Shown: one piece after another, positions 1 through 64,000 of the stretch
Position numbering within the stretch: the first letter of the stretch is position 1
Layout: every line of letters starts with the position of its first letter
From: Gigantopelta aegis
Taxonomy: Eukaryota > Mollusca > Gastropoda > Neomphalida > Peltospiridae
Direction of reading: 5' to 3'
Length of the DNA stretch: 64,000 nucleotides
Assembly: GCF_016097555.1 (NCBI RefSeq)
Contig: NC_054713.1
Location: 44,554,750-44,618,749, forward strand
The notes under the pieces: model-generated
Told to the model about the DNA's origin: nothing
Seen by the model: the letters and a program-made list of their open reading frames with translations, nothing else
Databases searched by the model: none
Program-made: the position numbers and the translations under genes

Positions 1-540
1 ATTTATAGACACTGATTTTGTGTTTTTAATATCTGTATAGTGCTGAACGAGTGATGGAAGTAATAATGACGCGGATTTGAGTCTTTTAGTTGTTGCTGCA
101 GATATATGTTGGTGTTCATGGGCTTTTGGACTAAAATTAAATGGTTGTTTAATGAAATACACTTGATATCAAAAGCTTTTCTACATTGTGTATAGTAACG
201 AGGATCGGATAGTCGCAACAATTATCAGTGTTTTCACATTTGCTTGTTACGGAATCGATTGGACGTGTTGTTTCTCTAAGACTTTGACCCTTGGACCCTT
301 TGACCCTTGGATAGAAAATAGTTTAAAGCTCACGCTTTGGTAAAATATAGTCTGAACTGATATATGACGTTGCCATGACGTCTTAGTATCCAGGGTTTTG
401 TTTTGTTTGTTTGTTAGATTAATTGATTTTTTTTTTTTTTTTGTGGAAGGCCACAACCTCACTTTGTGGCAGCATACGTTCCTATTTTATAAACACAGGA
501 TCTGTGATAGTCGCAACGACTGGCCTAATGTTAAAGTTAA
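1..540. other. Intergenic, nothing recognised
   Basis: AT-rich DNA with a T homopolymer at about 428-443. The short open frames here have no recognisable domain or codon signal. No gene or repeat family is assigned. Confidence 0.5.
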
Positions 541-660
541 AGGTTGTTTCTGTGTAACGACGCCACTAGAGCATGTTGGTTTGTTATTAATCATAGGCTA
601 TTTGACGTCATTTTGGTAATAGTCTTGAGAGTTGAGGAAGAAACCTGCATCACCACATAT
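541..660 (-). mobile_element. Degraded SINE tail (tail B type)
   Basis: On the plus strand it reads 'GTAACGACGCCACTAGAGCA', then a diverged 'ATTAATCATAGGCTATTTGACGTC' equivalent and 'GAGGAAGAAACC'. This is the reverse complement of the SINE 3' tail seen intact at 34488-34785. The head and core are missing, so it is an old 5'-truncated copy. Confidence 0.6.
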
Positions 661-1334
661 AGATGTCTGTTTGGTAGATTAATTTGAGTAGTTGTCCTGT
701 GATAATTCAATTATCCTTTCTATGCTAATATAATTCGTGGAATATTGACAAATCGGAATTTAATCAACGCTGAAATTAACGCATATAGATGTAGTGAAAA
801 TACAAGGACGTATGCTGGTGGGGGTGTGTCAGTGGTTTAAATGAACCACCCCGCTGAGGTTAAAACAATTGGTATAGTGTAATAGTAAGCTATTTAGATA
901 GGTGTCCAGGGAAAATGTAGAAAAAAGTTCATATTTGATACCAGTAACAACCCCCCTTCTCGCCGGTCAAATATATTGTATAAATCGTTTCAATTTTTAG
1001 TTTGGTGTTTACTTTTTTAATTAAATAGGTTACCAGCGTGCTCTTTTAAATATGTGTTTTTTATGATAAGTTATTTATGTTTTTAACCTCTTTTTATAAT
1101 AGGAAATAGGAATTTAATAGGGCGGTGCGCTGCTCCTATCCTAGGGTATGCAACATGGTTCTATACCATACTTGTATGCGCTAGGTTTCTAAATTAAAGT
1201 GGTGCCAGCGTCTGATGAATGGCATAACGTTCTGTTTCTCCAGGATTATAGAGAGGCGCCCCTGGACTTGGAATCGCCAGGATACGTTTTTACATTGCCA
1301 GACTCACCAGACGCTTAACTTTCCCTGTTTAAAT
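661..1334. other. Intergenic, nothing recognised
   Basis: AT-rich sequence without a convincing exon, RNA gene or repeat unit. Confidence 0.5.
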
Positions 1335-1580
1335 ACTGTTTATTTTTTTTTTATTTTTTTATTATTATTGTTGTTGTTTTTTGGTAGAATCGTTGGCCCT
1401 TGGGCCTAATTTTTGATGGGGGGCACCGAGACTGGAGGGCACGACGGTTGGGTTGGCCGGGGGGGTGGGGGTGCTGGGTGGGTGGGGGATACTCCACCGG
1501 AAGATGGTTAGGGGGGTAGGCGTAGGCGGTTTGGGCCGTAAGAGTTGTTAGGACTGCCCCCCCCCCCCCCCCCCCGGAGC
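1335..1580. repeat. Low-complexity T-rich, G-rich and C-run block
   Basis: A T/ATT-rich stretch (about 1340-1380) is followed by a G-rich stretch with many runs of 3-7 G (about 1417-1545), which could form G-quadruplexes, and a C homopolymer at about 1557-1575. Open frames across it are Gly/Pro-rich artefacts. Confidence 0.7.
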
Positions 1581-2545
1581 CTTCCTGGGTTTCGGCCACA
1601 CCGAAGTCCCCAATACGATGGGTGCCCCTAAGTAAAACATATTCCCCTAATAAAAAAAACCTCCAGTGGCTGAAGCCTAACCTCCTAGTCACCTGCCACC
1701 CCTATTTTGAGGGCTAATTAATATATTTCAAAAATATTTATATTTAGGACTGCCCGATCTAAATTTGCGTTACAAATTGTTAGTTGTTTGCTGTATATTA
1801 AATATTGTTTGGGAAAATAACGCACAAAATTATTTATTGTAAAGTCCTTTTTCCCTGTTTGTTTAAATATCAAAATTGCCCCAGTAATTGTTCTGTCCCA
1901 GGTTGGACTACTGGCATCCGGTGGCCGAATCTGGGATAGACATGTTCGAAACCTTCGTGGTATAGGAGCATGTAAATATTTTATTGATTGATATTTGATA
2001 CACACACACACCTTGGCTGGCTCCTCTGTCCAGAACAGGAAAGGGGTTGGGGTGGGTGGGAGAGGGGACCGCCGGCACTGGAAGGTGCAACAGATAGGGT
2101 GTCGAATTACACTTGTTTTAAATGCTTCTTCTGTGCCAAACAACGTTAGATACGAATGGCTGGAGACATGTCATAGATTTCAAGATTTCAGATTGTTTTA
2201 TGTTTGTTACAACATTCCATTTAATGATCCATATTGCGTGAAAATAAAGAGTTTGTATACATGTTCAGAATTATTATTTAGAGTTGGTTAACTGTCTCAA
2301 AAGCAAGATTATTATTATTATTTATATTGTACAGTTTGTTAAGTGTCTCACAGTTAAGTAGTAAGTATTATCAGTATTAATAATATTATTAGTATGCATT
2401 AAGTTGTTCACTTTGTTGACGGTTTTATTTTGGTTTTTGAATGCAAACGATGTTTGCCTGAATCTCTATACTATGAACCTGTTTTAATTTAAAGATTCCT
2501 TTTGAATTATAGTCGTAATGCAAGAGTCAATGCAGTTTTCAACGT
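1581..2545. other. Intergenic, nothing recognised
   Basis: Contains a short CA tract near 2000 and a G-rich patch at 2038-2068. No gene is supported. The frames present are short and lack domain signatures. Confidence 0.5.
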
Positions 2546-2665
2546 TACATGTTTTCCTAATGCAACAAGGGATCTTTTATATGCACTTTCCCACAGACAG
2601 GAAAGCACATACCACGGCATTTGTCCAGTTGTGGTGTCCAATGAAAGAGGCACTAGACAGAGATT
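2546..2665 (-). mobile_element. SINE core fragment
   Basis: Matches the shared SINE core in reverse orientation: 'GCAACAAGGGATCTTTTATA', then 'CCCACAGACAGGAAAGCACA' and 'CCACGGCATTTG'. The tRNA-like head is not recognisable. Confidence 0.75.
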
Positions 2666-3281
2666 GCTGGAATCAATCCCTATTTTGTCATCGTGTAGAG
2701 ATTCGGGGTTTGATTGAGAAAAACGTTTTCGTCCTTCTCGTTTATCTCTAACTCCGGTGATATAATATTTTGTTTACTGCTGCCCAAAGGTTTGACGGAG
2801 AACTTGTAAATTGGTAGACACAAAAATACATTTTGGGAGATCCAGTTCTGTTTAATCAAACTATAGATATAAATCATGATTACTATTCTTAATAGAAAAC
2901 TGACTGTTAATTATACACAAAGTCTAAAAGCAGATTTTCACAGCTATTTTTTTTAATTCTATATCCACATGGATGTATTCTGGAAAATAATTTTTTTAGC
3001 TGTGGGGTTTTTGTGGGTTTTTGGTTTAGGAAGGGAGAGAGGGGGTCCGTTGGTGGATTTAGCGTCTTGTTTGAGAATTACTGTGTTTTTGTGATATTAA
3101 ATATTGTTGATGGTTGTGTATATTTATTATTGAACACCAAGTTGTCATTTGTTGGTGAATTTTTTTTTTTGTGAACGCTGTTGTTGAAAAATAAAGTTTG
3201 ATATTACGTCAATATGCGTGTTTGTTTGCTTTTCTTCGGTTTCATTACTAGTACTTAGAGGGGTTAGATCAATACTAAAAC
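2666..3281. other. Intergenic, nothing recognised
   Basis: T-rich and AT-rich sequence with no supportable gene or repeat family. Confidence 0.45.
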
Positions 3282-3380
3282 GTGTGTGTCTGTGCGTGTG
3301 CGTGTGTGTGTGTGTCAGAGAGAGAGAGAGTATATGTGTATGTGTGTGTGTGTGTTTGTGTGTTTATTTATTTATTTATT
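3282..3380. repeat. Compound (TG)n-(GA)n-(TG)n-(TTTA)n microsatellite
   Basis: Imperfect TG repeats run to about 3316, followed by about seven GA units, more TG, then TTTA repeats. The Cys/Val-rich frame across it is an artefact of the repeat. Confidence 0.9.
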
Positions 3381-3673
3381 CTGTTCTCAGACATAATGTC
3401 CAAGGGTGGATACAACAATTTGAAAAGAGACGTGAAAATATTTAGAGAACTGTGAACAAGACTTTGATAGGGATGCAAAATGCTGGTTCATTAATACCAT
3501 AAAACATGACCTAACATTTTGGTTAAATACACCAAACAATATAAACGGTGTATGGCACATACGGGTGCGTATCATCTGCATCCCCATGACCACCGGGGCA
3601 ATTCCACGAAAACACGAACCTCGGGGCGAAAATTCAAAATACACTTGCTGATTGTGGTTTGTTGTCATTTTGC

Positions 3674-3822
3674 AAGGCCAAAGGCCCCAGATATTTAAAC
3701 CGTACTGCATAATTCATATATGTAACCTGTTACCCACTATTTCAGCCAAGGCTAAAGTACCCAGATATTTAAACTGTACTGCATAATTCATATATGTATC
3801 CTGTTACCCACTATTTCAGCTA
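3674..3822. repeat. Two-copy 74-bp tandem duplication
   Basis: The block containing 'CCAGATATTTAAACCGTACT' and 'CCTGTTACCCACTATTTCAG' occurs twice in direct orientation, offset by 74 bp (CAG at 3688 and 3762), with only a few differences. It is a recent local duplication with no coding content. Confidence 0.85.
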
Positions 3823-4039
3823 CATTATCTTGAGAGACCGGAACAAATTATATTTTGCAAAAACTGTAGTTCTATCAACAATCTGATATCGGGATACGTA
3901 TCGTATCGCGACTTCCCCTTTTGTTACAGCTCTAATTGGCAGGTAATCTGGAAAGTAAATGGTTGGGTGGGCCACTGTGTGTTGACCAGTGTGTATATCT
4001 GAAACATCTTACTAAGTATTGTGCATATGTGCTTGAGAT

Positions 4040-4260
4040 CGGGGCGAGATCTAACTCAATTGGAATAGCACTCGCATGGTGTTCTTTAGTCATAGGATGA
4101 AACACCCTCGGTGGACCTGTCCTCTGACTGATGTTTTCCCCGTCCCAGCCAATGCCTCACAACTGGTATATCAAAAGCCATAGTATGTCATATTATGTCT
4201 ATGGGAACGTGGGTATGAAATATCCTTTGTTGCTAATGGAAAAGTATAGCAGGTTTCCAC
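4040..4260 (+). mobile_element. Old full-length-like SINE, plus orientation
   Basis: Begins with a decayed tRNA-like head (GGGGCGAGATCTAACTCAAT) and continues into the family core ('CACAACTGGTATATCAAA', 'GTATGTCATATTATGTCTATG', 'CTTTGTTGCTAATGG', 'AGCAGGTTTCC'). It ends at an AAT microsatellite. Divergence is high. Confidence 0.7.
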
Positions 4261-4275
4261 CAATAATAATAATAT

Positions 4276-4308
<33 letters not shown>

Positions 4309-4310
4309 TT
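4261..4310. repeat. (AAT)n microsatellite
   Basis: About 15 AAT/ATA units with one interruption, directly at the 3' side of a SINE. It probably grew from the SINE end. Confidence 0.9.
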
Positions 4311-4825
4311 GACTACAGAAATGTGATACTTGCGCTATATGCATTATCTTATTGTGTAGCAAGCTTAATGGGTATCTAGATAACGCGTATGCAATGACAT
4401 CACAAATTATTTCATGGTAACCGGAAGTCGGAGTGAAGGTTTTTGATGAACGTCACTCTCGCGGTAGCCTAAATATCGTTGTCTGCAGTTGGTTGCGCTT
4501 CAGTTTGCAAAGAAAACAGTGTAACCCGTCACCAGCCCAACATGGTTTGGCGTCAGTTAGAAGACCACAGTTATTTATCTTCAGCTGAGATTTATCGCCC
4601 ACCTATGGTTTAAAAATAAAGAAAGATACGGGTATTTTTAGTCTCAACGAAATTGCAAATAGGGCCATGATGATAAAGAGGACTCTTTATTAATATTTTG
4701 AGTTCAATTTTTGTGTTACTTCTATCACAATATGCCCAAACTGCGTGATTTGGGGTCCATGTTTGACAATGTTCACACCCATACAAACCAATCCCAAGCG
4801 GGAGTTGACGGATATGACGTCTATA

Positions 4826-5166
4826 TCATAGGCGTACGGGCTCCAATTTTTGTAGACAGCAGGCTGGCTTTTGTCCGAATTAAACGAAAATGCCCGAATA
4901 TGAATAACAACATTTATCCACATTAGCATTACCACCAAACAGGTGTAAACGAATCATTTTTTAATGCATTTTTACATGGATTACAACTAATTTTGAGGGT
5001 AAAATGGTGGAAATACATGTTTAAAAAGGTGTCAAGATAGTTAATTTTGCCCGAATATCTGTATAATTTTTGCTCGAATTTGAGGTTTTGATCCAGCACT
5101 GGGAGGGGGGGGGGGGGGGGGGCAGTTCCCCCCCCCACACACACACACACCCTGTCTCGTACGCAT
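4826..5166. mobile_element. Element with long G and C homopolymers and GTACG ends
   Basis: Starts with 'CATAGGCGTACGGGCTCC' and ends with 'GTCTCGTACGCATATGG', so the ends are weak inverted repeats around GTACG. Inside are 'TTTTGAGGGTA', 'GAATTTGAGGTTTTGATCCA', then a G run (5102-5122), a C run and a short AC tract. The same internal sequence recurs at 6655-6850 and 26990-27160, so this is a dispersed family, probably a non-autonomous DNA element. Exact ends are uncertain. Confidence 0.55.
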
Positions 5167-5274
5167 ATGGTCTATATATATATTATGGAGTCTTTGCTCA
5201 TCAAATCGTATTTAAATAAAGGTTTAGCTATTAATATTTTTAAAAAATCAACTTGTTTTTTGTTTTGTTTCATT

Positions 5275-5362
5275 CATTCTTTCCTTTTTTTCTTCGTTCT
5301 TCTTTTTCTTTGTTTTTTTCTTTCTTTCTTTCTTTCTTTTTTTTGTTTCTTCTTTTGCGTTT
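5275..5362. repeat. T/C-rich low-complexity tract with (TTTC)n
   Basis: A pyrimidine-rich stretch with a (TTTC)n core at about 5320-5340. Phe-rich frames across it are artefacts. Confidence 0.85.
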
Positions 5363-5534
5363 GCTGATATCCAACATCCAGGTACGTAAAATTTTCAGTC
5401 AGATTCAGATTTTACAGTCAAATTACCCATTGAAAACCACTCTGTATACTCGTATGAAGTGTTAGTTTTTGTGGAACGAGAAACCAGTTTTTGTATGTGT
5501 GTCTTATCACAAATCTGAACAACAAAACCGTAAT

Positions 5535-5955
5535 ACGTGATCAAGGCCATATCTCTGCACAATGCAGAGTCGAATGGGTATTTGACAAAATAGTGGATGA
5601 TTCCATTAATCTCTGTTTAGTGCCTCGTCTACAGTAGGACTGCCACTCCCGAGCAGATCCTTTACTGGAGAAGGGGAAGGATTTAGGTCAAGATCGAACC
5701 ACCTTGGTGGATCCACTCAGCTGATTGGGGTTTTCTCGTTCCAACTAGTGCAACACAACTGGTCAAAGGCTGTAGTATGTGCTTTCCTGTCTGTGGGAAA
5801 GTGCATTTAAAAGATCACTTGCTGCATTAGGAAAAAAAGGTAGCGGGTTTCCTCTAATGACTACATGTCTCTAGTGGTGTCGTTAAACAGAACAAACTTC
5901 TTTTTACTGGATATTTCATTCTTCTTGCACAACCACAACGAGGACGGATCCATAA
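5535..5955. repeat. Dispersed repeat interrupted by a SINE (filled site)
   Basis: Flanks 5535-5669 and 5903-5955 match the uninterrupted stretch at 21825-21990: 'ATATCTCTGCACAA', 'GTGCCTCGTCTA', 'CCACTCCCGAG', then 'ATTTCATTCTTCTTGCAC'. The SINE at 5670-5902 lies exactly at the break. Confidence 0.75.
5661..5911 (+). mobile_element. SINE with TTTACTGGA target duplication
   Basis: The core and tail B are recognisable ('CAACACAACTGGTCAAAGGC', 'GTCTGTGGGAAAGTGCAT', 'CTCTAGTGGTGTCGTTAAAC'). The head is shortened. The direct repeat TTTACTGGA at 5661-5669 and 5903-5911 marks retroposition, and the related locus at about 21939-21960 has the sequence without the insert. Part of the usual tail B (the AAATGTTTGACATCC stretch) is deleted. 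Confidence 0.85.
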
Positions 5956-6344
5956 AATCAATTTAGGGGGTGGGGGCTACAATGACACGTGGCCGAATGT
6001 CACAAACGTTCCAGTAGGGGTTCTTTGGATTCTCCCACCCTAAAAAAAAAAAAAAAAATTATATATATAACTGTCGCAAAATTTAGGAAATTTTTAAGTT
6101 GCTATCGAGGTATTTGGGGGGTCCGGGGGCATGATTCAAAGGTTATTTGCTCGTTACTGTAACTCTCGCCGTTAATCTCGATCCGTTAGTCTCGCTACAA
6201 CTTTTACATTCAGTCGAGATGTAAAGGCCACTCCCCTGCTACGGGCCTGTGTTTCTTCTTTAGAAAACCAGTGTCTGTACATCCAATGTGTTTGCGATCA
6301 TCAGCTAATGTGGCTGGAAGCCAATGTTCGGTTTTCTTCGTAAC

Positions 6345-6410
6345 ATATATTTTTTCGAACGTACGAAATTATTGGAAGGGAAAATCTGGTTTGGGTTACA
6401 TACATATTAG
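6345..6410. mobile_element. Fragment of the TTAA-MITE family
   Basis: 'TTTTTCGAACGTACGAAATT' followed by 'ATTGGAAGGGAAAATCTGG' resembles the central part of the 384-bp element at 34898-35281. Only a short piece remains. Confidence 0.45.
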
Positions 6411-6574
6411 TATTACTACCAATCCAGGCCCGTAGGACGGATTTTCAAAGTATGTGCGTGTTGCGGGGGGGGGGGGGGGGGGGGGGGGCTAATTTTTATG
6501 GTTGTTCTATCGTCAGGTTTCCGTATTAGCATTATAAGACATTTTAAAGTCCCGAAATAAAAACTGGCGAAAAA

Positions 6575-6610
<36 letters not shown>

Positions 6611-6792
6611 ACGCTCCCCCCCCCCCCCCACGCTCCCCCGGCTCCTACAACCAGCTATATAGGGTTGCAAACTAATTTTGAGGGTAGAATCATAGAAATA
6701 CATGGTAAAAAGCTTTTAGGTTAGCATATTTTTCCCGAATATCTATCATTTTTGCCTGAATTTGAGGTTTTGATCCAGTATTAGGCGCAGTT

Positions 6793-6824
<32 letters not shown>

Positions 6825-6850
6825 CCCCCCCCCCCGTCTCGTACGTGTAC
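6411..6850. mobile_element. G/C-homopolymer element pair
   Basis: A G run (6464-6488), long C runs (6582-6628, 6796-6819 and near 6830) and the shared internal text 'AATTTGAGGTTTTGATCCAG' tie this to the family at 4826-5166. At least two copies appear to abut or nest (about 6411-6655 and 6655-6850). Homopolymer lengths may be assembly-limited. Confidence 0.5.
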
Positions 6851-7500
6851 GCTCCTTATTAAGAATATCAGTATGATAACCGTTGTTATTCTTGCCAAAA
6901 AGGCAGGAACACACGCAAAGATACCTACGTGGTGAAACAGTAGATGCCAACAGGTATATAATCTTGTTTGTCACACTTTATGGGCGCTTGCCCCAGTTAG
7001 GTGTGACCTGGTGACGTTCAGGAGTGCAAGGTATCGCGGTCGCTTACTAGACTGTTTTTTTTGTACCTAACGTTAGATGAATGCGATATGATAGAAGATG
7101 ACGGTACCAGTCAAATTGTATGCGAGCGCTCTGGCTCCTGAACTCGCCGGGGGTATCTCTGAGACGGAGTAAGCGCTAGCTGCAGTTAGGTGTTTTAGCA
7201 CACATTCCGCCGTGACCTGGACGTCGCATCAGAACTAGTACTATACTCTGTGTCAGAAAAGACTTTGATATTACTTCATTATCTCTCTTAAATAAAAACA
7301 AAGATCAGTTCAGAAAACACATTTTATCAAAATAAGAAAATATTTATGAGAAAAACTACATACACAAATTATTAGCATTTAAGAAATTACAATACTGTAG
7401 GCCCTATGTGTTTTGATGAACCATACAAAAAAAAACTAATTCTGTCAAACTACAAAATATTGCCCCTCCTCCCCCCCCCCCCCCCACTTCCCCCATTGTA
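6851..7500. other. Intergenic, nothing recognised
   Basis: Somewhat more GC-rich between 6985 and 7230, with two related 'CAGTTAGGTGT' segments. No domain, RNA gene or clear repeat could be assigned. Confidence 0.45.
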
Positions 7501-7525
7501 CTAATATAAAGAGAGAACCTCGCCC

Positions 7526-9198
7526 TAACCCTAAATCTAACCCCATCACTAAATCTAACCCCATCTCTAAATCTCAATCCATCACTAAATCTCAACCCAT
7601 CACTAAATCTAACCTCATCACTAAATCTCAACCCATCACTAAATCTCAACCCATCACTAAATCTCAACCCATCACTAAATCTAACCCCATCACTAAATCT
7701 CAATCCATCACTAAATCTAACCCTTTCACTAAATCTACACTAAATCTAAGCCCATCACTAAATCTCAACCCATCACTAAATCTAACCCCATCACTAAATC
7801 TAAGCCCATCACTAAATCTCAACCCATCACTAAATCTCAACCCATCACTAAATCTAACCCCATCACTAAATCTCAACCCATCACTAAATCTAACCCCATC
7901 ACTAAATCTCAACCCATCACTAAATCTAGCCACATCACTAAATCTAACCCTTTCACTAAATCTAACCCCATCACTAAATCTAACCCCATCACTAAATCTA
8001 ACCCTTTCACTAAATCTAACCCCATCACTAAATCTAACCCCATCACTAAATCTCAACCCATCACTAAATCTAACCCCATCACTAAATCTCAACCCATCAC
8101 TAAATCTAACCCCATCACTAAATCTCAATCCATCACTAAATCTAACCCCATCACTAAATCTAACCCCATCACTAAATCTCAACCCATCACTAAATTTAAC
8201 CCCATCAATAAATCTCAACCCATCACTAAATCTAACCTCATCACTAAATCTAACCCCATCACTAAATCTCAACCCATCACTAAATCTAACCCCATCACTA
8301 AATCTAACCCCATCACTAAATCTCAACCCATCACTAAATCTAACCCCATCACTAAATCTCAACCCATCACTAAATTTAACCCCATCAATAAATCTCAACC
8401 CATCACTAAATCTAACCCCATCACTAAATCTAACCCCATCACTAAATCTCAACCCATCACTAAATCTAACCCCATCACTAAATCTCAACCCATCACTAAA
8501 TCTAACCTCATCACTAAATCTCAACCCATCACTAAATCTAACCCCATCACTAAATCTCAACCCATCACTAAATCTAGCCACATCACTAAATCTAACCCTT
8601 TCACTAAATCTAACCCCATCACTAAATCTAACCCCATCACTAAATCTAACCCTTTCACTAAATCTAACCCCATCACTAAATCTAACCCCATCACTAAATC
8701 TCAACCCATCACTAAATCTAACCCCATCACTAAATCTCAACCCATCACTAAATCTAACCCCATCACTAAATCTCAATCCATCACTAAATCTAACCCCATC
8801 ACTAAATCTAACCCCATCACTAAATCTCAACCCATCACTAAATTTAACCCCATCAATAAATCTCAACCCATCACTAAATCTAACCTCATCACTAAATCTA
8901 ACCCCATCACTAAATCTCAACCCATCACTAAATCTAACCCCATCACTAAATCTAACCCCATCACTAAATCTCAACCCATCACTAAATCTAACCCCATCAC
9001 TAAATCTCAACCCATCACTAAATTTAACCCCATCAATAAATCTCAACCCATCACTAAATCTAACCCCATCACTAAATCTAACCCCATCACTAAATCTCAA
9101 CCCATCACTAAATCTAACCCCATCACTAAATCTCAACCCATCACTAAATCTAACCTCATCACTAAATCTCAACCCATCACTAAATCTAACCCTTTTTA
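7526..9198. repeat. 18-bp minisatellite with 648-bp higher-order repeat
   Basis: About 92 units of an 18-bp motif (plus strand CACTAAATCTAACCCCAT and the variant CACTAAATCTCAACCCAT). Marker variants recur at fixed spacing: 'TAAATTTAAC' at 8191, 8371, 8839 and 9019 (180 and 648 bp apart), and 'TAGCCACATC' at 7928 and 8576. The array therefore evolves by block duplication of 36 units. It starts with telomere-type 'CCCTAACCCTAA' at about 7525. Because 18 is divisible by 3, long frames stay open (RFSDGV hexapeptide on minus), but two minus frames and one plus frame are open, so coding is not supported. Confidence 0.95.
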
Positions 9199-9608
9199 AC
9201 GACGAATATTCCGGAGATCTTAAATAATGTTCAAACCGTTTGTTTTAATTTCTAGTCGGAATCTTGTTTTTAATGCTGCCACAAACCTGTTTACGGATAT
9301 AGCGATCGACTAAGAAACTCCATAACTGATTGTCGCAGGAATACTAACTATAGTTGTTCCTTCAGATTGAATAACAGAATTGATGTGAATATGCTGGGGT
9401 TTGGATTAATTTTAATGTATAAACAATGAATATGCCGGGGTTTAGATTTATTGTTATGTGTATACAAAAGAAGACAGATATTGAATAGGTATTACATTTA
9501 AAATTAGCGATTTCCCAATGAACATGACAATACATTAGACCACGTTGCCCTATATGCAGGCTCGTAGGAGCAATAGTTTGAGAATGGGCACAATCTCTAG
9601 TAGTCTAT

Positions 9609-9640
<32 letters not shown>

Positions 9641-10170
9641 GGGGGGGCACAAACCAGTTTTTTGTCTTTATATAGGGTAGAACAGAAAACACCTCGTATA
9701 TTTTTGTCTTACTGGGGGTAAGGAGGAGCACGGTTCCTATTGGCCTAATATGACATGACTAGTATAGTACATGGATATGATCAAAACGTTTCAATGTTTA
9801 CTCTGAGGGGTCAATCCTAGAGCTATTACAAAAAATGATTTGATGTGTAATTCAAGTGAAAAATCTTTAACTTTTAGGTTTCCTATTTACTGTTTTACAT
9901 CCTAGTGGACTGGAAGCATGAACATGAAGCACAGTGCTGTCATTCAATAGTTTAACAATAGAAACAAATAACGCCTTCAGAGATTCATGCTCGAATAATG
10001 AACGTGTATCAGGACCAGCCGCATTCATGTTCCATAGAACAGAGTTTGACTGCAGAATTCCACTGTGGCAGCAACTCTGTTGAAGGCGACCCCATGTCTT
10101 TCGGACCCACCCACCCATCCCGGTGGTTGTATATACACATATAGTTACAGTGTACATGCAACCAAAAAAA
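9199..10170. other. Intergenic with (TG)n and G run
   Basis: A TG tract and G homopolymer lie at about 9609-9648. The rest has no recognisable gene or repeat family. Confidence 0.5.
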
Positions 10171-10240
10171 AAAATTGTTTTGTTTAACGACACCACTAGA
10201 GCACATTGATTTATTAATCATCGGCTATTTCGACAATCTA
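10171..10240 (-). mobile_element. SINE tail B fragment
   Basis: 'TTGTTTTGTTTAACGACACC' then 'ACTAGAGCACATTGATTTAT' and 'TAATCATCGGCTATT'. This is only the 3' tail, in reverse orientation, so the copy is 5'-truncated. Confidence 0.8.
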
Positions 10241-10828
10241 ATTAAAATTAGCTCCACTATTACATGTGGATCTAACAGCAGGCAGTTGTAGCTCATGTCC
10301 ACCAATCACAACCTTACTTGCAGAATCATGCCAGTGATTTAAAAATAATTTGAAAATATTCCGAATTATCCTGAGGGTATACGACATGGTTCGTGTGAAT
10401 TACGAATGCCTTATTTAGACCAGTAGAACTAATTTTAATCAGATTGCTAACAACACTGCGTAGTCTCCAATGTCCAGGTAACATTTCGTCTGTAAATAAT
10501 AATTTAAATATTGACCAATCACACTTCGCCTTTTATAACGTTATTTGGAAGCATACAAATTCTAAAAATATCGGGCGAGTCTATTTTAGTGGCCGCAGTA
10601 CAGCGAACCATACCAATACGTACGGGATGGGTTTAATATCAGTCTTCAATTTTACATTAAAAATTATTTATTTATTTATAAAAAAAAAAAAAAAAACTAA
10701 ACCAGTCTTCAGTTTTACATTACAAATTATTTATTTTATAAAATAAAACATGTTTTAAGGCATTCGTAATTCGTAATAGATTGCTATTTGGATGTCAAAC
10801 ATGAGGTAATTTTTGACACAGTCACAGA
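10241..10828. other. Intergenic, nothing recognised
   Basis: AT-rich, with an A homopolymer at about 10680-10697 flanked by two similar 'TTTACATTAAAAATTATTTA' type stretches. No gene is supported. Confidence 0.45.
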
Positions 10829-10945
10829 GAGAAAACCCGCTACATTTTTTTTCATTAGTAGCAAGGGATCTTTTATATGCACCATCCCACAGACAGGATA
10901 GCACATACCACAGCCTTTGATATACCAGTCGTGATGCACTGGCTT
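10829..10945 (-). mobile_element. SINE core fragment
   Basis: 'GAAAACCCGCTACATTTTTT', 'AGCAAGGGATCTTTTATATG', 'CCCACAGACAGGATAGCACA' and 'CCAGTCGTGATGCACTGGCT' match the family core in reverse orientation. Confidence 0.85.
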
Positions 10946-11317
10946 TACATGCAATCAATGCTAGTTTGAATTTATTGTTTACTTCATTATTCACAGAATT
11001 GACAAAGTAGTTGAACAGGTATGTAATAAATGTATTTACTTTACAATTTGAAACATTTTAAGTAGGGCAAGTGAAAAACGGCGAGGGCAAGGTAAAGTGC
11101 TACCAACACTGCAACCTAGATCATAGAGCGTTCACCTAAGTTACGTAGCACGTGTCGTGTCACATACCTAGTTAGAAAACTCACATTTCAGCTTACTAAA
11201 AACTACCTTAACATATGAATATTATATATTTATATCATTATTTTATATTATTTAAAGTAAACGGGTTTGTTTGTTGTTTTTTTGTTGTTGGTTTTTTTGG
11301 GGGGGTGTTTGTTTGTT
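10946..11317. other. Intergenic, nothing recognised
   Basis: AT-rich, with GTTTGTTTGTT-like low complexity near 11265-11318. No gene or other element recognised. Confidence 0.45.
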
Positions 11318-11481
11318 TAACTTAACGACACCACTAGAGCACATCGATTAATTAATCATCGGGCACTCCTTTTTTCTCATTAATACTCTCAGTAATATCT
11401 ACTAACAATTAACCACTGAGGTGTGTGCCATAACAAATGAACCGTAATTGAATATAAGCACGAAAATAGTTGAAATGAAAT
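11318..11481. mobile_element. Two SINE 3' fragments in opposite orientation
   Basis: 11318-11370 is tail B in reverse ('AACGACACCACTAGAGCACA'). 11399-11481 is the 3' part of the second SINE family in plus orientation ('ACTAACAATTAACCACTGAG', 'TTGAATATAAGCACGAAAAT', 'AGTTGAAATGAAA'), best seen at 39114-39372. Confidence 0.75.
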
Positions 11482-11743
11482 ACGTTTTTTCATTTCAATA
11501 CGCATATTTCTCCAAAAGTATGGGACATATACCCAGTTGTACATATATTTTATTTCTAGTAAATAAAACAAGAAGTTTCAATTTCATATATATCTTTATT
11601 TTCTAAACATTTAAAAATATTATGTTAAGACAGTTTTTACCAGTTGTGTTTAAAATCCAGTTTAATAGTACATACTTTAGATATATCTGAGGGACAATTA
11701 TCATCATACTTTACGCGTCGTGAATATAAAATATATACTAACC

Positions 11744-13371
<1,628 letters not shown>

Positions 13372-13720
13372 ATGATATTGGAAGGAAGGAAATAGTTTAT
13401 TTAACGACGCACTCAACACATTTTATTTACGGTTATATGGCGTCGGACATATGGTTAAGGACCACACAGATATTGAGGAAGGAAACCTGCTGTCGCCACT
13501 TCATGGGCTACTCTTTTCGATTAGCAGCAAGAGATCTTTTATATGCACCATCCCATAGACAGGATAGCACATACCACGGCCTTTGATGAACCAGTCGTGG
13601 TGCACTGGCTGGAGCGAGAAATAGCCCAACGGGCCCACTGACGGGGATCGATCCCAAACCGACAGCGCATCAAGCGAGAGCTTTACCACTGGGCTACGTC
13701 CCGCCCCAGATGATATTGGA
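13372..13720 (-). mobile_element. Intact SINE: head 1, core, tail A
   Basis: Read on the minus strand, it has a tRNA-like head with box A TAGCCCAGTGG and box B GGGATCGATCC, the family core and tail A (GACGCACTCAACACATTTTA in reverse), ending in TTCC-type repeats. The 11-bp direct repeat ATGATATTGGA at 13372-13382 and 13710-13720 is a target-site duplication. This is the best reference copy of the head 1/tail A combination in the window. Transcription would be by RNA polymerase III from the internal boxes, with mobility dependent on an unknown LINE. Confidence 0.95.
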
Positions 13721-14298
13721 GATGTCTGTCTGTGCTGTACTGAATTTACTTGTAGTTTCACAAATGATATTTTACGGACGGTCCTTATGCTATTACACAT
13801 TTGTTCGTACCGAGTTGACATGTTTAACACCATACATTTTCAGTCAGTAGGCGACATTCGGTGTACGGTCAATGTACGCAGCCATGTTCAACTGAGATAG
13901 GCCTATTTCCGTGAATAACCTATTGCATGACATATTTCAGGTAACCTTACAGAAAAACAGAACAACTGAAAAACACCACAGCAAACTGTGCACTTCAAAA
14001 CTAATAAACCAACAGCAACAAAACAACACAGCAAATTACAACACAAACTAGGTTGAAAAACGGTAGACTATATTATAATAATGATGAGTGGAAGAACAGT
14101 TAAATGGATATATGAATATTTTACGATACCAGGACCGTACCCTGATCAAAATCCTAGGGAAGGGGTGGGGAGTCACTACTTTTTATAAACAAATGAAACA
14201 CTACACAAATTAAACCCTGAGGTGTGTATGCTATTTTCTGGAGTGAAACAAACAAAAAATCTAACGGGAAAATGTAGTTGATTTCCTCTCTAATATAA
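13721..14298. other. Intergenic, nothing recognised
   Basis: AT-rich sequence without gene or repeat evidence. Confidence 0.45.
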
Positions 14299-14438
14299 GT
14301 TGTAGAAGCATCACGAGGGGTATATGGCTTTTTATGTACCCTCTGTGTGTTCTTTTACCCCGAGCCGAAGGCGAGGGGGTAAAAGAGCACACAGAGGGTA
14401 CATAAAAAGCCATATACCCTGAGAGATGCTTCTACAAC
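14299..14438. mobile_element. 140-bp snap-back hairpin (foldback MITE)
   Basis: The two halves are nearly perfect reverse complements. Outer arms are GTTGTAGAAGCATC (14299) and GATGCTTCTACAAC (14425-14438). Inner arms run through 'GGGTATATGGCTTTTTATGT' and its complement, with a short loop near 14363-14373. The structure implies a foldback element or a recent inverted duplication. Confidence 0.85.
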
Positions 14439-14691
14439 GAATTTATCTTGCCGACATGTTAAACCATATAGCCAAATAATTAAAATAACGCCAGACAATA
14501 ATTGTTAACAATTTATTAACGGAGGAGCCGTACCACGCGGACGCGAACGAAAGCACTTGCCAGTGACGAAAAATAGTTCCATCGATAAACGAGTTTTTAA
14601 CTTCAAATGTTTGTAATACGAAATTGTCTGAAACAGATATTAATAAAAATAAAATAAAAAAAAACAACTTTTTTTTATCAGAAATGTATGT

Positions 14692-14694
<3 letters not shown>

Positions 14695-14730
<36 letters not shown>
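14695..14730. repeat. A homopolymer, about 36 bp
   Basis: An uninterrupted A run. No retrocopy could be recognised upstream on the plus strand, so it is listed only as a simple repeat. Confidence 0.9.
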
Positions 14731-14732
<2 letters not shown>

Positions 14733-15027
14733 GTTGCTAATCGCGCATTAATACAATAACACCACGACCGTAATTAGGTGGTCGAGTTCAACATTGCAGC
14801 TTTTAAAAGTATTGAAATAGTGTATTTTATAGTAAAAATAAAATTAATTGTGTATACTTGATTGATTATCAATGTTATTTATAATCTAATTATTGCTTTA
14901 GCATTAACTGGGGCGTCTGGAAACTTGGAAATTACAGACGGGGTATAAAAGAATTTGGCTCCGCCCACAGGGGGATAAGGGATTTGTCCAACGGCAAACA
15001 ACCAATGAGATTAAAGAATTTTACATG

Positions 15028-15135
15028 AAGGCGAGATAAGACTATATGTCGAAAATACCAAATGTTTGACATGCAATAGCTGATGATAAATAAATAAATG
15101 TGCTCCAGTGGTGTCGTTAAACAAAACAAACTTCT
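15028..15135 (+). mobile_element. SINE tail B fragment
   Basis: 'CCAAATGTTTGACATGCAAT', 'AGCTGATGATAAATAAATAA' and 'TCCAGTGGTGTCGTTAAACA', followed by AAAACAAAC. The 5' part is unrecognisable. Confidence 0.8.
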
Positions 15136-15639
15136 AAATTTCTTTTATTATAAATAAGGGACTGAGAGAGAAAAAAAATAAACCGATCAGAAATAAGCTG
15201 ACTAAACGTAACAAACAGAATAAACAAATAAATAAACAAATAAACACTTTTTTAATAAAATAAAAAAAATTGCAACGTATATAGAGTAAGTGAAGGAATA
15301 GTAGACAGATTTTCTAAAATTATACTTAGATACGAATTTAAGTCAATACATTTGGCCTACACTGCATTCCTTTCTTTCCCGCTAACGGTTTGGTTTAAAC
15401 TTTATTTATCGCCGTTCTTTCCGGTTAGGGGATTGACCGACAGGTGTTTCGATTCCAGCCTTGGACGTCATTAAGTACAGGCAGTTATGTGAAGTTGCGT
15501 TATTTTTGTTTTTCTTCTTGGCTCAAATAACTAAAATGTAGGCCTAGTTCTTTTCATTCTTAAGACTATCCAGCATTAGAAATCCATTGGTAGCATTTGT
15601 TTTCAGTCATGGCAGCCAGTTCAAAATGGCCATCATTTT
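15136..15639. other. Intergenic, nothing recognised
   Basis: AT-rich, with a short (AATA)n stretch near 15225-15245. No gene found. Confidence 0.4.
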
Positions 15640-16215
15640 AGGATATACAGAGGTTATTACCAGAGTGTTTTTCGGTATCGTCAGTATCATATATTAGGAA
15701 TACAAATTGTATTATGCGAGCCTCTGGCAAGCATAATACAATATTTGTATTCCTAATACACGAGGGTAATATTCTCTTTATCATATAATCTCAATCTTAA
15801 TACAAACTGTTTTTCTAAACAGTATACTTAAATTCCAGTCAGTCATTACGCGATATTCAAATGACGTAAGAATATGTGGCACGCTGTAATTTTTAATAGG
15901 AATGACGTCAAACTCGAATGACGTCATTTTGGATGTCCTAACATTAAAATAAATCAGTGCATAACGGGGTGGGGGGGGTTTCTGAACGCTGGACAGCTTT
16001 CAGTGTAAAATTGCTATTGAAATCTTTTTATTTGATGACTATGAATGCATACGTCAATTATGGAGTGTCACCCTTGTATGTTTGCTCAAATGTCAATAAA
16101 CCTAGTGCCGTGACCTCGATTAATTTACTACATGAAATTTGCAAAGTTATCAAATTCTCAAAGTATGTGATCTGAAAAATATCACATACATTGATTGTAC
16201 TGAAAATGTAAGATA
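15640..16215. repeat. Dispersed repeat with an internal hairpin
   Basis: Shares 'GGTTATTACCAGAGTG', 'TCGGTATCGTCA', 'ATCATATATTAGGAATA', 'TGGAGTGTCACCC' and 'AAAGTATGTGATCTGA' with 18095-18440 and 18640-19030, giving three related copies within 3.4 kb. A hairpin at 15692-15759 pairs 'ATTAGGAATACAAATTGTAT' with its complement. TGACGTCA-like palindromes occur at 15901-15930. No open frame is conserved among the copies. Confidence 0.7.
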
Positions 16216-16216
16216 T

Positions 16217-16334
<118 letters not shown>

Positions 16335-16504
16335 AATAAACGAGTTACCAGTTATTATCAAATTCATGTCCCGAGTGATCTCATTTTCATTTGTCACGAG
16401 CTTTGTTATTCTACTTATTACCCAGCTATTTGGGTTATTTTATTTTATTATTAAAGCCTTTATTTTCGATATAGCCGACATCGCCTACAGGTTCATATAT
16501 ATAG

Positions 16505-16650
16505 AATACTATACGAGTTTTCGCTAGATATCATTTTTACGAAACGAGTGAACTTCCCAAGGTATCTGACCTCACTTTCGTTCGGTAAGATACCTTGGGA
16601 AGTTCACGAGTTTCGTAAAAATGATGTCTAGCGAAAACGAGTGTGGTATT
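16505..16650. mobile_element. 146-bp snap-back hairpin
   Basis: Outer arms 'ACGAGTTTTCGCTAGA' and 'TCTAGCGAAAACGAGT' and inner arms 'GAACTTCCCAAGGTATCT' and its complement fold on a short central loop near 16570-16585. It is similar in architecture to 14299-14438 but different in sequence. Confidence 0.85.
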
Positions 16651-17548
16651 TTATTTATTACCTACCTTCAAACAATTTAATATTTGTCATAAAAAATAGA
16701 AATTCCTGCATTTCGAATATGTAAACATTTTACACTGTGGCGGAATGATATCACAAGACTGTGCACTACGGTATGTCCCAAAGGTCGCCGCTTAACAAAA
16801 TAGTTTCTTCTACTTCCGTTTTTTTTTTTAATCCATATTTCGTCCCCAAACCAGTTCGCTACCTGTCTGGTCGTCCCACTTTTACATATATACATGTATA
16901 TTTTTATTACAGAAAAAAATGAATTAAATATATAGTAAAAATTGTGGAATGTTGACAATGTAATTTTTCATGAATGAAAAAAAAAGTCCTGGTAGACTTA
17001 CTGTCCAACCAATGAAAAGAAGTAAGGGGCCTATATCCGGTACGACTCTCGTGGTGCGTACCGTATTTGTACGACACCGCTATACGTTCACCAGGTGGGT
17101 GATAAATATATAATTACAAACTTTCCGAATTTATACGATTTACTGTATTCTGATTGGCTGACGTCACTAAAAAACCAAGCGTTATCCTTCCATAAACCTC
17201 ATAAAAATACGTCATCACGGAAGACCAAGATCGATTGGAACTATTTTTAGCTGGATGGGCGAGAAGCCCAATGACCCAGTTCGGTGATCGTTTTAAAAAT
17301 AGAACAAGGAAGTGACCTGTTTTCTCGATTAAAAAAATAAGGGAAACTGGATGAGATATTCATGTTATAAAAAAAAAAAAATTACAATATATTTTTTATT
17401 TGTTTTTATTCTGTTAAAAAAAACACCCAAAACATCCAATAGTATGTATACATGTATTCCTACGCTTATTTACAGAACATGGCTGACGGTAAGAACGAAA
17501 GAAATAATTTTTGAGTGTTTTAAGGTACACTTCTTGTACTGTTTGTAA
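16651..17548. other. Intergenic, nothing recognised
   Basis: AT-rich, with an A tract at about 17370-17380. No supported gene. Small palindromes near 17040-17080 were not pursued. Confidence 0.4.
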
Positions 17549-17706
17549 TTATAAGAATTGTTTCTCATTTTTTAGGAATTTATCGATGTATAAAAGTCAC
17601 AAATGTAGTATAAAATCGCGTAGCGTAGCGAAGCTTATAGCGAAGTCACCATTTGTGACTTTTATACATCGATAAATTCCTAAAAAATGAGAAACAATTC
17701 TTATAT
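17549..17706. mobile_element. 158-bp snap-back hairpin
   Basis: 'ATAAGAATTGTTTCTCATTT' at the left is mirrored by 'AAATGAGAAACAATTCTTAT' at the right. The inner stem 'ATCGATGTATAAAAGTCACA' is likewise mirrored. The loop region (about 17607-17645) contains short CGTAGCG/CGAAGC repeats. Confidence 0.88.
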
Positions 17707-18049
17707 AGAAACGACGTAGACTACTTTACTGTTCTGGGTATTGCTTTAACTTTGTATTTTATTCACGGTTCACATGTAATTTCCCAAAAACAAATATGTT
17801 CTATATATTCTGTAAAAAAAATAAAAAATAATGAATTGCATTAAAATTCCATTTTATTACAAGTTTAACACTGAAACCAGAAAGATGTAAACGCAAACGC
17901 TTTAAACTACGTGACGTCATTGTGTGTGCTTTGCCAAATCATATTAAGTACCGACAAGGTGATTGGTTTGTTGGCATCAAATCGGCCAATAATAGTTTAC
18001 GTTAAACCAATATATGATATTTTCCCCGTTATGAGTGCCTACTGGGGTA

Positions 18050-18050
<1 letters not shown>

Positions 18051-18088
<38 letters not shown>
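18051..18088. repeat. (TG)n microsatellite
   Basis: About 19 TG units, immediately 5' of the next dispersed repeat copy. Confidence 0.95.
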
Positions 18089-18090
<2 letters not shown>

Positions 18091-18094
18091 AATA

Positions 18095-19030
18095 TAGGTT
18101 ATTACCAGAGTGGTTTTCGGTGTCAATATCATATATTAGGAATGTTGTATTATGTGAGCCTAATAAATATAATATTGATATTACCAGACCGTGGGGTTTT
18201 CGGTATCGTCAATATCATATCCATTAGGATATAAAAAAGAATTGTATTATGCGAGCCTCTGGCGAGCCTAATACAGGGCTTATTTTTTGTTTTCTATTCC
18301 TAATATATGAAATATTTGATGACGATACCAATTATGGAGTGTCACCCAAGTACACGAGGCCGGACCTAATAATCATCTAATTTGCAAAGTTAACAAATTA
18401 AAAAGTATGTGATCTGACGTTTCCACTGAAAATGTTTTTATGTAAATTTTACACGCAACTATTAATATCCAAAAAGTCCTACATGACATTACTAGATATT
18501 CACTCATCAGATGATTTAATTACACCGTAAGGAATATGAGGGACTCGTGTGTCGATTTTTTACTATGGAAATGACGTCAACAGAAGGTATTTGCGTCTCA
18601 ACATGTCGTCATTTTGGAGTGTGTGCCTTACATTATGAACAGTAGGCAGAGGTTAACGTTTTTTGATTTTGTTTCTAACGCTATGACACTTAGCTTTTCA
18701 GTGCGTTTTGAAAACTAAAATTGCCAAATGTTGAAATGTTTTTGTATTTGATGACTGTGAATGCGTACATCTTCGTCTACATTGCATGGAGTGTGCGTCC
18801 CAAGTACTTTAGCTTAAATGTCAAGCTATAAATTTTAAACCGATAGTGCCGCGACCACTCATCGAGTATTGGTGACCTACGTTGGTTTTCACGTTGGAGG
18901 GTTATGGTGGGTTTGTAATTTTGTTTCTGCAAAGTTATATCAAATTCAAAAAGTATCGTGATCTGAAAATCATATCACATTTATTGTTTTTGGTATACTT
19001 TGTTTCCACTGAAAATGTAAGGGTTTGATT
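18095..19030. repeat. Two further copies of the 15640-16215 repeat family
   Basis: 18095-18440 and 18640-19030 carry the same ordered landmarks: 'GTTATTACCAGAG', 'TTTTCGGTATCGTCAATATC', 'TGGAGTGT(C)', 'TGCAAAGTTA', 'AAAGTATGTGATCTGA' and 'TTTCCACTGAAAATGT'. The first has an internal partial duplication (18109 and 18184). No coding capacity is seen. Confidence 0.65.
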
Positions 19031-19073
19031 GAGCTCTGAAGGTCTATATCGGTTGATCTATAAAATATCTTTC

Positions 19074-19076
<3 letters not shown>

Positions 19077-19160
<84 letters not shown>
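19077..19160. repeat. (TA)n tract, left flank of Tc1
   Basis: About 42 TA units ending exactly at the Tc1 terminal inverted repeat. With 20915-20973 it formed one TA microsatellite before the insertion. Confidence 0.95.
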
Positions 19161-19163
<3 letters not shown>

Positions 19164-19388
19164 TGATGGAAAGAAATAAGGGATCGTTTTTCTACTATCA
19201 GTAAATAGGGTCATGATTGCGCGTTTTGCATTAACTCCCATTCAATTTTAACGCTATTGATTGAGCCTAAACTCACTCCCTGTAATGTAATGCACGTGCA
19301 GAATATGTTTCCACGATTTTTCCACAATGTTCTTTCGGGTATATAAGTTATTGTTGTATGGAGATTACAGGTTAGAAAGGGTTTTGAA

Positions 19389-20805
19389 ATGGTACGACAA
19401 TACATGACTTTAGCTCAAAAATGGACTGCTGTGGGTATGGTTAGGTCAGGAAAATCACTTAGACAGGTTGCAACTGCTCTTGGGAAGTCAATTAGCGTGA
19501 TATCAAGGTTATGGACAAACTGGCAACGTGAAAATGCGACCTGGTCGAGGAAGACGTAAAGTCACCACCCTTCGACAGGACCGTCAGATTCGCCTGATTG
19601 CTTTACGGGACAGATTTAAGCCATCGTCTAAAATAAATGTTGAATTCAGGGCTATATGTCGGCTAAGAATCAGCGACGAACAGTACGCAATCGACTGAAA
19701 GAAGCCAGGTTAAAAAGTCGACGACCAGTTATTGGAATCAAGATGACAGCCCAACACAAACGATTGAGGTTACAGTGGGTGCGTCAATATGGGGTACGAC
19801 AACTACGTCATTGGCGTTGTACAATGTTTAGTGACGAGTCTCGCTTCAATCTTGACTATGCTGATGGAAGATTGCGTGTTTGGCGCCGTCTTAATAAGCG
19901 ATACACTGCATGCACCATTAAAGAACATGACAGATACGGGGGTGGTTCTGTAATGGTGTGGGGCGGGATAATCTACGACAACAGGACAGATCTGATACGG
20001 CTTGATGGAAGAAAGAAAGAAAGAAGTGTTTTTATTTAACGACGCACTCAATACATTTTATTTACGGTTATATGGCGTCAGACATATGGTTAAGGACCAC
20101 ACAGATTTGTTTAGAGGAAACCCTCTGTCGCCACATAGGCTACTCTTTTACGACAGGCAGCAAGGGATCTTTTATTTGCGCTTCCCACAGGCAGGATAGC
20201 ACAAACCATGGCCTTTGTTGAACCAGTTATGGATCACTGGTTGGTGCAAGTGGTTTACACCTACCCATTGAGCCTTGCGGAGCACTCACTCAGGGTTTGG
20301 AGTCGGTATCTGGATTAAAAATCCCATGCCTCGACTGGGATCCGAACCCAGTACCTACCAGCCTGTTGACCGATGGCCTAACCACTACGCCACCGAGGCC
20401 GGTACTTGATGGAAGAGTCACTGGTATTCGATACAGGGACGACATTTTGCAGCCGGTAGTGATACCGTTTTCACGCAGGGTTGGACGCAACTTTGATTCC
20501 AGCATGATAATGCACGCCCTCACATAGCCCGTGTTTCGGTGGACTGCTTAAGAAATGCCAATATCCAAACTTTACCCTGGCCAGCAAAAAGTCCAGACCT
20601 GAATCCAATAGAACATTTGTGGGATGTTTTCGGTCGTCGTGTTCGTGAACGCCCCATTGCGCCCCAAAACGTGGATCAACTGTTCTTGGCTCTCCGAGAC
20701 GAGTGGCACAACATTCCAAGAGCTACCATCCGTACTCTCATTCAAAGTATGCCCCGACGTTGTGCTGAAGTTGCGCGGGTGTATGGGGGACACAACCGTT
20801 ATTAA
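19389..20805 (+). pseudogene. Tc1 transposase (DD34E), frameshifted and SINE-split
   Basis: The transposase would cut and paste the element through its inverted repeats. N-terminal helix-turn-helix residues start at 19389 (MVRQYMTLAQKW, then SLRQVATALGKS). Near 19520 the frame breaks and resumes as 'TGNVKMRPGRGRRKVTT'. A second break near 19667 leads into 'RTVRNRLKEARL'. The catalytic core has FSDESRF (first Asp), GGGSVMVWGGI, then after the SINE FQHDNARPH (second Asp) and SPDLNPIEHLWD, with 34 residues between Asp and Glu, the DD34E spacing of Tc1. A TGA lies just before FQHDNARPH. The C-terminus ends at a normal stop at 20805. It is not functional as it stands, because of at least two frameshifts, one stop and a 0.4-kb insertion. 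Confidence 0.93.
20001..20416 (-). mobile_element. SINE (head 2, core, tail A) nested in Tc1
   Basis: The insert 20013-20404 is flanked by the 12-bp direct repeat CTTGATGGAAGA (20001-20012 and 20405-20416). On the minus strand the head reads GGCCTCGGTGGCG with a box-B-like GGTTCGGATCCC, followed by the core variant 'CCATGGTTTGTGCTATCCTG' and tail A. It splits the transposase gene between the two catalytic Asp residues, so it is younger than the Tc1 insertion. Confidence 0.95.
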
Positions 20806-20912
20806 TATTCAATAAAACAACTTAAATTTCAGGTTTTCTTGTGTCATTTCTAACTGTATAGTGAATTCAAATTATATAACATAAACATCCGATCCCTTAT
20901 TTCTTTCCATCA

Positions 20913-20913
<1 letters not shown>

Positions 20914-20973
<60 letters not shown>
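20914..20973. repeat. (TA)n tract, right flank of Tc1
   Basis: About 29 TA units starting at the right terminal inverted repeat. It is the continuation of 19077-19160. Confidence 0.95.
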
Positions 20974-20978
<5 letters not shown>

Positions 20979-21032
20979 TGTGGTTCACTTTATTATTGTA
21001 TAGTGCTCAACATATTAAAATATTACAATGTA

Positions 21033-21341
21033 GACTTTTCAACGATTGTAATTACATATCAAATATATTTTCCTGCATAACATATTAGTGGTTGTATATT
21101 AAACGTGTTCCTGATCGTTCTAATATTTGTACTAGGTTAAATTTCATTGTATTTCCTAATATACGAAATTATTTGAAGATAAAATCCAGTTTGGGCTTCT
21201 TACAAATATTAAGACGACCAGAAACACATTGAATATACAGACACTGATATTCCAAACAAGAAAATATATTTAATATGTAAGTTTAATCGTAGAAATATTT
21301 TGTCTTACAGTGTAACAAACTCAGGAATGTCCCTTTAATAT
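21033..21341. mobile_element. TTAA-MITE, 5'-truncated copy
   Basis: Corresponds to the right about 300 bp of the 34898-35281 element ('GATTGTAATTACATATCAAA', 'CAGTTTGGGCTTCTTACAAA', 'AAACTCAGGAATGTCCCT', then TTAA). The left end with its inverted repeat is missing. Confidence 0.85.
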
Positions 21342-21824
21342 GTATCTATTTTAACATGCAATATTGAATAACACTGAATAAAATGGTAGGCTTACGTTAA
21401 GCTGCCTTATACAATATTTTGCTTGAAATCAAACATTCAGATACATGTGTCGTAAATTAAATTAAATTTAAATCTGAAAGGTTTTCAATAATGAAACATG
21501 ATAAATATTCCTTGGATATCAACCGGAGAGTGTACGAAAAAATCAGGAAAACGCCGAACCAAAAATCGTCCAAAGTCCACTCTCACTGTAATCGACTAAC
21601 CACACAGTGGTATTATATACAAGATAATATACACACAAAACACGTATCCCGTCCACCTGGCATGGACCTTTAAATTCTATTTTCAAAACCAACAACGGGT
21701 TTTGGACCCCCTCTATTAACAAAATCCTGGATCCGCGCCTAAATATGTTTAATTTGTTATTTTAGTCGCCAAAAAGGCTGTGTTAGTGGGAAACATCTGA
21801 ATGTGAACTATAAAACCATTAGGG
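21342..21824. other. Intergenic, nothing recognised
   Basis: AT-rich, with no gene or repeat assigned. Confidence 0.4.
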
Positions 21825-21990
21825 TCATATCTCTGCACAAAACAGAGTGGAATGGGTATTTGGTAAAATAATAATTGATTTCGTTAATCTCTATAGCTAA
21901 CAAGTGCCTCGTCTATAGGAGGACAGCCACTCCCGAGATCCTTTCCTGGAGATTTCATCCTTCTTGCACCGCCACAAAGAGGACTGCCAC
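21825..21990. repeat. Dispersed repeat, empty SINE site
   Basis: Related to 5535-5955 but without the SINE: 'GATCCTTTCCTGGAGATTTC' runs straight through the position where the other copy carries a 233-bp insert. 'CCACTCCCGAG' and 'CTTCTTGCACCGCCACAAAG' anchor the alignment. Confidence 0.75.
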
Positions 21991-22117
21991 TCCCACTAGT
22001 TTGCAAACTCGAAACCATCACCGGACGGAGCTGTGAAACCGCAGTTCAGCGACTTTAAGTCCAATTTTGGTTTCGTGTTTTTCACAGCTTTTTGCGCCGT
22101 TTCCATGGTATGGCCTG

Positions 22118-22146
22118 TCATATATATATATATATATATATATATA
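22118..22146. repeat. (TA)n microsatellite
   Basis: About 14 TA units. Flanking text ('TTTCCATGGTATGGCC', 'TTTGATATACCAGTCATGGG') includes weak SINE-core similarity. Confidence 0.9.
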
Positions 22147-22547
22147 CGACTTTCCCGGAGACATGACAGCATTTGCCATACATTTTGATATACCAGTCAT
22201 GGGGCATTCTTTGGGACGGGGGAGGGGGGGGGGGGAGTCAGAGAATCGGCTAATGGGGAAGTTTGTGTCTGATAGCAAAACACCCCAGGCAAGCGCTCAT
22301 TATGTAAAATTACATCATAGTGACCAAGCAATGACACAACCAAAAGGTTAAATAAACTTTAATAACTGAAATAATATGGAACAATATATATTTCACATTG
22401 CCTTTAGTCCTACCTATAATGCACACCCACGAATACCCCACCCTACAGTACTGCGAGAGTGGATACCAAACCTCTAATGCACAGAACTAAGACTACAATA
22501 TGACGTTATTGCTTGGTCACATGACTACACTAGTGAAACCAATAGAA
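22147..22547. other. Intergenic, nothing recognised
   Basis: Includes a G-rich patch at 22215-22237. No gene or family was identified beyond the SINE-like traces next to the TA tract. Confidence 0.4.
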
Positions 22548-22880
22548 GCAGGAAGGAAATGTTTTATTTAACGACACTTCATGGGCTACTCTCGACGATT
22601 GCACAAGGGATATTTTATCCCATACAGGTTATCATGGCGTCGGACATTTGGTTAAGGACCACACAGATATTGAGGGAGGAAACCCATCGTCGCCATATTC
22701 ATGGGCTACATCGCATCGATTTCTCCATTGCACGGACATAGTTAAATCTTTATTTTATATGCTAAACCTCATTAGATTTAATACCATAGACAGATAGCAT
22801 ATATCACGGCCTTTGTTCTACCAGTCGTGGCGCCCTTGGCTGAAGCGATAACACCAATACAGCGCATTGATTAATTCATC
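22548..22880 (-). mobile_element. Rearranged SINE pieces
   Basis: 22548-22740 has the tail A start 'TTTTATTTAACGAC', 'ATGGCGTCGGACATTTGGTT' and 'ACCACACAGATATTGAGGG'. 22793-22855 has core text 'CACGGCCTTTGTTCTACCAG', and 22855-22880 resembles tail B. The order is scrambled, so at least two copies or an internal rearrangement are involved. Confidence 0.65.
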
Positions 22881-23436
22881 AATGGCTATTGGACAATTCC
22901 ATTGTGACGGACGTACACACGGATGAAAAATAGTTGTTTAATCGGAAAAGTTAACATGCATAAAAATTAGAGGTTAAGCGGAAAAGTTAATTCATGTTCT
23001 TGAAATCAAACATTTAGATTTAAGCCCCCGGTCACACTGTCAAGGATCAGAACGCTGGGTTAGCAACGGAAGTATTGATCCGGAATCATTCGTGACTAAC
23101 CAGAGTCTTTTTACCGATTGTAATTACATATCAAATATATTTTCCTGCATAAAATATTAGTGGCTGTATATTAAACGTGTTTCTGATCGTTCTAATATTT
23201 GTACTAGGTTAAATTTCATTTTATTTCCTAAAATAAGTTTTTTTCGTTCGTACGAAATTATTGGAAGACAAAATCCAGTTTGGGCTTCTTACAAATATTA
23301 AGACGACCAGAAACACATTGAATATACACACACTGATATTCTAAACAAGAAAATATATTTAATATGTAAGTTTAATCGTAGAAATATTTTATTAGTCGGA
23401 AGCATATTACAATGCAGCAAACTCTGGAATGTGCCT

Positions 23437-24030
23437 TTAATCATCGACTATTGGAAGTCAAACATTTGGTAAATTTAGAAATTCAAACACGTAGTCAACA
23501 GAGGAAACCCGCGACATTTTCCTTTTAGCAGCATGCGATCTTTTATATCCACTTTCCCACAGATAGGAAAGCACATACCAGGGCCTTTGACCAGTCGTTG
23601 TGCACTGGTTGGAACGAGACAAAACCCAGTCAGTTGAATAGATCCACCGAGGTGGTTCGATCCTCCGACGCACGCACCTCAAGCGTCTAGAACGAAATGA
23701 CGCAAAATGACTGCCCGGATTTGTTTTCACCATTTTGAAACATTTATTAAAATGTTTGGTTGGCAGAGCACGTTGATATATTTAGTATCGGCTATTGTAT
23801 GTGAAACAATTGCGACACGATGTCACCGTGTTTTGTTTACCAACGACTCTAGACCATAGTGAGTTAATAATTACCGCATTTTCGGTGTCAAACAGTAGGA
23901 AACCCGCTACATTTTTCTTTTAGTAGCAAAGGATCTTTTATATGCACTATTCCAACGACAGGGTAGCACATACCACGGCCTTTGTTATGCCAGTCGAGAT
24001 GCACTGGCTGGAACGAGAAATAGCCCAAAG
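23437..24030 (-). mobile_element. Two SINE remnants inside duplication copy 1
   Basis: 23437-23690 carries tail B, the core and a head with box-B-like GGTTCGATCC. 23883-24030 is a second core ('GAAACCCGCTACATTTTTCT', 'GACAGGGTAGCACATACCAC'). Both have exact counterparts in copy 2 (28528-28780 and 28980-29128). Confidence 0.85.
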
Positions 24031-24770
24031 GACGTATGCGTGTACATATTCATTTCATCCGTGTATATGATAGAAAGGATTAATGCGTTTTCATATTATT
24101 ATGTTGTTATTATTATTATTATTGTGAACCAAAACATAACATTACCAGTTTGTAGTCCTTTCGTCAGAGGCGAATCCAGGAAATATTTTAGGAGGTGCAC
24201 CAAGTTAAATATCACAGGACACATGGACCTCTCTTGTAAAAAGGACATCCCAAGAAAAATCATCGGGAAATGGTTAATTATGTATTCAATGTTCGTCCGC
24301 AGTTCCAAAACTACAATGTACGCAAACTACTTTTTGGTTTCTTCTCTTGTTTTTTAAAACTAAATCTTTGCAGATTTCTTTTTTCACTTTCAGTACGAAA
24401 AAAAATAAAGATAAAAACTAGTTAAATAATTCACTGTTATATATTATGTGATGTACTTGTGCTAGCTTATCTTCTTCTTTTTTTTATATAAAACAGTGAT
24501 ACCTTTTTATGTTACTTGTGTTTGGTTAAATAATCAATAGTAGGCCTATATAATATGTATTTGTGCTTATTCGAGATATTTCATATTTATTTATTTATTT
24601 ATTTATTTTCATTGTTAGGGTTGACCACCCTGCTACAAGAAGAGTAGCGCAGACATCAACACATACATATGAAATATAAATATCAATCATAATATCTATG
24701 CATACGAACCAAATGACTTGAATTAACTATTACAGAATACTTCCCGAATTCTAAGTGCTTCACAAATAAA

Positions 24771-25311
24771 TTTACTTAAATTTCACTTCTGTGCATGACA
24801 TTCTGTATTTAATAAAATTATCATTTTTAATCTATTGCGATGACACCTGTATTTTGGAGAAAAGATATTTTATTCTTAAATCCCTATATAATGGACATAA
24901 TGGTTACTGTTAATATATTTTGCAAATCATAACAAGCTAAACACTTACTGAGAAATTTACTTAAATTCCACTTCTGTGCATGACATTCTGTATTTAATAA
25001 AATTATCATTTTTAATCTATTGGGATGACACCTGTATTTTGGAGACATATATTTTATTCTTAAATCCCTATATAATGGACATAATGATTACTGTTAATAT
25101 ATTTTGCAAATCATAACAAGCTAAACACTTACTGAGAAATTTACTTAAATTCCACTTCTGTGCATGACATTCTGTATTTAATAAAATTATCATTTTTAAT
25201 CTATTGGGATGACACCTGTATTTTGGAGACATATATTTTATTCTTAAATCCCTATATAATGGACATAATGATTACTGTTAATATATTTTGCAAATCATAA
25301 CAAGCTAAACA
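24771..25311. repeat. Three-copy 184-bp tandem repeat
   Basis: 'TTTACTTAAATT' starts units at 24771, 24956 and 25140. Each carries 'CATGACATTCTGTATTTAAT' and 'CCCTATATAATGGACATAAT'. The matching place in copy 2 (about 29873-30050) has a single unit, so the array expanded after, or was lost since, the segmental duplication. Confidence 0.9.
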
Positions 25312-25857
25312 CTTGCTGAAAAATCGAGTAATGAAAACTGCATTGGTACATCAAATGTACTCTTCCAGTCATATCTGCTAAATATCATTAAAGAGGGACC
25401 AATTTCACAAAATGCCGTAACCCTCGTTTTGCACGTAAACGTAAATCTACAGCTTACTGAGATATCCATATATATTAGGTAATGAAAATTGCGTTGGTGC
25501 ATCGAAGTCTAATGCCGTACATCAAATGTACTATTCCGTTCTGTACTATCTTATCTATTAAAGATGGTCCGAAACTTTGGCTGATATCGGTGATGATGAT
25601 ATGGATATTTCAACTCCAGATCAATGCCGATCACAAAGACCACCAGCAAAGCCAAAGATAAAACCCATACTTCCTCCCGATGAAAAATAAAGTTATCCAG
25701 TGGAACTGTCGTTGGCTTAGGCCCAGTTTTGATGAATTAAAGTCTTCTAATTCCAAAGTATAGTCCTCTTGCAGTGTCTTCGGGAAACTTTCCTGGAGGA
25801 TACTGACAGTATTAACATCAGATGATTTAATCTCTACTATAAATGGCAAGAAACTGA

Positions 25858-26639
25858 CTAGGCCCACCTCAAGATTTTATTTAATAGGCTAGACAGAAAC
25901 ACCGCACATTATAGCCTTATATTAAAGGTCATAACTTAATTACAGAGCATGTACAAATATATGTCAACACAATAAAGATCTGTATCTCTTACTTAAATTG
26001 TTCAATACTGAGATACGTTCAGGTAAATGTCCTTTTAATGTATTTAAACGCATTTACTAAATTTTGTTTGAATATATTCACGATAGTGTTTAGTGTGACG
26101 CACCTACGCACCAAAATGATGTACGTCTGACACGCATGTTGTGAACATCAGTGTATGCTTACGTCGAAAAGGATATATATGTATACATATTGCTTTTATT
26201 AGAGTTTTTATTTATAATATAAAACTATGAACACTTGCGGTTTCTCCTTCGTTCTTTAGAAAACAAAAACCGTTTTATAACATTGTGTGACGGACGTACA
26301 ACGCTAATGAGGTCATGTTAGGAAGGCCTGTACACCCCAAAAATGATCAAAGTCTGAGAAATGTTATTTATAATATTTCATGCATACTTGCTTAATAATA
26401 TTTTTTAAACGTAACAATAATAATATTGCTTTTACTTTAAAAATGAAATTATAATGTTTGGTCCCTGTTTTGTGACTGTCGTCATCTTTTTGGGTGCTCA
26501 GTCTCAAAAATTTAACAATGAAATATATTTTTTTTAAAAGTTTTATAGATTATTATAGCTTTTAAACGGTACCAGTTATTAAAGTTTAAACCAATATTCA
26601 TAAACTGAGTAGGAGGTTGATGTTTTCATTCATGGAATT
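25858..26639. other. Intergenic, nothing recognised
   Basis: AT-rich. Short frames lack domains. Confidence 0.4.
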
Positions 26640-26800
26640 GCCCTATTGGATGTCAAGCATTTGGTTAATATGATTCGCAGTCTAGAGGACATCCTCTACA
26701 TTTTCCATCAGCAGCAAGGAATCCTTCATAAACACTTACCCGCAGATAGGACCGCTGACTTTCATATACCAGTAGTGGGACACTGATTTTAAGTATACAA
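26640..26800 (-). mobile_element. Old diverged SINE
   Basis: 'CTATTGGATGTCAAGCATTT', 'CAGCAGCAAGGAATCCTTCA' and 'CAGATAGGACCGC' follow the order of the family (tail B then core), with many substitutions. Confidence 0.65.
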
Positions 26801-27160
26801 ATTTTGCGATAGTTACAATTTTATTATATATTAATTTTTTTTACGATCCCCCTCCAAACCTCCCCCAAAGTTGCCTTGGCATCCACCTCATGTCACTGCC
26901 CCCCCCCCCCCCCCCATATAATTTCTGGATCCGCCACTGCATGGGGGTGGCAGGCTGATGTTTGCCCGAATGAAACAAAAGTGCCAGAATCTGGATTACA
27001 AGGTTTATTCATATTAGAATTGCTGCCAAACAGCTATACAGAGTTGCAAACGAATCACTGCGCATTTTTATATGGATTACAAATAATTTTGAGGGTAGAA
27101 TTATGGAAATACATGGTAAAAAGGTGTCGGGTTAGCACATTTTCCCCGAATATTTCTATA
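26795..27160. mobile_element. Dispersed repeat (GATCCGCCACTG end) joined to homopolymer-element sequence
   Basis: 26795-26940 matches 58896-59046 ('TTTTGCGATAGTTA', 'CCAAACCTCCCCC', 'CCACCTCATGTCACTGCCCC', 'TTTCTGGATCCGCCACTG'). 26990-27160 matches the inner part of the 4826-5166 family ('AATTTTGAGGGTAGAATTAT', 'GAAATACATGGTAAAAAGGT'). Confidence 0.6.
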
Positions 27161-27740
27161 AGGGTCTCCACGAGTACTCGAGTACTCGGAAATGGGTAGA
27201 GTCTAGCAAGACTCGAGTTCGTTCACAGGACTCCAGTACCCGTACATGGTAAAATATAATGACACTGGCAGGCGGGCAAGGGGGGCATGTGCCCCCGATT
27301 TTTCAGATATTTTGCTTTATATTTGCTTTATACTAGTGTAAAGGTGTGTAAATATAAAAATGTGCCCCCCACTTTTTGGCACCTTCCTACGCCAATGAAT
27401 GAACTATAATACAATGGACAATGTAGGACAATAATTTCAGCAGTAGATAATCAGCGATATAAGTTACACAATAATTATATGATCACGCGCCGGTTTCTCT
27501 ATTTGAACTGGCCGTCCATCCGTCACAAAACTGAACAAATCAACCAGTTTCTAAATGCAATACAATCAAATGGCATGATTTGGCATCCATGTTCAGCGCT
27601 AGACTTAAGATGCATAATGCCATTTTACTTTATTTCTTAGTCTCATTATTATCTAGTGTAAGTGTAGGGTACTCGTGTCCGGGTCGAGTTTGACCCTCGA
27701 GTACTCGAGTCCAATATTTTGGACTCGTGGAGGCCCTATT
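27160..27740. mobile_element. DNA element with CTCCACGAGT inverted ends and a nested element
   Basis: Left end 'AGGGTCTCCACGAGTACTCG' and right end 'GGACTCGTGGAGGCCCT' form imperfect terminal inverted repeats rich in CGAGTACTCGAG palindromes. A second unit sits inside at about 27262-27395, with 'GGGGGGCATGTGCCCCC' and 'ATGTGCCCCCCACTTTTTGG' in inverted relation. No transposase is present, so it is non-autonomous; the superfamily is unassigned. Confidence 0.55.
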
Positions 27741-28114
27741 ATGGGCATACAATGGATTACTGGAGATGACCTATATTAATATTGCACCCCTCCCTTGGAA
27801 TGATCCGGATGCGGTAGGCTGGGATAGTCCGAGAAAAGCAAACGACAGGTGTTTTTAGTGGAGGACGGGTTGTGTGACCTAGTCACGTTGCTCGCTGTGT
27901 GATCTTAGCAACAGGAAATCAATGTTACCAGATGCGTAGCTGTACCTAGCAGGTGGGGGGATAGGGGTGGGGGTAGGGACGAGGTGGGGTCAGGGGCTAC
28001 CTCACCCTTAAAATATATATGGAAAGTGTTCTTTTTAGCTAAAATATATATATATAATATTTTTTAAAAATCACTTTTCTGTCTAGAGGGGAAAAGTTAA
28101 AATCTGCTTAGTTT
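27741..28114. other. Intergenic, nothing recognised
   Basis: A G-rich patch near 27950-27990, otherwise AT-rich. No gene recognised. Confidence 0.4.
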
Positions 28115-28780
28115 AACTAGACTGGCGCACATTGGTTATTTAATGGGACATTCCTGAGTTTGCTGCAATTTTTAAGTTGTTATCGACTAACCAGAGTCTT
28201 TTTACCGATTGTAATTACATATCAAATATATTTTCCTGCATAAAATATTAGTGGCTGTATATTAAACGTGTTTCTGGTCGTTCTAATATTTGTACTAGGT
28301 TAAATTTCATTTTATTTCCTAAAATAAGTTTTTTTCGTACGTACGAAATTATTGGAAGACAAAATCCAGTTTGGGCTTCTTACAAATATTAAGACGACCA
28401 GAAACACATTGAATATACAGACACTGATATTCTAAACAAGAAAATATATTTAATACGTAAGTTTAATCGTAGAAATAGTTTATTAGTCGGAAGCATATTA
28501 CAATGCAGCAAACTCTGGAATGTCCCTTTAATCATCGACTATTGGAAGTCAAACATTTGGTAAATTTAGAAATTCAAACACGTAGTCAACAGAGGAACCC
28601 CGCGACATTTTCCTTTTAGCAGCATGGGATCTTTTATATCCACTTTCCCACAGATAGGAAAGCACATACCAGGGCCTTTGACCAGTCGTTGTGCACTGGT
28701 TGGAACGAGACAAAACCCAGTCAGTTGAATAGATCCACCGAGGTGGTTCGATCCTCCGACGCACGCACCTCAAGCGTCTA
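28115..28780 (-). mobile_element. SINE split by a TTAA-MITE
   Basis: Tail B begins at about 28115 ('GTTTAACTAGACTGGCGCAC', 'ATTGGTTAT') and resumes after the MITE as 'TCATCGACTATTGGAAGTCA', running through the core to a head near 28780. The duplicated TTAA (28140-28143 and 28528-28531) marks the nested insertion. Confidence 0.85.
28144..28527. mobile_element. TTAA-MITE (384 bp) inserted in a SINE
   Basis: The terminal sequences TGGGACATTCCTGAGTTTGC and GCAAACTCTGGAATGTCCCT are inverted repeats, bounded by TTAA on both sides. TTAA target duplication is typical of piggyBac-type elements. There is no open reading frame of note. The same family occurs at 34898-35281, 21033-21341 and, partially, at 23094-23436. 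Confidence 0.88.
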
Positions 28781-30590
28781 GAATGAAATGACGCAAAATG
28801 ACTGCTTGGATTTGTTTTCACCATTTTGAAACATTTATTAAAATGTTTTGTTGGCAGAGCACGTTGATATATTTAGTATCGGCTATTGTATGTGAAACAT
28901 GTGCTAATTGCGACACGATGTCACCGTGTTTTGTTTACCAACAACGCTAGACCATAGTGAGTTATTAATTACCGTATTTTCCGTGTCAAACAGTAGGAAA
29001 CCCGCTACATTTTTCTTTTAGTAGCAAAGGATCTTTTATATGCACCATCCCAACGACAGGGTAGCACATACCACGGCCTTTGATATGCCAGTCGAGATGC
29101 ACTGGCTGGAACGAGAAATAGCCCAAAGGACGTATGTGTGTACATATTCATTTCATCCGTGTATATGATAGAAAGGATTAATGCGTTTTCATATTATTAT
29201 GTTGTTATTATTATTATTATTATTATTATTGTGAACCAAAACATAACATTACCAGTTTGTAGTCCTTTCGTCAGAGGCGAATCCAGGAAATATTTTAGGA
29301 GGTGCACCAAGTTAAATATCACAGGACACATGGACCTCTCTTGTAAAAAGGACATCCCAAGAAAAATCATCGGGAAATGGTTAATTATGTATTCAATGTT
29401 CGTCCGCAGTTCCAAAACTACAATGTACGCAAACTACTTTTTGGTTTCTTCTCTTTTTTTTAAAACTAAATCTTTGCAGATTTCTTTTTTCACTTTCAGT
29501 ACGAGAAAAAATAAAGATAAAAACTAGTTAAATAATTCACTGTTATATATTATGTGATGTACTTGTGCTAGCTTATCTTCTTCTGTTTTTTATATAAAAC
29601 AGTGATACCTTTTTATGTAACTTGTGTTTAGTTAAATAATCAATAGTAGGCCTATATAATATGTATTTGTGCTTATTCGAGATATTTCATATTTATTTAT
29701 TTATTTATTTTCATTGTTAGGGTTGACCACCCTGTTACAAGAAGAGTAGCGCAGACATCAACACATACATATGAAATATAAATATCAATCATAATATCTA
29801 TGCATACGAACCAAATGATTTGAATTAACTATTACAGAATACTTCCCGAATTCTAAGTGCTTCACAAATAAATTTACTTAAATTCCACTTCTGTGCATGA
29901 CATTCTGTATTTAATAAAATTATCATTTTTAATCTACTGGGATGACACCTGTATTTTGGAGACAAGATATTTTATTTTTAAATCCCTATATAATGGACCT
30001 AATGATTACTGTTAATATATTTTGCAAATCATAACAAGCTAAACACTTGCTGAGAAATCGAGTAATGAAAACTGCATTGGTACATCAAATGTACTCTTCC
30101 AGTCATATCTGTTAAATATCATTAAAGAGGGACCAATTTCACAAAATGCCGTAACCCTCGTTTTGCACGTAAACGTAAATCTACAGCTTACTGAGATATC
30201 CATATATATTAGGTAATGAAAATTGCGTTGGTGCATCGAAGTCTAATGCCGTACATCAAATGTACTATTCCGTTCTGTCCTATCTTATCTATTAAAGATG
30301 GTCTGAAACTTTGGCTGATATCGGTGATGATGATATGGAGATTTCAACTCCAGATCAATGCCGATCACAAAGACCACCAGCAAAGCCAAAGATAAAACCC
30401 ATACTTCCTCCCGATGGAAAATAAATTTATCCAGTGGAACTGTTGTTGGCTTAGGCCCAATTTTGATGAATTAAGTCTTCTAATTCAAAAATATAGTCCT
30501 CTTGCAGTGTCTTCGGGAAACTTTCCTGGAGGATACTGACAGTATTAACATCAGATGATTTAATCTCTACTATAAATGGCAAGAAACTGA
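28185..30590. repeat. Segmental duplication, copy 2 (2.41 kb)
   Basis: Partner of 23094-25857. Here the left boundary lies within a complete MITE and the right boundary within a longer retrotransposon, so this copy preserves the original context. Small differences include a longer (ATT)n near 29210 and only one 184-bp unit. Confidence 0.9.
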
Positions 30591-31435
30591 AAATAGAGCG
30601 TCTGGGGGCCTTTCCATTATTGTAAATAAAAACATTCCCCAGAGTAAAGTCATATTGAAGTCAAATTTACAAGCTGTGGCTGTAAAGTTCACGGTTTATA
30701 AAACTATTACTGTTTATTTACCCCCTCGAAACAATTACAATGTTAACCCAAGGGACTTTCAAGGTCTTCTTGATTAACTCCCTACTCCCTTTATTATTAT
30801 GGAAAATTTTAATGCTCACCACATTTTGTGTGGATGCGATGACATAAATAATAGAGGTAAACAATTGGAGGACTTAATTCTCAAAAATGACTTAATATTA
30901 TTTAATTATAAAGTCATACATACTTTCATTATGCATGTGGTTCTTTCACATCCTTTGATTTAACCCTTTGTTATCCGTCAATTTGTCTTGATTTCTCCTG
31001 GAAACTGTGTCCAGACCTTTGTGGTAGTGACCACTTTTCGATTATTTTGGAGAATGATGGACCTCCATCACTTGAAAGTTTTCAAAGATGGAAGTTGGGG
31101 AGGGGAAACGGGGGTCAGTTTTGGCATCTATGCAGCACTCAACTGCAACAAACTGCCATGACTAGTGCCGATGATCGTATGTCTTTGTTCACATCTATGT
31201 TAAAATGTATTGCAGAGGAATCTATTCCTAAGAATTCAGCAGTACCGAAGCGTTTCAGTAAACCATGGTTCAATGAAACTTGCAAAGATGCAATCAATCA
31301 GCGAAACAGGACCCTCGAGAGGTTCAAGCGCGAACCTACCGGGGATAACCTGAATACTTATCGCATTGCTCGGGCAAAGGCTCGTAAAGCTATCAGAGTA
31401 AGAAACCATCAAAGAGAAATTATGTCTCCAAGTTG
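30430..31435 (+). pseudogene. Retrotransposon endonuclease and linker, broken
   Basis: Starts with 'IQWNCCWLRPNFDELSLLIQ' (family form: QWNCRGL...). Further on come 'TVYLPPRNNYN' and 'ENFNAHHILCGCDD', the equivalent of the GDFNAHH motif of exonuclease-endonuclease-phosphatase domains with the catalytic Asp changed to Asn. 'GKQLEDLILKNDLILFN' follows. 31047-31435 is open and encodes the linker with 'KRFSKPWFNETCKDAI'. In-frame stops near 30776 and 30964 and frameshifts show decay. Confidence 0.8.
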
Positions 31436-31439
31436 ACTT

Positions 31440-32430
31440 CTCAAACATATGTGAAATCTGTCTGTAAAATCAAGGGGAAAGAATCCAATAATACAGTTCG
31501 CCATTTGTCTTTTAATGACAGGGATGTGACGTCTCATCGTGACATTGCCAATGCATTGGCAGACAATTTCTGTCATAACTGTTCTTCTTCTTTCAGTAGA
31601 TGCTTTTACATGTCAGAAATAAAGCTGAAAAGCAACCTATTAACATGCTGAAGTATACAACAGGTGCTTCTCTTTGGAGGAGTTGCAGGACGCTCTACGT
31701 AGAGCCCATGATACTTCAGTAGGACCAGATGAAATACACTATCAACTCTTAAAACACTTACATGAATCATCCTTAATGTTTCTATTTAATATCTTTAACA
31801 AAATCTGGATTTCGGGTGACGTTCCTTCTGATTGGAGAAAAGCCATTGTCATTCTTATTCCCAAGCATGGGAAGGATCCAACAAATCCTACCAGTTATCG
31901 CCCTATTGCTTTGACAAGTTGCATTTGTAAAACCATGGAAAGAATGATCAACCGTAGACTTGTCTGGTATCTTGAGTCCCACAAATTACTTACTAATGTG
32001 CAATGTGGGTTCAGGTCTAGACGTAGCACGGTCGATCATCTTGTTAGATTTGAAACGTTTTGTAGAGAAGCTTTCATCCATAACCAGCATTTGGTATCGG
32101 TCTTTTTGTACCACGTGGAAGTATGGGGTTTTGAAAGACCTCTATGGCATGGGTCTAAGAGTCCGTATGCCTGACTTTATCTCAAATTTCTTTTTAACAA
32201 TAGGTCTTTCAAGGTACAAGTGGGATCTACGTTATCTGATTCTTACTCTCAAGAGATGTAGGGTTAGGGTTAGGGAGCATCCTGCCTCGAGGTAGCATCC
32301 TGTCAGTAACTTTATTTTCTGTGAACATTAACAGCCTCACCCAGTGTTAAAACCTGGTGTTGAAAGCTCGTTATATGTCATTGATTTTCAGATTTGCTAC
32401 AGGATTATCCAGTACGAGTGTCAATGAACG
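31440..32430 (+). pseudogene. Retrotransposon reverse transcriptase, palm and fingers, broken
   Basis: 31674-32174 stays open and shows 'TSVGPDEIHYQLLKHL', 'DVPSDWRKAIVILIPKHGKD', 'TSYRPIALTSCICKTMERMI' and 'VQCGFRSRRSTVDHLVRFE', the conserved blocks 1-4 of non-LTR reverse transcriptases. The frame then shifts. Downstream 'RGSILSVTLFSVNINSL' is the GxPQGS block and 'SLYVIDF' stands where F(A/V)DD is expected, so the first catalytic Asp of that box is lost. A telomere-type tract interrupts the GVPQGS block (see 32259-32275). Confidence 0.88.
32259..32275 (+). repeat. Short interstitial TTAGGG tract
   Basis: TAGGGTTAGGGTTAGGG lies exactly where retrotransposon sequence should run from '...SYSQEM' into 'GVPQGSIL', followed by a partial repeat of 'AGCATCCTG'. 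It is an insertion in the element rather than part of it. Confidence 0.8.
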
Positions 32431-32483
32431 TCAGTTGCAGCTTTGTTTGTATAAGCTTCAAGAATGGGCAACTGACAATGGAA

Positions 32484-32647
32484 CGAATGAATGAATGAAT
32501 GTTTAACGACACCCCAGCACGAAAAATACATCGGCTATTGGGTGTCAAACTATAGTAATGCAAACAAATAAAGTGAAGGATCAACATCAATATAAAAATT
32601 CAAGATTTAATTTAAAACACAGTGTAAAGAACTGTGCAAAAATACAA
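32484..32647 (-). mobile_element. SINE-like 3' end with (GAAT)n
   Basis: (GAAT)n followed by 'GTTTAACGACACCCCAGCAC' and 'ATCGGCTATTGGGTGTCAAA' resembles the reverse of a further SINE tail type, distinct from tails A and B. The head was not identified. It lies inside the retrotransposon. Confidence 0.55.
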
Positions 32648-33053
32648 ATATCACAGATAGAAAGAAATGTTTTATTTAACGACGCACTCAACACATTTTA
32701 TTTACGGTTATATGGCGTCAGACATATGGTTAAGGACCACACAGATTTGGAGAGGAAACCCGCTGTCGCCACATAGGCTACTCTTTTACGACAGGCAGCA
32801 AGGGATCTTTTATTTGCGCTTCCCACAGGCAGGATAGCACAAACCATGGCCGTTGTTGAACCAGTTATGGATCACTGGTCGGTGCAAGTGGTTTACACTA
32901 CCCACTGAGCCTTGCGGAGTACTCACTCAGGGTTTGGAGTCGGTATCTGATTTAAAAATCCCATGCCTCGACTGGGATCCGAACCCAGTACCTACCAGCC
33001 TGTAGACCGATGGCCTGCCACGACGCCACCGAGGCCGGTATATCACAGATAGA
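32648..33053 (-). mobile_element. SINE (head 2, core, tail A) nested in retrotransposon
   Basis: A complete copy, closely similar to 20013-20404. The 14-bp direct repeat ATATCACAGATAGA at 32648-32661 and 33040-33053 is its target duplication. On the minus strand it runs from GGCCTCGGTGGCGTCGTGG (box A region) and GGTTCGGATCCC (box B region) to tail A. Confidence 0.95.
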
Positions 33054-33179
33054 TACTGACTTTTACTAAAAAATTCAATTTGTGCTGTATTGGCCATTCT
33101 CAAAGAGAATGTTACACTCCTGCACCACGGTGAGGTTACAGCACGCGCAGGGGTACTGACAATGGATTTCGATTCTCAA

Positions 33180-34080
33180 AGTAAAAAATCGTCTGTATGC
33201 ATATTTGCCAGAAAATAGGTCACCATTTAGATCCTCCGGTTCTAGTTGTGGAGGAAACCAAATTTCTGGGAGTTATTTTTTTACAGGAGACTATCTTTTG
33301 TTCTTCATTTACAGTATGTTAAAAAGAAGGGCCAAAAGGCCTTCAACATCTTAAAAGTTATTGACAAGATTGAGTGGGGGTATGGGTCTTACTTGCAGAT
33401 GCTAGATCCTATACACAAGCAGGGACTTAGGCTTTGTCTTGGTGCTTTCAAAACATCTCCTGTTGAGAGCTTGTACGTCGATGTACGTCGATGTACATCT
33501 AGTATTCTACAAAGATGCCAAAACATTCTGCACATAATGCAGTGTTTGATAACAAATATATGAAGTTATTTGATGTGAAACCGAATGCGATTCAAACATT
33601 TGGTCTTCGCATTAAACAGTTTTTATCAATTTCCAACATTAATTTGGAAACGCCTTCATATTTTATTTTGCCACCTTAGTGTATCAAACCACCAAAAATT
33701 GTATTCGATCTTATGCATCTAAAGAATGGTCGCACTGATGCAGTCTTTTATAAACAACATTTCGTGGAAATCCAAGAGAGGTACTGTGATTACATTCCTG
33801 TTTACACAGATCACGGAATGGGACGTATGTGGCTTCTGCTACAGTATTTCTATCAGACGCAATAATTTCCATAAGATTGCCCGATTCAGCATTAATCTTA
33901 ACTGCTGAAATCTGGGCAATCATTAAAGCCCTGGAACAGATTAAGGATTCATGTGCATCCAAATATATTATTTTACAGACTCTCTTTTGTGTCTCCAAGC
34001 TTTACAGTACATGAAATTGGAGCATCCGTTAGTTGGGATGGTGACACGAAAGTGTGTCTTTTTATCAATTGCAATACAGA
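33180..34080 (+). pseudogene. Retrotransposon thumb and RNase H region, broken
   Basis: 'LQYVKKKGQKAFNILKVIDK', 'LQMLDPIHKQGLRLCLGAFK' and 'TSPVESLYVD' are typical of the reverse transcriptase C-terminal part of such elements. 'YCDYIPVYTD' and 'LTAEIWAIIKALEQIKD' carry the first Asp and Glu of an RNase H domain. Frameshifts separate the pieces, and the region between palm and thumb is shorter than in intact relatives. Confidence 0.8.
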
Positions 34081-34475
34081 TGTTATATTTTGTTGACAAT
34101 AAAACTTATTTCCTATGGCTAAACTAAAATCTCTTCATATGAAAAAGATATATACAGTCAAACTTCGCTAACTCGAATTTGAAGGGGAAAAGGAAATATA
34201 GTAGTTCAATTTTTCGAAATTAATATATAAGAGTTCAAATGTGAAACTGCATTGCAGCTGGAATATTTTGTTCTATATTGTAAGAAGTGTGTGCTTCACT
34301 GCCTACTGTAAGCTATGCATCCTCAGTTAAAACACGAATTAATATATATACCTGTCACCCCACCCCACCCCATCCGTTATCCCCTCGTTGCCTGGTCCTT
34401 GCTCGATGTATCCGGTTTTAAAAGCAGGTCTACAAGACATTTTATGAACGTTTCACACTAAATCTTATTTTTGCA
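34081..34475. other. Intergenic, nothing recognised
   Basis: AT-rich sequence 3' of the retrotransposon, with a CCCCACCC patch near 34360. No gene found. Confidence 0.4.
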
Positions 34476-34797
34476 TTTGTGCGGTTATGAGGGCAGGATT
34501 TGGCTCAGTTGGTTGAGTACTCGTTTGAGGTGCTTGCGTCGTATGATCGATACACCGCGATGGTTTTGTTCTCATTCCAGCCAGTGCAACACAACTGGTC
34601 AAAGGCTGTGGTATGTGCTGTCCTGTCAGTGGAAAGGTGCATATAAACGATACCCTGCTGCATCAAGAAAAATGTAGCGGGCTTCCTCTGATGACTACGA
34701 GTCAAAAATATCAAATGTTTCACATCCAATAGCCGATGATTAATTAATCAATGTGCTCTAGTGGTGGCGTTAAACAAAACAAACTTTTGTGCGGTTA
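34476..34797 (+). mobile_element. Intact SINE: head 1', core, tail B
   Basis: Target duplication TTTGTGCGGTTA at 34476-34487 and 34786-34797. The tRNA-like head has a perfect box A, TGGCTCAGTTGG (34501-34512), and box B, GATCGATAC (34545-34553), matching the Pol III consensuses TRGYNNARNNGG and GWTCRANNC. The core and tail B end at 'GTTAAACAAAACAAAC'. It is the reference copy for tail B. Confidence 0.96.
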
Positions 34798-34897
34798 ACC
34801 CATGTATCATTGGTAGGAATTAGTTTCGGTAGTGTTCAGTGTCCTTCAATCAATCTTTCCACATTGACTTATCATCGTGTGGTGTCAAACATTTTAA

Positions 34898-35281
34898 AGG
34901 GACATTCCTGAGTTTGCTGCAATATTTAAGATGTTATCGACTAACATATACTTTTTAACGATTGTAATTGCATATGAAATATATTTTTTGGCATAAAATA
35001 TTAGTGGCTGTATATTAAAGGTACGTCTTATCGTTTTAATATTGCTACTAGGTTCAATTTCATTTTATTTCCTAAAATATAGTTTTTTTCGTACGTACGA
35101 AATTATTTGAAGACAAAATCCAGTTTGGGCTTCTTAGAAATATTAAGACGACCAGAAACACATTGAATATACAGACACTGATATCCTAAACAAGAAAATA
35201 TATTTAATATGTAAGTTTAATCGTAGAAATATTTTATTAGTCGGAAACATCTTACAATGGAGCAAACTCAGGAATGTCCCT
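34898..35281. mobile_element. TTAA-MITE, complete 384-bp copy
   Basis: Terminal inverted repeats AGGGACATTCCTGAGTTTGC and the complement GCAAACTCAGGAATGTCCCT. TTAA occurs at 34894-34897 and 35282-35285. A palindromic CGTACGTACG lies in the middle. It has no transposase. The target and end structure suggest mobilisation by a piggyBac-type transposase (inference). Confidence 0.9.
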
Positions 35282-35460
35282 TTAAGAAAACAAAAAGTGA
35301 AAACAAATGCATATACATTAAATAAGTTCATGTTTTGTAACAATGTTGTGTTGAGATCTTATTATTTGTTTTTAAATTATAATCAAAACACGTCATAATT
35401 CATACAATTCTTGCAAATAATTACTTCTTTTTTATCCTATTGCTCCATCTCATTTTGAAT

Positions 35461-35730
35461 TCCATTTCAACTTATTTTCGTGTTTATATCTAATTAAGGT
35501 TCAAGCACCCTGTCCTGGGCACATACCTCAGCTTTCTGGGCTGTCCGTCTAGGACAGCGAGTTAGTTGTTAGTGGTTAGTGAGAGAAAAGAGGTGTAGTG
35601 GTCTTACACCTACTCATTGAGTCGTTAAAACTCGCTCTGGGTGGGAGCCGGTACCAGGCTGCGAACCCTGTACCTACCAGCCTTATGTCCGATGGTTTAA
35701 CCACGACACCACCGAGGCCGGTCCATTGCA
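35461..35730 (-). mobile_element. Second tRNA-derived SINE family (family D), minus copy
   Basis: Reverse complement of the 39114-39372 unit: 'CGTGTTTATATCTAATTAAG', 'AGCACCCTGTCCTGGGCACA', 'GGTACCAGGCTGCGAACCCT' and 'CCACCGAGGCCGGT'. The head has a box-B-like GGTTCGCAGCC. Confidence 0.85.
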
Positions 35731-36013
35731 TCTCATTCCTTCCCAATCGTCCTATCTTTTAACTTGATCCACATCCCAGTCCTCGTCTCTCTCCCCGTCA
35801 GATTTAGCCGTGGGCCTTCTCTGATCACTTCAGAGAGTGTTAAATAATTTGCACATTTTCTCATCTTAATGTTTTCGGTCTAGACAATTCATGTAAATAG
35901 GTACTATATATGGTCTAAGGGAAGTAATTCATAAAAATGTGTTATAATGTGAAAAACATATCCGACTTACTAATCTTCTTTATTAAAAAAAAAAAAAAAA
36001 ATCTGCTAAATCA

Positions 36014-36245
36014 AGTTTGTTTTGGGGGTTTTCACGACACCACTAGAGCACAATGATTTACCAATCATCAGCAAATGGATGTCAAAAATTTGGTAATTCT
36101 GGCATTTAGTCTTAGAAAGGAAACCCGCTATATTTTTCCATTAATAGCAAGGGATCTTTTATATGCACCACCCTAAAGACAGGATAGCGTATACCATGGC
36201 CTTTGATATATCAGTCGTGGTGCATTGGTTGGAACGAGACTAAAT
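36014..36245 (-). mobile_element. SINE, tail B plus core
   Basis: 'CACGACACCACTAGAGCACA', 'GAAAGGAAACCCGCTA', 'AGCAAGGGATCTTTTATATG' and 'CATTGGTTGGAACGAGAC'. The tRNA-like head is missing, so it is 5'-truncated. Confidence 0.85.
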
Positions 36246-36499
36246 CATATGTGCAACAGTTGCTCTGTGTGGCCGTTCAAATATTAGGTAACGCTATTTT
36301 TGTCACAATCAGACACTCCCACCCCCCCCCCCCCACCCCCATAACGGTAAACCATACACTCCCAAAATATTATGTAACGCTTGGAGATACCCCCAGCCTC
36401 ATGCACAAAAGCTATGTGATGGGTGTATATTATTTTAACGTACTGTTTTGCACATACGTATTTCAACTCGATTTATAATCCTTATTTATTACCTATATG
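36246..36499. other. Intergenic with C-rich run
   Basis: A C-rich tract at about 36318-36340. No gene recognised. Confidence 0.4.
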
Positions 36500-38198
36500 G
36501 GTAAAAATATCTTCTTTTTTTATTTGAAGTTGTTTATTTTCATTTTTGGTCACATTTTCACACAGTATATATATTTTTTTATACATACATACACAGATCA
36601 AAATCAGTTAATATAAAATAAAACAACAAACCTCTTGCCAACATGTCATTGAACCTCACTCAGTACTAAACACTCAAAATGTCTTATACATGTACATGTA
36701 TATATGGTAATAAATACTTAGATACTGTCAGTGGTGGATGACGTAGAGATATTTATTCAAACAACTTATGGTATACACTCCACCTTTTAATAAATTCATT
36801 ATATTTGATTTTATTGGAATACATTTTTTTTCATATAAAAAATAAGAATGTATATGAATTTTTAATATTTTAATATCTAGTGATTTCTTCAGAAATTTTG
36901 AACTATATATAAATTGCTTTGTCAAAAGAGCAATAATGTCAATTATGATATTGTTCTTTGAGTAGCCAAGAAGAAAACTGGTACGAGAGAAGATAACTAT
37001 AATGTCTGCAGCTTTTATCCATTGCTCGACTTGTTTAATTAAATTTTGGACGTGTACACAATCAACAAATAAATGCATATACGTTTCACTATACGCATTA
37101 CAGAAGCTACAATTTGGGATGCTTATCACTCTAATATTATAGAGAAACTTGTTTGTAGGGAGAATTCGTTGGATTATTCTATATTGGAACCAACTTAATT
37201 TGTTATCCTTAGATATACTGAACACATTGCTGTTGATACTTTTCCATCAATTGTATTCTTGTTCAAAATTTAATTCTCTTTCCCATTTAGATATATTTTT
37301 TGGTGGAGAAAAAGTTGACTTTATATAGGTGTTATATATATATTTTGACCCGTTTGTTTTGTATTATGGTATTTATATACTTAGGACAAAATAGAAAGTC
37401 AGCTGAAAGTGGTTTGGTGAATAAAAATGGCCATGTATGTAATATTGCAGCCTTTAGCCCTTGAAATGTAGTAAATGGTGGATGAAAGCCATAAAATTCA
37501 CAAAATCCATCATATTTAAATAAGTTGCCATCTGGGTCATACATATCATGTACGTTTGTTATACCTATTATATTCCAATTCTGGTAATAAACACTTTTGT
37601 TACCAATTTTAATTAGGGAGTTGAACCACAGTGGTTTGGAACTTACATCATTTTCGTTAAGTTCCACTTTCTTTTTGAATAATGCTAGTATACTGAATAC
37701 CTGTTTCCAGAACATATTTGTAATTTTTTTCCCACACAGTTTATGGTAATCATCTCCTATATTAGTAAATAAAATCTAAGGATATGATACCATAATGAAT
37801 CATGTCCATTTGTTGCTCTTCTAATCCATGTTAATTTTAAGGAATTCATAAAATATTCTAAGTTTACCATTTTTAAAGCACCATTTTCTATATAATGCAT
37901 TAGCAAATTTGCGAAATTCTATCTATGGAACTCTTCCAAATATATGAATAAAAGATCTTGTTGATTGTTTTTATTATGCCATTATCTGGATTGGGGATAC
38001 TGAGAATAAGGTGAACAAGTTTAGATAGAGCCAAGGATTTGACGACAGTAATTCTACCCAGCATAGTAAGATAACCTTTAGACCAGGTATTCAGTAACTT
38101 TGAAATCTCTTCAATTTTGTCAGTATAATTTAATTGTACAATTTCATTTAACTGGACACTAAATTTAATTCCCAAGAAGGTAAAGGTAAAAATATCTT
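36500..38198 (-). mobile_element. L1-like retrotransposon, 5'-truncated, with 14-bp target duplication
   Basis: The direct repeat GGTAAAAATATCTT at 36500-36513 and 38185-38198 bounds a 1.67-kb insert. It encodes the C-terminal part of an L1-type ORF2 on the minus strand and ends, in transcript sense, in an A-rich tail next to 36514. Truncation at the transcript 5' side with a target duplication is the usual product of target-primed reverse transcription. Confidence 0.92.
36727..38180 (-). pseudogene. L1-type ORF2 C-terminal region, broken
   Basis: The N-terminal part (38175 downward) reads 'GIKFSVQLNEIVQLNYTDKI', 'LLNTWSKGYLTMLGRITVVK' and 'IFYSYIWKSS', the thumb region after the reverse transcriptase. 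The middle (37715-37332) has 'SKPLWFNSLIKIGNKSVYYQ' and 'NWNIIGITNVHDM'. The last part (37225-36728) has 'KLSWFQYRIIQRILPTNKFL' and the zinc-knuckle-like 'CSFCNAYSETYMHLFVDC' found in L1/Tx1-type proteins. Two frame breaks (near 37900-37720 and 37330-37226) make it non-functional. Confidence 0.88.
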
Positions 38199-38324
38199 AG
38201 TATATAGCAACGCGATACGTCCCACTAGAACGCCAAGTGGGACGTCATCGATTGGTGCACTACAACCTTACAGGAACGTCAACCAAATGAGTTGAGTGAT
38301 AAAAATTAAAATCGATTATGGGCA

Positions 38325-38457
38325 ATAAATAGGATATTAAATCCGCTACCATTTTGTAATGTTTATGTCCCTCGTAAAATAATTTTCATTGTCACTCGCT
38401 AAAGCTTGGGACATAAAAATGATACGAAATGGAAGCTCGTTTAATACCCTATAAATA
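38325..38457. mobile_element. Imperfect snap-back hairpin
   Basis: 'ATAAATAGGATATTAAA' and 'GCTACCATTTTGTAATG' pair imperfectly with 'TTTAATACCCTATAAAT' and 'GATACGAAATGGAAGC'. The inner 'TTTATGTCCC' pairs with 'GGGACATAAA'. Confidence 0.65.
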
Positions 38458-39113
38458 TTGTATGTACATGTATATGCTAGCTATAACCTCCTACGTTAAA
38501 CATTGTCGCCGTGACAGAGCGTTTATGAAAAACACAAAAGAAAATAAAAGATTTTAGGAATAAAATGTTTTAAAAGTGCGTTACGTAACGCTGTTAAAAG
38601 ACACCTACCCCATGTAACGCTACATAACATTTGGACCTACACACACACACCATCCTCGAGCGTAACGTAATATTTGAACAGCCCCTTTCAATTAGTTTAT
38701 ACATACATATATACGTCATATATAGGAATTAATTTCTATAGAGTTAATTTTAACAAACGGTTTGGTTTTGACACCTAACTGCTTGCTAATCAAATGTGTT
38801 TTAATCAATCTCCAATGTTGAATTATTGTTGTGTGATTTCAGAAATTAAAAAAAAAAAAAAAGTAAACACAAACACATATATATATTAAATAAATTCAAG
38901 TTTTGTAATATTAATAACAAATAACTCTTTAATACAATGATGTGTTAAGATCAAGTTTTGAAACAAACAAAAACCAAAACTCAAGTTATAATTCATATAA
39001 TGTTTGCCAACATGTTACATGATTTTGATCTAGGGGAGATAATCAATATAAACAGGTGCTTTACTTGATCTAGGGGAAATAATCACAGAAATCTAGGACA
39101 GGAATGTACACTA
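38458..39113. other. Intergenic, nothing recognised
   Basis: AT-rich, with an A tract near 38848-38862. No gene recognised. Confidence 0.4.
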
Positions 39114-39372
39114 TACCGGTCTCGGTGGCGTCGTGGTTAAGCCATCGGACATAAGGCTGGTAGGTACAGAGTTCACAGCCCGGTACCGGCTCCCACCCAG
39201 AGTTTTTAATGATTCAGTGGGTAGGTGTAAGGCCACTACACCCTCTTCTCTCTTACTAACAATTAACAACTAACCTACTGACATGGACAGCCCAGATAGC
39301 GGAGGTGTGTGCCCAGGACAGAGTGCTTGAACCTTAATTGGATATAAGCACGAAAATAAGTTGAAATGAAAA
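39114..39372 (+). mobile_element. Family D SINE, plus copy
   Basis: Begins ACCGGTCTCGGTGGCGTCGT with a tRNA-like head that resembles head 2. It continues with 'CTCCCACCCAGAG', 'TTCAGTGGGTAGGTGTAAGG', 'AACAATTAACAACTAACC' and 'GCCCAGGACAGAGTGCTTGA', and ends 'ATATAAGCACGAAAATAAG' then TTGAAATGAAA. Shared with 35461-35730 and 50981-51240 in reverse orientation. Confidence 0.88.
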
Positions 39373-39477
39373 TACACTGTACTGGTCATTAAATAAAATA
39401 TAAATTTGTTCTGTTGGAACCTAACTGACCAAACCTTTAGTTATTAAATTTTAATCACATGTGGGATGTTTGTTTTG

Positions 39478-39810
39478 GAGGGAGGGAGGTGATGGGTGAA
39501 GGAATGATAAAGCATCCACTTGATGCGCGGTCGGTCTGGCATCAATCCCCGTCGGTGGATCCATTGGGCTATTTCTCATTCCAGCCAGAGCTCCACAACT
39601 GGTGTAACAAAGGCCGTGGTATGTACTATTCTGTATGTGGGATGCTGCATATTTAAAGGAACCCTTGCTGCTAATCGAAAAGAGTAACCCATGAAGTGGC
39701 GACAGCGGGTTTCCTCTCTCAATATCTGTGTGGTCCTTAACCATTTGTCCGACACCATATAACCGTAAATACAATGTACTGAGTGCGTTTCCTTCCTTCC
39801 TTCCACTACA
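39478..39810 (+). mobile_element. SINE: head 1, core, tail A
   Basis: 'AAAGCATCCACTTGATGCGC' and 'GGTCTGGCATCAATCCCCGT' (box B altered), then the core, 'GAAGTGGCGACAGCGGGTTT', and tail A ending in (TTCC)n at about 39790-39805. The next SINE begins directly after it. Confidence 0.88.
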
Positions 39811-40090
39811 TGCATGGTCAATCTAGGATCGATCCCCGCCAATGGGCCCATTGGGCTATTTCTCGTTCTAGCCAGTGCACCACGACTGGTATATCAATGG
39901 CTGTGGTATGTGCTATCCTGTCTACGGGATGGTGCATATATAAGATCCCTTGCTGCTAATGGGAAAAATGTAGCGGGTTTCCTCTCTAAGACTATACATG
40001 TACGTTAAAATTACCAAATGTTTGACATCCAATAGCTGATGATTAATAAATCAATGTGCTCTGGTGGTATTGTTAGACAAAACAAACTAA
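39811..40090 (+). mobile_element. SINE: head 1 (partial), core, tail B
   Basis: Box-B-like GGATCGATCCCC at about 39828, the core through 'TAAGATCCCTTGCTGCTAAT', and tail B ending 'TGTTAGACAAAACAAAC'. It lies head to tail with the preceding tail A copy. Confidence 0.88.
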
Positions 40091-40155
40091 CTTTTGTTGA
40101 TGATTAAACAAGCTTTAACTTCTTGAAGTTAGACAAACATGGCCCTTTTTAATAT

Positions 40156-40338
40156 CAGGGGTGGGAATTGGTGAACTGCAAAAAAGAGGAAATCTAGAGG
40201 TGTCCCGGAAATTCTTGAAATCCTAGGTTAAAATCTGTGCCATCTGACACATTTTGGAGGAAAGGCCGATTAAAATGCGAGAAAACACAATGTTCCATGA
40301 GAGGAAAACAGCGGATCCAAGGAGAATTCCCACCCCTG
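40156..40338. mobile_element. MITE with CAGGGGTGGGAATT ends
   Basis: Left CAGGGGTGGGAATT and right AATTCCCACCCCTG are perfect 14-bp inverted repeats. The interior matches 44437-44625 ('GACACATTTTGGAGGAAAGG', 'GAGGAAAACAGCGGATC'). End sequence and size fit a hAT-type MITE. Confidence 0.85.
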
Positions 40339-40659
40339 TAATATTAATCATAGGCTCAATGGGTGAACTACTCCTTGTCCCCACGAAGATGACCTTGTTT
40401 AAACTACATGGATAATAAATTGGAATAAAACATGTTTTTTTTCCACCTTGTGGAAATGCTTAAAAGATAACAAAACTCTCTGTATATTTCCTATACATGG
40501 TTAAACTGCAACCACACAAAAAGGAAAAAAATAAAGAAAAAAATAATTTAACCATACATGATACATGAATGTATAAAACATTTGACCAAATTTAAGCTAA
40601 AATCTCTTCATATAAAACAGATGTTTATACATACTACTCTTATATTAATATTGTTATCA

Positions 40660-41215
40660 GGGGCAGCACATAGCCCAGCGATAAAGTGTTCGCTTGATGT
40701 ACAGTCGGTCTGGGATCAATTCCCGTCGGTGGGCCAATTGGGCTATTTCTCATTCGAGTCATTTTATCACAACTGGTATATCAAAGGACATCATAGTATA
40801 AAGAAATAAAAGGATCACACAGATAGCAACAAGAAATAATAACTGCACCAAAAATCAATTCATATTGTCAGACGTTGACTGGGAACATACAGTCAGCACA
40901 TTCAACACTACAGACATTCAGTCCCACATTACAACTTGGTATGAAATACAAACATTACTACGCTAGTTGTGAATTAAATTTGGTCTACAATTCCATGTGT
41001 TCCCTTATTTCTTTACATCAGTATATTTGCCATCCTGTCTGTGGGGGTGTATATAAAAAAAAAAACACTTGCTATGACTACTACTACTAAATTCTTTATT
41101 TAGTGAGGGTAACTAATGAAACAATGTAGCGGTATAGCTGAAAATTACCAAATGTTTGACATCCAATAGCCGATGATTAATAAATCAGTGTGCTCAAGTG
41201 GTTTGAAAAAATGCT
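40660..41215 (+). mobile_element. SINE interrupted by a Tc1-derived MITE
   Basis: The head 'GGGGCAGCACATAGCCCAGC' (box A region) and 'GGTCTGGGATCAATTCCCGT' run into the core up to 'GGTATATCAAAGGAC'. The core resumes at 'GCCATCCTGTCTGTGGGGGT' after the MITE and ends in tail B (41140-41205). An A run and (ACT)n at 41055-41090 are secondary. Confidence 0.85.
40796..41024. mobile_element. Tc1-derived MITE (about 230 bp)
   Basis: Left AGTATAAAGAAATAAAAGGA and right TCCCTTATTTCTTTACATCA are imperfect inverted repeats that match the terminal repeats of the Tc1 element at 19161-20915 (TACTGATGGAAAGAAATAAG). TA borders are present. 'GTGAATTAAATTTG' near the right end also resembles the subterminal region of that element. 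Confidence 0.8.
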
Positions 41216-41261
41216 AATCTATTAAAACTAGAAATTATATTGATCAATTTTAATTTTCTGT

Positions 41262-43580
41262 GTTTTGTTAACGACAACACTGGAGCACATTGATTTATTA
41301 ATCATCAGCTACTGGATGTCAAACATCTGGTAACCACTGGAGCACACTGATTTATTAATCATCAGCTACTGGATGTCAAACATCTGGTAACCACTGGAGC
41401 ACACTGATTTATTAATCATCAGCTACTGGATGTCAAACATCTGGTAACCACTGGAGCACATTGATTTATTAATCATCAGCTACTGGATGTCAAACATCTG
41501 GTAACCACTGGAGCACACTGATTTATTAATCATCAGCTACTGGATGTCAAACATCTGGTAACCACTGGAGCACACTGATTTATTAATCATCAGCTACTGG
41601 ATGTCAAACATCTGGTAACCACTGGAGCACATTGATTTATTAATCATCAGCTACTGGATGTCAAACATCTGGTAACCACTGGAGCACACTGATTTATTAA
41701 TCATCAGCTACTGGATGTCAAACATCTGGTAACCACTGGAGCACACTGATTTATTAATCATCAGCTACTGGATGTCAAACATTTGGTAACCACTGGAGCA
41801 CATTGATTTATTAATCATCAGCTACTGGATGTCAAACATCTGGTAACCACTGGAGCACACTGATTTATTAATCATCAGCTATTGGATGTCAAACATCTGG
41901 TAACCACTGGAGCACATTGATTTATTAATCATCAGCTACTGGATGTCAAACATCTGGTAACCACTGGAGCACATTGATTTATTAATCATCAGCTACTGGA
42001 TGTCAAACATCTGGTAACCACTGGAGCACACTGATTTATTAATCATCAGCTACTGGATGTCAAACATCTGGTAACCACTGGAGCACATTGATTTATTAAT
42101 CATCAGCTACTGGATGTCAAACATCTGGTAACCACTGGAGCACATTGATTTATTAATCATCAGCTACTGGATGTCAAACATTTGGTAACCACTGGAGCAC
42201 ACTGATTTATTAATCATCAGCTACTGGATGTCAAACATCTGGTAACCACTGGAGCACATTGATTTATTAATCATCAGCTACTGGATGTCAAACATCTGGT
42301 AACCACTGGAGCACATTGATTTATTAATCATCAGCTACTGGATGTCAAACATCTGGTAACCACTGGAGCACACTGATTTATTAATCATCAGCTACTGGAT
42401 GTCAAACATTTGGTAACCACTGGAGCACACTGATTTATTAATCATCAGCTACTGGATGTCAAACATTTGGTAACCACTGGAGCACATTGATTTATTAATC
42501 ATCAGCTACTGGATGTCAAACATCTGGTAACCACTGGAGCACACTGATTTATTAATCATCAGCTATTGGATGTCAAACATCTGGTAACCACTGGAGCACA
42601 TTGATTTATTAATCATCAGCTACTGGATGTCAAACATCTGGTAACCACTGGAGCACACTGATTTATTAATCATCAGCTACTGGATGTCAAACATTTGGTA
42701 ACCACTGGAGCACACTGATTTATTAATCATCAGCTACTGGATGTCAAACATTTGGTAACCACTGGAGCACATTGATTTATTAATCATCAGCTACTGGATG
42801 TCAAACATCTGGTAACCACTGGAGCACACTGATTTATTAATCATCAGCTATTGGATGTCAAACATCTGGTAACCACTGGAGCACATTGATTTATTAATCA
42901 TCAGCTACTGGATGTCAAACATCTGGTAACCACTGGAGCACATTGATTTATTAATCATCAGCTACTGGATGTCAAACATCTGGTAACCACTGGAGCACAT
43001 TGATTTATTAATCATCAGCTACTGGATGTCAAACATCTGGTAACCACTGGAGCACACTGATTTATTAATCATCAGCTATTGGATGTCAAACATCTGGTAT
43101 CCACTGGAGCACATTGATTTATTAATCATCAGCTACTGGATGTCAAACATCTGGTAACCACTGGAGCACACTGATTTATTAATCATCAGCTACTGGATGT
43201 CAAACATTTGGTAACCACTGGAGCACACTGATTTATTAATCATCAGCTACTGGATGTCAAACATTTGGTAACCACTGGAGCACATTGATTTATTAATCAT
43301 CAGCTACTGGATGTCAAACATCTGGTAACCACTGGAGCACACTGATTTATTAATCATCAGCTACTGGATGTCAAACATTTGGTAGTTATGACATATAGTC
43401 TTACATTTTTCAATTAGTAGCAAGGGATTTTTTATATGCACCATCCCACAGACAGGATTGTACATACCACAGCCTTTGGTATACCAGTTGTGGTACACTG
43501 CCTGCAACGAGAAATAGCCCAAATGGGTCCACCGACGCGGATCGATCCCAGACCGACCGCGCATTAGGTCAGCATGAGAA
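41262..43580 (-). mobile_element. SINE whose tail B holds a 37-unit expansion
   Basis: Read in reverse, tail B starts at 'TTGTTAACGACAACACTGGA'. The tail then repeats 37 times. After the last unit ordinary SINE sequence continues: 'TAGTCTTACATTTTTCAATT', 'AGCAAGGGATTTTTTATATG', 'CCCACAGACAGGATTGTACA' and a head with 'GGATCGATCCCAGACC' to about 43565. The whole array is therefore one SINE copy enlarged from about 0.3 to 2.3 kb. Confidence 0.93.
41277..43385. repeat. 57-bp tandem array, 37 units, derived from SINE tail
   Basis: Unit: CCACTGGAGCACAYTGATTT, ATTAATCATCAGCTAYTGGA, TGTCAAACATYTGGTAA (57 bp). Variation is almost limited to three C/T sites. Units 20-24 and 25-29 share the same five-unit pattern, so a 285-bp higher-order repeat exists. 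No spacers or variable inserts are present. Confidence 0.97.
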
Positions 43581-43600
43581 AGAAAAACAAAGGCAATACA

Positions 43601-43882
43601 CAGGGTTTCTAGAATTTTTGTTAAATCCACTAGCCATGGGATCAGCGATACAATTTTACTAAATAGTAGTAACTTAAAGAGGGAGATCGGGATTAAAAAC
43701 ACTAACACTGGGGGTTGGGGTGGAGTCGGGATATTCATATTTACAAAATAGACTTAATTGCAACATTTAACAATTAATTTTTTCACTAGCCGCTGGGCAT
43801 GTCAATAGTAGTTATTTACTAGTCCAACAATGAATATTACTAGCCATGTGAGTGGGGCTACCATAATCTAGATACAGGCCTG
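43601..43882. mobile_element. MITE with CAGGGYTTCTAGA ends
   Basis: Starts CAGGGTTTCTAGAATTTTTG and ends 'ACCATAATCTAGATACAGGC' then CTG. The interior 'CCACTAGCCATGGGATC' and 'GGGATATTCATATTTA' is shared with 62710-63050. Probably hAT-type and non-autonomous. Confidence 0.75.
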
Positions 43883-44436
43883 TAGGAACTTTGGGTGGGT
43901 GGGTTGAGGGGCTGTGCCCCCCATTCGAGAACAAAAATGTATGGGTTTTTTGTCCTACTATATACAAATAAACTTATGGCTTTTGCCCCTCACCTCCCAC
44001 CCTGCCCAACACACTGTGGATGCTGTGACCACACACACTCCCAATATTGTTCCTAAGAGATAACGCAATTGGTAATTAAATGCTAGATTTTCATCCAAAT
44101 TGTTTTCAAAGTGGACATTGGAAATACTGCACGTCAAACAGAAGTATGGGATTTTTACCAATAAAAAAAACTTGGTGGTGATTCTTCACCATTGGGCAGG
44201 AAGTGATGAAAATGTAGAATTTATTTTATAATGGCCTAACCAATTTATCGATAATGTGAATTTTATTTGCATAACTGATGAGTAACGTAATACTAACAGT
44301 TTTGTACAAAGAGGTTTCAAATGTATTTTTTTAAACCAAATGATAATGCAATGAAGGTATTTTTCATCTTGATTATTGATATGATACGGTAAACCTTTTT
44401 TTTTTTAAAACATGCATTTTTGGAATACATGTACAT
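43883..44436. other. Intergenic, nothing recognised
   Basis: AT-rich. The 67-codon frame on the minus strand at about 43958-44161 has no recognised domain. Confidence 0.4.
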
Positions 44437-44625
44437 GTCAGGGATGGGAATTGGTGAACTGTAAAAAAAGAGAAAATCTAGAGGGGTCCCAAAAACATTT
44501 TAAATACTAGGTAAAACATCTGTGCCATCCGACACATTTTGGAGGAAAGGACGATTAAAATGCGAAGAAACGCAATGTTCCACGAGAGGAAAACAGCGGA
44601 TCGGAGGAGAATCCCCACCCCTGAC
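44437..44625. mobile_element. MITE with 8-bp target duplication (ATGTACAT)
   Basis: Second copy of the 40156-40338 family. Ends GTCAGGGATGGGAATT and 'ATCCCCACCCCTGAC'. ATGTACAT at 44429-44436 and 44626-44633 is an 8-bp direct repeat, the hAT hallmark (the repeat is self-palindromic, so the boundary is slightly ambiguous). Confidence 0.85.
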
Positions 44626-44829
44626 ATGTACATAGATCAAGTTCCAGTGATCGGGAAGTTTGCAAGTTTAAATTTTACAAAGTAACGCATGATTGAATGA
44701 CATTTTATGTGAATTTAAATTTGCGCAATTGTCATGCGAAGAGAATGATAGTTCGCCTGAAATACGATGTCTTGCACACGAATAGAAACCCGCTATAAGA
44801 AGAGAATACAGTGATCACATATGAACTCA

Positions 44830-44936
44830 GGTTGTCAATTGCAAATTTTAAAAACAATTGGTAAATTGGTAATAATTTTGCATTTTTCAGATAATTTGGT
44901 GACATTTTCTGGTCACCCAGAGCTATCCCAGGGCTT
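44830..44936. mobile_element. Fragment of a CAGAGCTAGCCCTG MITE family
   Basis: 'AAAAACAATTGG', 'ATAATTTGGTGA' and 'CACCCAGAGCTATCCCAGGG' resemble 48129-48314 and 62299-62490. The left end is poorly preserved. Confidence 0.55.
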
Positions 44937-45015
44937 GTGCTTATAAAACTTTTAGAGTCCAGACTAAAATCTATAATGACATCTCGAGTCTACACTCTAA
45001 AAGTTTTATAAGCAC
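44937..45015. mobile_element. 79-bp hairpin element, GTGCTTATAAAA ends
   Basis: GTGCTTATAAAACTTTTAG at the left and the exact complement CTAAAAGTTTTATAAGCAC at the right. A related 124-bp element lies at 49397-49520, so this is a small family. Confidence 0.85.
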
Positions 45016-45275
45016 CAGGGCACCATTTTACGAAGCAATCTTAGCACTAAGATTACTGTAAGCGCATAGCTACCATATTGACTTACGGTGATATTAGCGC
45101 TAAGTTTACTTTGTGAAACAAAGCCCAGGCCTGGAATACTATAAAATGACTTGCCTGCCACAAATCACAAAAATAAAATTTAATCACAAAAGTAAAATTT
45201 AAATAATGCAGTCCTCTAAAACAAAATTCACAAAGATGTGGTAGGAAAAATAATTGCACCAACGTATCACTAGGG

Positions 45276-45947
45276 TTATAAAATACAGCAGCCATTTTCC
45301 TCTATACTCGTCGACAGTGTTTTAAGTTTTTGTATCGCGGGCGGAATTGCTTCATGCGACTCGATCTCGGGCATCGACAGAATGTCCAGCAGAACCTTGA
45401 TCCCCTGATTCAGGTCCGACTTACGAATCTTCATCTTTCCTTTACGTCGAAAGCTGTTGCGCACGACCCACGCCTTCTGAATGAGCTCCTTCGGGATGTT
45501 GAATTCCTCGCAGTTCTCTAACAAACTCAGCGAGAAGCGGATGTCCTCGTGGAACTCGTTCGACTTGTAATAGAGTCGGTGCGCACGGGGGATGAAGACC
45601 CTCGCAAACTCGTATGGAATGAGCGGCCACTGCGCCGAGTGGTACCGCGACCAGTTGATCCGCTGCTTGTACTCATCCTTGCACAGCGAGTAGATCTCGC
45701 CCTTCCACCAGTTGCAGGTGGCGCACCACTGGGAGTCCTGCGTCTGGCTGCAGTTCCTGTGACACGCGGGAAGGTTGCCCTGTGCGCGACGAGACCGTTT
45801 GTGCAGCACGGAGATCTTGTGGTGGATGCAGATGGCCAGTGCCTCTGTCGATTCTCTCAGGGCGAGGTTCAGGGTGAACCAGTCGCGTGTTCGCGGGTCT
45901 GTCATTTCCTCATTCAGAAACTCTTGTCGAGACGTCTGCTGACCCAT
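45276..45947 (-). CDS. Uncharacterised Cys-cluster protein, possible dual lipidation
   Basis: 223 residues from ATG 45947 to TAA 45276-45278, distinctly GC-richer than its surroundings. The ATG start is chosen because an in-frame upstream extension has no ATG and crosses a splice acceptor (TTCAG|ACTGG, exon from 45955); the 8-nt ACTGGAAT would be 5' UTR. Residues 23-32 (WFTLNLALRE), Cys 62, 66, 75 and 78 (C-x3-C-x8-C-x2-C, then NWWK), Trp 99, Trp 107 and PYEFARVFIPR (111-121) recall a lophotrochozoan family of uncharacterised proteins with CxxC...WK...W...WEIAK...MP layout, sometimes compared with DZIP3-like N-termini. That link is from memory and unverified. MGQQTS fits the N-myristoylation pattern (Gly2, Ser6), and the C-terminal CCIL is a CaaX box with Leu, as in geranylgeranylated proteins. 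No transmembrane segment or signal peptide. Membrane attachment is inferred; function is unknown. Confidence 0.75.
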   Translation of the reverse strand: MGQQTSRQEFLNEEMTDPRTRDWFTLNLALRESTEALAICIHHKISVLHKRSRRAQGNLPACHRNCSQTQDSQWCATCNWWKGEIYSLCKDEYKQRINWSRYHSAQWPLIPYEFARVFIPRAHRLYYKSNEFHEDIRFSLSLLENCEEFNIPKELIQKAWVVRNSFRRKGKMKIRKSDLNQGIKVLLDILSMPEIESHEAIPPAIQKLKTLSTSIEENGCCIL

Positions 45948-46345
45948 ATTCCAGTCTGAAAGACGAAATGAGGATTTGTTTAACACATTGACACATTTCT
46001 TTCAGGCTTTTATGAATTGAAAAATTGTACAATTGCGAGAACGATTCCATTTGCACGTTGCTCTCGGAAATCCTAACCCTGCTGACCCATATTCCAGTCT
46101 GAAAGACGAAATGAGTATTTGTTTAACACATTTCTTTCAGGCTTTTATAAATTGAAAAACTGCACAATTGCGAGAAAATTACAAGAATGATCATTCCATT
46201 CACATGTTGCTATCAGAAATCCTAACCCTGCTGATCTATATTCCAGTCTGAAAAACAAAACAAGTATTTTTTTTTTTTCAACAACAGTATTTCACATTAT
46301 CTCCAGGTGTTCATCAGTTGAAAAATTACATAAACAAACCTCTGA
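45938..46345. repeat. Three tandem copies of the acceptor/start region
   Basis: Units begin at 45938, 46081 and 46230 (spacing 143 and 149 bp), each with 'CTGACCCATATTCCAGTCTG' or a variant. On the minus strand, unit 2 keeps the acceptor and ATG GGT CAG CAG but runs into a stop after five codons (MGQQG). Unit 3 has lost the ATG. Only unit 1 joins the long reading frame. Confidence 0.85.
45948..45970 (-). other. Splice acceptor and short 5' UTR of the Cys-cluster gene
   Basis: On the minus strand 'TCATTTCGTCTTTCAG' precedes ACTGGAAT and ATG. The pyrimidine tract plus CAG is a good 3' splice site. The upstream exon carrying the promoter was not located within the window. Confidence 0.65.
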
Positions 46346-48128
46346 AAATTTGGCGTAACGTTTTTGTTTCTTCACATGAAATTTAAGGCACCATAATGAC
46401 CATTCAAGGAACATTTTGTTCAGTATTATGTCAAGATTCACAACACAAGTTTCTGAGATCGACACACAATTATAAAACATTAAACAGTAATTGCTAATCA
46501 ACTGAATTTTCAATTGACTTCACTACCAATATTACGAATATAATGAATATTGTTAATAACTGGGTTTTTTTTTTTAAAGAAAATGTTCTCTGGCATTTGC
46601 ACGTACATGGTTACGCAAAACGGAAGAGTTATCTGAATTTATTTCAATTTTAAGAGGTCATATAGACAGGGTGTGCACTTGGGATTTTTAAGTTAATGAT
46701 GTTGAACTCGGGGTGGAGGGGAGGGGTTCCTCATGTATTGTATGAATATGATGACGCTTCGTGACTTCGTCGCTTGGGGTTAAATATTGATTTGGTGTTA
46801 CAAACCTCAGCCAGGTATTCAGTGGAAATATAAGTTATTAAGTAATGAAAATAATAGCTTGACACACTAGAAGACAAGACGTCTGTTATTAGTGGTAACA
46901 CGGAAGATGGAAGTGAAAGAAAACACATCGATCCGGGAATTCCCAAAACGGAAGTGGTTATATACACGGCAAACAATACGGGAGCCGTGTATGCAACCAG
47001 CCTCTGTTGCAGAGGCTATATACACGGTAAAACTTATAAAATAGGTACCGTATCTTATTGAAGAGGCACGTTGGAGCAGGGTGGGGGTGGGGGGTGGGGG
47101 CTTTAGCTCAGTGCTGTCAAGTCTCACATTTAAACATCGTGTCACGCTCTCATGCCGGTACATGATTTTCTCACGCTTAAACATTATAGCAAAAAAAAAA
47201 AAATAATAATAAAATAAAATTATACATATATATTTTTTTTTATTCATTCGATCTCTACGACCAACAAACAAGCCTGCGACTGCCGGCCGGCCCGGTTAAG
47301 CATCGTAAGGCATTAAAGTCATATAATAGGTGTCCACGTTGTTTATTGGTCAGAATCTCGAACCTTTGACCAATTGTCGGCACGCTTTTTTTTTCCGCGC
47401 CGGTTTATTCGGATTCACGATGCCGGACAAAATCTCACTCCTTGCGAAAGTTCCAATTTGAGAGCTCTGCTAGCCGCTCCAATAATTCTGAATAAAAAAT
47501 ATTATGGGTAGTAAATCTTAAGGAAGAGATGAATTTTATTTTGAAGAATGCAAAAAATTGCTTTTCTGGACATCTAGTTTTCAACATTTTACGGGGGAAC
47601 ATACCTCCCTTCCCCCTAGAAACTTTACTTTGTGTCCTCGATCTCAATCAGCCCCCTCAATGTCTACTTGCTTCCGCCGTGTCTGTTGAATCATTTATAT
47701 TATAGCTGACCGACCAGACCTGTGAAATATGCTTTAAACGGGTTTTGATGGCTTTTGTTGTTGTTGTTATTGTTAAAAGCGGGTAACCATGCAACATAGT
47801 TTCTTCCTAGTACAAGGTTTCAACAAATTCCGGTTACCACCACGGCATTTGACCTTCAAAGTCAAATATCGAGGTCAAAAGGTCAAAGATGAATTCTGAT
47901 CTAAAATCATTTATGGACCCTATACTCTCAGAATCTGCAGTGTTTAACTTCATTTGTTGTGACTTTAGAGTTATGAGGCATGTATGATAACATAAATTGT
48001 AATAGAAATTAAGTAGAAAGGTTTTTTATTTCCTCATTAATGGCGTAAGCATAAAATAGCAGGCAAATATAGGTGTAGTCGTGAACTCTTTTAATGTTAA
48101 AAGCAGTCATGTTTTGTCAAGACTTCTC
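46346..48128. other. Intergenic or intronic DNA, nothing recognised
   Basis: Includes a GGTGGGGG-type patch near 47080-47100, an A tract near 47191 and a T tract near 47390. If the Cys-cluster gene has an upstream non-coding exon, it could lie here or beyond, but no donor could be chosen with confidence. Confidence 0.45.
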
Positions 48129-48314
48129 AGAGCTAGTTCTCGCACTCGCCAAATTCAACAATTTCAAAAACAACTGGCGAATTTTATTTTCATTTGGCGA
48201 AATAATTTCATGTAATAATTGATATTTTGATATAAAAGAACTGGGTTTTCTGCAATTTTTGAAGTTTAATATATAATTTGGCGAAATTTTCTGCTGACCC
48301 AGAGCTAGCCCTGC
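48129..48314. mobile_element. MITE with AGAGCTAG ends
   Basis: 'AGAGCTAGTTCTCGCACTCG' at the left and 'CCCAGAGCTAGCCCTG' at the right. The interior 'AACAACTGGCGAATTTTATT' and 'TAATTTGGCGAA' is shared with 62299-62490. No coding capacity. Confidence 0.75.
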
Positions 48315-48745
48315 TTCTAATTGAACGTATTATCAACAATTATCTTACATTTTATTTTAATTATTAATCCAAGTTTTGTTTGATCAGATTGTTTAAATGT
48401 CAAAAGTCAAATAAAATTATATGCAATGCACAATACACTTAATAGTCACAGACTATCAGTGGATTTTCAGTGGTGTAGATAAGCATAGGCCTAATGTATA
48501 TACTAAAACATTTCTATACGGTCATCAGGATATAAGAGCATATAGTAATATTATTATTATATAAATTTACCTGACAACTTTCACAATTTTCATCATCTTG
48601 ATAATATTCTCTGTATTAATATCCTTTTCTGGTTACATGCAGATCCAAATAATAATTTCTTTAGTTCCACAAACCGCGTTCTGAATGATATGAGAAATGC
48701 TTCCACAACGTTTCTTGAGAGAATGAAATACCGAGATAGGTTCAT
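48315..48745. other. Intergenic, nothing recognised
   Basis: AT-rich, with no gene evidence. Confidence 0.4.
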
Positions 48746-48961
48746 CTATAGTCCGTCTCAGGGGATCGCATTTTTTTCATACTATGTAATTTACTACAAG
48801 TTATTTATTTCCAAGCCAAATGATTTGTAAATACTACACACAAATTGTATTTCTTTGTTATTTCCAAAACACTTTTACTGTTCTTCTTACGTCAAACCAA
48901 ATTGAAATTATTTACAACAAAAAACCACAACAATTTAATAGAATGATGGGACGGACTATAG
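48746..48961. mobile_element. 216-bp MITE with CTATAGTCCGTC ends
   Basis: Left CTATAGTCCGTCTCA and right TGGGACGGACTATAG are inverted repeats. The interior ('AATTTACTACAAGTTATTTA', 'CCAAAACACTTTTACTGTTC') recurs at 63858-64000 at the window edge. Confidence 0.82.
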
Positions 48962-49396
48962 TTTGATGGTTCTCATTGTTTTTCGGTCATTTAGACTGTT
49001 CAAGTCAAGCAGCCATCTGCCTTACATCCACGGGCTGGCATACATGCATATCCGTCCTCACATCTGGCATGGGTAAGCTGCAGAACGGCATTTTGTTTTA
49101 AACCTACAAGTGATCAGTTCTAGGCAACTATTTGGGATAGATGGTTTTCTGGTCCACACAATCTTAGCCTTAGTCTTAGTCCAAAGACCAGTATCCACTG
49201 GACTGCTTATATAAGCATCATGATGGTCTCACAGGACTGTAGCCACACCTTTTCTTGGATATTTGTACAAGACAAATGTTGATTCAGGCCATCACTTGTT
49301 GGGGGGGGGGGGGGGGGGGTCATCTCTAACGCGTTTGTACCTTTCTGAAAGAGGTAATATCCAGCTCGGTCTGTTCCTGTCGTAACAACTAGGCCC
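48962..49396. other. Intergenic with G run
   Basis: A G homopolymer lies at about 49300-49319. No gene recognised. Confidence 0.45.
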
Positions 49397-49520
49397 ATGC
49401 TTATAAAACTTTTAGAGTCCACTCACAGACTCAGTCTAATGACGTCACACACACATACATGATGTTCACATCTCAGGCTCTATTAGTCTCGAGTCTAGAC
49501 TCTAAAGGTTTTATAAGCAC
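49397..49520. mobile_element. 124-bp hairpin-end element, same family as 44937-45015
   Basis: Left 'GCTTATAAAACTTTTAGAGT' and right 'ACTCTAAAGGTTTTATAAGC'. The centre, with ACACACAC and TGACGTCA-like sequence, differs from the other copy. Confidence 0.82.
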
Positions 49521-49551
49521 CAAACCTGGTGCTTGGTACAAACGGCAGACT

Positions 49552-49708
49552 AATAGTTTCTGGCACTCGTCCTTTTGTAGATGTTTTTTCTGACACGAGT
49601 CTTAAGAAAATCAATCCTTGGAGCGAGCTTTAGTGAGCTCCAAGGAGTGATTTTATTGAAACAAATGACAATAAAACCATCTACAAAAGGAAGAGTGCCA
49701 GAAATATT
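49552..49708. mobile_element. 157-bp snap-back hairpin
   Basis: 'TTTCTGGCACTCGTCCTTTT' and 'GTAGATG' at the left are mirrored by 'CATCTAC' and 'AAAAGGAAGAGTGCCAGAAA' at the right. The inner 'CCTTGGAGC' and 'GCTCCAAGG' close the stem. Confidence 0.85.
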
Positions 49709-49834
49709 TTCTAGTTCACGGATTCTTATAATTAATAACATTTTATTATAAAATTCACTGCATTTTATCTTCGTATCGCGACGTCACTCCTCTCAGCTGA
49801 TATATGTTACGTCACTAAAACAAATGCATGCAGC

Positions 49835-50220
49835 GTTACATATTACTGACGTCAAGCAGTACCGTTAATTAGGGAATTACGTAATGCCAGGCAGCAAAAT
49901 CCTAAACGACAAGTTCATTTAACCAATGAAAAGGGCGGATTGCCATCTAGGGGGCGTGTGCAGGACGGTTTTTCTAGCAGTTTTCTGGCACCGTTCTACT
50001 AGTTGATTGAACTAGAACAGTTTTTCTAGCTCAATCAACCAGTAGAAAGGTTCCAGAAAGCCGTGCTAGAAAAACCGCCTTGCACACGTCCCCTAGATGG
50101 TACTGTGCCCTTTTCATTGGTTAAATGAACTTGTCGTTTAGGAGATAGACAGTCGTTGCTACTTGTTCATTACGTCATTCCATAATCAAATGTAGTACGT
50201 GACGTCAAGTAATATGTGAC
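49835..50220. mobile_element. About 386-bp palindromic element
   Basis: Arms of roughly 190 bp: outer 'ACATATTACTGACGTCA' vs 'TGACGTCAAGTAATATGT', middle 'TAAACGACAAGTTCATTTAA' vs its complement, inner 'CGGTTTTTCTAGCA' vs 'TGCTAGAAAAACCG', centred near 50020. There is no open frame. It would form a long hairpin if transcribed or single-stranded. Confidence 0.85.
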
Positions 50221-50399
50221 TATTATTATATATCAGGAACTAGACCATCTCGACCTACACCCTGACGCAACATAGGATATGTTTCGTGAAGTGTCCAACG
50301 TACCTGTTTTCTTCCCATGAACCGCAAACGATTGGACAGTGTCACAGCCAGTCAAACCCAAGAATATTATCAATCACGACGCATGCTAGTGCTTTTGCA

Positions 50400-50585
50400 A
50401 TAGCATGGACTGGGAAGCACATACAACGGCCTTCGATATACCAACAGTGGTGCATTGGCAGGAACGAAAAATAGCCCAATGGGCTCACCGACGGGAATCG
50501 ATTCCAAACCGGCCGGACTTTTGGCCTAAATGAGCTGGACGTAGCCCAGTGGCAAAGCGTTGGTTGATGCGGGGTCGGTCTATGT
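50400..50585. mobile_element. Two SINE fragments, head to head
   Basis: 50400-50515 is a reverse core plus head ('GGCCTTCGATATACCAACAG', 'AATAGCCCAATGGGCTCACC', 'GGGAATCGATTCC'). 50528-50582 is a plus-strand head only ('GGACGTAGCCCAGTGGCAAA', then GCGTTGGTTGATGC). Confidence 0.8.
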
Positions 50586-50980
50586 TCCATCGTCTTCAGG
50601 ATTTGCTCCAGTGCTGGGGGGCAGTTGACCCTCCTGCCTCTCCCTCCCCATCACCGTCACGTATAAATGACTCGGGACTCGAACATAAGCAGTTTTATCA
50701 TATGCATTTTTTTTTTTTTTTTTTTTAAAGAGCAAAATGAACACCTATGGCAATTTTGAGAAGGCCATAAGCAATTATAAACCTATAACTTTTATAACAA
50801 ACACAAACTTATCCACAATATTATGCAGGGAAAGGTGAGGTCTACACTGGTGAGCGACGTTTGTTGGCCGTTCCAGTATCCCCCCCCCCCCCCCCCCCCA
50901 CCACCACCACCAGCAACCTCTAATTGGATCTACGCTTTGTGGGAGACGACAGACGCCCTACACCCCTTTTCTGGTTCCTT
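50586..50980. other. Intergenic with T and C homopolymers
   Basis: A T run at about 50708-50726, a C run at about 50881-50899 and a short (CCA)n. No gene. Confidence 0.5.
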
Positions 50981-51240
50981 CCTTCATTTCATTTGAACTT
51001 ATGTTCGTGCTTATATCCAATTAAGGTTCAAGCACGTTGTCCTGGGCACACACCTCAGCTACCTGGGCCGTCTGTCCAGGACAGGGGGGTTAGTTGGTTA
51101 GTGAGAGAGAAGAGGGTGTAGAGGCCTTACACCTACCCATTGAGCCCTTTAAAACTCGGTCTGGTTTGGAGCTGATACCGGGCTGTGAACCCTGTACTTA
51201 CCAGCCTGTAGGCCTAGCCACTGCGCCACCGAGGCCGGTT
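50981..51240 (-). mobile_element. Family D SINE, minus copy
   Basis: 'CGTGCTTATATCCAATTAAG', 'TCCTGGGCACACACCTCAGC', 'ACACCTACCCATTGAGCCCT' and 'GCCACCGAGGCCGGT'. This is the third copy of the family seen at 35461-35730 and 39114-39372. Confidence 0.88.
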
Positions 51241-51484
51241 TCTGGTTCCCGCGGGCCTGTTATTACTACGATGTACCTTGGGTGAACAGTCCCCCAAAAC
51301 TCGTTTTCAAGGAGAGTTTTGTATTAACCACTCCAGGTGGGGGTGTCATCACTCACCATGTGACTCCTGTAGCTGCATTTCAGGTACAGGCCCCCCCCCC
51401 CCCCCCGTATAATTATAGTGTAAGTCACTAGAAATGACAAAAATGGGTTGATAATCAGGTGCGGGTGCAGGGACTTTAGCTGAG

Positions 51485-54400
51485 GGTGTCTGGTACCGGT
51501 GGTGTTAGCTTGAGTGTCTAGTGCAAGCTATGACAGTACGGAATGCAGTGTGTGATGTACAAAGTGTGTAGAATTGTATTCCGTACCTGTGGTGTTAGCT
51601 CGAGTGTCCTCTAGCTATAACGGTGCAGTGCTGGAGGACACTCGATCTGACATCACAGGTACGGAATGCAGTGTGTGATGTACAAAGTGTGTATAATTGT
51701 ATTCCGTACCTGTGGTGTTAGCTCGGGTGTTCTCTAGCTATAACGGTGCAGTGCTGGAGGACACTTGATCTGACATCACAGGTACGGAATACAGTGTGTG
51801 ATGTACAAAATGTGTAGAATTGTATTCCGTACCTGTGGTGTTAGCTCGGGTGTCCTCTAGCTATAATAGTGCAGTGCTGGAGGACACTTGATCTGACATC
51901 ACATGTACGGAATGCAGTGTGTGATGTACAAAGTGTGTATAATTGTATTCCGTACCTGTGGTGTTAGCTCGAGTGTCCTCTAGCTATAACGGTGCAGTGC
52001 TGGAGGACACTCGATCTGACATCACAGGTACGGAATGCAGTGTGTGATGTACAAAGTGTGTATAATTGTATTCCGTACCTGTGGTGTTAGCTCGGGTGTT
52101 CTCTAGCTATAACGGTGCAGTGCTGGAGGACACTTGATCTGACATCACAGGTACGGAATACAGTGTGTGATGTACAAAATGTGTAGAATTGTATTCCGTA
52201 CCTGTGGTGTTAGCTCGGGTGTCCTCTAGCTATAATAGTGCAGTGCTGGAGGACACTTGATCTGACATCACAGGTACGGAATGCAGTGTGTGACGTACAA
52301 AGTGTGTATAATTGTATTCCGTACCTGTGGTGTTAGCTCGGGTGTCCTCTAGCTATAACGGTGCAGTACTGGAGGACACTCGATCTGACATCACAGGTAC
52401 GGAATGCAGTGTGTGATGTACAGAGTGTGTATAATTGTATTCCGTACCTGTGGTGTTAGCTCGGGTGTCCTCTAGCTATAACGGTGCAGTGCTGGAGGAC
52501 ACTCGATCTGACATCACAGGTACGGAATGCAGTGTGTGATGTACAAAGTGTGTATAATTGTATTCCGTACCTGTGGTGTTAGCTCGGGTGTTCTCTAGCT
52601 ATAACGGTGCAGTGCTGGAGGACACTCGATCTGACATCACAGGTACGGAATGCAGTGTGTGATGTACAAAGTGTGTATAATTGTATTCCGTACCTGTGGT
52701 GTTAGCTCGGGTGTCCTCTAGCTATAACGGTGCAGTGCTGGAGGACACTTGATCTGACATCACAGGTACGGAATGCAGTGTGTGACGTACAAAGTGTGTA
52801 TAATTGTATTCCGTACCTGTGGTGTTAGCTCGGGTGTCCTCTAGCTATAACGGTGCAGTGCTGGAGGACACTCGATCTGACATCACAGGTACGGAATGCA
52901 GTGTGTGACGTACAAAGTGTGTATAATTGTATTCCGTACCTGTGGTGTTAGCTCGGGTGTCCTCTAGCTATAACGGTGCAGTGCTGGAGGACACTCGATC
53001 TGACATCACAGGTACGGAATGCAGTGTGTGACGTACAAAGTGTGTATAATTGTATTCCGTACCTGTGGTGTTAGCTCGGGTGTCCTCTAGCTATAACGGT
53101 GCAGTGCTGGAGGACACTCGATCTGACATCACAGGTACGGAATGCAGTGTGTGACGTACAAAGTGTGTATAATTGTATTCCGTACCTGTGGTGTTAGCTC
53201 GGGTGTCCTCTAGCTATAACGGTGCAGTGCTGGAGGACACTCGATCTGACATCACAGGTACGGAATGCAGTGTGTGACGTACAAAGTGTGTATAATTGTA
53301 TTCCGTACCTGTGGTGTTAGCTCGAGTGTCCTCTAGCTATAACTTTGCAGTGCTGGAGGACACTCGATCTGACATCACAGGTACGGAATGCAGTGTGTGA
53401 CGTACAAAGTGTGTATAATTGTATTCCGTACCTGTGGTGTTAGCTCGAGTGTCCTCTAGCTATAACGGTGCAGTGCTGGAGGACACTCGATCTGACATCA
53501 CAGGTACGGAATGCAGTGTGTGACGTACAAAGTGTGTATAATTGTATTCCGTACCTGTGGTGTTAGCTCGAGTGTCCTCTAGCTATAACGGTGCAGTGCT
53601 GGAGGACACTCGATCTGACATCACAGGTACGGAATGCAGTGTGTGACGTACAAAGTGTGTATAATTGTATTCCGTACCTGTGGTGTTAGCTCGAGTGTCC
53701 TCTAGCTATAACTTTGCAGTGCTGGAGGACACTCGATCTGACATCACAGGTACGGAATGCAGTGTGTGACGTACAAAGTGTGTATAATTGTATTCCGTAC
53801 CTGTGGTGTTAGCTCGAGTGTCCTCTAGCTATAACGGTGCAGTGCTGGAGGACACTTGATCTGACATCACAGGTACGGAATGCAGTGTGTGATGTACAAA
53901 GTGTGTATAATTGTATTCCGTACCTGTGGTGTTAGCTCGAGTGTCCTCTAGCTATAATAGTGCAGTGCTGGAGGACACTCGATCTGACATCACAGGTACG
54001 GAATGCAGTGTGTGACGTACAAAGTGTGTATAATTGTATTCCGTACCTGTGGTGTTAGCTCGGGTGTCCTCTAGCTATAACGGTGCAGTGCTGGAGGACA
54101 CTCGATCTGACATCACAGGTACGGAATGCAGTGTGTGACGTACAAAGTGTGTATAATTGTATTCCGTACCTGTGGTGTTAGCTCGAGTGTCCTCTAGCTA
54201 TAACGGTGCAGTGCTGGAGGACACTCGATCTGACATCACAGGTACGGAATGCAGTGTGTGACGTACAAAGTGTGTATAATTGTATTCCGTACCTGTGGTG
54301 TTAGCTCGGGTGTCCTCTAGCTATAACGGTGCAGTGCTGGAGGACACTTGATCTGACATCACAGGTACAGAATGCAGTGTGTGACGTACAAAGTGTGTAT

Positions 54401-55030
54401 AATTGTATTCCGTACCTGTGGTGTTAGCTCGGGTGTCCTCTAGCTATAATAGTGCAGTGCTGGAGGACACTCGATCTGACATCACAGGTACGGAATGCAG
54501 TGTGTGATGTACAAAGTGTGTATAATTGTATTCCGTACCTGTGGTGTTAGCTCGGGTGTCCTCTAGCTATAATAGTGCAGTGCTGGAGGACACTTGATCT
54601 GACATCACAGGTACGGAATGCAGTGTGTGATGTACAAAATGTGTAGAATTGTATTCCGTACCTGTGGTGTTAGCTCGAGTGTCCTCTAGCTATAACGGTG
54701 CAGTGCTGGAGGACACTCGATCTGACATCACATGTACGGAATGCAGTGTGTGACGTACAAAGTGTGTATAATTGTATTCCGTACCTGTGGTGTTAGCTCG
54801 AGTGTCCTCTAGCTATAACGGTGCAGTACTGGAGGACACTTGATCTGACATCACAGGTACGGAATGCAGTGTGTGATGTACAAAGTGTGTATAATTGTAT
54901 TCCGTACCTGTGGTGTTAGCTCGAGTGTCCTCTAGCTATAACGGTGCAGTGCTGGAGGACACTTGATCTGACATCACAGGTACGGAATGCAGTGTGTGAT
55001 GTACAAAGTGTCTGTCATTGGATTCCGAAC
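51485..55030. repeat. 123-bp hairpin satellite, about 29 units
   Basis: The unit starts CCGTACCTGTGGTGTTAGCT (51581, 51704, 51827, ...), so the period is 123 bp. Each unit holds an inverted repeat: the left arm from CCGTACC to GTGTCCTC and the right arm from GAGGACAC to GGTACGG match at 28 of 31 positions around a 22-nt loop. Edge units are diverged (51485-51580 and the last). Two consecutive 369-bp three-unit blocks (about 51595-51963 and 51964-52332) repeat the same variant order. No coding frame and no variable spacers. Confidence 0.96.
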
Positions 55031-55117
55031 ATGACACGATGTTTGTTTCTTGGGGAATAAATTTGTTTTAAGCGAAAAGAACCAAAAAACCCCACCCTAC
55101 CAATACACTTGCTACTA

Positions 55118-55176
55118 CATCTTCATAAATCAAGGCTAATACGAGGAACGAATATTAGCCTTGATTTATGAAGATG
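55118..55176. other. Perfect 24-bp-arm hairpin at satellite/trinucleotide boundary
   Basis: CATCTTCATAAATCAAGGCT with AATA, loop CGAGGAACGAA, then TATT with AGCCTTGATTTATGAAGATG. The arms are fully complementary. It separates the satellite from the trinucleotide block. Confidence 0.9.
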
Positions 55177-55740
55177 TTGCTACTACTACTACTATTGAAT
55201 CTAAGCATTATTATTGTTGTTGTTGTTATTATTATTATTGCTACTACTACCACCACCACTACTACTGCTATTATTATTATTGTTATTATTACTACTATTG
55301 CTATTATTATTATTGTTATTATTACTACTACTGCTATTATTATTGTTATTATTACTACCAGTACTATTATCATTATTATTATTATTACTACTACTACTAC
55401 TCTACTACTACAACTATTATTATTATTATTACCTATACTACTACCACCACTACAACTATTATTACTAATACTGCTGCTACTACTACTACAGATACTATTA
55501 CTGTTATTGTTACTACTATTATTATTACTACTACTACTACTATTAGTTCTACCACTACAACTACTATTACTGATAATTCTACTACTATTATTATTACTAC
55601 TACTACTATTAGTTCTACTACCACTACAAATACTATTACTCATAATTCTACTACTGTTATTATTACTACTACTACATTACTACTAGTATTACTACTACTA
55701 AAACCACTACCACTACTACTACTACTACTACTAGTACTAG

Positions 55741-55777
<37 letters not shown>

Positions 55778-56358
55778 GTATAACATTGTATCCCATCCCT
55801 AACACTATATTTGTTTCTAGTGAAATAAACTACTATTACTGATTCTGATTCTTCTACTACTACTACTACTATTATTACTACTACTACTACCAATATTACT
55901 ACTACTACTACTACTACTGTTGTTACTACTACTACTACCAATTTTAGTACTACTACTACTATTTCTACTACCACCACCAATACTACTACTACTATTATTA
56001 TTATTGTTATTACTACTACCACCACCACCACCACCAATACTACTACTACTACTACTACTACTACTATTATTGTTATTACCACCACCACCAATACTACTAC
56101 TACCATTACTACAACTATTACTATTATTATTATTATTACCAATATTACTACTGCTACTACTACCACCACAACTATTATTACTAATACTGCTGCTACTACT
56201 ACTACAAATACTATTATTAATATTGTTACTTCTATTATTATTATTACTACTACTATTAGTTCTACCACTACAACTACTATTACTGATAATTCTACTACTA
56301 CTATTATTATTATTATTATTACTACTACTACTACTACTATTACTACTACTACCACCAA

Positions 56359-56401
<43 letters not shown>

Positions 56402-57270
56402 GTATAACATTGTATCCCATCCCTAACACTATAATATTTGTTTCTAAAAAAACGACAAAAAACTATTATTATTACTACTAGTACTACTACTTCTATTACT
56501 ACTATTACTATAGTCTATCCCATCCTACAAAAAAATAAATTCATTAAAAAATACTATTTTCATGTGCAATTTAAAACACAATCGGCTCTGAAATAACTTG
56601 TACTAAATTCCATAGTATGAAAAAAAAGGCGTTATCAGTGAGAAGTACTATAAGACTGCTACTACTGCTGTTGCTGTTGCTACTACTATTACTACTATTA
56701 CTACTACTGTATAAAATTGTATCCCATCCCTAATACTATAATATGTTTCTGTTGAAACAAACGTTTAAAAAAAAACCTATTACTCTATGTACTATTACTG
56801 ATTCTGCTTCTACTATTACTACTACTACTACTACTGTTATTGTTATTACTACTACTACTACTACTACCAATATCACTATACTACTACTACTACTACTATT
56901 ATTATTGTTATTACTACTACTACTACTACTATTACTACTACTATTTCTACTACTACCACCAATACTACTATTATTATTACTACTACTACCACCACCAATG
57001 CTACTACTACCACTACTATTATTATTATTATTACCAATACTACTACTACTACCACCACTACAACTAGTATTACTAATATTGCTGCTACTACTACTACAAA
57101 TACTATTATTAATATTGTTACTTCTATTATTATTACTATTACTGCTATTAGTTCTATAACTACAAATACTATTACTGATAATTCTACCACTATTATTATT
57201 ATTACTACTACTAATATTACTACTACTACTACTACTGTATAACATTGTATCCCATCTCTAACACTCTAAT

Positions 57271-57315
<45 letters not shown>

Positions 57316-57532
57316 ATTACTACTACTTCTATTACTAGTCTGTCCCATCCTACAAAAAATAAATTCATTAAAACTGCTGCTGCTGCTGCTCCTCCTCCTC
57401 CTCCTCCTACTACTACTACAACTACTGCCCATACTACTACTACTACTACTACTACTACTACAGCTGCTGCTGCTGCTACTCCTCCTCCTCCTTCTACTAC
57501 TCCTACTACTGCTGCTACTCCTACTACTGCTC

Positions 57533-57566
<34 letters not shown>

Positions 57567-57570
57567 GTGT
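55177..57570. repeat. Degenerate (ACT/ATT/GCT)n trinucleotide block with duplicated cassettes
   Basis: About 2.4 kb of ACT, ATT and ACC triplets, with later GCT/CCT triplets (57372-57565). A non-repetitive cassette 'GTATAACATTGTATCCCATC' followed by CCTAACACTATAAT interrupts it at about 55778, 56401 and 57236, with a variant at 56708. A second cassette, 'CCCATCCTACAAAAAA', occurs at about 56519 and 57346. The block therefore grew by unequal duplication of 0.3-0.6-kb segments. A poly-A tract lies at 57275-57313. Long frames (poly-Leu, poly-Ser, Val/Ile, Tyr) are artefacts. Confidence 0.93.
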
Positions 57571-58895
57571 GCTGTGGAAAGTAGGTAACAATCGGACTAC
57601 TACTAATACAATTGTACCTACTTCAATGGATCCCGTATGTTGCATTTCTTGTGTCTTGCACTATAATTATCTTTAAAGTATGAATTTTCGAAATAAATTT
57701 AGACGGTTCATCGAAAGTTAATAAGATCGGAATATATATTTTAAATAAATAAATTTAAAAACCGTACCTGGTGCCAAGTTTGATGAATAAAAAAGCCCGA
57801 TACCGTACCCAATTTGACAAATGCAATGCAAGTGTACATTTTAAAATTCCGATCAGAACCAGTTGTCATTGTTCATGACGTCATAATACAATACATAAGG
57901 TACGCAAAAGAAAATCGCTGACGTCACAAACATTTTAAACTACATTTATTAACCATATTATGGGCAGAGAGAAGTGGGGAAAGAAAAGTGATCTTTCCCT
58001 AGGGAAAGGGAAAAAAACACAACAAAAAACATTCCTTCCCCTAAATACGTTTTGACGTTATAAACAGTGCTTCACGCGGTTAATTGTTTGTAAGGTCTCA
58101 CTACACAGATCACTTCCTAGTGAGAATTCACGGATGACGGTCCACTTTATAGTTCCTAATTGTGACATATGTTGTGGTTCACATATTCACTTCTAGGAAT
58201 TGGGGAAGATTTAAAACAATATGTATGTTTAATGGTTAATCCTTCTGGTTGTATTTTGCCCATGTAATTTTGTAATATTGTGTATATTGACCTTTTGGGA
58301 CATTGGTGTGTAGCGCAAAAGACAGCCGGAATGAATCGGTTAATGAACCACCTGTTCGGACCAGTACTACAGCCAGATGCGGTCATATAGCAACAAACTG
58401 AGACGGAAATGTTCTCAGTTTAGGAGTGAAAATAAATGCTTACATAATATGTATGTTCGCAATGGTGTATGTTGTTAGTGCCAACAAGAACCCGTTCTAT
58501 TGGCAATCTTCATTTTAAGTTGGGCAATTTAACATGGGTTTCAATGACAGATGACATCTGTGTAGTAAGACCTAGGAATAGTTTCCATGGCGGGAGTCAT
58601 GTCAACAACTCACTTACGTCATCAGCGATACGTACGTCACAGCTATGAAGCAAAGTAACGTTTCCTAACTTGCAAAATTATTTTCAACAACAGTATCGTT
58701 CGAAAATCTTCCATAAAATGATAAATATTAAAAATGGGTAAAAAATTGAATACCCAACTCGCTACTCGGCAATACCGTTTATTGAAAATTGAAAGACAAT
58801 TGTAGAATTAAATATGACTTGGTACTACCACTAGGAGCGTTAAACCCCCTGTGAAGACAGAGGAGGGGGGAGGGGAGGGGAGGGCAGGGACTCGA
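57571..58895. other. Intergenic, nothing recognised
   Basis: AT-rich, with a GGGGAGGGGAGGGG patch at 58863-58883. TGACGTCA-type and TACGTCA words occur at 57885-57930 and 58610-58640. No exon could be supported. Confidence 0.45.
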
Positions 58896-59046
58896 CCCCC
58901 TAAATTTTGCGATAGTTATAATTTTATTATATATTAATTTTTTTTAAATATTTTTTACGATCCCTATCCAAACCTCCCCCAGAGTTCCCTTAGCATTCCA
59001 CCTCATGTCACTGCCCCCCTAAATGGAATTTCTGGAGCCGCCACTG
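58896..59046. mobile_element. Dispersed repeat with GCCGCCACTGG end
   Basis: Second copy of the 26795-26940 unit: 'TTTTGCGATAGTTATAATTT', 'CCAAACCTCCCCCAGAGTTC', 'CCACCTCATGTCACTGCCCC' and 'TTTCTGGAGCCGCCACTGG'. Confidence 0.75.
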
Positions 59047-59151
59047 GAAGCTACGTTCCCGGATCTGTGGGCTACGGGCAGTTGAACTGTTGCGTGTCTT
59101 GACTGGGTTATAAAGGCACCAAATGTAAACAAAAAAAATATTTAAAAATTG

Positions 59152-59229
59152 ACCTTCACTGAGGGGATTCGAACCACCGTCGGACTCTCTGTTTCAGAGT
59201 CCAGCGCTCTACCAACTGACCTAATATTG
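59152..59229 (-). pseudogene. tRNA-like sequence with Pol III boxes
   Basis: On the minus strand TAGGTCAGTTGGTAGAGCGC (box A region) and GGTGGTTCGAATCCCC (box B) are correctly ordered and spaced. However, the acceptor arms (TCAATAT and CAGTGAA) barely pair, and the anticodon arm is replaced by a 7-bp stem GGACTCT/AGAGTCC with a 7-nt loop. It is therefore a tRNA pseudogene or the head of an unrecognised SINE rather than a working tRNA. 'GGACTCTGAA' recalls tRNA-Gln (CTG). Confidence 0.6.
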
Positions 59230-59546
59230 AAATTCCCACTACCTATTGTCAGTAAGGGCAATTTATATATATACAAATACTACTGTATTGTTATTTAAAC
59301 AAATATGAATTTCCTTTTCTTTAATCTATTTTAGCAGTAAAATGTTTGTAACATGGTGCGAGACCTCTTATCCAACTTGACTGGTGTCTCTATCAATAAG
59401 TAAGCGACTGTACATTATAACACAGATGCCAGTTGCAAGCTACGAGAACCAGTCGATATTGATGGGTTATTGAAACGTGTAAATTTGTTGTCAAACAGTT
59501 TTAAAAGTGTTTGTTTTTCTGTCATAATCTTAAAAATACTGCAACA
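59230..59546 (+). promoter_or_regulatory. Probable promoter and 5' UTR region of the GOLIM4-like gene
   Basis: This lies between the tRNA-like sequence and the first coding exon. No TATA box or initiator can be assigned with confidence. The reading frame extends upstream of ATG 59547 without another ATG, so the annotated ATG is the first in frame. Confidence 0.35.
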
Positions 59547-59718
59547 ATGACAGGCAGAGGAGGCCCTCCAATCAAACTAATTATTTATGCATTATTTATT
59601 ATTGGTCTAGTTTATTTAATCTATTTATACAACACGACGACGACCCGATTGAGAGAAGCGGAAAGGACTGCAGAACGCTACAGACGCGGCGAAGAATCCA
59701 AAGTCGCTCAGTTACAAG
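59547..59718 (+). CDS. GOLIM4: GOLIM4-like Golgi membrane protein, exon 1
   Basis: Encodes 57 residues plus one base. A short basic N-terminus (MTGRGGPPIK) is followed by a hydrophobic stretch at residues 9-28 (IKLIIYALFIIGLVYLIYLY), a type II signal anchor, then 'TRLREAERTAERYRRGEESK' and VAQLQ, the start of a lumenal coiled coil. The layout and the words 'LR.AE....Y...EES.AQLQ' match vertebrate GOLIM4 (GPP130), a cis-Golgi protein that cycles through endosomes. The exon ends CAAG|GTAAGA, a strong donor in phase 1. The open frame continues into the intron (to 59864), but that extension is Pro/Leu-rich and unlike the family. Ortholog assignment rests on remembered family features plus exon 2. 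Confidence 0.78.
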
Positions 59719-60565
59719 GTAAGATGCTCAGCAAGCTTGACACCCGACCACCCACCCCACCCCCGACTTTGACAAAAACTAAATCCTTAGTTACATTAAT
59801 ATTATTATTAAGTTTATTGCATGTTAGTAAGCAATCTGGTGTCGGCATACATGTACTGATGTAGTCCGCACAGATGTAGAAAGTGTGGTTCATTTGGGAG
59901 CAGGTCAACTCGCCCCAAAACCAACTTGCCCCCTACCAATTCTCCCGAGCGGTTAGTCTACTCAACTCACACTGTTTAGTGAACTCATATCAATTAATAC
60001 ACCAATATTTTAAGCAATAATGTGTATTAAATATTCATTATATTGTTGAATATTGGCACCAGTAGGTGTCCAAAAGCGGGGACCAGACAACTCGGACCGG
60101 GGGACAACTCGGCCCAGACATCTCGGCCACGGGGCCGAATTGTCCGAGACAACTCGGCCCTGTGGCCGAGTTATTAGACTGATAGACGGGGCATGCTGTG
60201 ACACATTATATGCGTGTTAAGTATGATAGTTGGCCATGTCGTAGTGTCGAAGTATTGTACTATAGTAATAATAATGCATTATACTGATAGATACCGCTAA
60301 CTATATGGTCACCATTAAGAATGGCAATTGTGTATGTCGTAGGCGCATATCGTAGTGTCGGATGGGTTTCTAGAAGTATTGTACTATAGAAATAACGCAA
60401 AAGACATCATTTGCCAAATTCCCACATTTATTACATTAAATACATACGCACATATGTACGCAAAAAAATCAACAGAACACATATACATAAATAGTTATAA
60501 TAAAGAAATAAAACACCAATCACCAAAAGAACATAAAAAATAAAACGTCCAACAAAAGATAAAAG

Positions 60566-60896
60566 TCAGTGTGCAACAGGGGCGTACAGCTTTCCACAGG
60601 CAGACAGGAATCTTGAAGTGGACACTTCACCATCTGTGTAGCGTCCCAACAGTTCGAAAATGTTCCCCTGCAGATTCCTGAAAGCCTTCCTCTGTCGCCG
60701 TCGCATCTTCCTCTCTGAGACGAACCAGCCTGGCTTCAGTGTGGAGCATGGGAACCAACTTGTAGAAGGGAGGGGCTGTTCCAAGGGCATGGTGGTTCAG
60801 TCGGTGATGCCAGCCCGCCACATCGTTGTTGGTCCTCACACTCTGGTTGAAGACTGACCAGGCATTCACAGACCAGACGCTGCTCCTCATCCACAT
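60566..60896 (-). pseudogene. MULE-type transposase C-terminal remnant
   Basis: In one minus frame 'RTNNDVAGWHHRLNHHA', then 'PPFYKLVPMLHTEA'. After a frameshift near 60730, 'MRRRQRKAFRNLQGNIFELL' and 'GEVSTSRFLSACGKLYAPVA'. The RTNN-x-(V)-x-GWH word is characteristic of the C-terminal part of MULE transposases often paired with FLYWCH zinc fingers. The DDE catalytic region and zinc finger are absent, so this is a fragment of roughly the last 110 residues. Confidence 0.7.
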
Positions 60897-60998
60897 AGTC
60901 CATGAGGGTCACCATTCAACAATTTATCAATTTAACAAAAAACAAAAAAAAACATTCTTTTATTTCTCTGAGAATACTTTAATTTAAAAAAACAACAC

Positions 60999-61419
60999 TT
61001 GTTCAACAATATAACCAGCCTCGGTGGCGTCGTGGCAGGCCATCGGTCTACAGGCTGGTAGGTACTGGGTTCGGATCCCAGTCGAGGCATGGGATTTTTA
61101 ATCGAGATACTGACTCCAAACCCTGAGTGAGTGCTCCGCAAGGCTCAATGGGTAGGTGTAAACCACTTGCACCGACCAGTGATCCATAACTGGTTCAACA
61201 AAGGCCATGGTTTGTGCTATCCTGCCTGTGGGAAGCGCAAATAAAAGATCCCTTGCTGCCTGTCGTAAAAAGAGAGCCTATGTGGCTACAGCGGGTTTCC
61301 TCTAAAAACAGTGTCAGAATGACCATATGTTTGACGTCCAATAGCCGATGATAAGATAAAAAATCAATGTGCTCTAGCGGCGTCGTTAAATAAAACAAAC
61401 TTTACTTTGTTCAACAATA
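60999..61419 (+). mobile_element. SINE: head 2, core, tail B, with 13-bp target duplication
   Basis: TTGTTCAACAATA at 60999-61011 and 61407-61419 brackets the insert. The head is CCTCGGTGGCGTCGTGGC with box-B-like GGTTCGGATCCC. The core is the 'CCATGGTTTGTGCTATCCTG' variant. The end is tail B ('GACGTCCAATAGCCGATGAT', 'GTGCTCTAGCGGCGTCGTTA'), not tail A as in the other two head 2 copies. Confidence 0.95.
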
Positions 61420-61429
61420 GACAAGATTG

Positions 61430-61590
61430 TCCATGTGCCGAGTTGTCTCTGGACTCCGGGCCGAGTTGTCTCGCGGTGGGCCGGGTTGTCTCAGAACTCT
61501 GGGCAGAGCTGTCTCGACGTGGGCTGAGTTGTCTCAGAACTCTGGGCCGAGCTGAGTTGTCTGGGCCGAGTTGTCCTCCAGGCCGAGTTG
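61430..61590. repeat. Minisatellite of GGGCCGAGTTGTCTC type
   Basis: About eight imperfect units built on GCCGAGTTGTCT with variable CAGAACTCT spacers. It forms the right subterminal array of the MULE-like element and is mirrored at 60080-60175. Confidence 0.8.
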
Positions 61591-61896
61591 TCTGGCATTC
61601 TCCAAAAGCCATGCCTGATCAATCATTCCTTTACGGAAATAAGGGACAAACTCACAAACATTAAAATGGGCTTGACATTTCATTGTAATGGATTATTATT
61701 TATTCGATATTAGTATATAAAACCATTTAATAAGTGGTCGTAATAGCAGAGTTTCACTGTAATATTAATAAATAAAATGACACTGAAGTTGTAGACGTTC
61801 AGTTTTAATTTCGTCACAATTATTTACGGACAGTAAAGTTTGGGGCGAGTTGTCCAAACACTGGGGCGAGTTGACCAAACACTGGGGCGAGTTGAC

Positions 61897-62298
61897 TAAC
61901 ATTTGGTTTATTCTACGTCTGAAAATGATTACATTACCCTATATGTAGCTGGTATTCATAACTTGTGGCACCAGCCGAAATAATGCTTGCAACAAATGGA
62001 CACACAAACCCAAAATGGACACGTTAACAAAAGTATTGATTTAATTAGCCAGAGTACGGTACTCTGCCATTTGAGAGCTAGACGGACATTTGGACCGTAT
62101 GATTGCTCTCTGCTGTCAAGAGATCACTCAGTAGTGAAAATGCAGAATGGCTGAGTACCACACAGTAGGCAAACATTCCCGCTCTGATACAAGAACAAGT
62201 TATGTTGATAATTTTCAAGTTCGCCAATAACAAATATATCACTTTTTCACTACTAGTTAATAAACACATTATAGGAAGAAACCAGTCGGTACCTATGC
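61897..62298. other. Intronic DNA, nothing recognised
   Basis: AT-rich, with no repeat family assigned. Confidence 0.4.
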
Positions 62299-62490
62299 AG
62301 CGCTAGCCCTGCCACTCGTCAAATTTGCCAATTGCGAATTTCAGGAACAACTGGCGAATTTTATTTTGATTTGGCGGAAAAAAAATATGTACTAATTGAT
62401 ATTTTGTTGAAAAATAACAGTGTACTTTGCATATTTAAAAAAATTAAAGATAATTTGGCGAATGGTTTTGCTTACCCAGAGCTAGCCCTG
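62299..62490. mobile_element. MITE with GCTAGCCCTG ends
   Basis: 'GCGCTAGCCCTGCCACTCGT' at the left, 'CCCAGAGCTAGCCCTG' at the right, and the interior 'AACAACTGGCGAATTTTATT' shared with 48129-48314. It is a third member of the family that includes 44830-44936. Confidence 0.75.
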
Positions 62491-62709
62491 CTATGTATTT
62501 AACTGGAACATTATTGAAAGGCATGCTGTCAGGTTTCTTCTTGTAGTGTGTATTAATGATTACTATGTAAAATATTTGTTATCGCCAAACTCGAAATTGA
62601 TCAATGTAACTTTAGGTATTTAGCGACAAACTTAGAATGTTTGTTGTATTAGAGCAGGAATCTTTGTCTACTGTGTGGTAGTCGGCCATTCCGCATTTTC
62701 GCTATAGAA

Positions 62710-63050
62710 CAGGGCTTCTAAAAATTTTACATAAAATCCACTAGCCATGGGATCGGTGATTAAAAAAAATTACTAGCCACAATTAACAATTCACTAGCTC
62801 AACTTACTTAATACAATTTTACTAATAGTAATAATCAGATATGTTACCTAAAGAGGGAGATAGCGATTAAAAACACTAACACTAAGACTGGGGTGGGTGG
62901 GTTGGGGGAAGGATATTCATATTTAAAAAATGCAGCATTTGGCAACTAGTTTTTCACTAGCCATCTGGCATGGCAATAGTAGTTATTTACTAGCCCAACA
63001 TTGAATATCACTAGCCATGGGAGTGGGGCTACCATAATCTAGAAGCCCTG
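62710..63050. mobile_element. MITE with CAGGGCTTCTA ends
   Basis: CAGGGCTTCTAAAAATTTTA at the left and 'ATAATCTAGAAGCCCTG' at the right. The interior 'CCACTAGCCATGGGATC' and 'GGGATATTCATATTTA' is shared with 43601-43882. TATAGA occurs at both outer flanks as a possible partial target duplication. Confidence 0.8.
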
Positions 63051-63632
63051 TATAGAGTGATCTCTGACGGTAGAGAGCGATCATAACCATACAAAAGACT
63101 ACCTAACTCTTGAATGGCAGAATACTATGGCTATATGACTAAATGTGTGCCCTGCATGCACTAGTGTCGGCAAAAAGAGAGGGAAGATAATCTGCATTAT
63201 CATGACAGTAGTTATTTATAGGAGAACACACCTGTATTTGAAACATACAAAGATTTTTGTAAAATGGAACTATGTCAACTTTGTGCATTTTAGATGATGA
63301 ATTGTATATAAAACCTGTCAGAGTTTGAGTGTTTTCATGCAAAATGTAAAGAAACCACAGATTGAATTAAACGTAACATTTGCAAAAAACTTAGGTTCTA
63401 AACAATTGAACAGGACTATAGTACAAATTACCGTATAATTTCTGTACAGTAAATAAATTATCATACATTCTAGCTGTCATTTGATTATTTGTGTCACACA
63501 AAATGTTTTCAATAAATATCCATCATTCCGTGAATAAAACAATTTTCAATTTTGTTTTTTAAATTAAAACTAGATTCATACATGTACAAATTACAAATGT
63601 AGGTATGTACATGTAAATGCCTGGTTTTTCAG
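63051..63632. other. Intronic DNA, nothing recognised
   Basis: AT-rich with several 'TACATGTA' palindromes near the exon 2 acceptor. No repeat assigned. Confidence 0.4.
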
Positions 63633-63707
63633 TTACCCTTGAACAGAAAGGTCGATTAGAAAAAAATTTGCAAGAAGAAAAAAATATGCACATAAAGACA
63701 AAGAGTG
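63633..63707 (+). CDS. GOLIM4: GOLIM4-like Golgi membrane protein, exon 2
   Basis: A 75-nt exon between a TTTTTCAG acceptor and GTAAGTG donor. Phase 1 in and phase 1 out, so it joins exon 1 in frame (Q-V at the junction). It encodes 'TLEQKGRLEKNLQEEKNMHI' followed by KTKS, corresponding in position and character to the '...RLEKSLQKE...' coiled-coil part of vertebrate GOLIM4 right after AQLQ. High Lys/Glu content and heptad-like Leu spacing support a coiled coil. The gene continues beyond the window. Confidence 0.75.
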
Positions 63708-63857
63708 GTAAGTGACGGTTAGGGTAGAGCCTGGGAAAACAAATGAACAAAGAAACAAAAAGTTTCAACATCAAAATAAAATTTAGAAATCTTTAAGTAA
63801 ATTCTCAGGGCTTCGATTGTTTTCATACGTGTACAGTTTGTGAACCAACAATAAAAT

Positions 63858-64000
63858 CATTTTTCATGCTATGGAATTTACTACATGTTATTTATTTCTG
63901 AGCCGATTGTTTTCTAAATTGGACACAAAAATAGTTTGGGCTTTTTCTTTTTGTTATTTCGAAAACACTTTTACTTTTCTTCTTACATCAAACAAAACTG
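63858..64000. mobile_element. Partial copy of the 48746-48961 MITE
   Basis: 'TTTTTCATGCTATGGAATTT', 'ACTACATGTTATTTATTTCT' and 'CGAAAACACTTTTACTTTTC' follow the order of the 48746-48961 interior. The element is cut by the window end. Confidence 0.65.

What the first reader, a model, noticed from the sequence alone, without database searches (positions are those of the whole stretch)
41262..43580. A SINE tail turned into a 37-unit satellite inside a single SINE copy
The 57-bp unit is exactly part of the tail B segment of the local SINE family. Normal SINE sequence flanks the array on both sides, so the origin of this satellite is directly visible. Units differ almost only at three C/T positions, implying fast homogenisation. 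It is a clean example of satellite birth from a retroposon.
Basis: seen in the sequence. Interest (0 to 1): 0.75.

Follow-up and report, generated by a model that had tools for sequence, protein, structure and literature searches.

The report
Tandem array born inside one SINE
A short piece from the end of one mobile-element copy has been copied 37 times head to tail where it lies, and the same genome holds dozens of similar but separate events, so it is a clear example of an already known way in which tandem repeats arise.

Summary
Window 41278-43386 is 37 head-to-tail units of exactly 57 bp inside one minus-strand SINE copy: 17 bases of SINE 3' end remain on the left, about 160 bases of body on the right. 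Units differ almost only at three sites; at each, one allele is the SINE-family base.

The own 1.149-Gb genome could be searched. All 35 exact hits to the unit junction lie in this array. The origin is in situ.

The event is not singular. I found 42 further loci where part of the same SINE is duplicated or tandem, 2 to about 76 units, mostly with different breakpoints. At least two arrays are longer. The SINE body does it too; the tail is favoured about 3-fold per copy (p = 0.02).

SINE-derived arrays are in print for squamates, a limpet and human Alu, so this is a new member of a known kind. At 2.1 kb and one locus it is minisatellite-scale. "Fast homogenisation" is better read as recent expansion with exchange, perhaps partly in three-unit blocks.

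The parts
41278..43386 (-). Tandem array, 37 units of 57 bp, derived from SINE positions 180-237 (SINE sense on the minus strand)
41261..41277 (-). Remaining 3' end of the host SINE (SINE about 237-253), left of the array
43387..43562 (-). Body and part of the head of the host SINE, right of the array; 16 bp missing between body and tail
   Evidence: 43550-43562 read directly from the sequence
40712..41202 (+). Separate, interrupted SINE copy in opposite orientation, tail to tail with the host; its single tail (41143-41202) is 97% like the consensus and holds one unit only

Best explanation
A tRNA-type SINE inserted on the minus strand. Later a 57-bp stretch of its 3' tail (SINE 180-237) was duplicated in place, at a junction with 1 bp of overlap. 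The duplication then grew to 37 units by unequal exchange or slippage between units, perhaps partly in blocks of three. Shown: the array, its SINE flanks on both sides, the absence of the exact junction elsewhere in the assembly, recombinant unit types (or recurrent mutation), and dimers, trimers and longer arrays in other copies of the same SINE. Inferred: the order of steps, and slippage or unequal sister-chromatid exchange as the machinery. It probably has no function; none was tested.
For: SINE sequence on both sides. All 35 exact matches to the unit junction lie in this array. Each variable site keeps the SINE-family base as one allele, checked in 47 isolated tails from fetched loci: A in 32 of 45 at SINE 186, 44 of 47 at 201, 38 of 47 at 223. 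All four combinations of sites 13 and 50 occur (17, 11, 8, 1), so units recombine or sites mutate recurrently. Three-unit periodicity of the T13 allele: 0.765 against 0.485 expected at lag 3, p = 0.001 before correction for 9 lags; all types, best of lags 1-12, p = 0.02. CCC units cluster left and T50 units right, p = 0.0012. Intermediate stages with 2, 3, 4, 5 and more units exist at other SINE copies. Of 48 differences fixed within one of 23 tail arrays, 39 are fixed in no other of these arrays; 18 of the 23 arrays have at least one. Units sharing such locus-specific bases is what duplication after insertion predicts.
Against: No empty or unexpanded allele, related species or second individual was available, so the order insertion then duplication is inferred. 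Five of the 23 arrays (L017, L020, L027, L037, L039) have no array-specific fixed base. Target-site duplications of the host SINE were not found convincingly. The longest repeated block of unit types is not longer than chance (6, p = 0.16), so block growth rests on the periodicity alone. The same junction (237/180) occurs at least at three other loci (100 of 129 places listed), which could hint at inheritance of a dimer rather than repeated birth, although their bodies share no more derived bases than random pairs (0-2 against a mean of 1.27).
Confidence: 0.88

Rival explanations
1. The SINE was inserted with a doubled tail, because the reverse transcriptase jumped back on the RNA during target-primed synthesis or because a SINE lineage with a dimeric tail spreads. 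Only the later expansion was local.
For: The same 237/180 junction is seen at four loci: the window, L013, L027 and L029. Tail dimers are about 3 times as frequent per copy as body dimers.
Against: Body segments are tandemised too: 17 loci, 12 supported by TRF at the hit. Both units of L013 and both of L029 share substitutions, 1 and 2 of which are fixed in no other array examined. The four host bodies share only 0-2 derived bases, background mean 1.27. The one other junction tested as a control is also reused, at 2 loci (the second locus was seen in the listing only).
Confidence: 0.12
2. A pre-existing 57-bp satellite invaded or was converted into the SINE.
For: A second, 21-unit 57-bp array with the same register exists at C6:54.47 Mb (L027).
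Against: That array has its own SINE body next to it and lacks the window's fixed bases, and no exact match to the window's junction lies outside the window.
Confidence: 0.03
3. Assembly artefact: a short array expanded or collapsed by the assembler.
For: Near-identical units are hard to assemble; no reads could be examined.
Against: 2.1 kb is within the length of ordinary long reads (general knowledge; the read type used is unknown). The unit types form a non-random order. Many similar arrays of different sequence exist in the same assembly.
Confidence: 0.04
4. Expansion by rolling-circle amplification of an excised circle followed by reintegration, rather than by unequal exchange.
For: Three-unit periodicity would fit a three-unit circle.
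Against: The periodicity shifts phase after unit 22 and is imperfect. Nothing specific to circles was found or tested.
Confidence: 0.1

Closest known systems
SINE-derived satellites (sSats) of squamate reptiles, PMC10702118 (abstract, discussion, first of three parts of results, and localisation section read)
   Same: Part of a SINE, 67 to about 290 nt, in tandem; a terminal unit runs on into the SINE; alternating subvariants; subtelomeric tendency; mostly independent origins
   Different: Snake sSat3 forms up to thousands of related loci; the window array is a single locus. There most arrays have one extended terminal unit, both ends being a minor variant; here both ends run on. The unit is shorter (57 bp) and from the SINE 3' tail.
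PcH-sat of the limpet Patella caerulea, from a Nin-SINE, PMC11121367 (abstract, results and discussion read)
   Same: A gastropod satellite whose unit contains a 3' segment of a SINE
   Different: 179-bp unit, pericentromeric, about 10% of the genome.
Alu-derived tandem repeats in human, PMC3389668 (abstract, results and discussion read)
   Same: Local, in situ duplication of part of a SINE copy, mostly single-locus; mean 2.3-2.4 units, few long; one case of 17 units of 52 bp from AluJo; some Alu subfamilies with favoured regions, others without
   Different: Different SINE and genome; arrays here reach about 76 units.

Membership tests
SINE-derived tandem repeat / sSat | Unit derived from part of a SINE | tested here: met
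   Units match SINE 180-237
SINE-derived tandem repeat / sSat | At least four middle units, with a terminal unit that runs on into the SINE | tested here: met
   37 units; SINE continues on both sides
SINE-derived tandem repeat / sSat | Homogenised family at several loci (as snake sSat3) | tested here: not met
   35 of 35 exact junction hits in this one array
Classical satellite DNA | Long arrays at several loci in heterochromatin | tested here: not met
   2.1 kb, one locus; chromatin state not testable
Single-locus TE-derived tandem repeat (Ahmed and Liang) | Array at one locus inside a TE copy, units most alike within the array | tested here: met
tRNA-derived SINE (the host) | Short, dispersed, very high copy number | tested here: met
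   36,821 exact matches to a 20-base two-part body pattern; 9,139 to a tail pattern
tRNA-derived SINE (the host) | tRNA-like head with A and B boxes | tested here: inconclusive
   Heads contain A- and B-box-like motifs (motifs recalled; heads printed); ARAGORN 0 tRNAs in 10 loci; Rfam 0 matches in L027 650-1150
tRNA-derived SINE (the host) | Target-site duplications | tested here: inconclusive
   No convincing pair around the host copy
Nin-SINE / PcH-sat | Nin domain sequence | not testable with these tools
   No reference sequence in the text read

The most novel reading that the evidence does not exclude
One SINE family in this genome is a nursery of tandem arrays: stages from dimer to about 76 units are visible, births are independent at each copy (about 1 per 1,000 tails and 1 per 3,000 bodies at this sensitivity), the 3' tail is favoured, certain breakpoints recur, and arrays that reach five or more units lie preferentially near contig ends. 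The rate of satellite birth and the step that lets few arrays grow could then be measured within one genome.
Probability: 0.45. Interest if true: 0.5.

Novelty: new member of a known kind. Interest (0 to 1): 0.36.

Why it matters
The individual array is an ordinary, well-preserved case. Taken together, the many separate arrays in one SINE family give a natural series (2, 3, 5, 11, 37, about 76 units) with a known ancestral sequence and a countable number of copies at risk. That makes birth rates, breakpoint rules and growth conditions of tandem repeats measurable, which single established satellites do not allow.

Tried and rejected
Hairpin-end model: I asked whether array breakpoints sit at ends that can pair with each other. 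The window's do (TGGT/ACCA), but over 22 distinct breakpoint pairs the mean end stem is 1.86 against 1.96 for random placements, p = 0.68. Rejected. Folding the 57-bp unit as DNA gives only weak signals (z -1.4 and -2.0 for the two strands); the 80-base SINE tail as RNA has z -2.8. Not pursued.

Tail-only model (an accident of reverse transcription): rejected as the sole cause by the body control. An earlier count (11 and 12 supported loci) was too generous for the tail; one search requires the tandem repeat at the hit itself and gives 9 of 13 and 12 of 17.

Dimeric SINE lineage behind the 57-bp junction: not supported, but a star-like family tree gives that test little power.

Subtelomeric bias: long arrays (5 units or more) lie within 5 Mb of a contig end in 8 of 19 cases, short ones in 3 of 24, expectation 15% (binomial p = 0.004, Fisher p = 0.038), but a rank test gives p = 0.14. 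The 5-Mb and 5-unit limits were chosen after looking, unit numbers were typed from the TRF and BLAST tables, and the sample is uneven (the list reached only C1 and part of C2). I treat it as a hint. Seven fetched dimer loci without a clear tandem repeat (L043, L044, L056, L062, L063, L066, L068) were left out of that count. L051 and L052 were left in on account of arrays beside the hit; the one in L052 shows no SINE body.

Twelve loci fetched for single matches (L021-L026, L030-L035) showed no SINE-tail array, except a 25-bp, two-copy one in L033 that I did not count.

Searching viral contigs for the SINE tail, exact pattern, found nothing. Partner LINE and species were not identified; 'mollusc' or 'gastropod' is recalled from the look of the SINE and comes from no call.

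Full report
What is there. Window 41278-43386 holds 37 units of exactly 57 bp. The host is a minus-strand SINE copy. Its 3' end reaches 41261 on the left, and its body and part of its head run from 43387 to about 43562 on the right. A separate, interrupted SINE copy in the opposite orientation lies just to the left, at 40712-41202. In SINE coordinates (my 258-base consensus) the unit is 180-237, and the unit-to-unit junction has 1 bp of overlap.

Variation inside the array. Five columns vary. Three are C/T on the plus strand, A/G in the SINE sense, at SINE 223, 201 and 186. In 47 isolated tails from fetched loci the commonest base is A at all three (38 of 47, 44 of 47, 32 of 45), so one allele at each site is the likely ancestral one. 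Two further differences are present in all 37 units: 206 C>T, also in 14 of 47 isolated tails, and 231 T>C, in 7 of the 46 counted there. Unit types along the array read BAABAABADBCBBABEABBDDBCBDDBCBBBCBDDBD. The T13 allele repeats every third unit more often than chance (0.765 against 0.485, p = 0.001 before correction for 9 lags; best of 12 lags for all types p = 0.02). The longest repeated block is not significant (p = 0.16). Types CCC sit left and T50 right (p = 0.0012). All four combinations of sites 13 and 50 occur. This fits growth by exchange between units, perhaps partly three at a time, without full mixing. Mean pairwise difference between units is 2.0%, while the host body with its adjacent unit is 85% identical to the consensus, so the array as it stands is much younger than the SINE insertion, or has been homogenised since.

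Is it unique? The window lies at C15:44554750-44618749 of a 1.149-Gb assembly of 5,216 contigs. A 34-base pattern across the unit junction with up to 3 mismatches gives 129 places, of which the best 100 were listed. All 35 exact ones are in this array, and the reversed-pattern control gives 0. The same 57-bp junction occurs with different bases at C6:54.47 Mb (21 units, L027), C3:3.3 kb (2 units, L013) and C10:55.9 Mb (2 units, L029); more may lie among the places not listed. One other junction, tested as a control, is shared by 2 loci, so reuse of a junction is not special to this one.

The wider pattern. A DNA search, the junction pattern and a dimer pattern led to 23 arrays (window included) that I mapped on the SINE. 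In 23 of 23, SINE sequence upstream of the unit is present on the 5' side. In 19 of 23 the other side runs to SINE 250 or beyond; in L027, L028, L029 and L037 it stops at 235-240. Unit lengths range from 43 to 127 bp and copies from 2 to about 76 (L036, C1:4.82 Mb, about 4.7 kb). Of 48 differences fixed within an array, 39 are fixed in one array only; 5 of the 23 arrays have none of these. The dimer pattern GATTTATTAATCATC-N(22-52)-same has 371 places, control 0; only the first 100, on C1 and part of C2, were listed, so loci were not counted from it. With the loci of the next paragraph the list grows to 43 (window included). Breakpoints could be mapped in 34 of these 43; four share 237/180, the other 30 differ from it and from each other.

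Rates and control. A body-anchored tail-dimer pattern gives 14 places in 13 loci, against 9,139 places with the anchor and one core. The same form of pattern in the SINE body gives 23 places in 17 loci against 36,821. All 30 loci were fetched and scanned; TRF confirms a tandem repeat at the hit in 9 of 13 tail and 12 of 17 body loci, an odds ratio of 3.0, p = 0.02. So the body is tandemised too, the tail somewhat more often; the head was not tested. One body array, C4:9.70 Mb, has about 65 units of 64 bp over about 4.75 kb, with SINE sequence found on one side only. Near one hit (L052) a 44-bp, 9-unit array from the SINE 3' end showed no body beside it, an exception to the in situ picture.

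What is known. SINE-derived satellites are described in squamates, with terminal units running on into the SINE, alternating subvariants and subtelomeric preference (PMC10702118; abstract, discussion, first of three parts of results and localisation section read). A limpet satellite contains part of a Nin-SINE (PMC11121367; abstract, results, discussion). In human, 23% of minisatellites and satellites are TE-derived, many from Alu, mostly single-locus, with some favoured regions (PMC3389668; abstract, results and discussion). A 2025 review lists mispairing in replication, unequal exchange and NHEJ among the routes (PMC12628747; passages only). I made six literature searches and did not see this array or this SINE in their listings; that is no proof of absence.

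Verdict. The term satellite and the claim of fast homogenisation are too strong. It is a new member of a known kind. The set of separate arrays in one SINE family is more useful than the single case.

Noticed in passing
window 51536-55027: 123-bp satellite, 28 units. Relatives (67-90% identity, arrays or single matches) lie mostly on the same contig C15 (about 13.04, 23.2, 23.95, 25.8, 31.7, 43.3, 44.8, 44.9 Mb), with six places elsewhere (C1 twice, C3, C6, C11, C543); the unit also matches its own reverse strand at about 70%, so it is dyad-symmetric. Looks chromosome-biased.
   Followed up: partly
window 23094-25857 and 28185-30590: Direct segmental duplication of about 2.5 kb, 97% identical, 5.1 kb apart, carrying SINE copies; a third partial copy at 34893-35285.
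   Followed up: no
window 7531-9192: 18-bp array, about 93 units, 87% matches, that leaves long open frames on both strands; probably not a gene.
   Followed up: no
window 45279-46001 (-): ORF of 241 aa with a DUF4559 match, E 1.3e-17.
   Followed up: no
window 31644-32171 (+), 36731-37246 (-): Fragments of reverse-transcriptase elements: RVT_1 (E 6e-9) and zf-RVT (E 1.5e-7); not tested as partners of the SINE.
   Followed up: no
L036 (C1:4819000-4826000): SINE-tail array of about 76 units mixing 65-, 56- and 47-bp unit lengths, with another 38-bp tandem repeat just upstream.
   Followed up: partly
L028 (C11:34470000-34473300): 79-bp unit made of a SINE tail with an internal partial duplication, 15 units at 99% matches: looks like a two-step birth.
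   Followed up: partly
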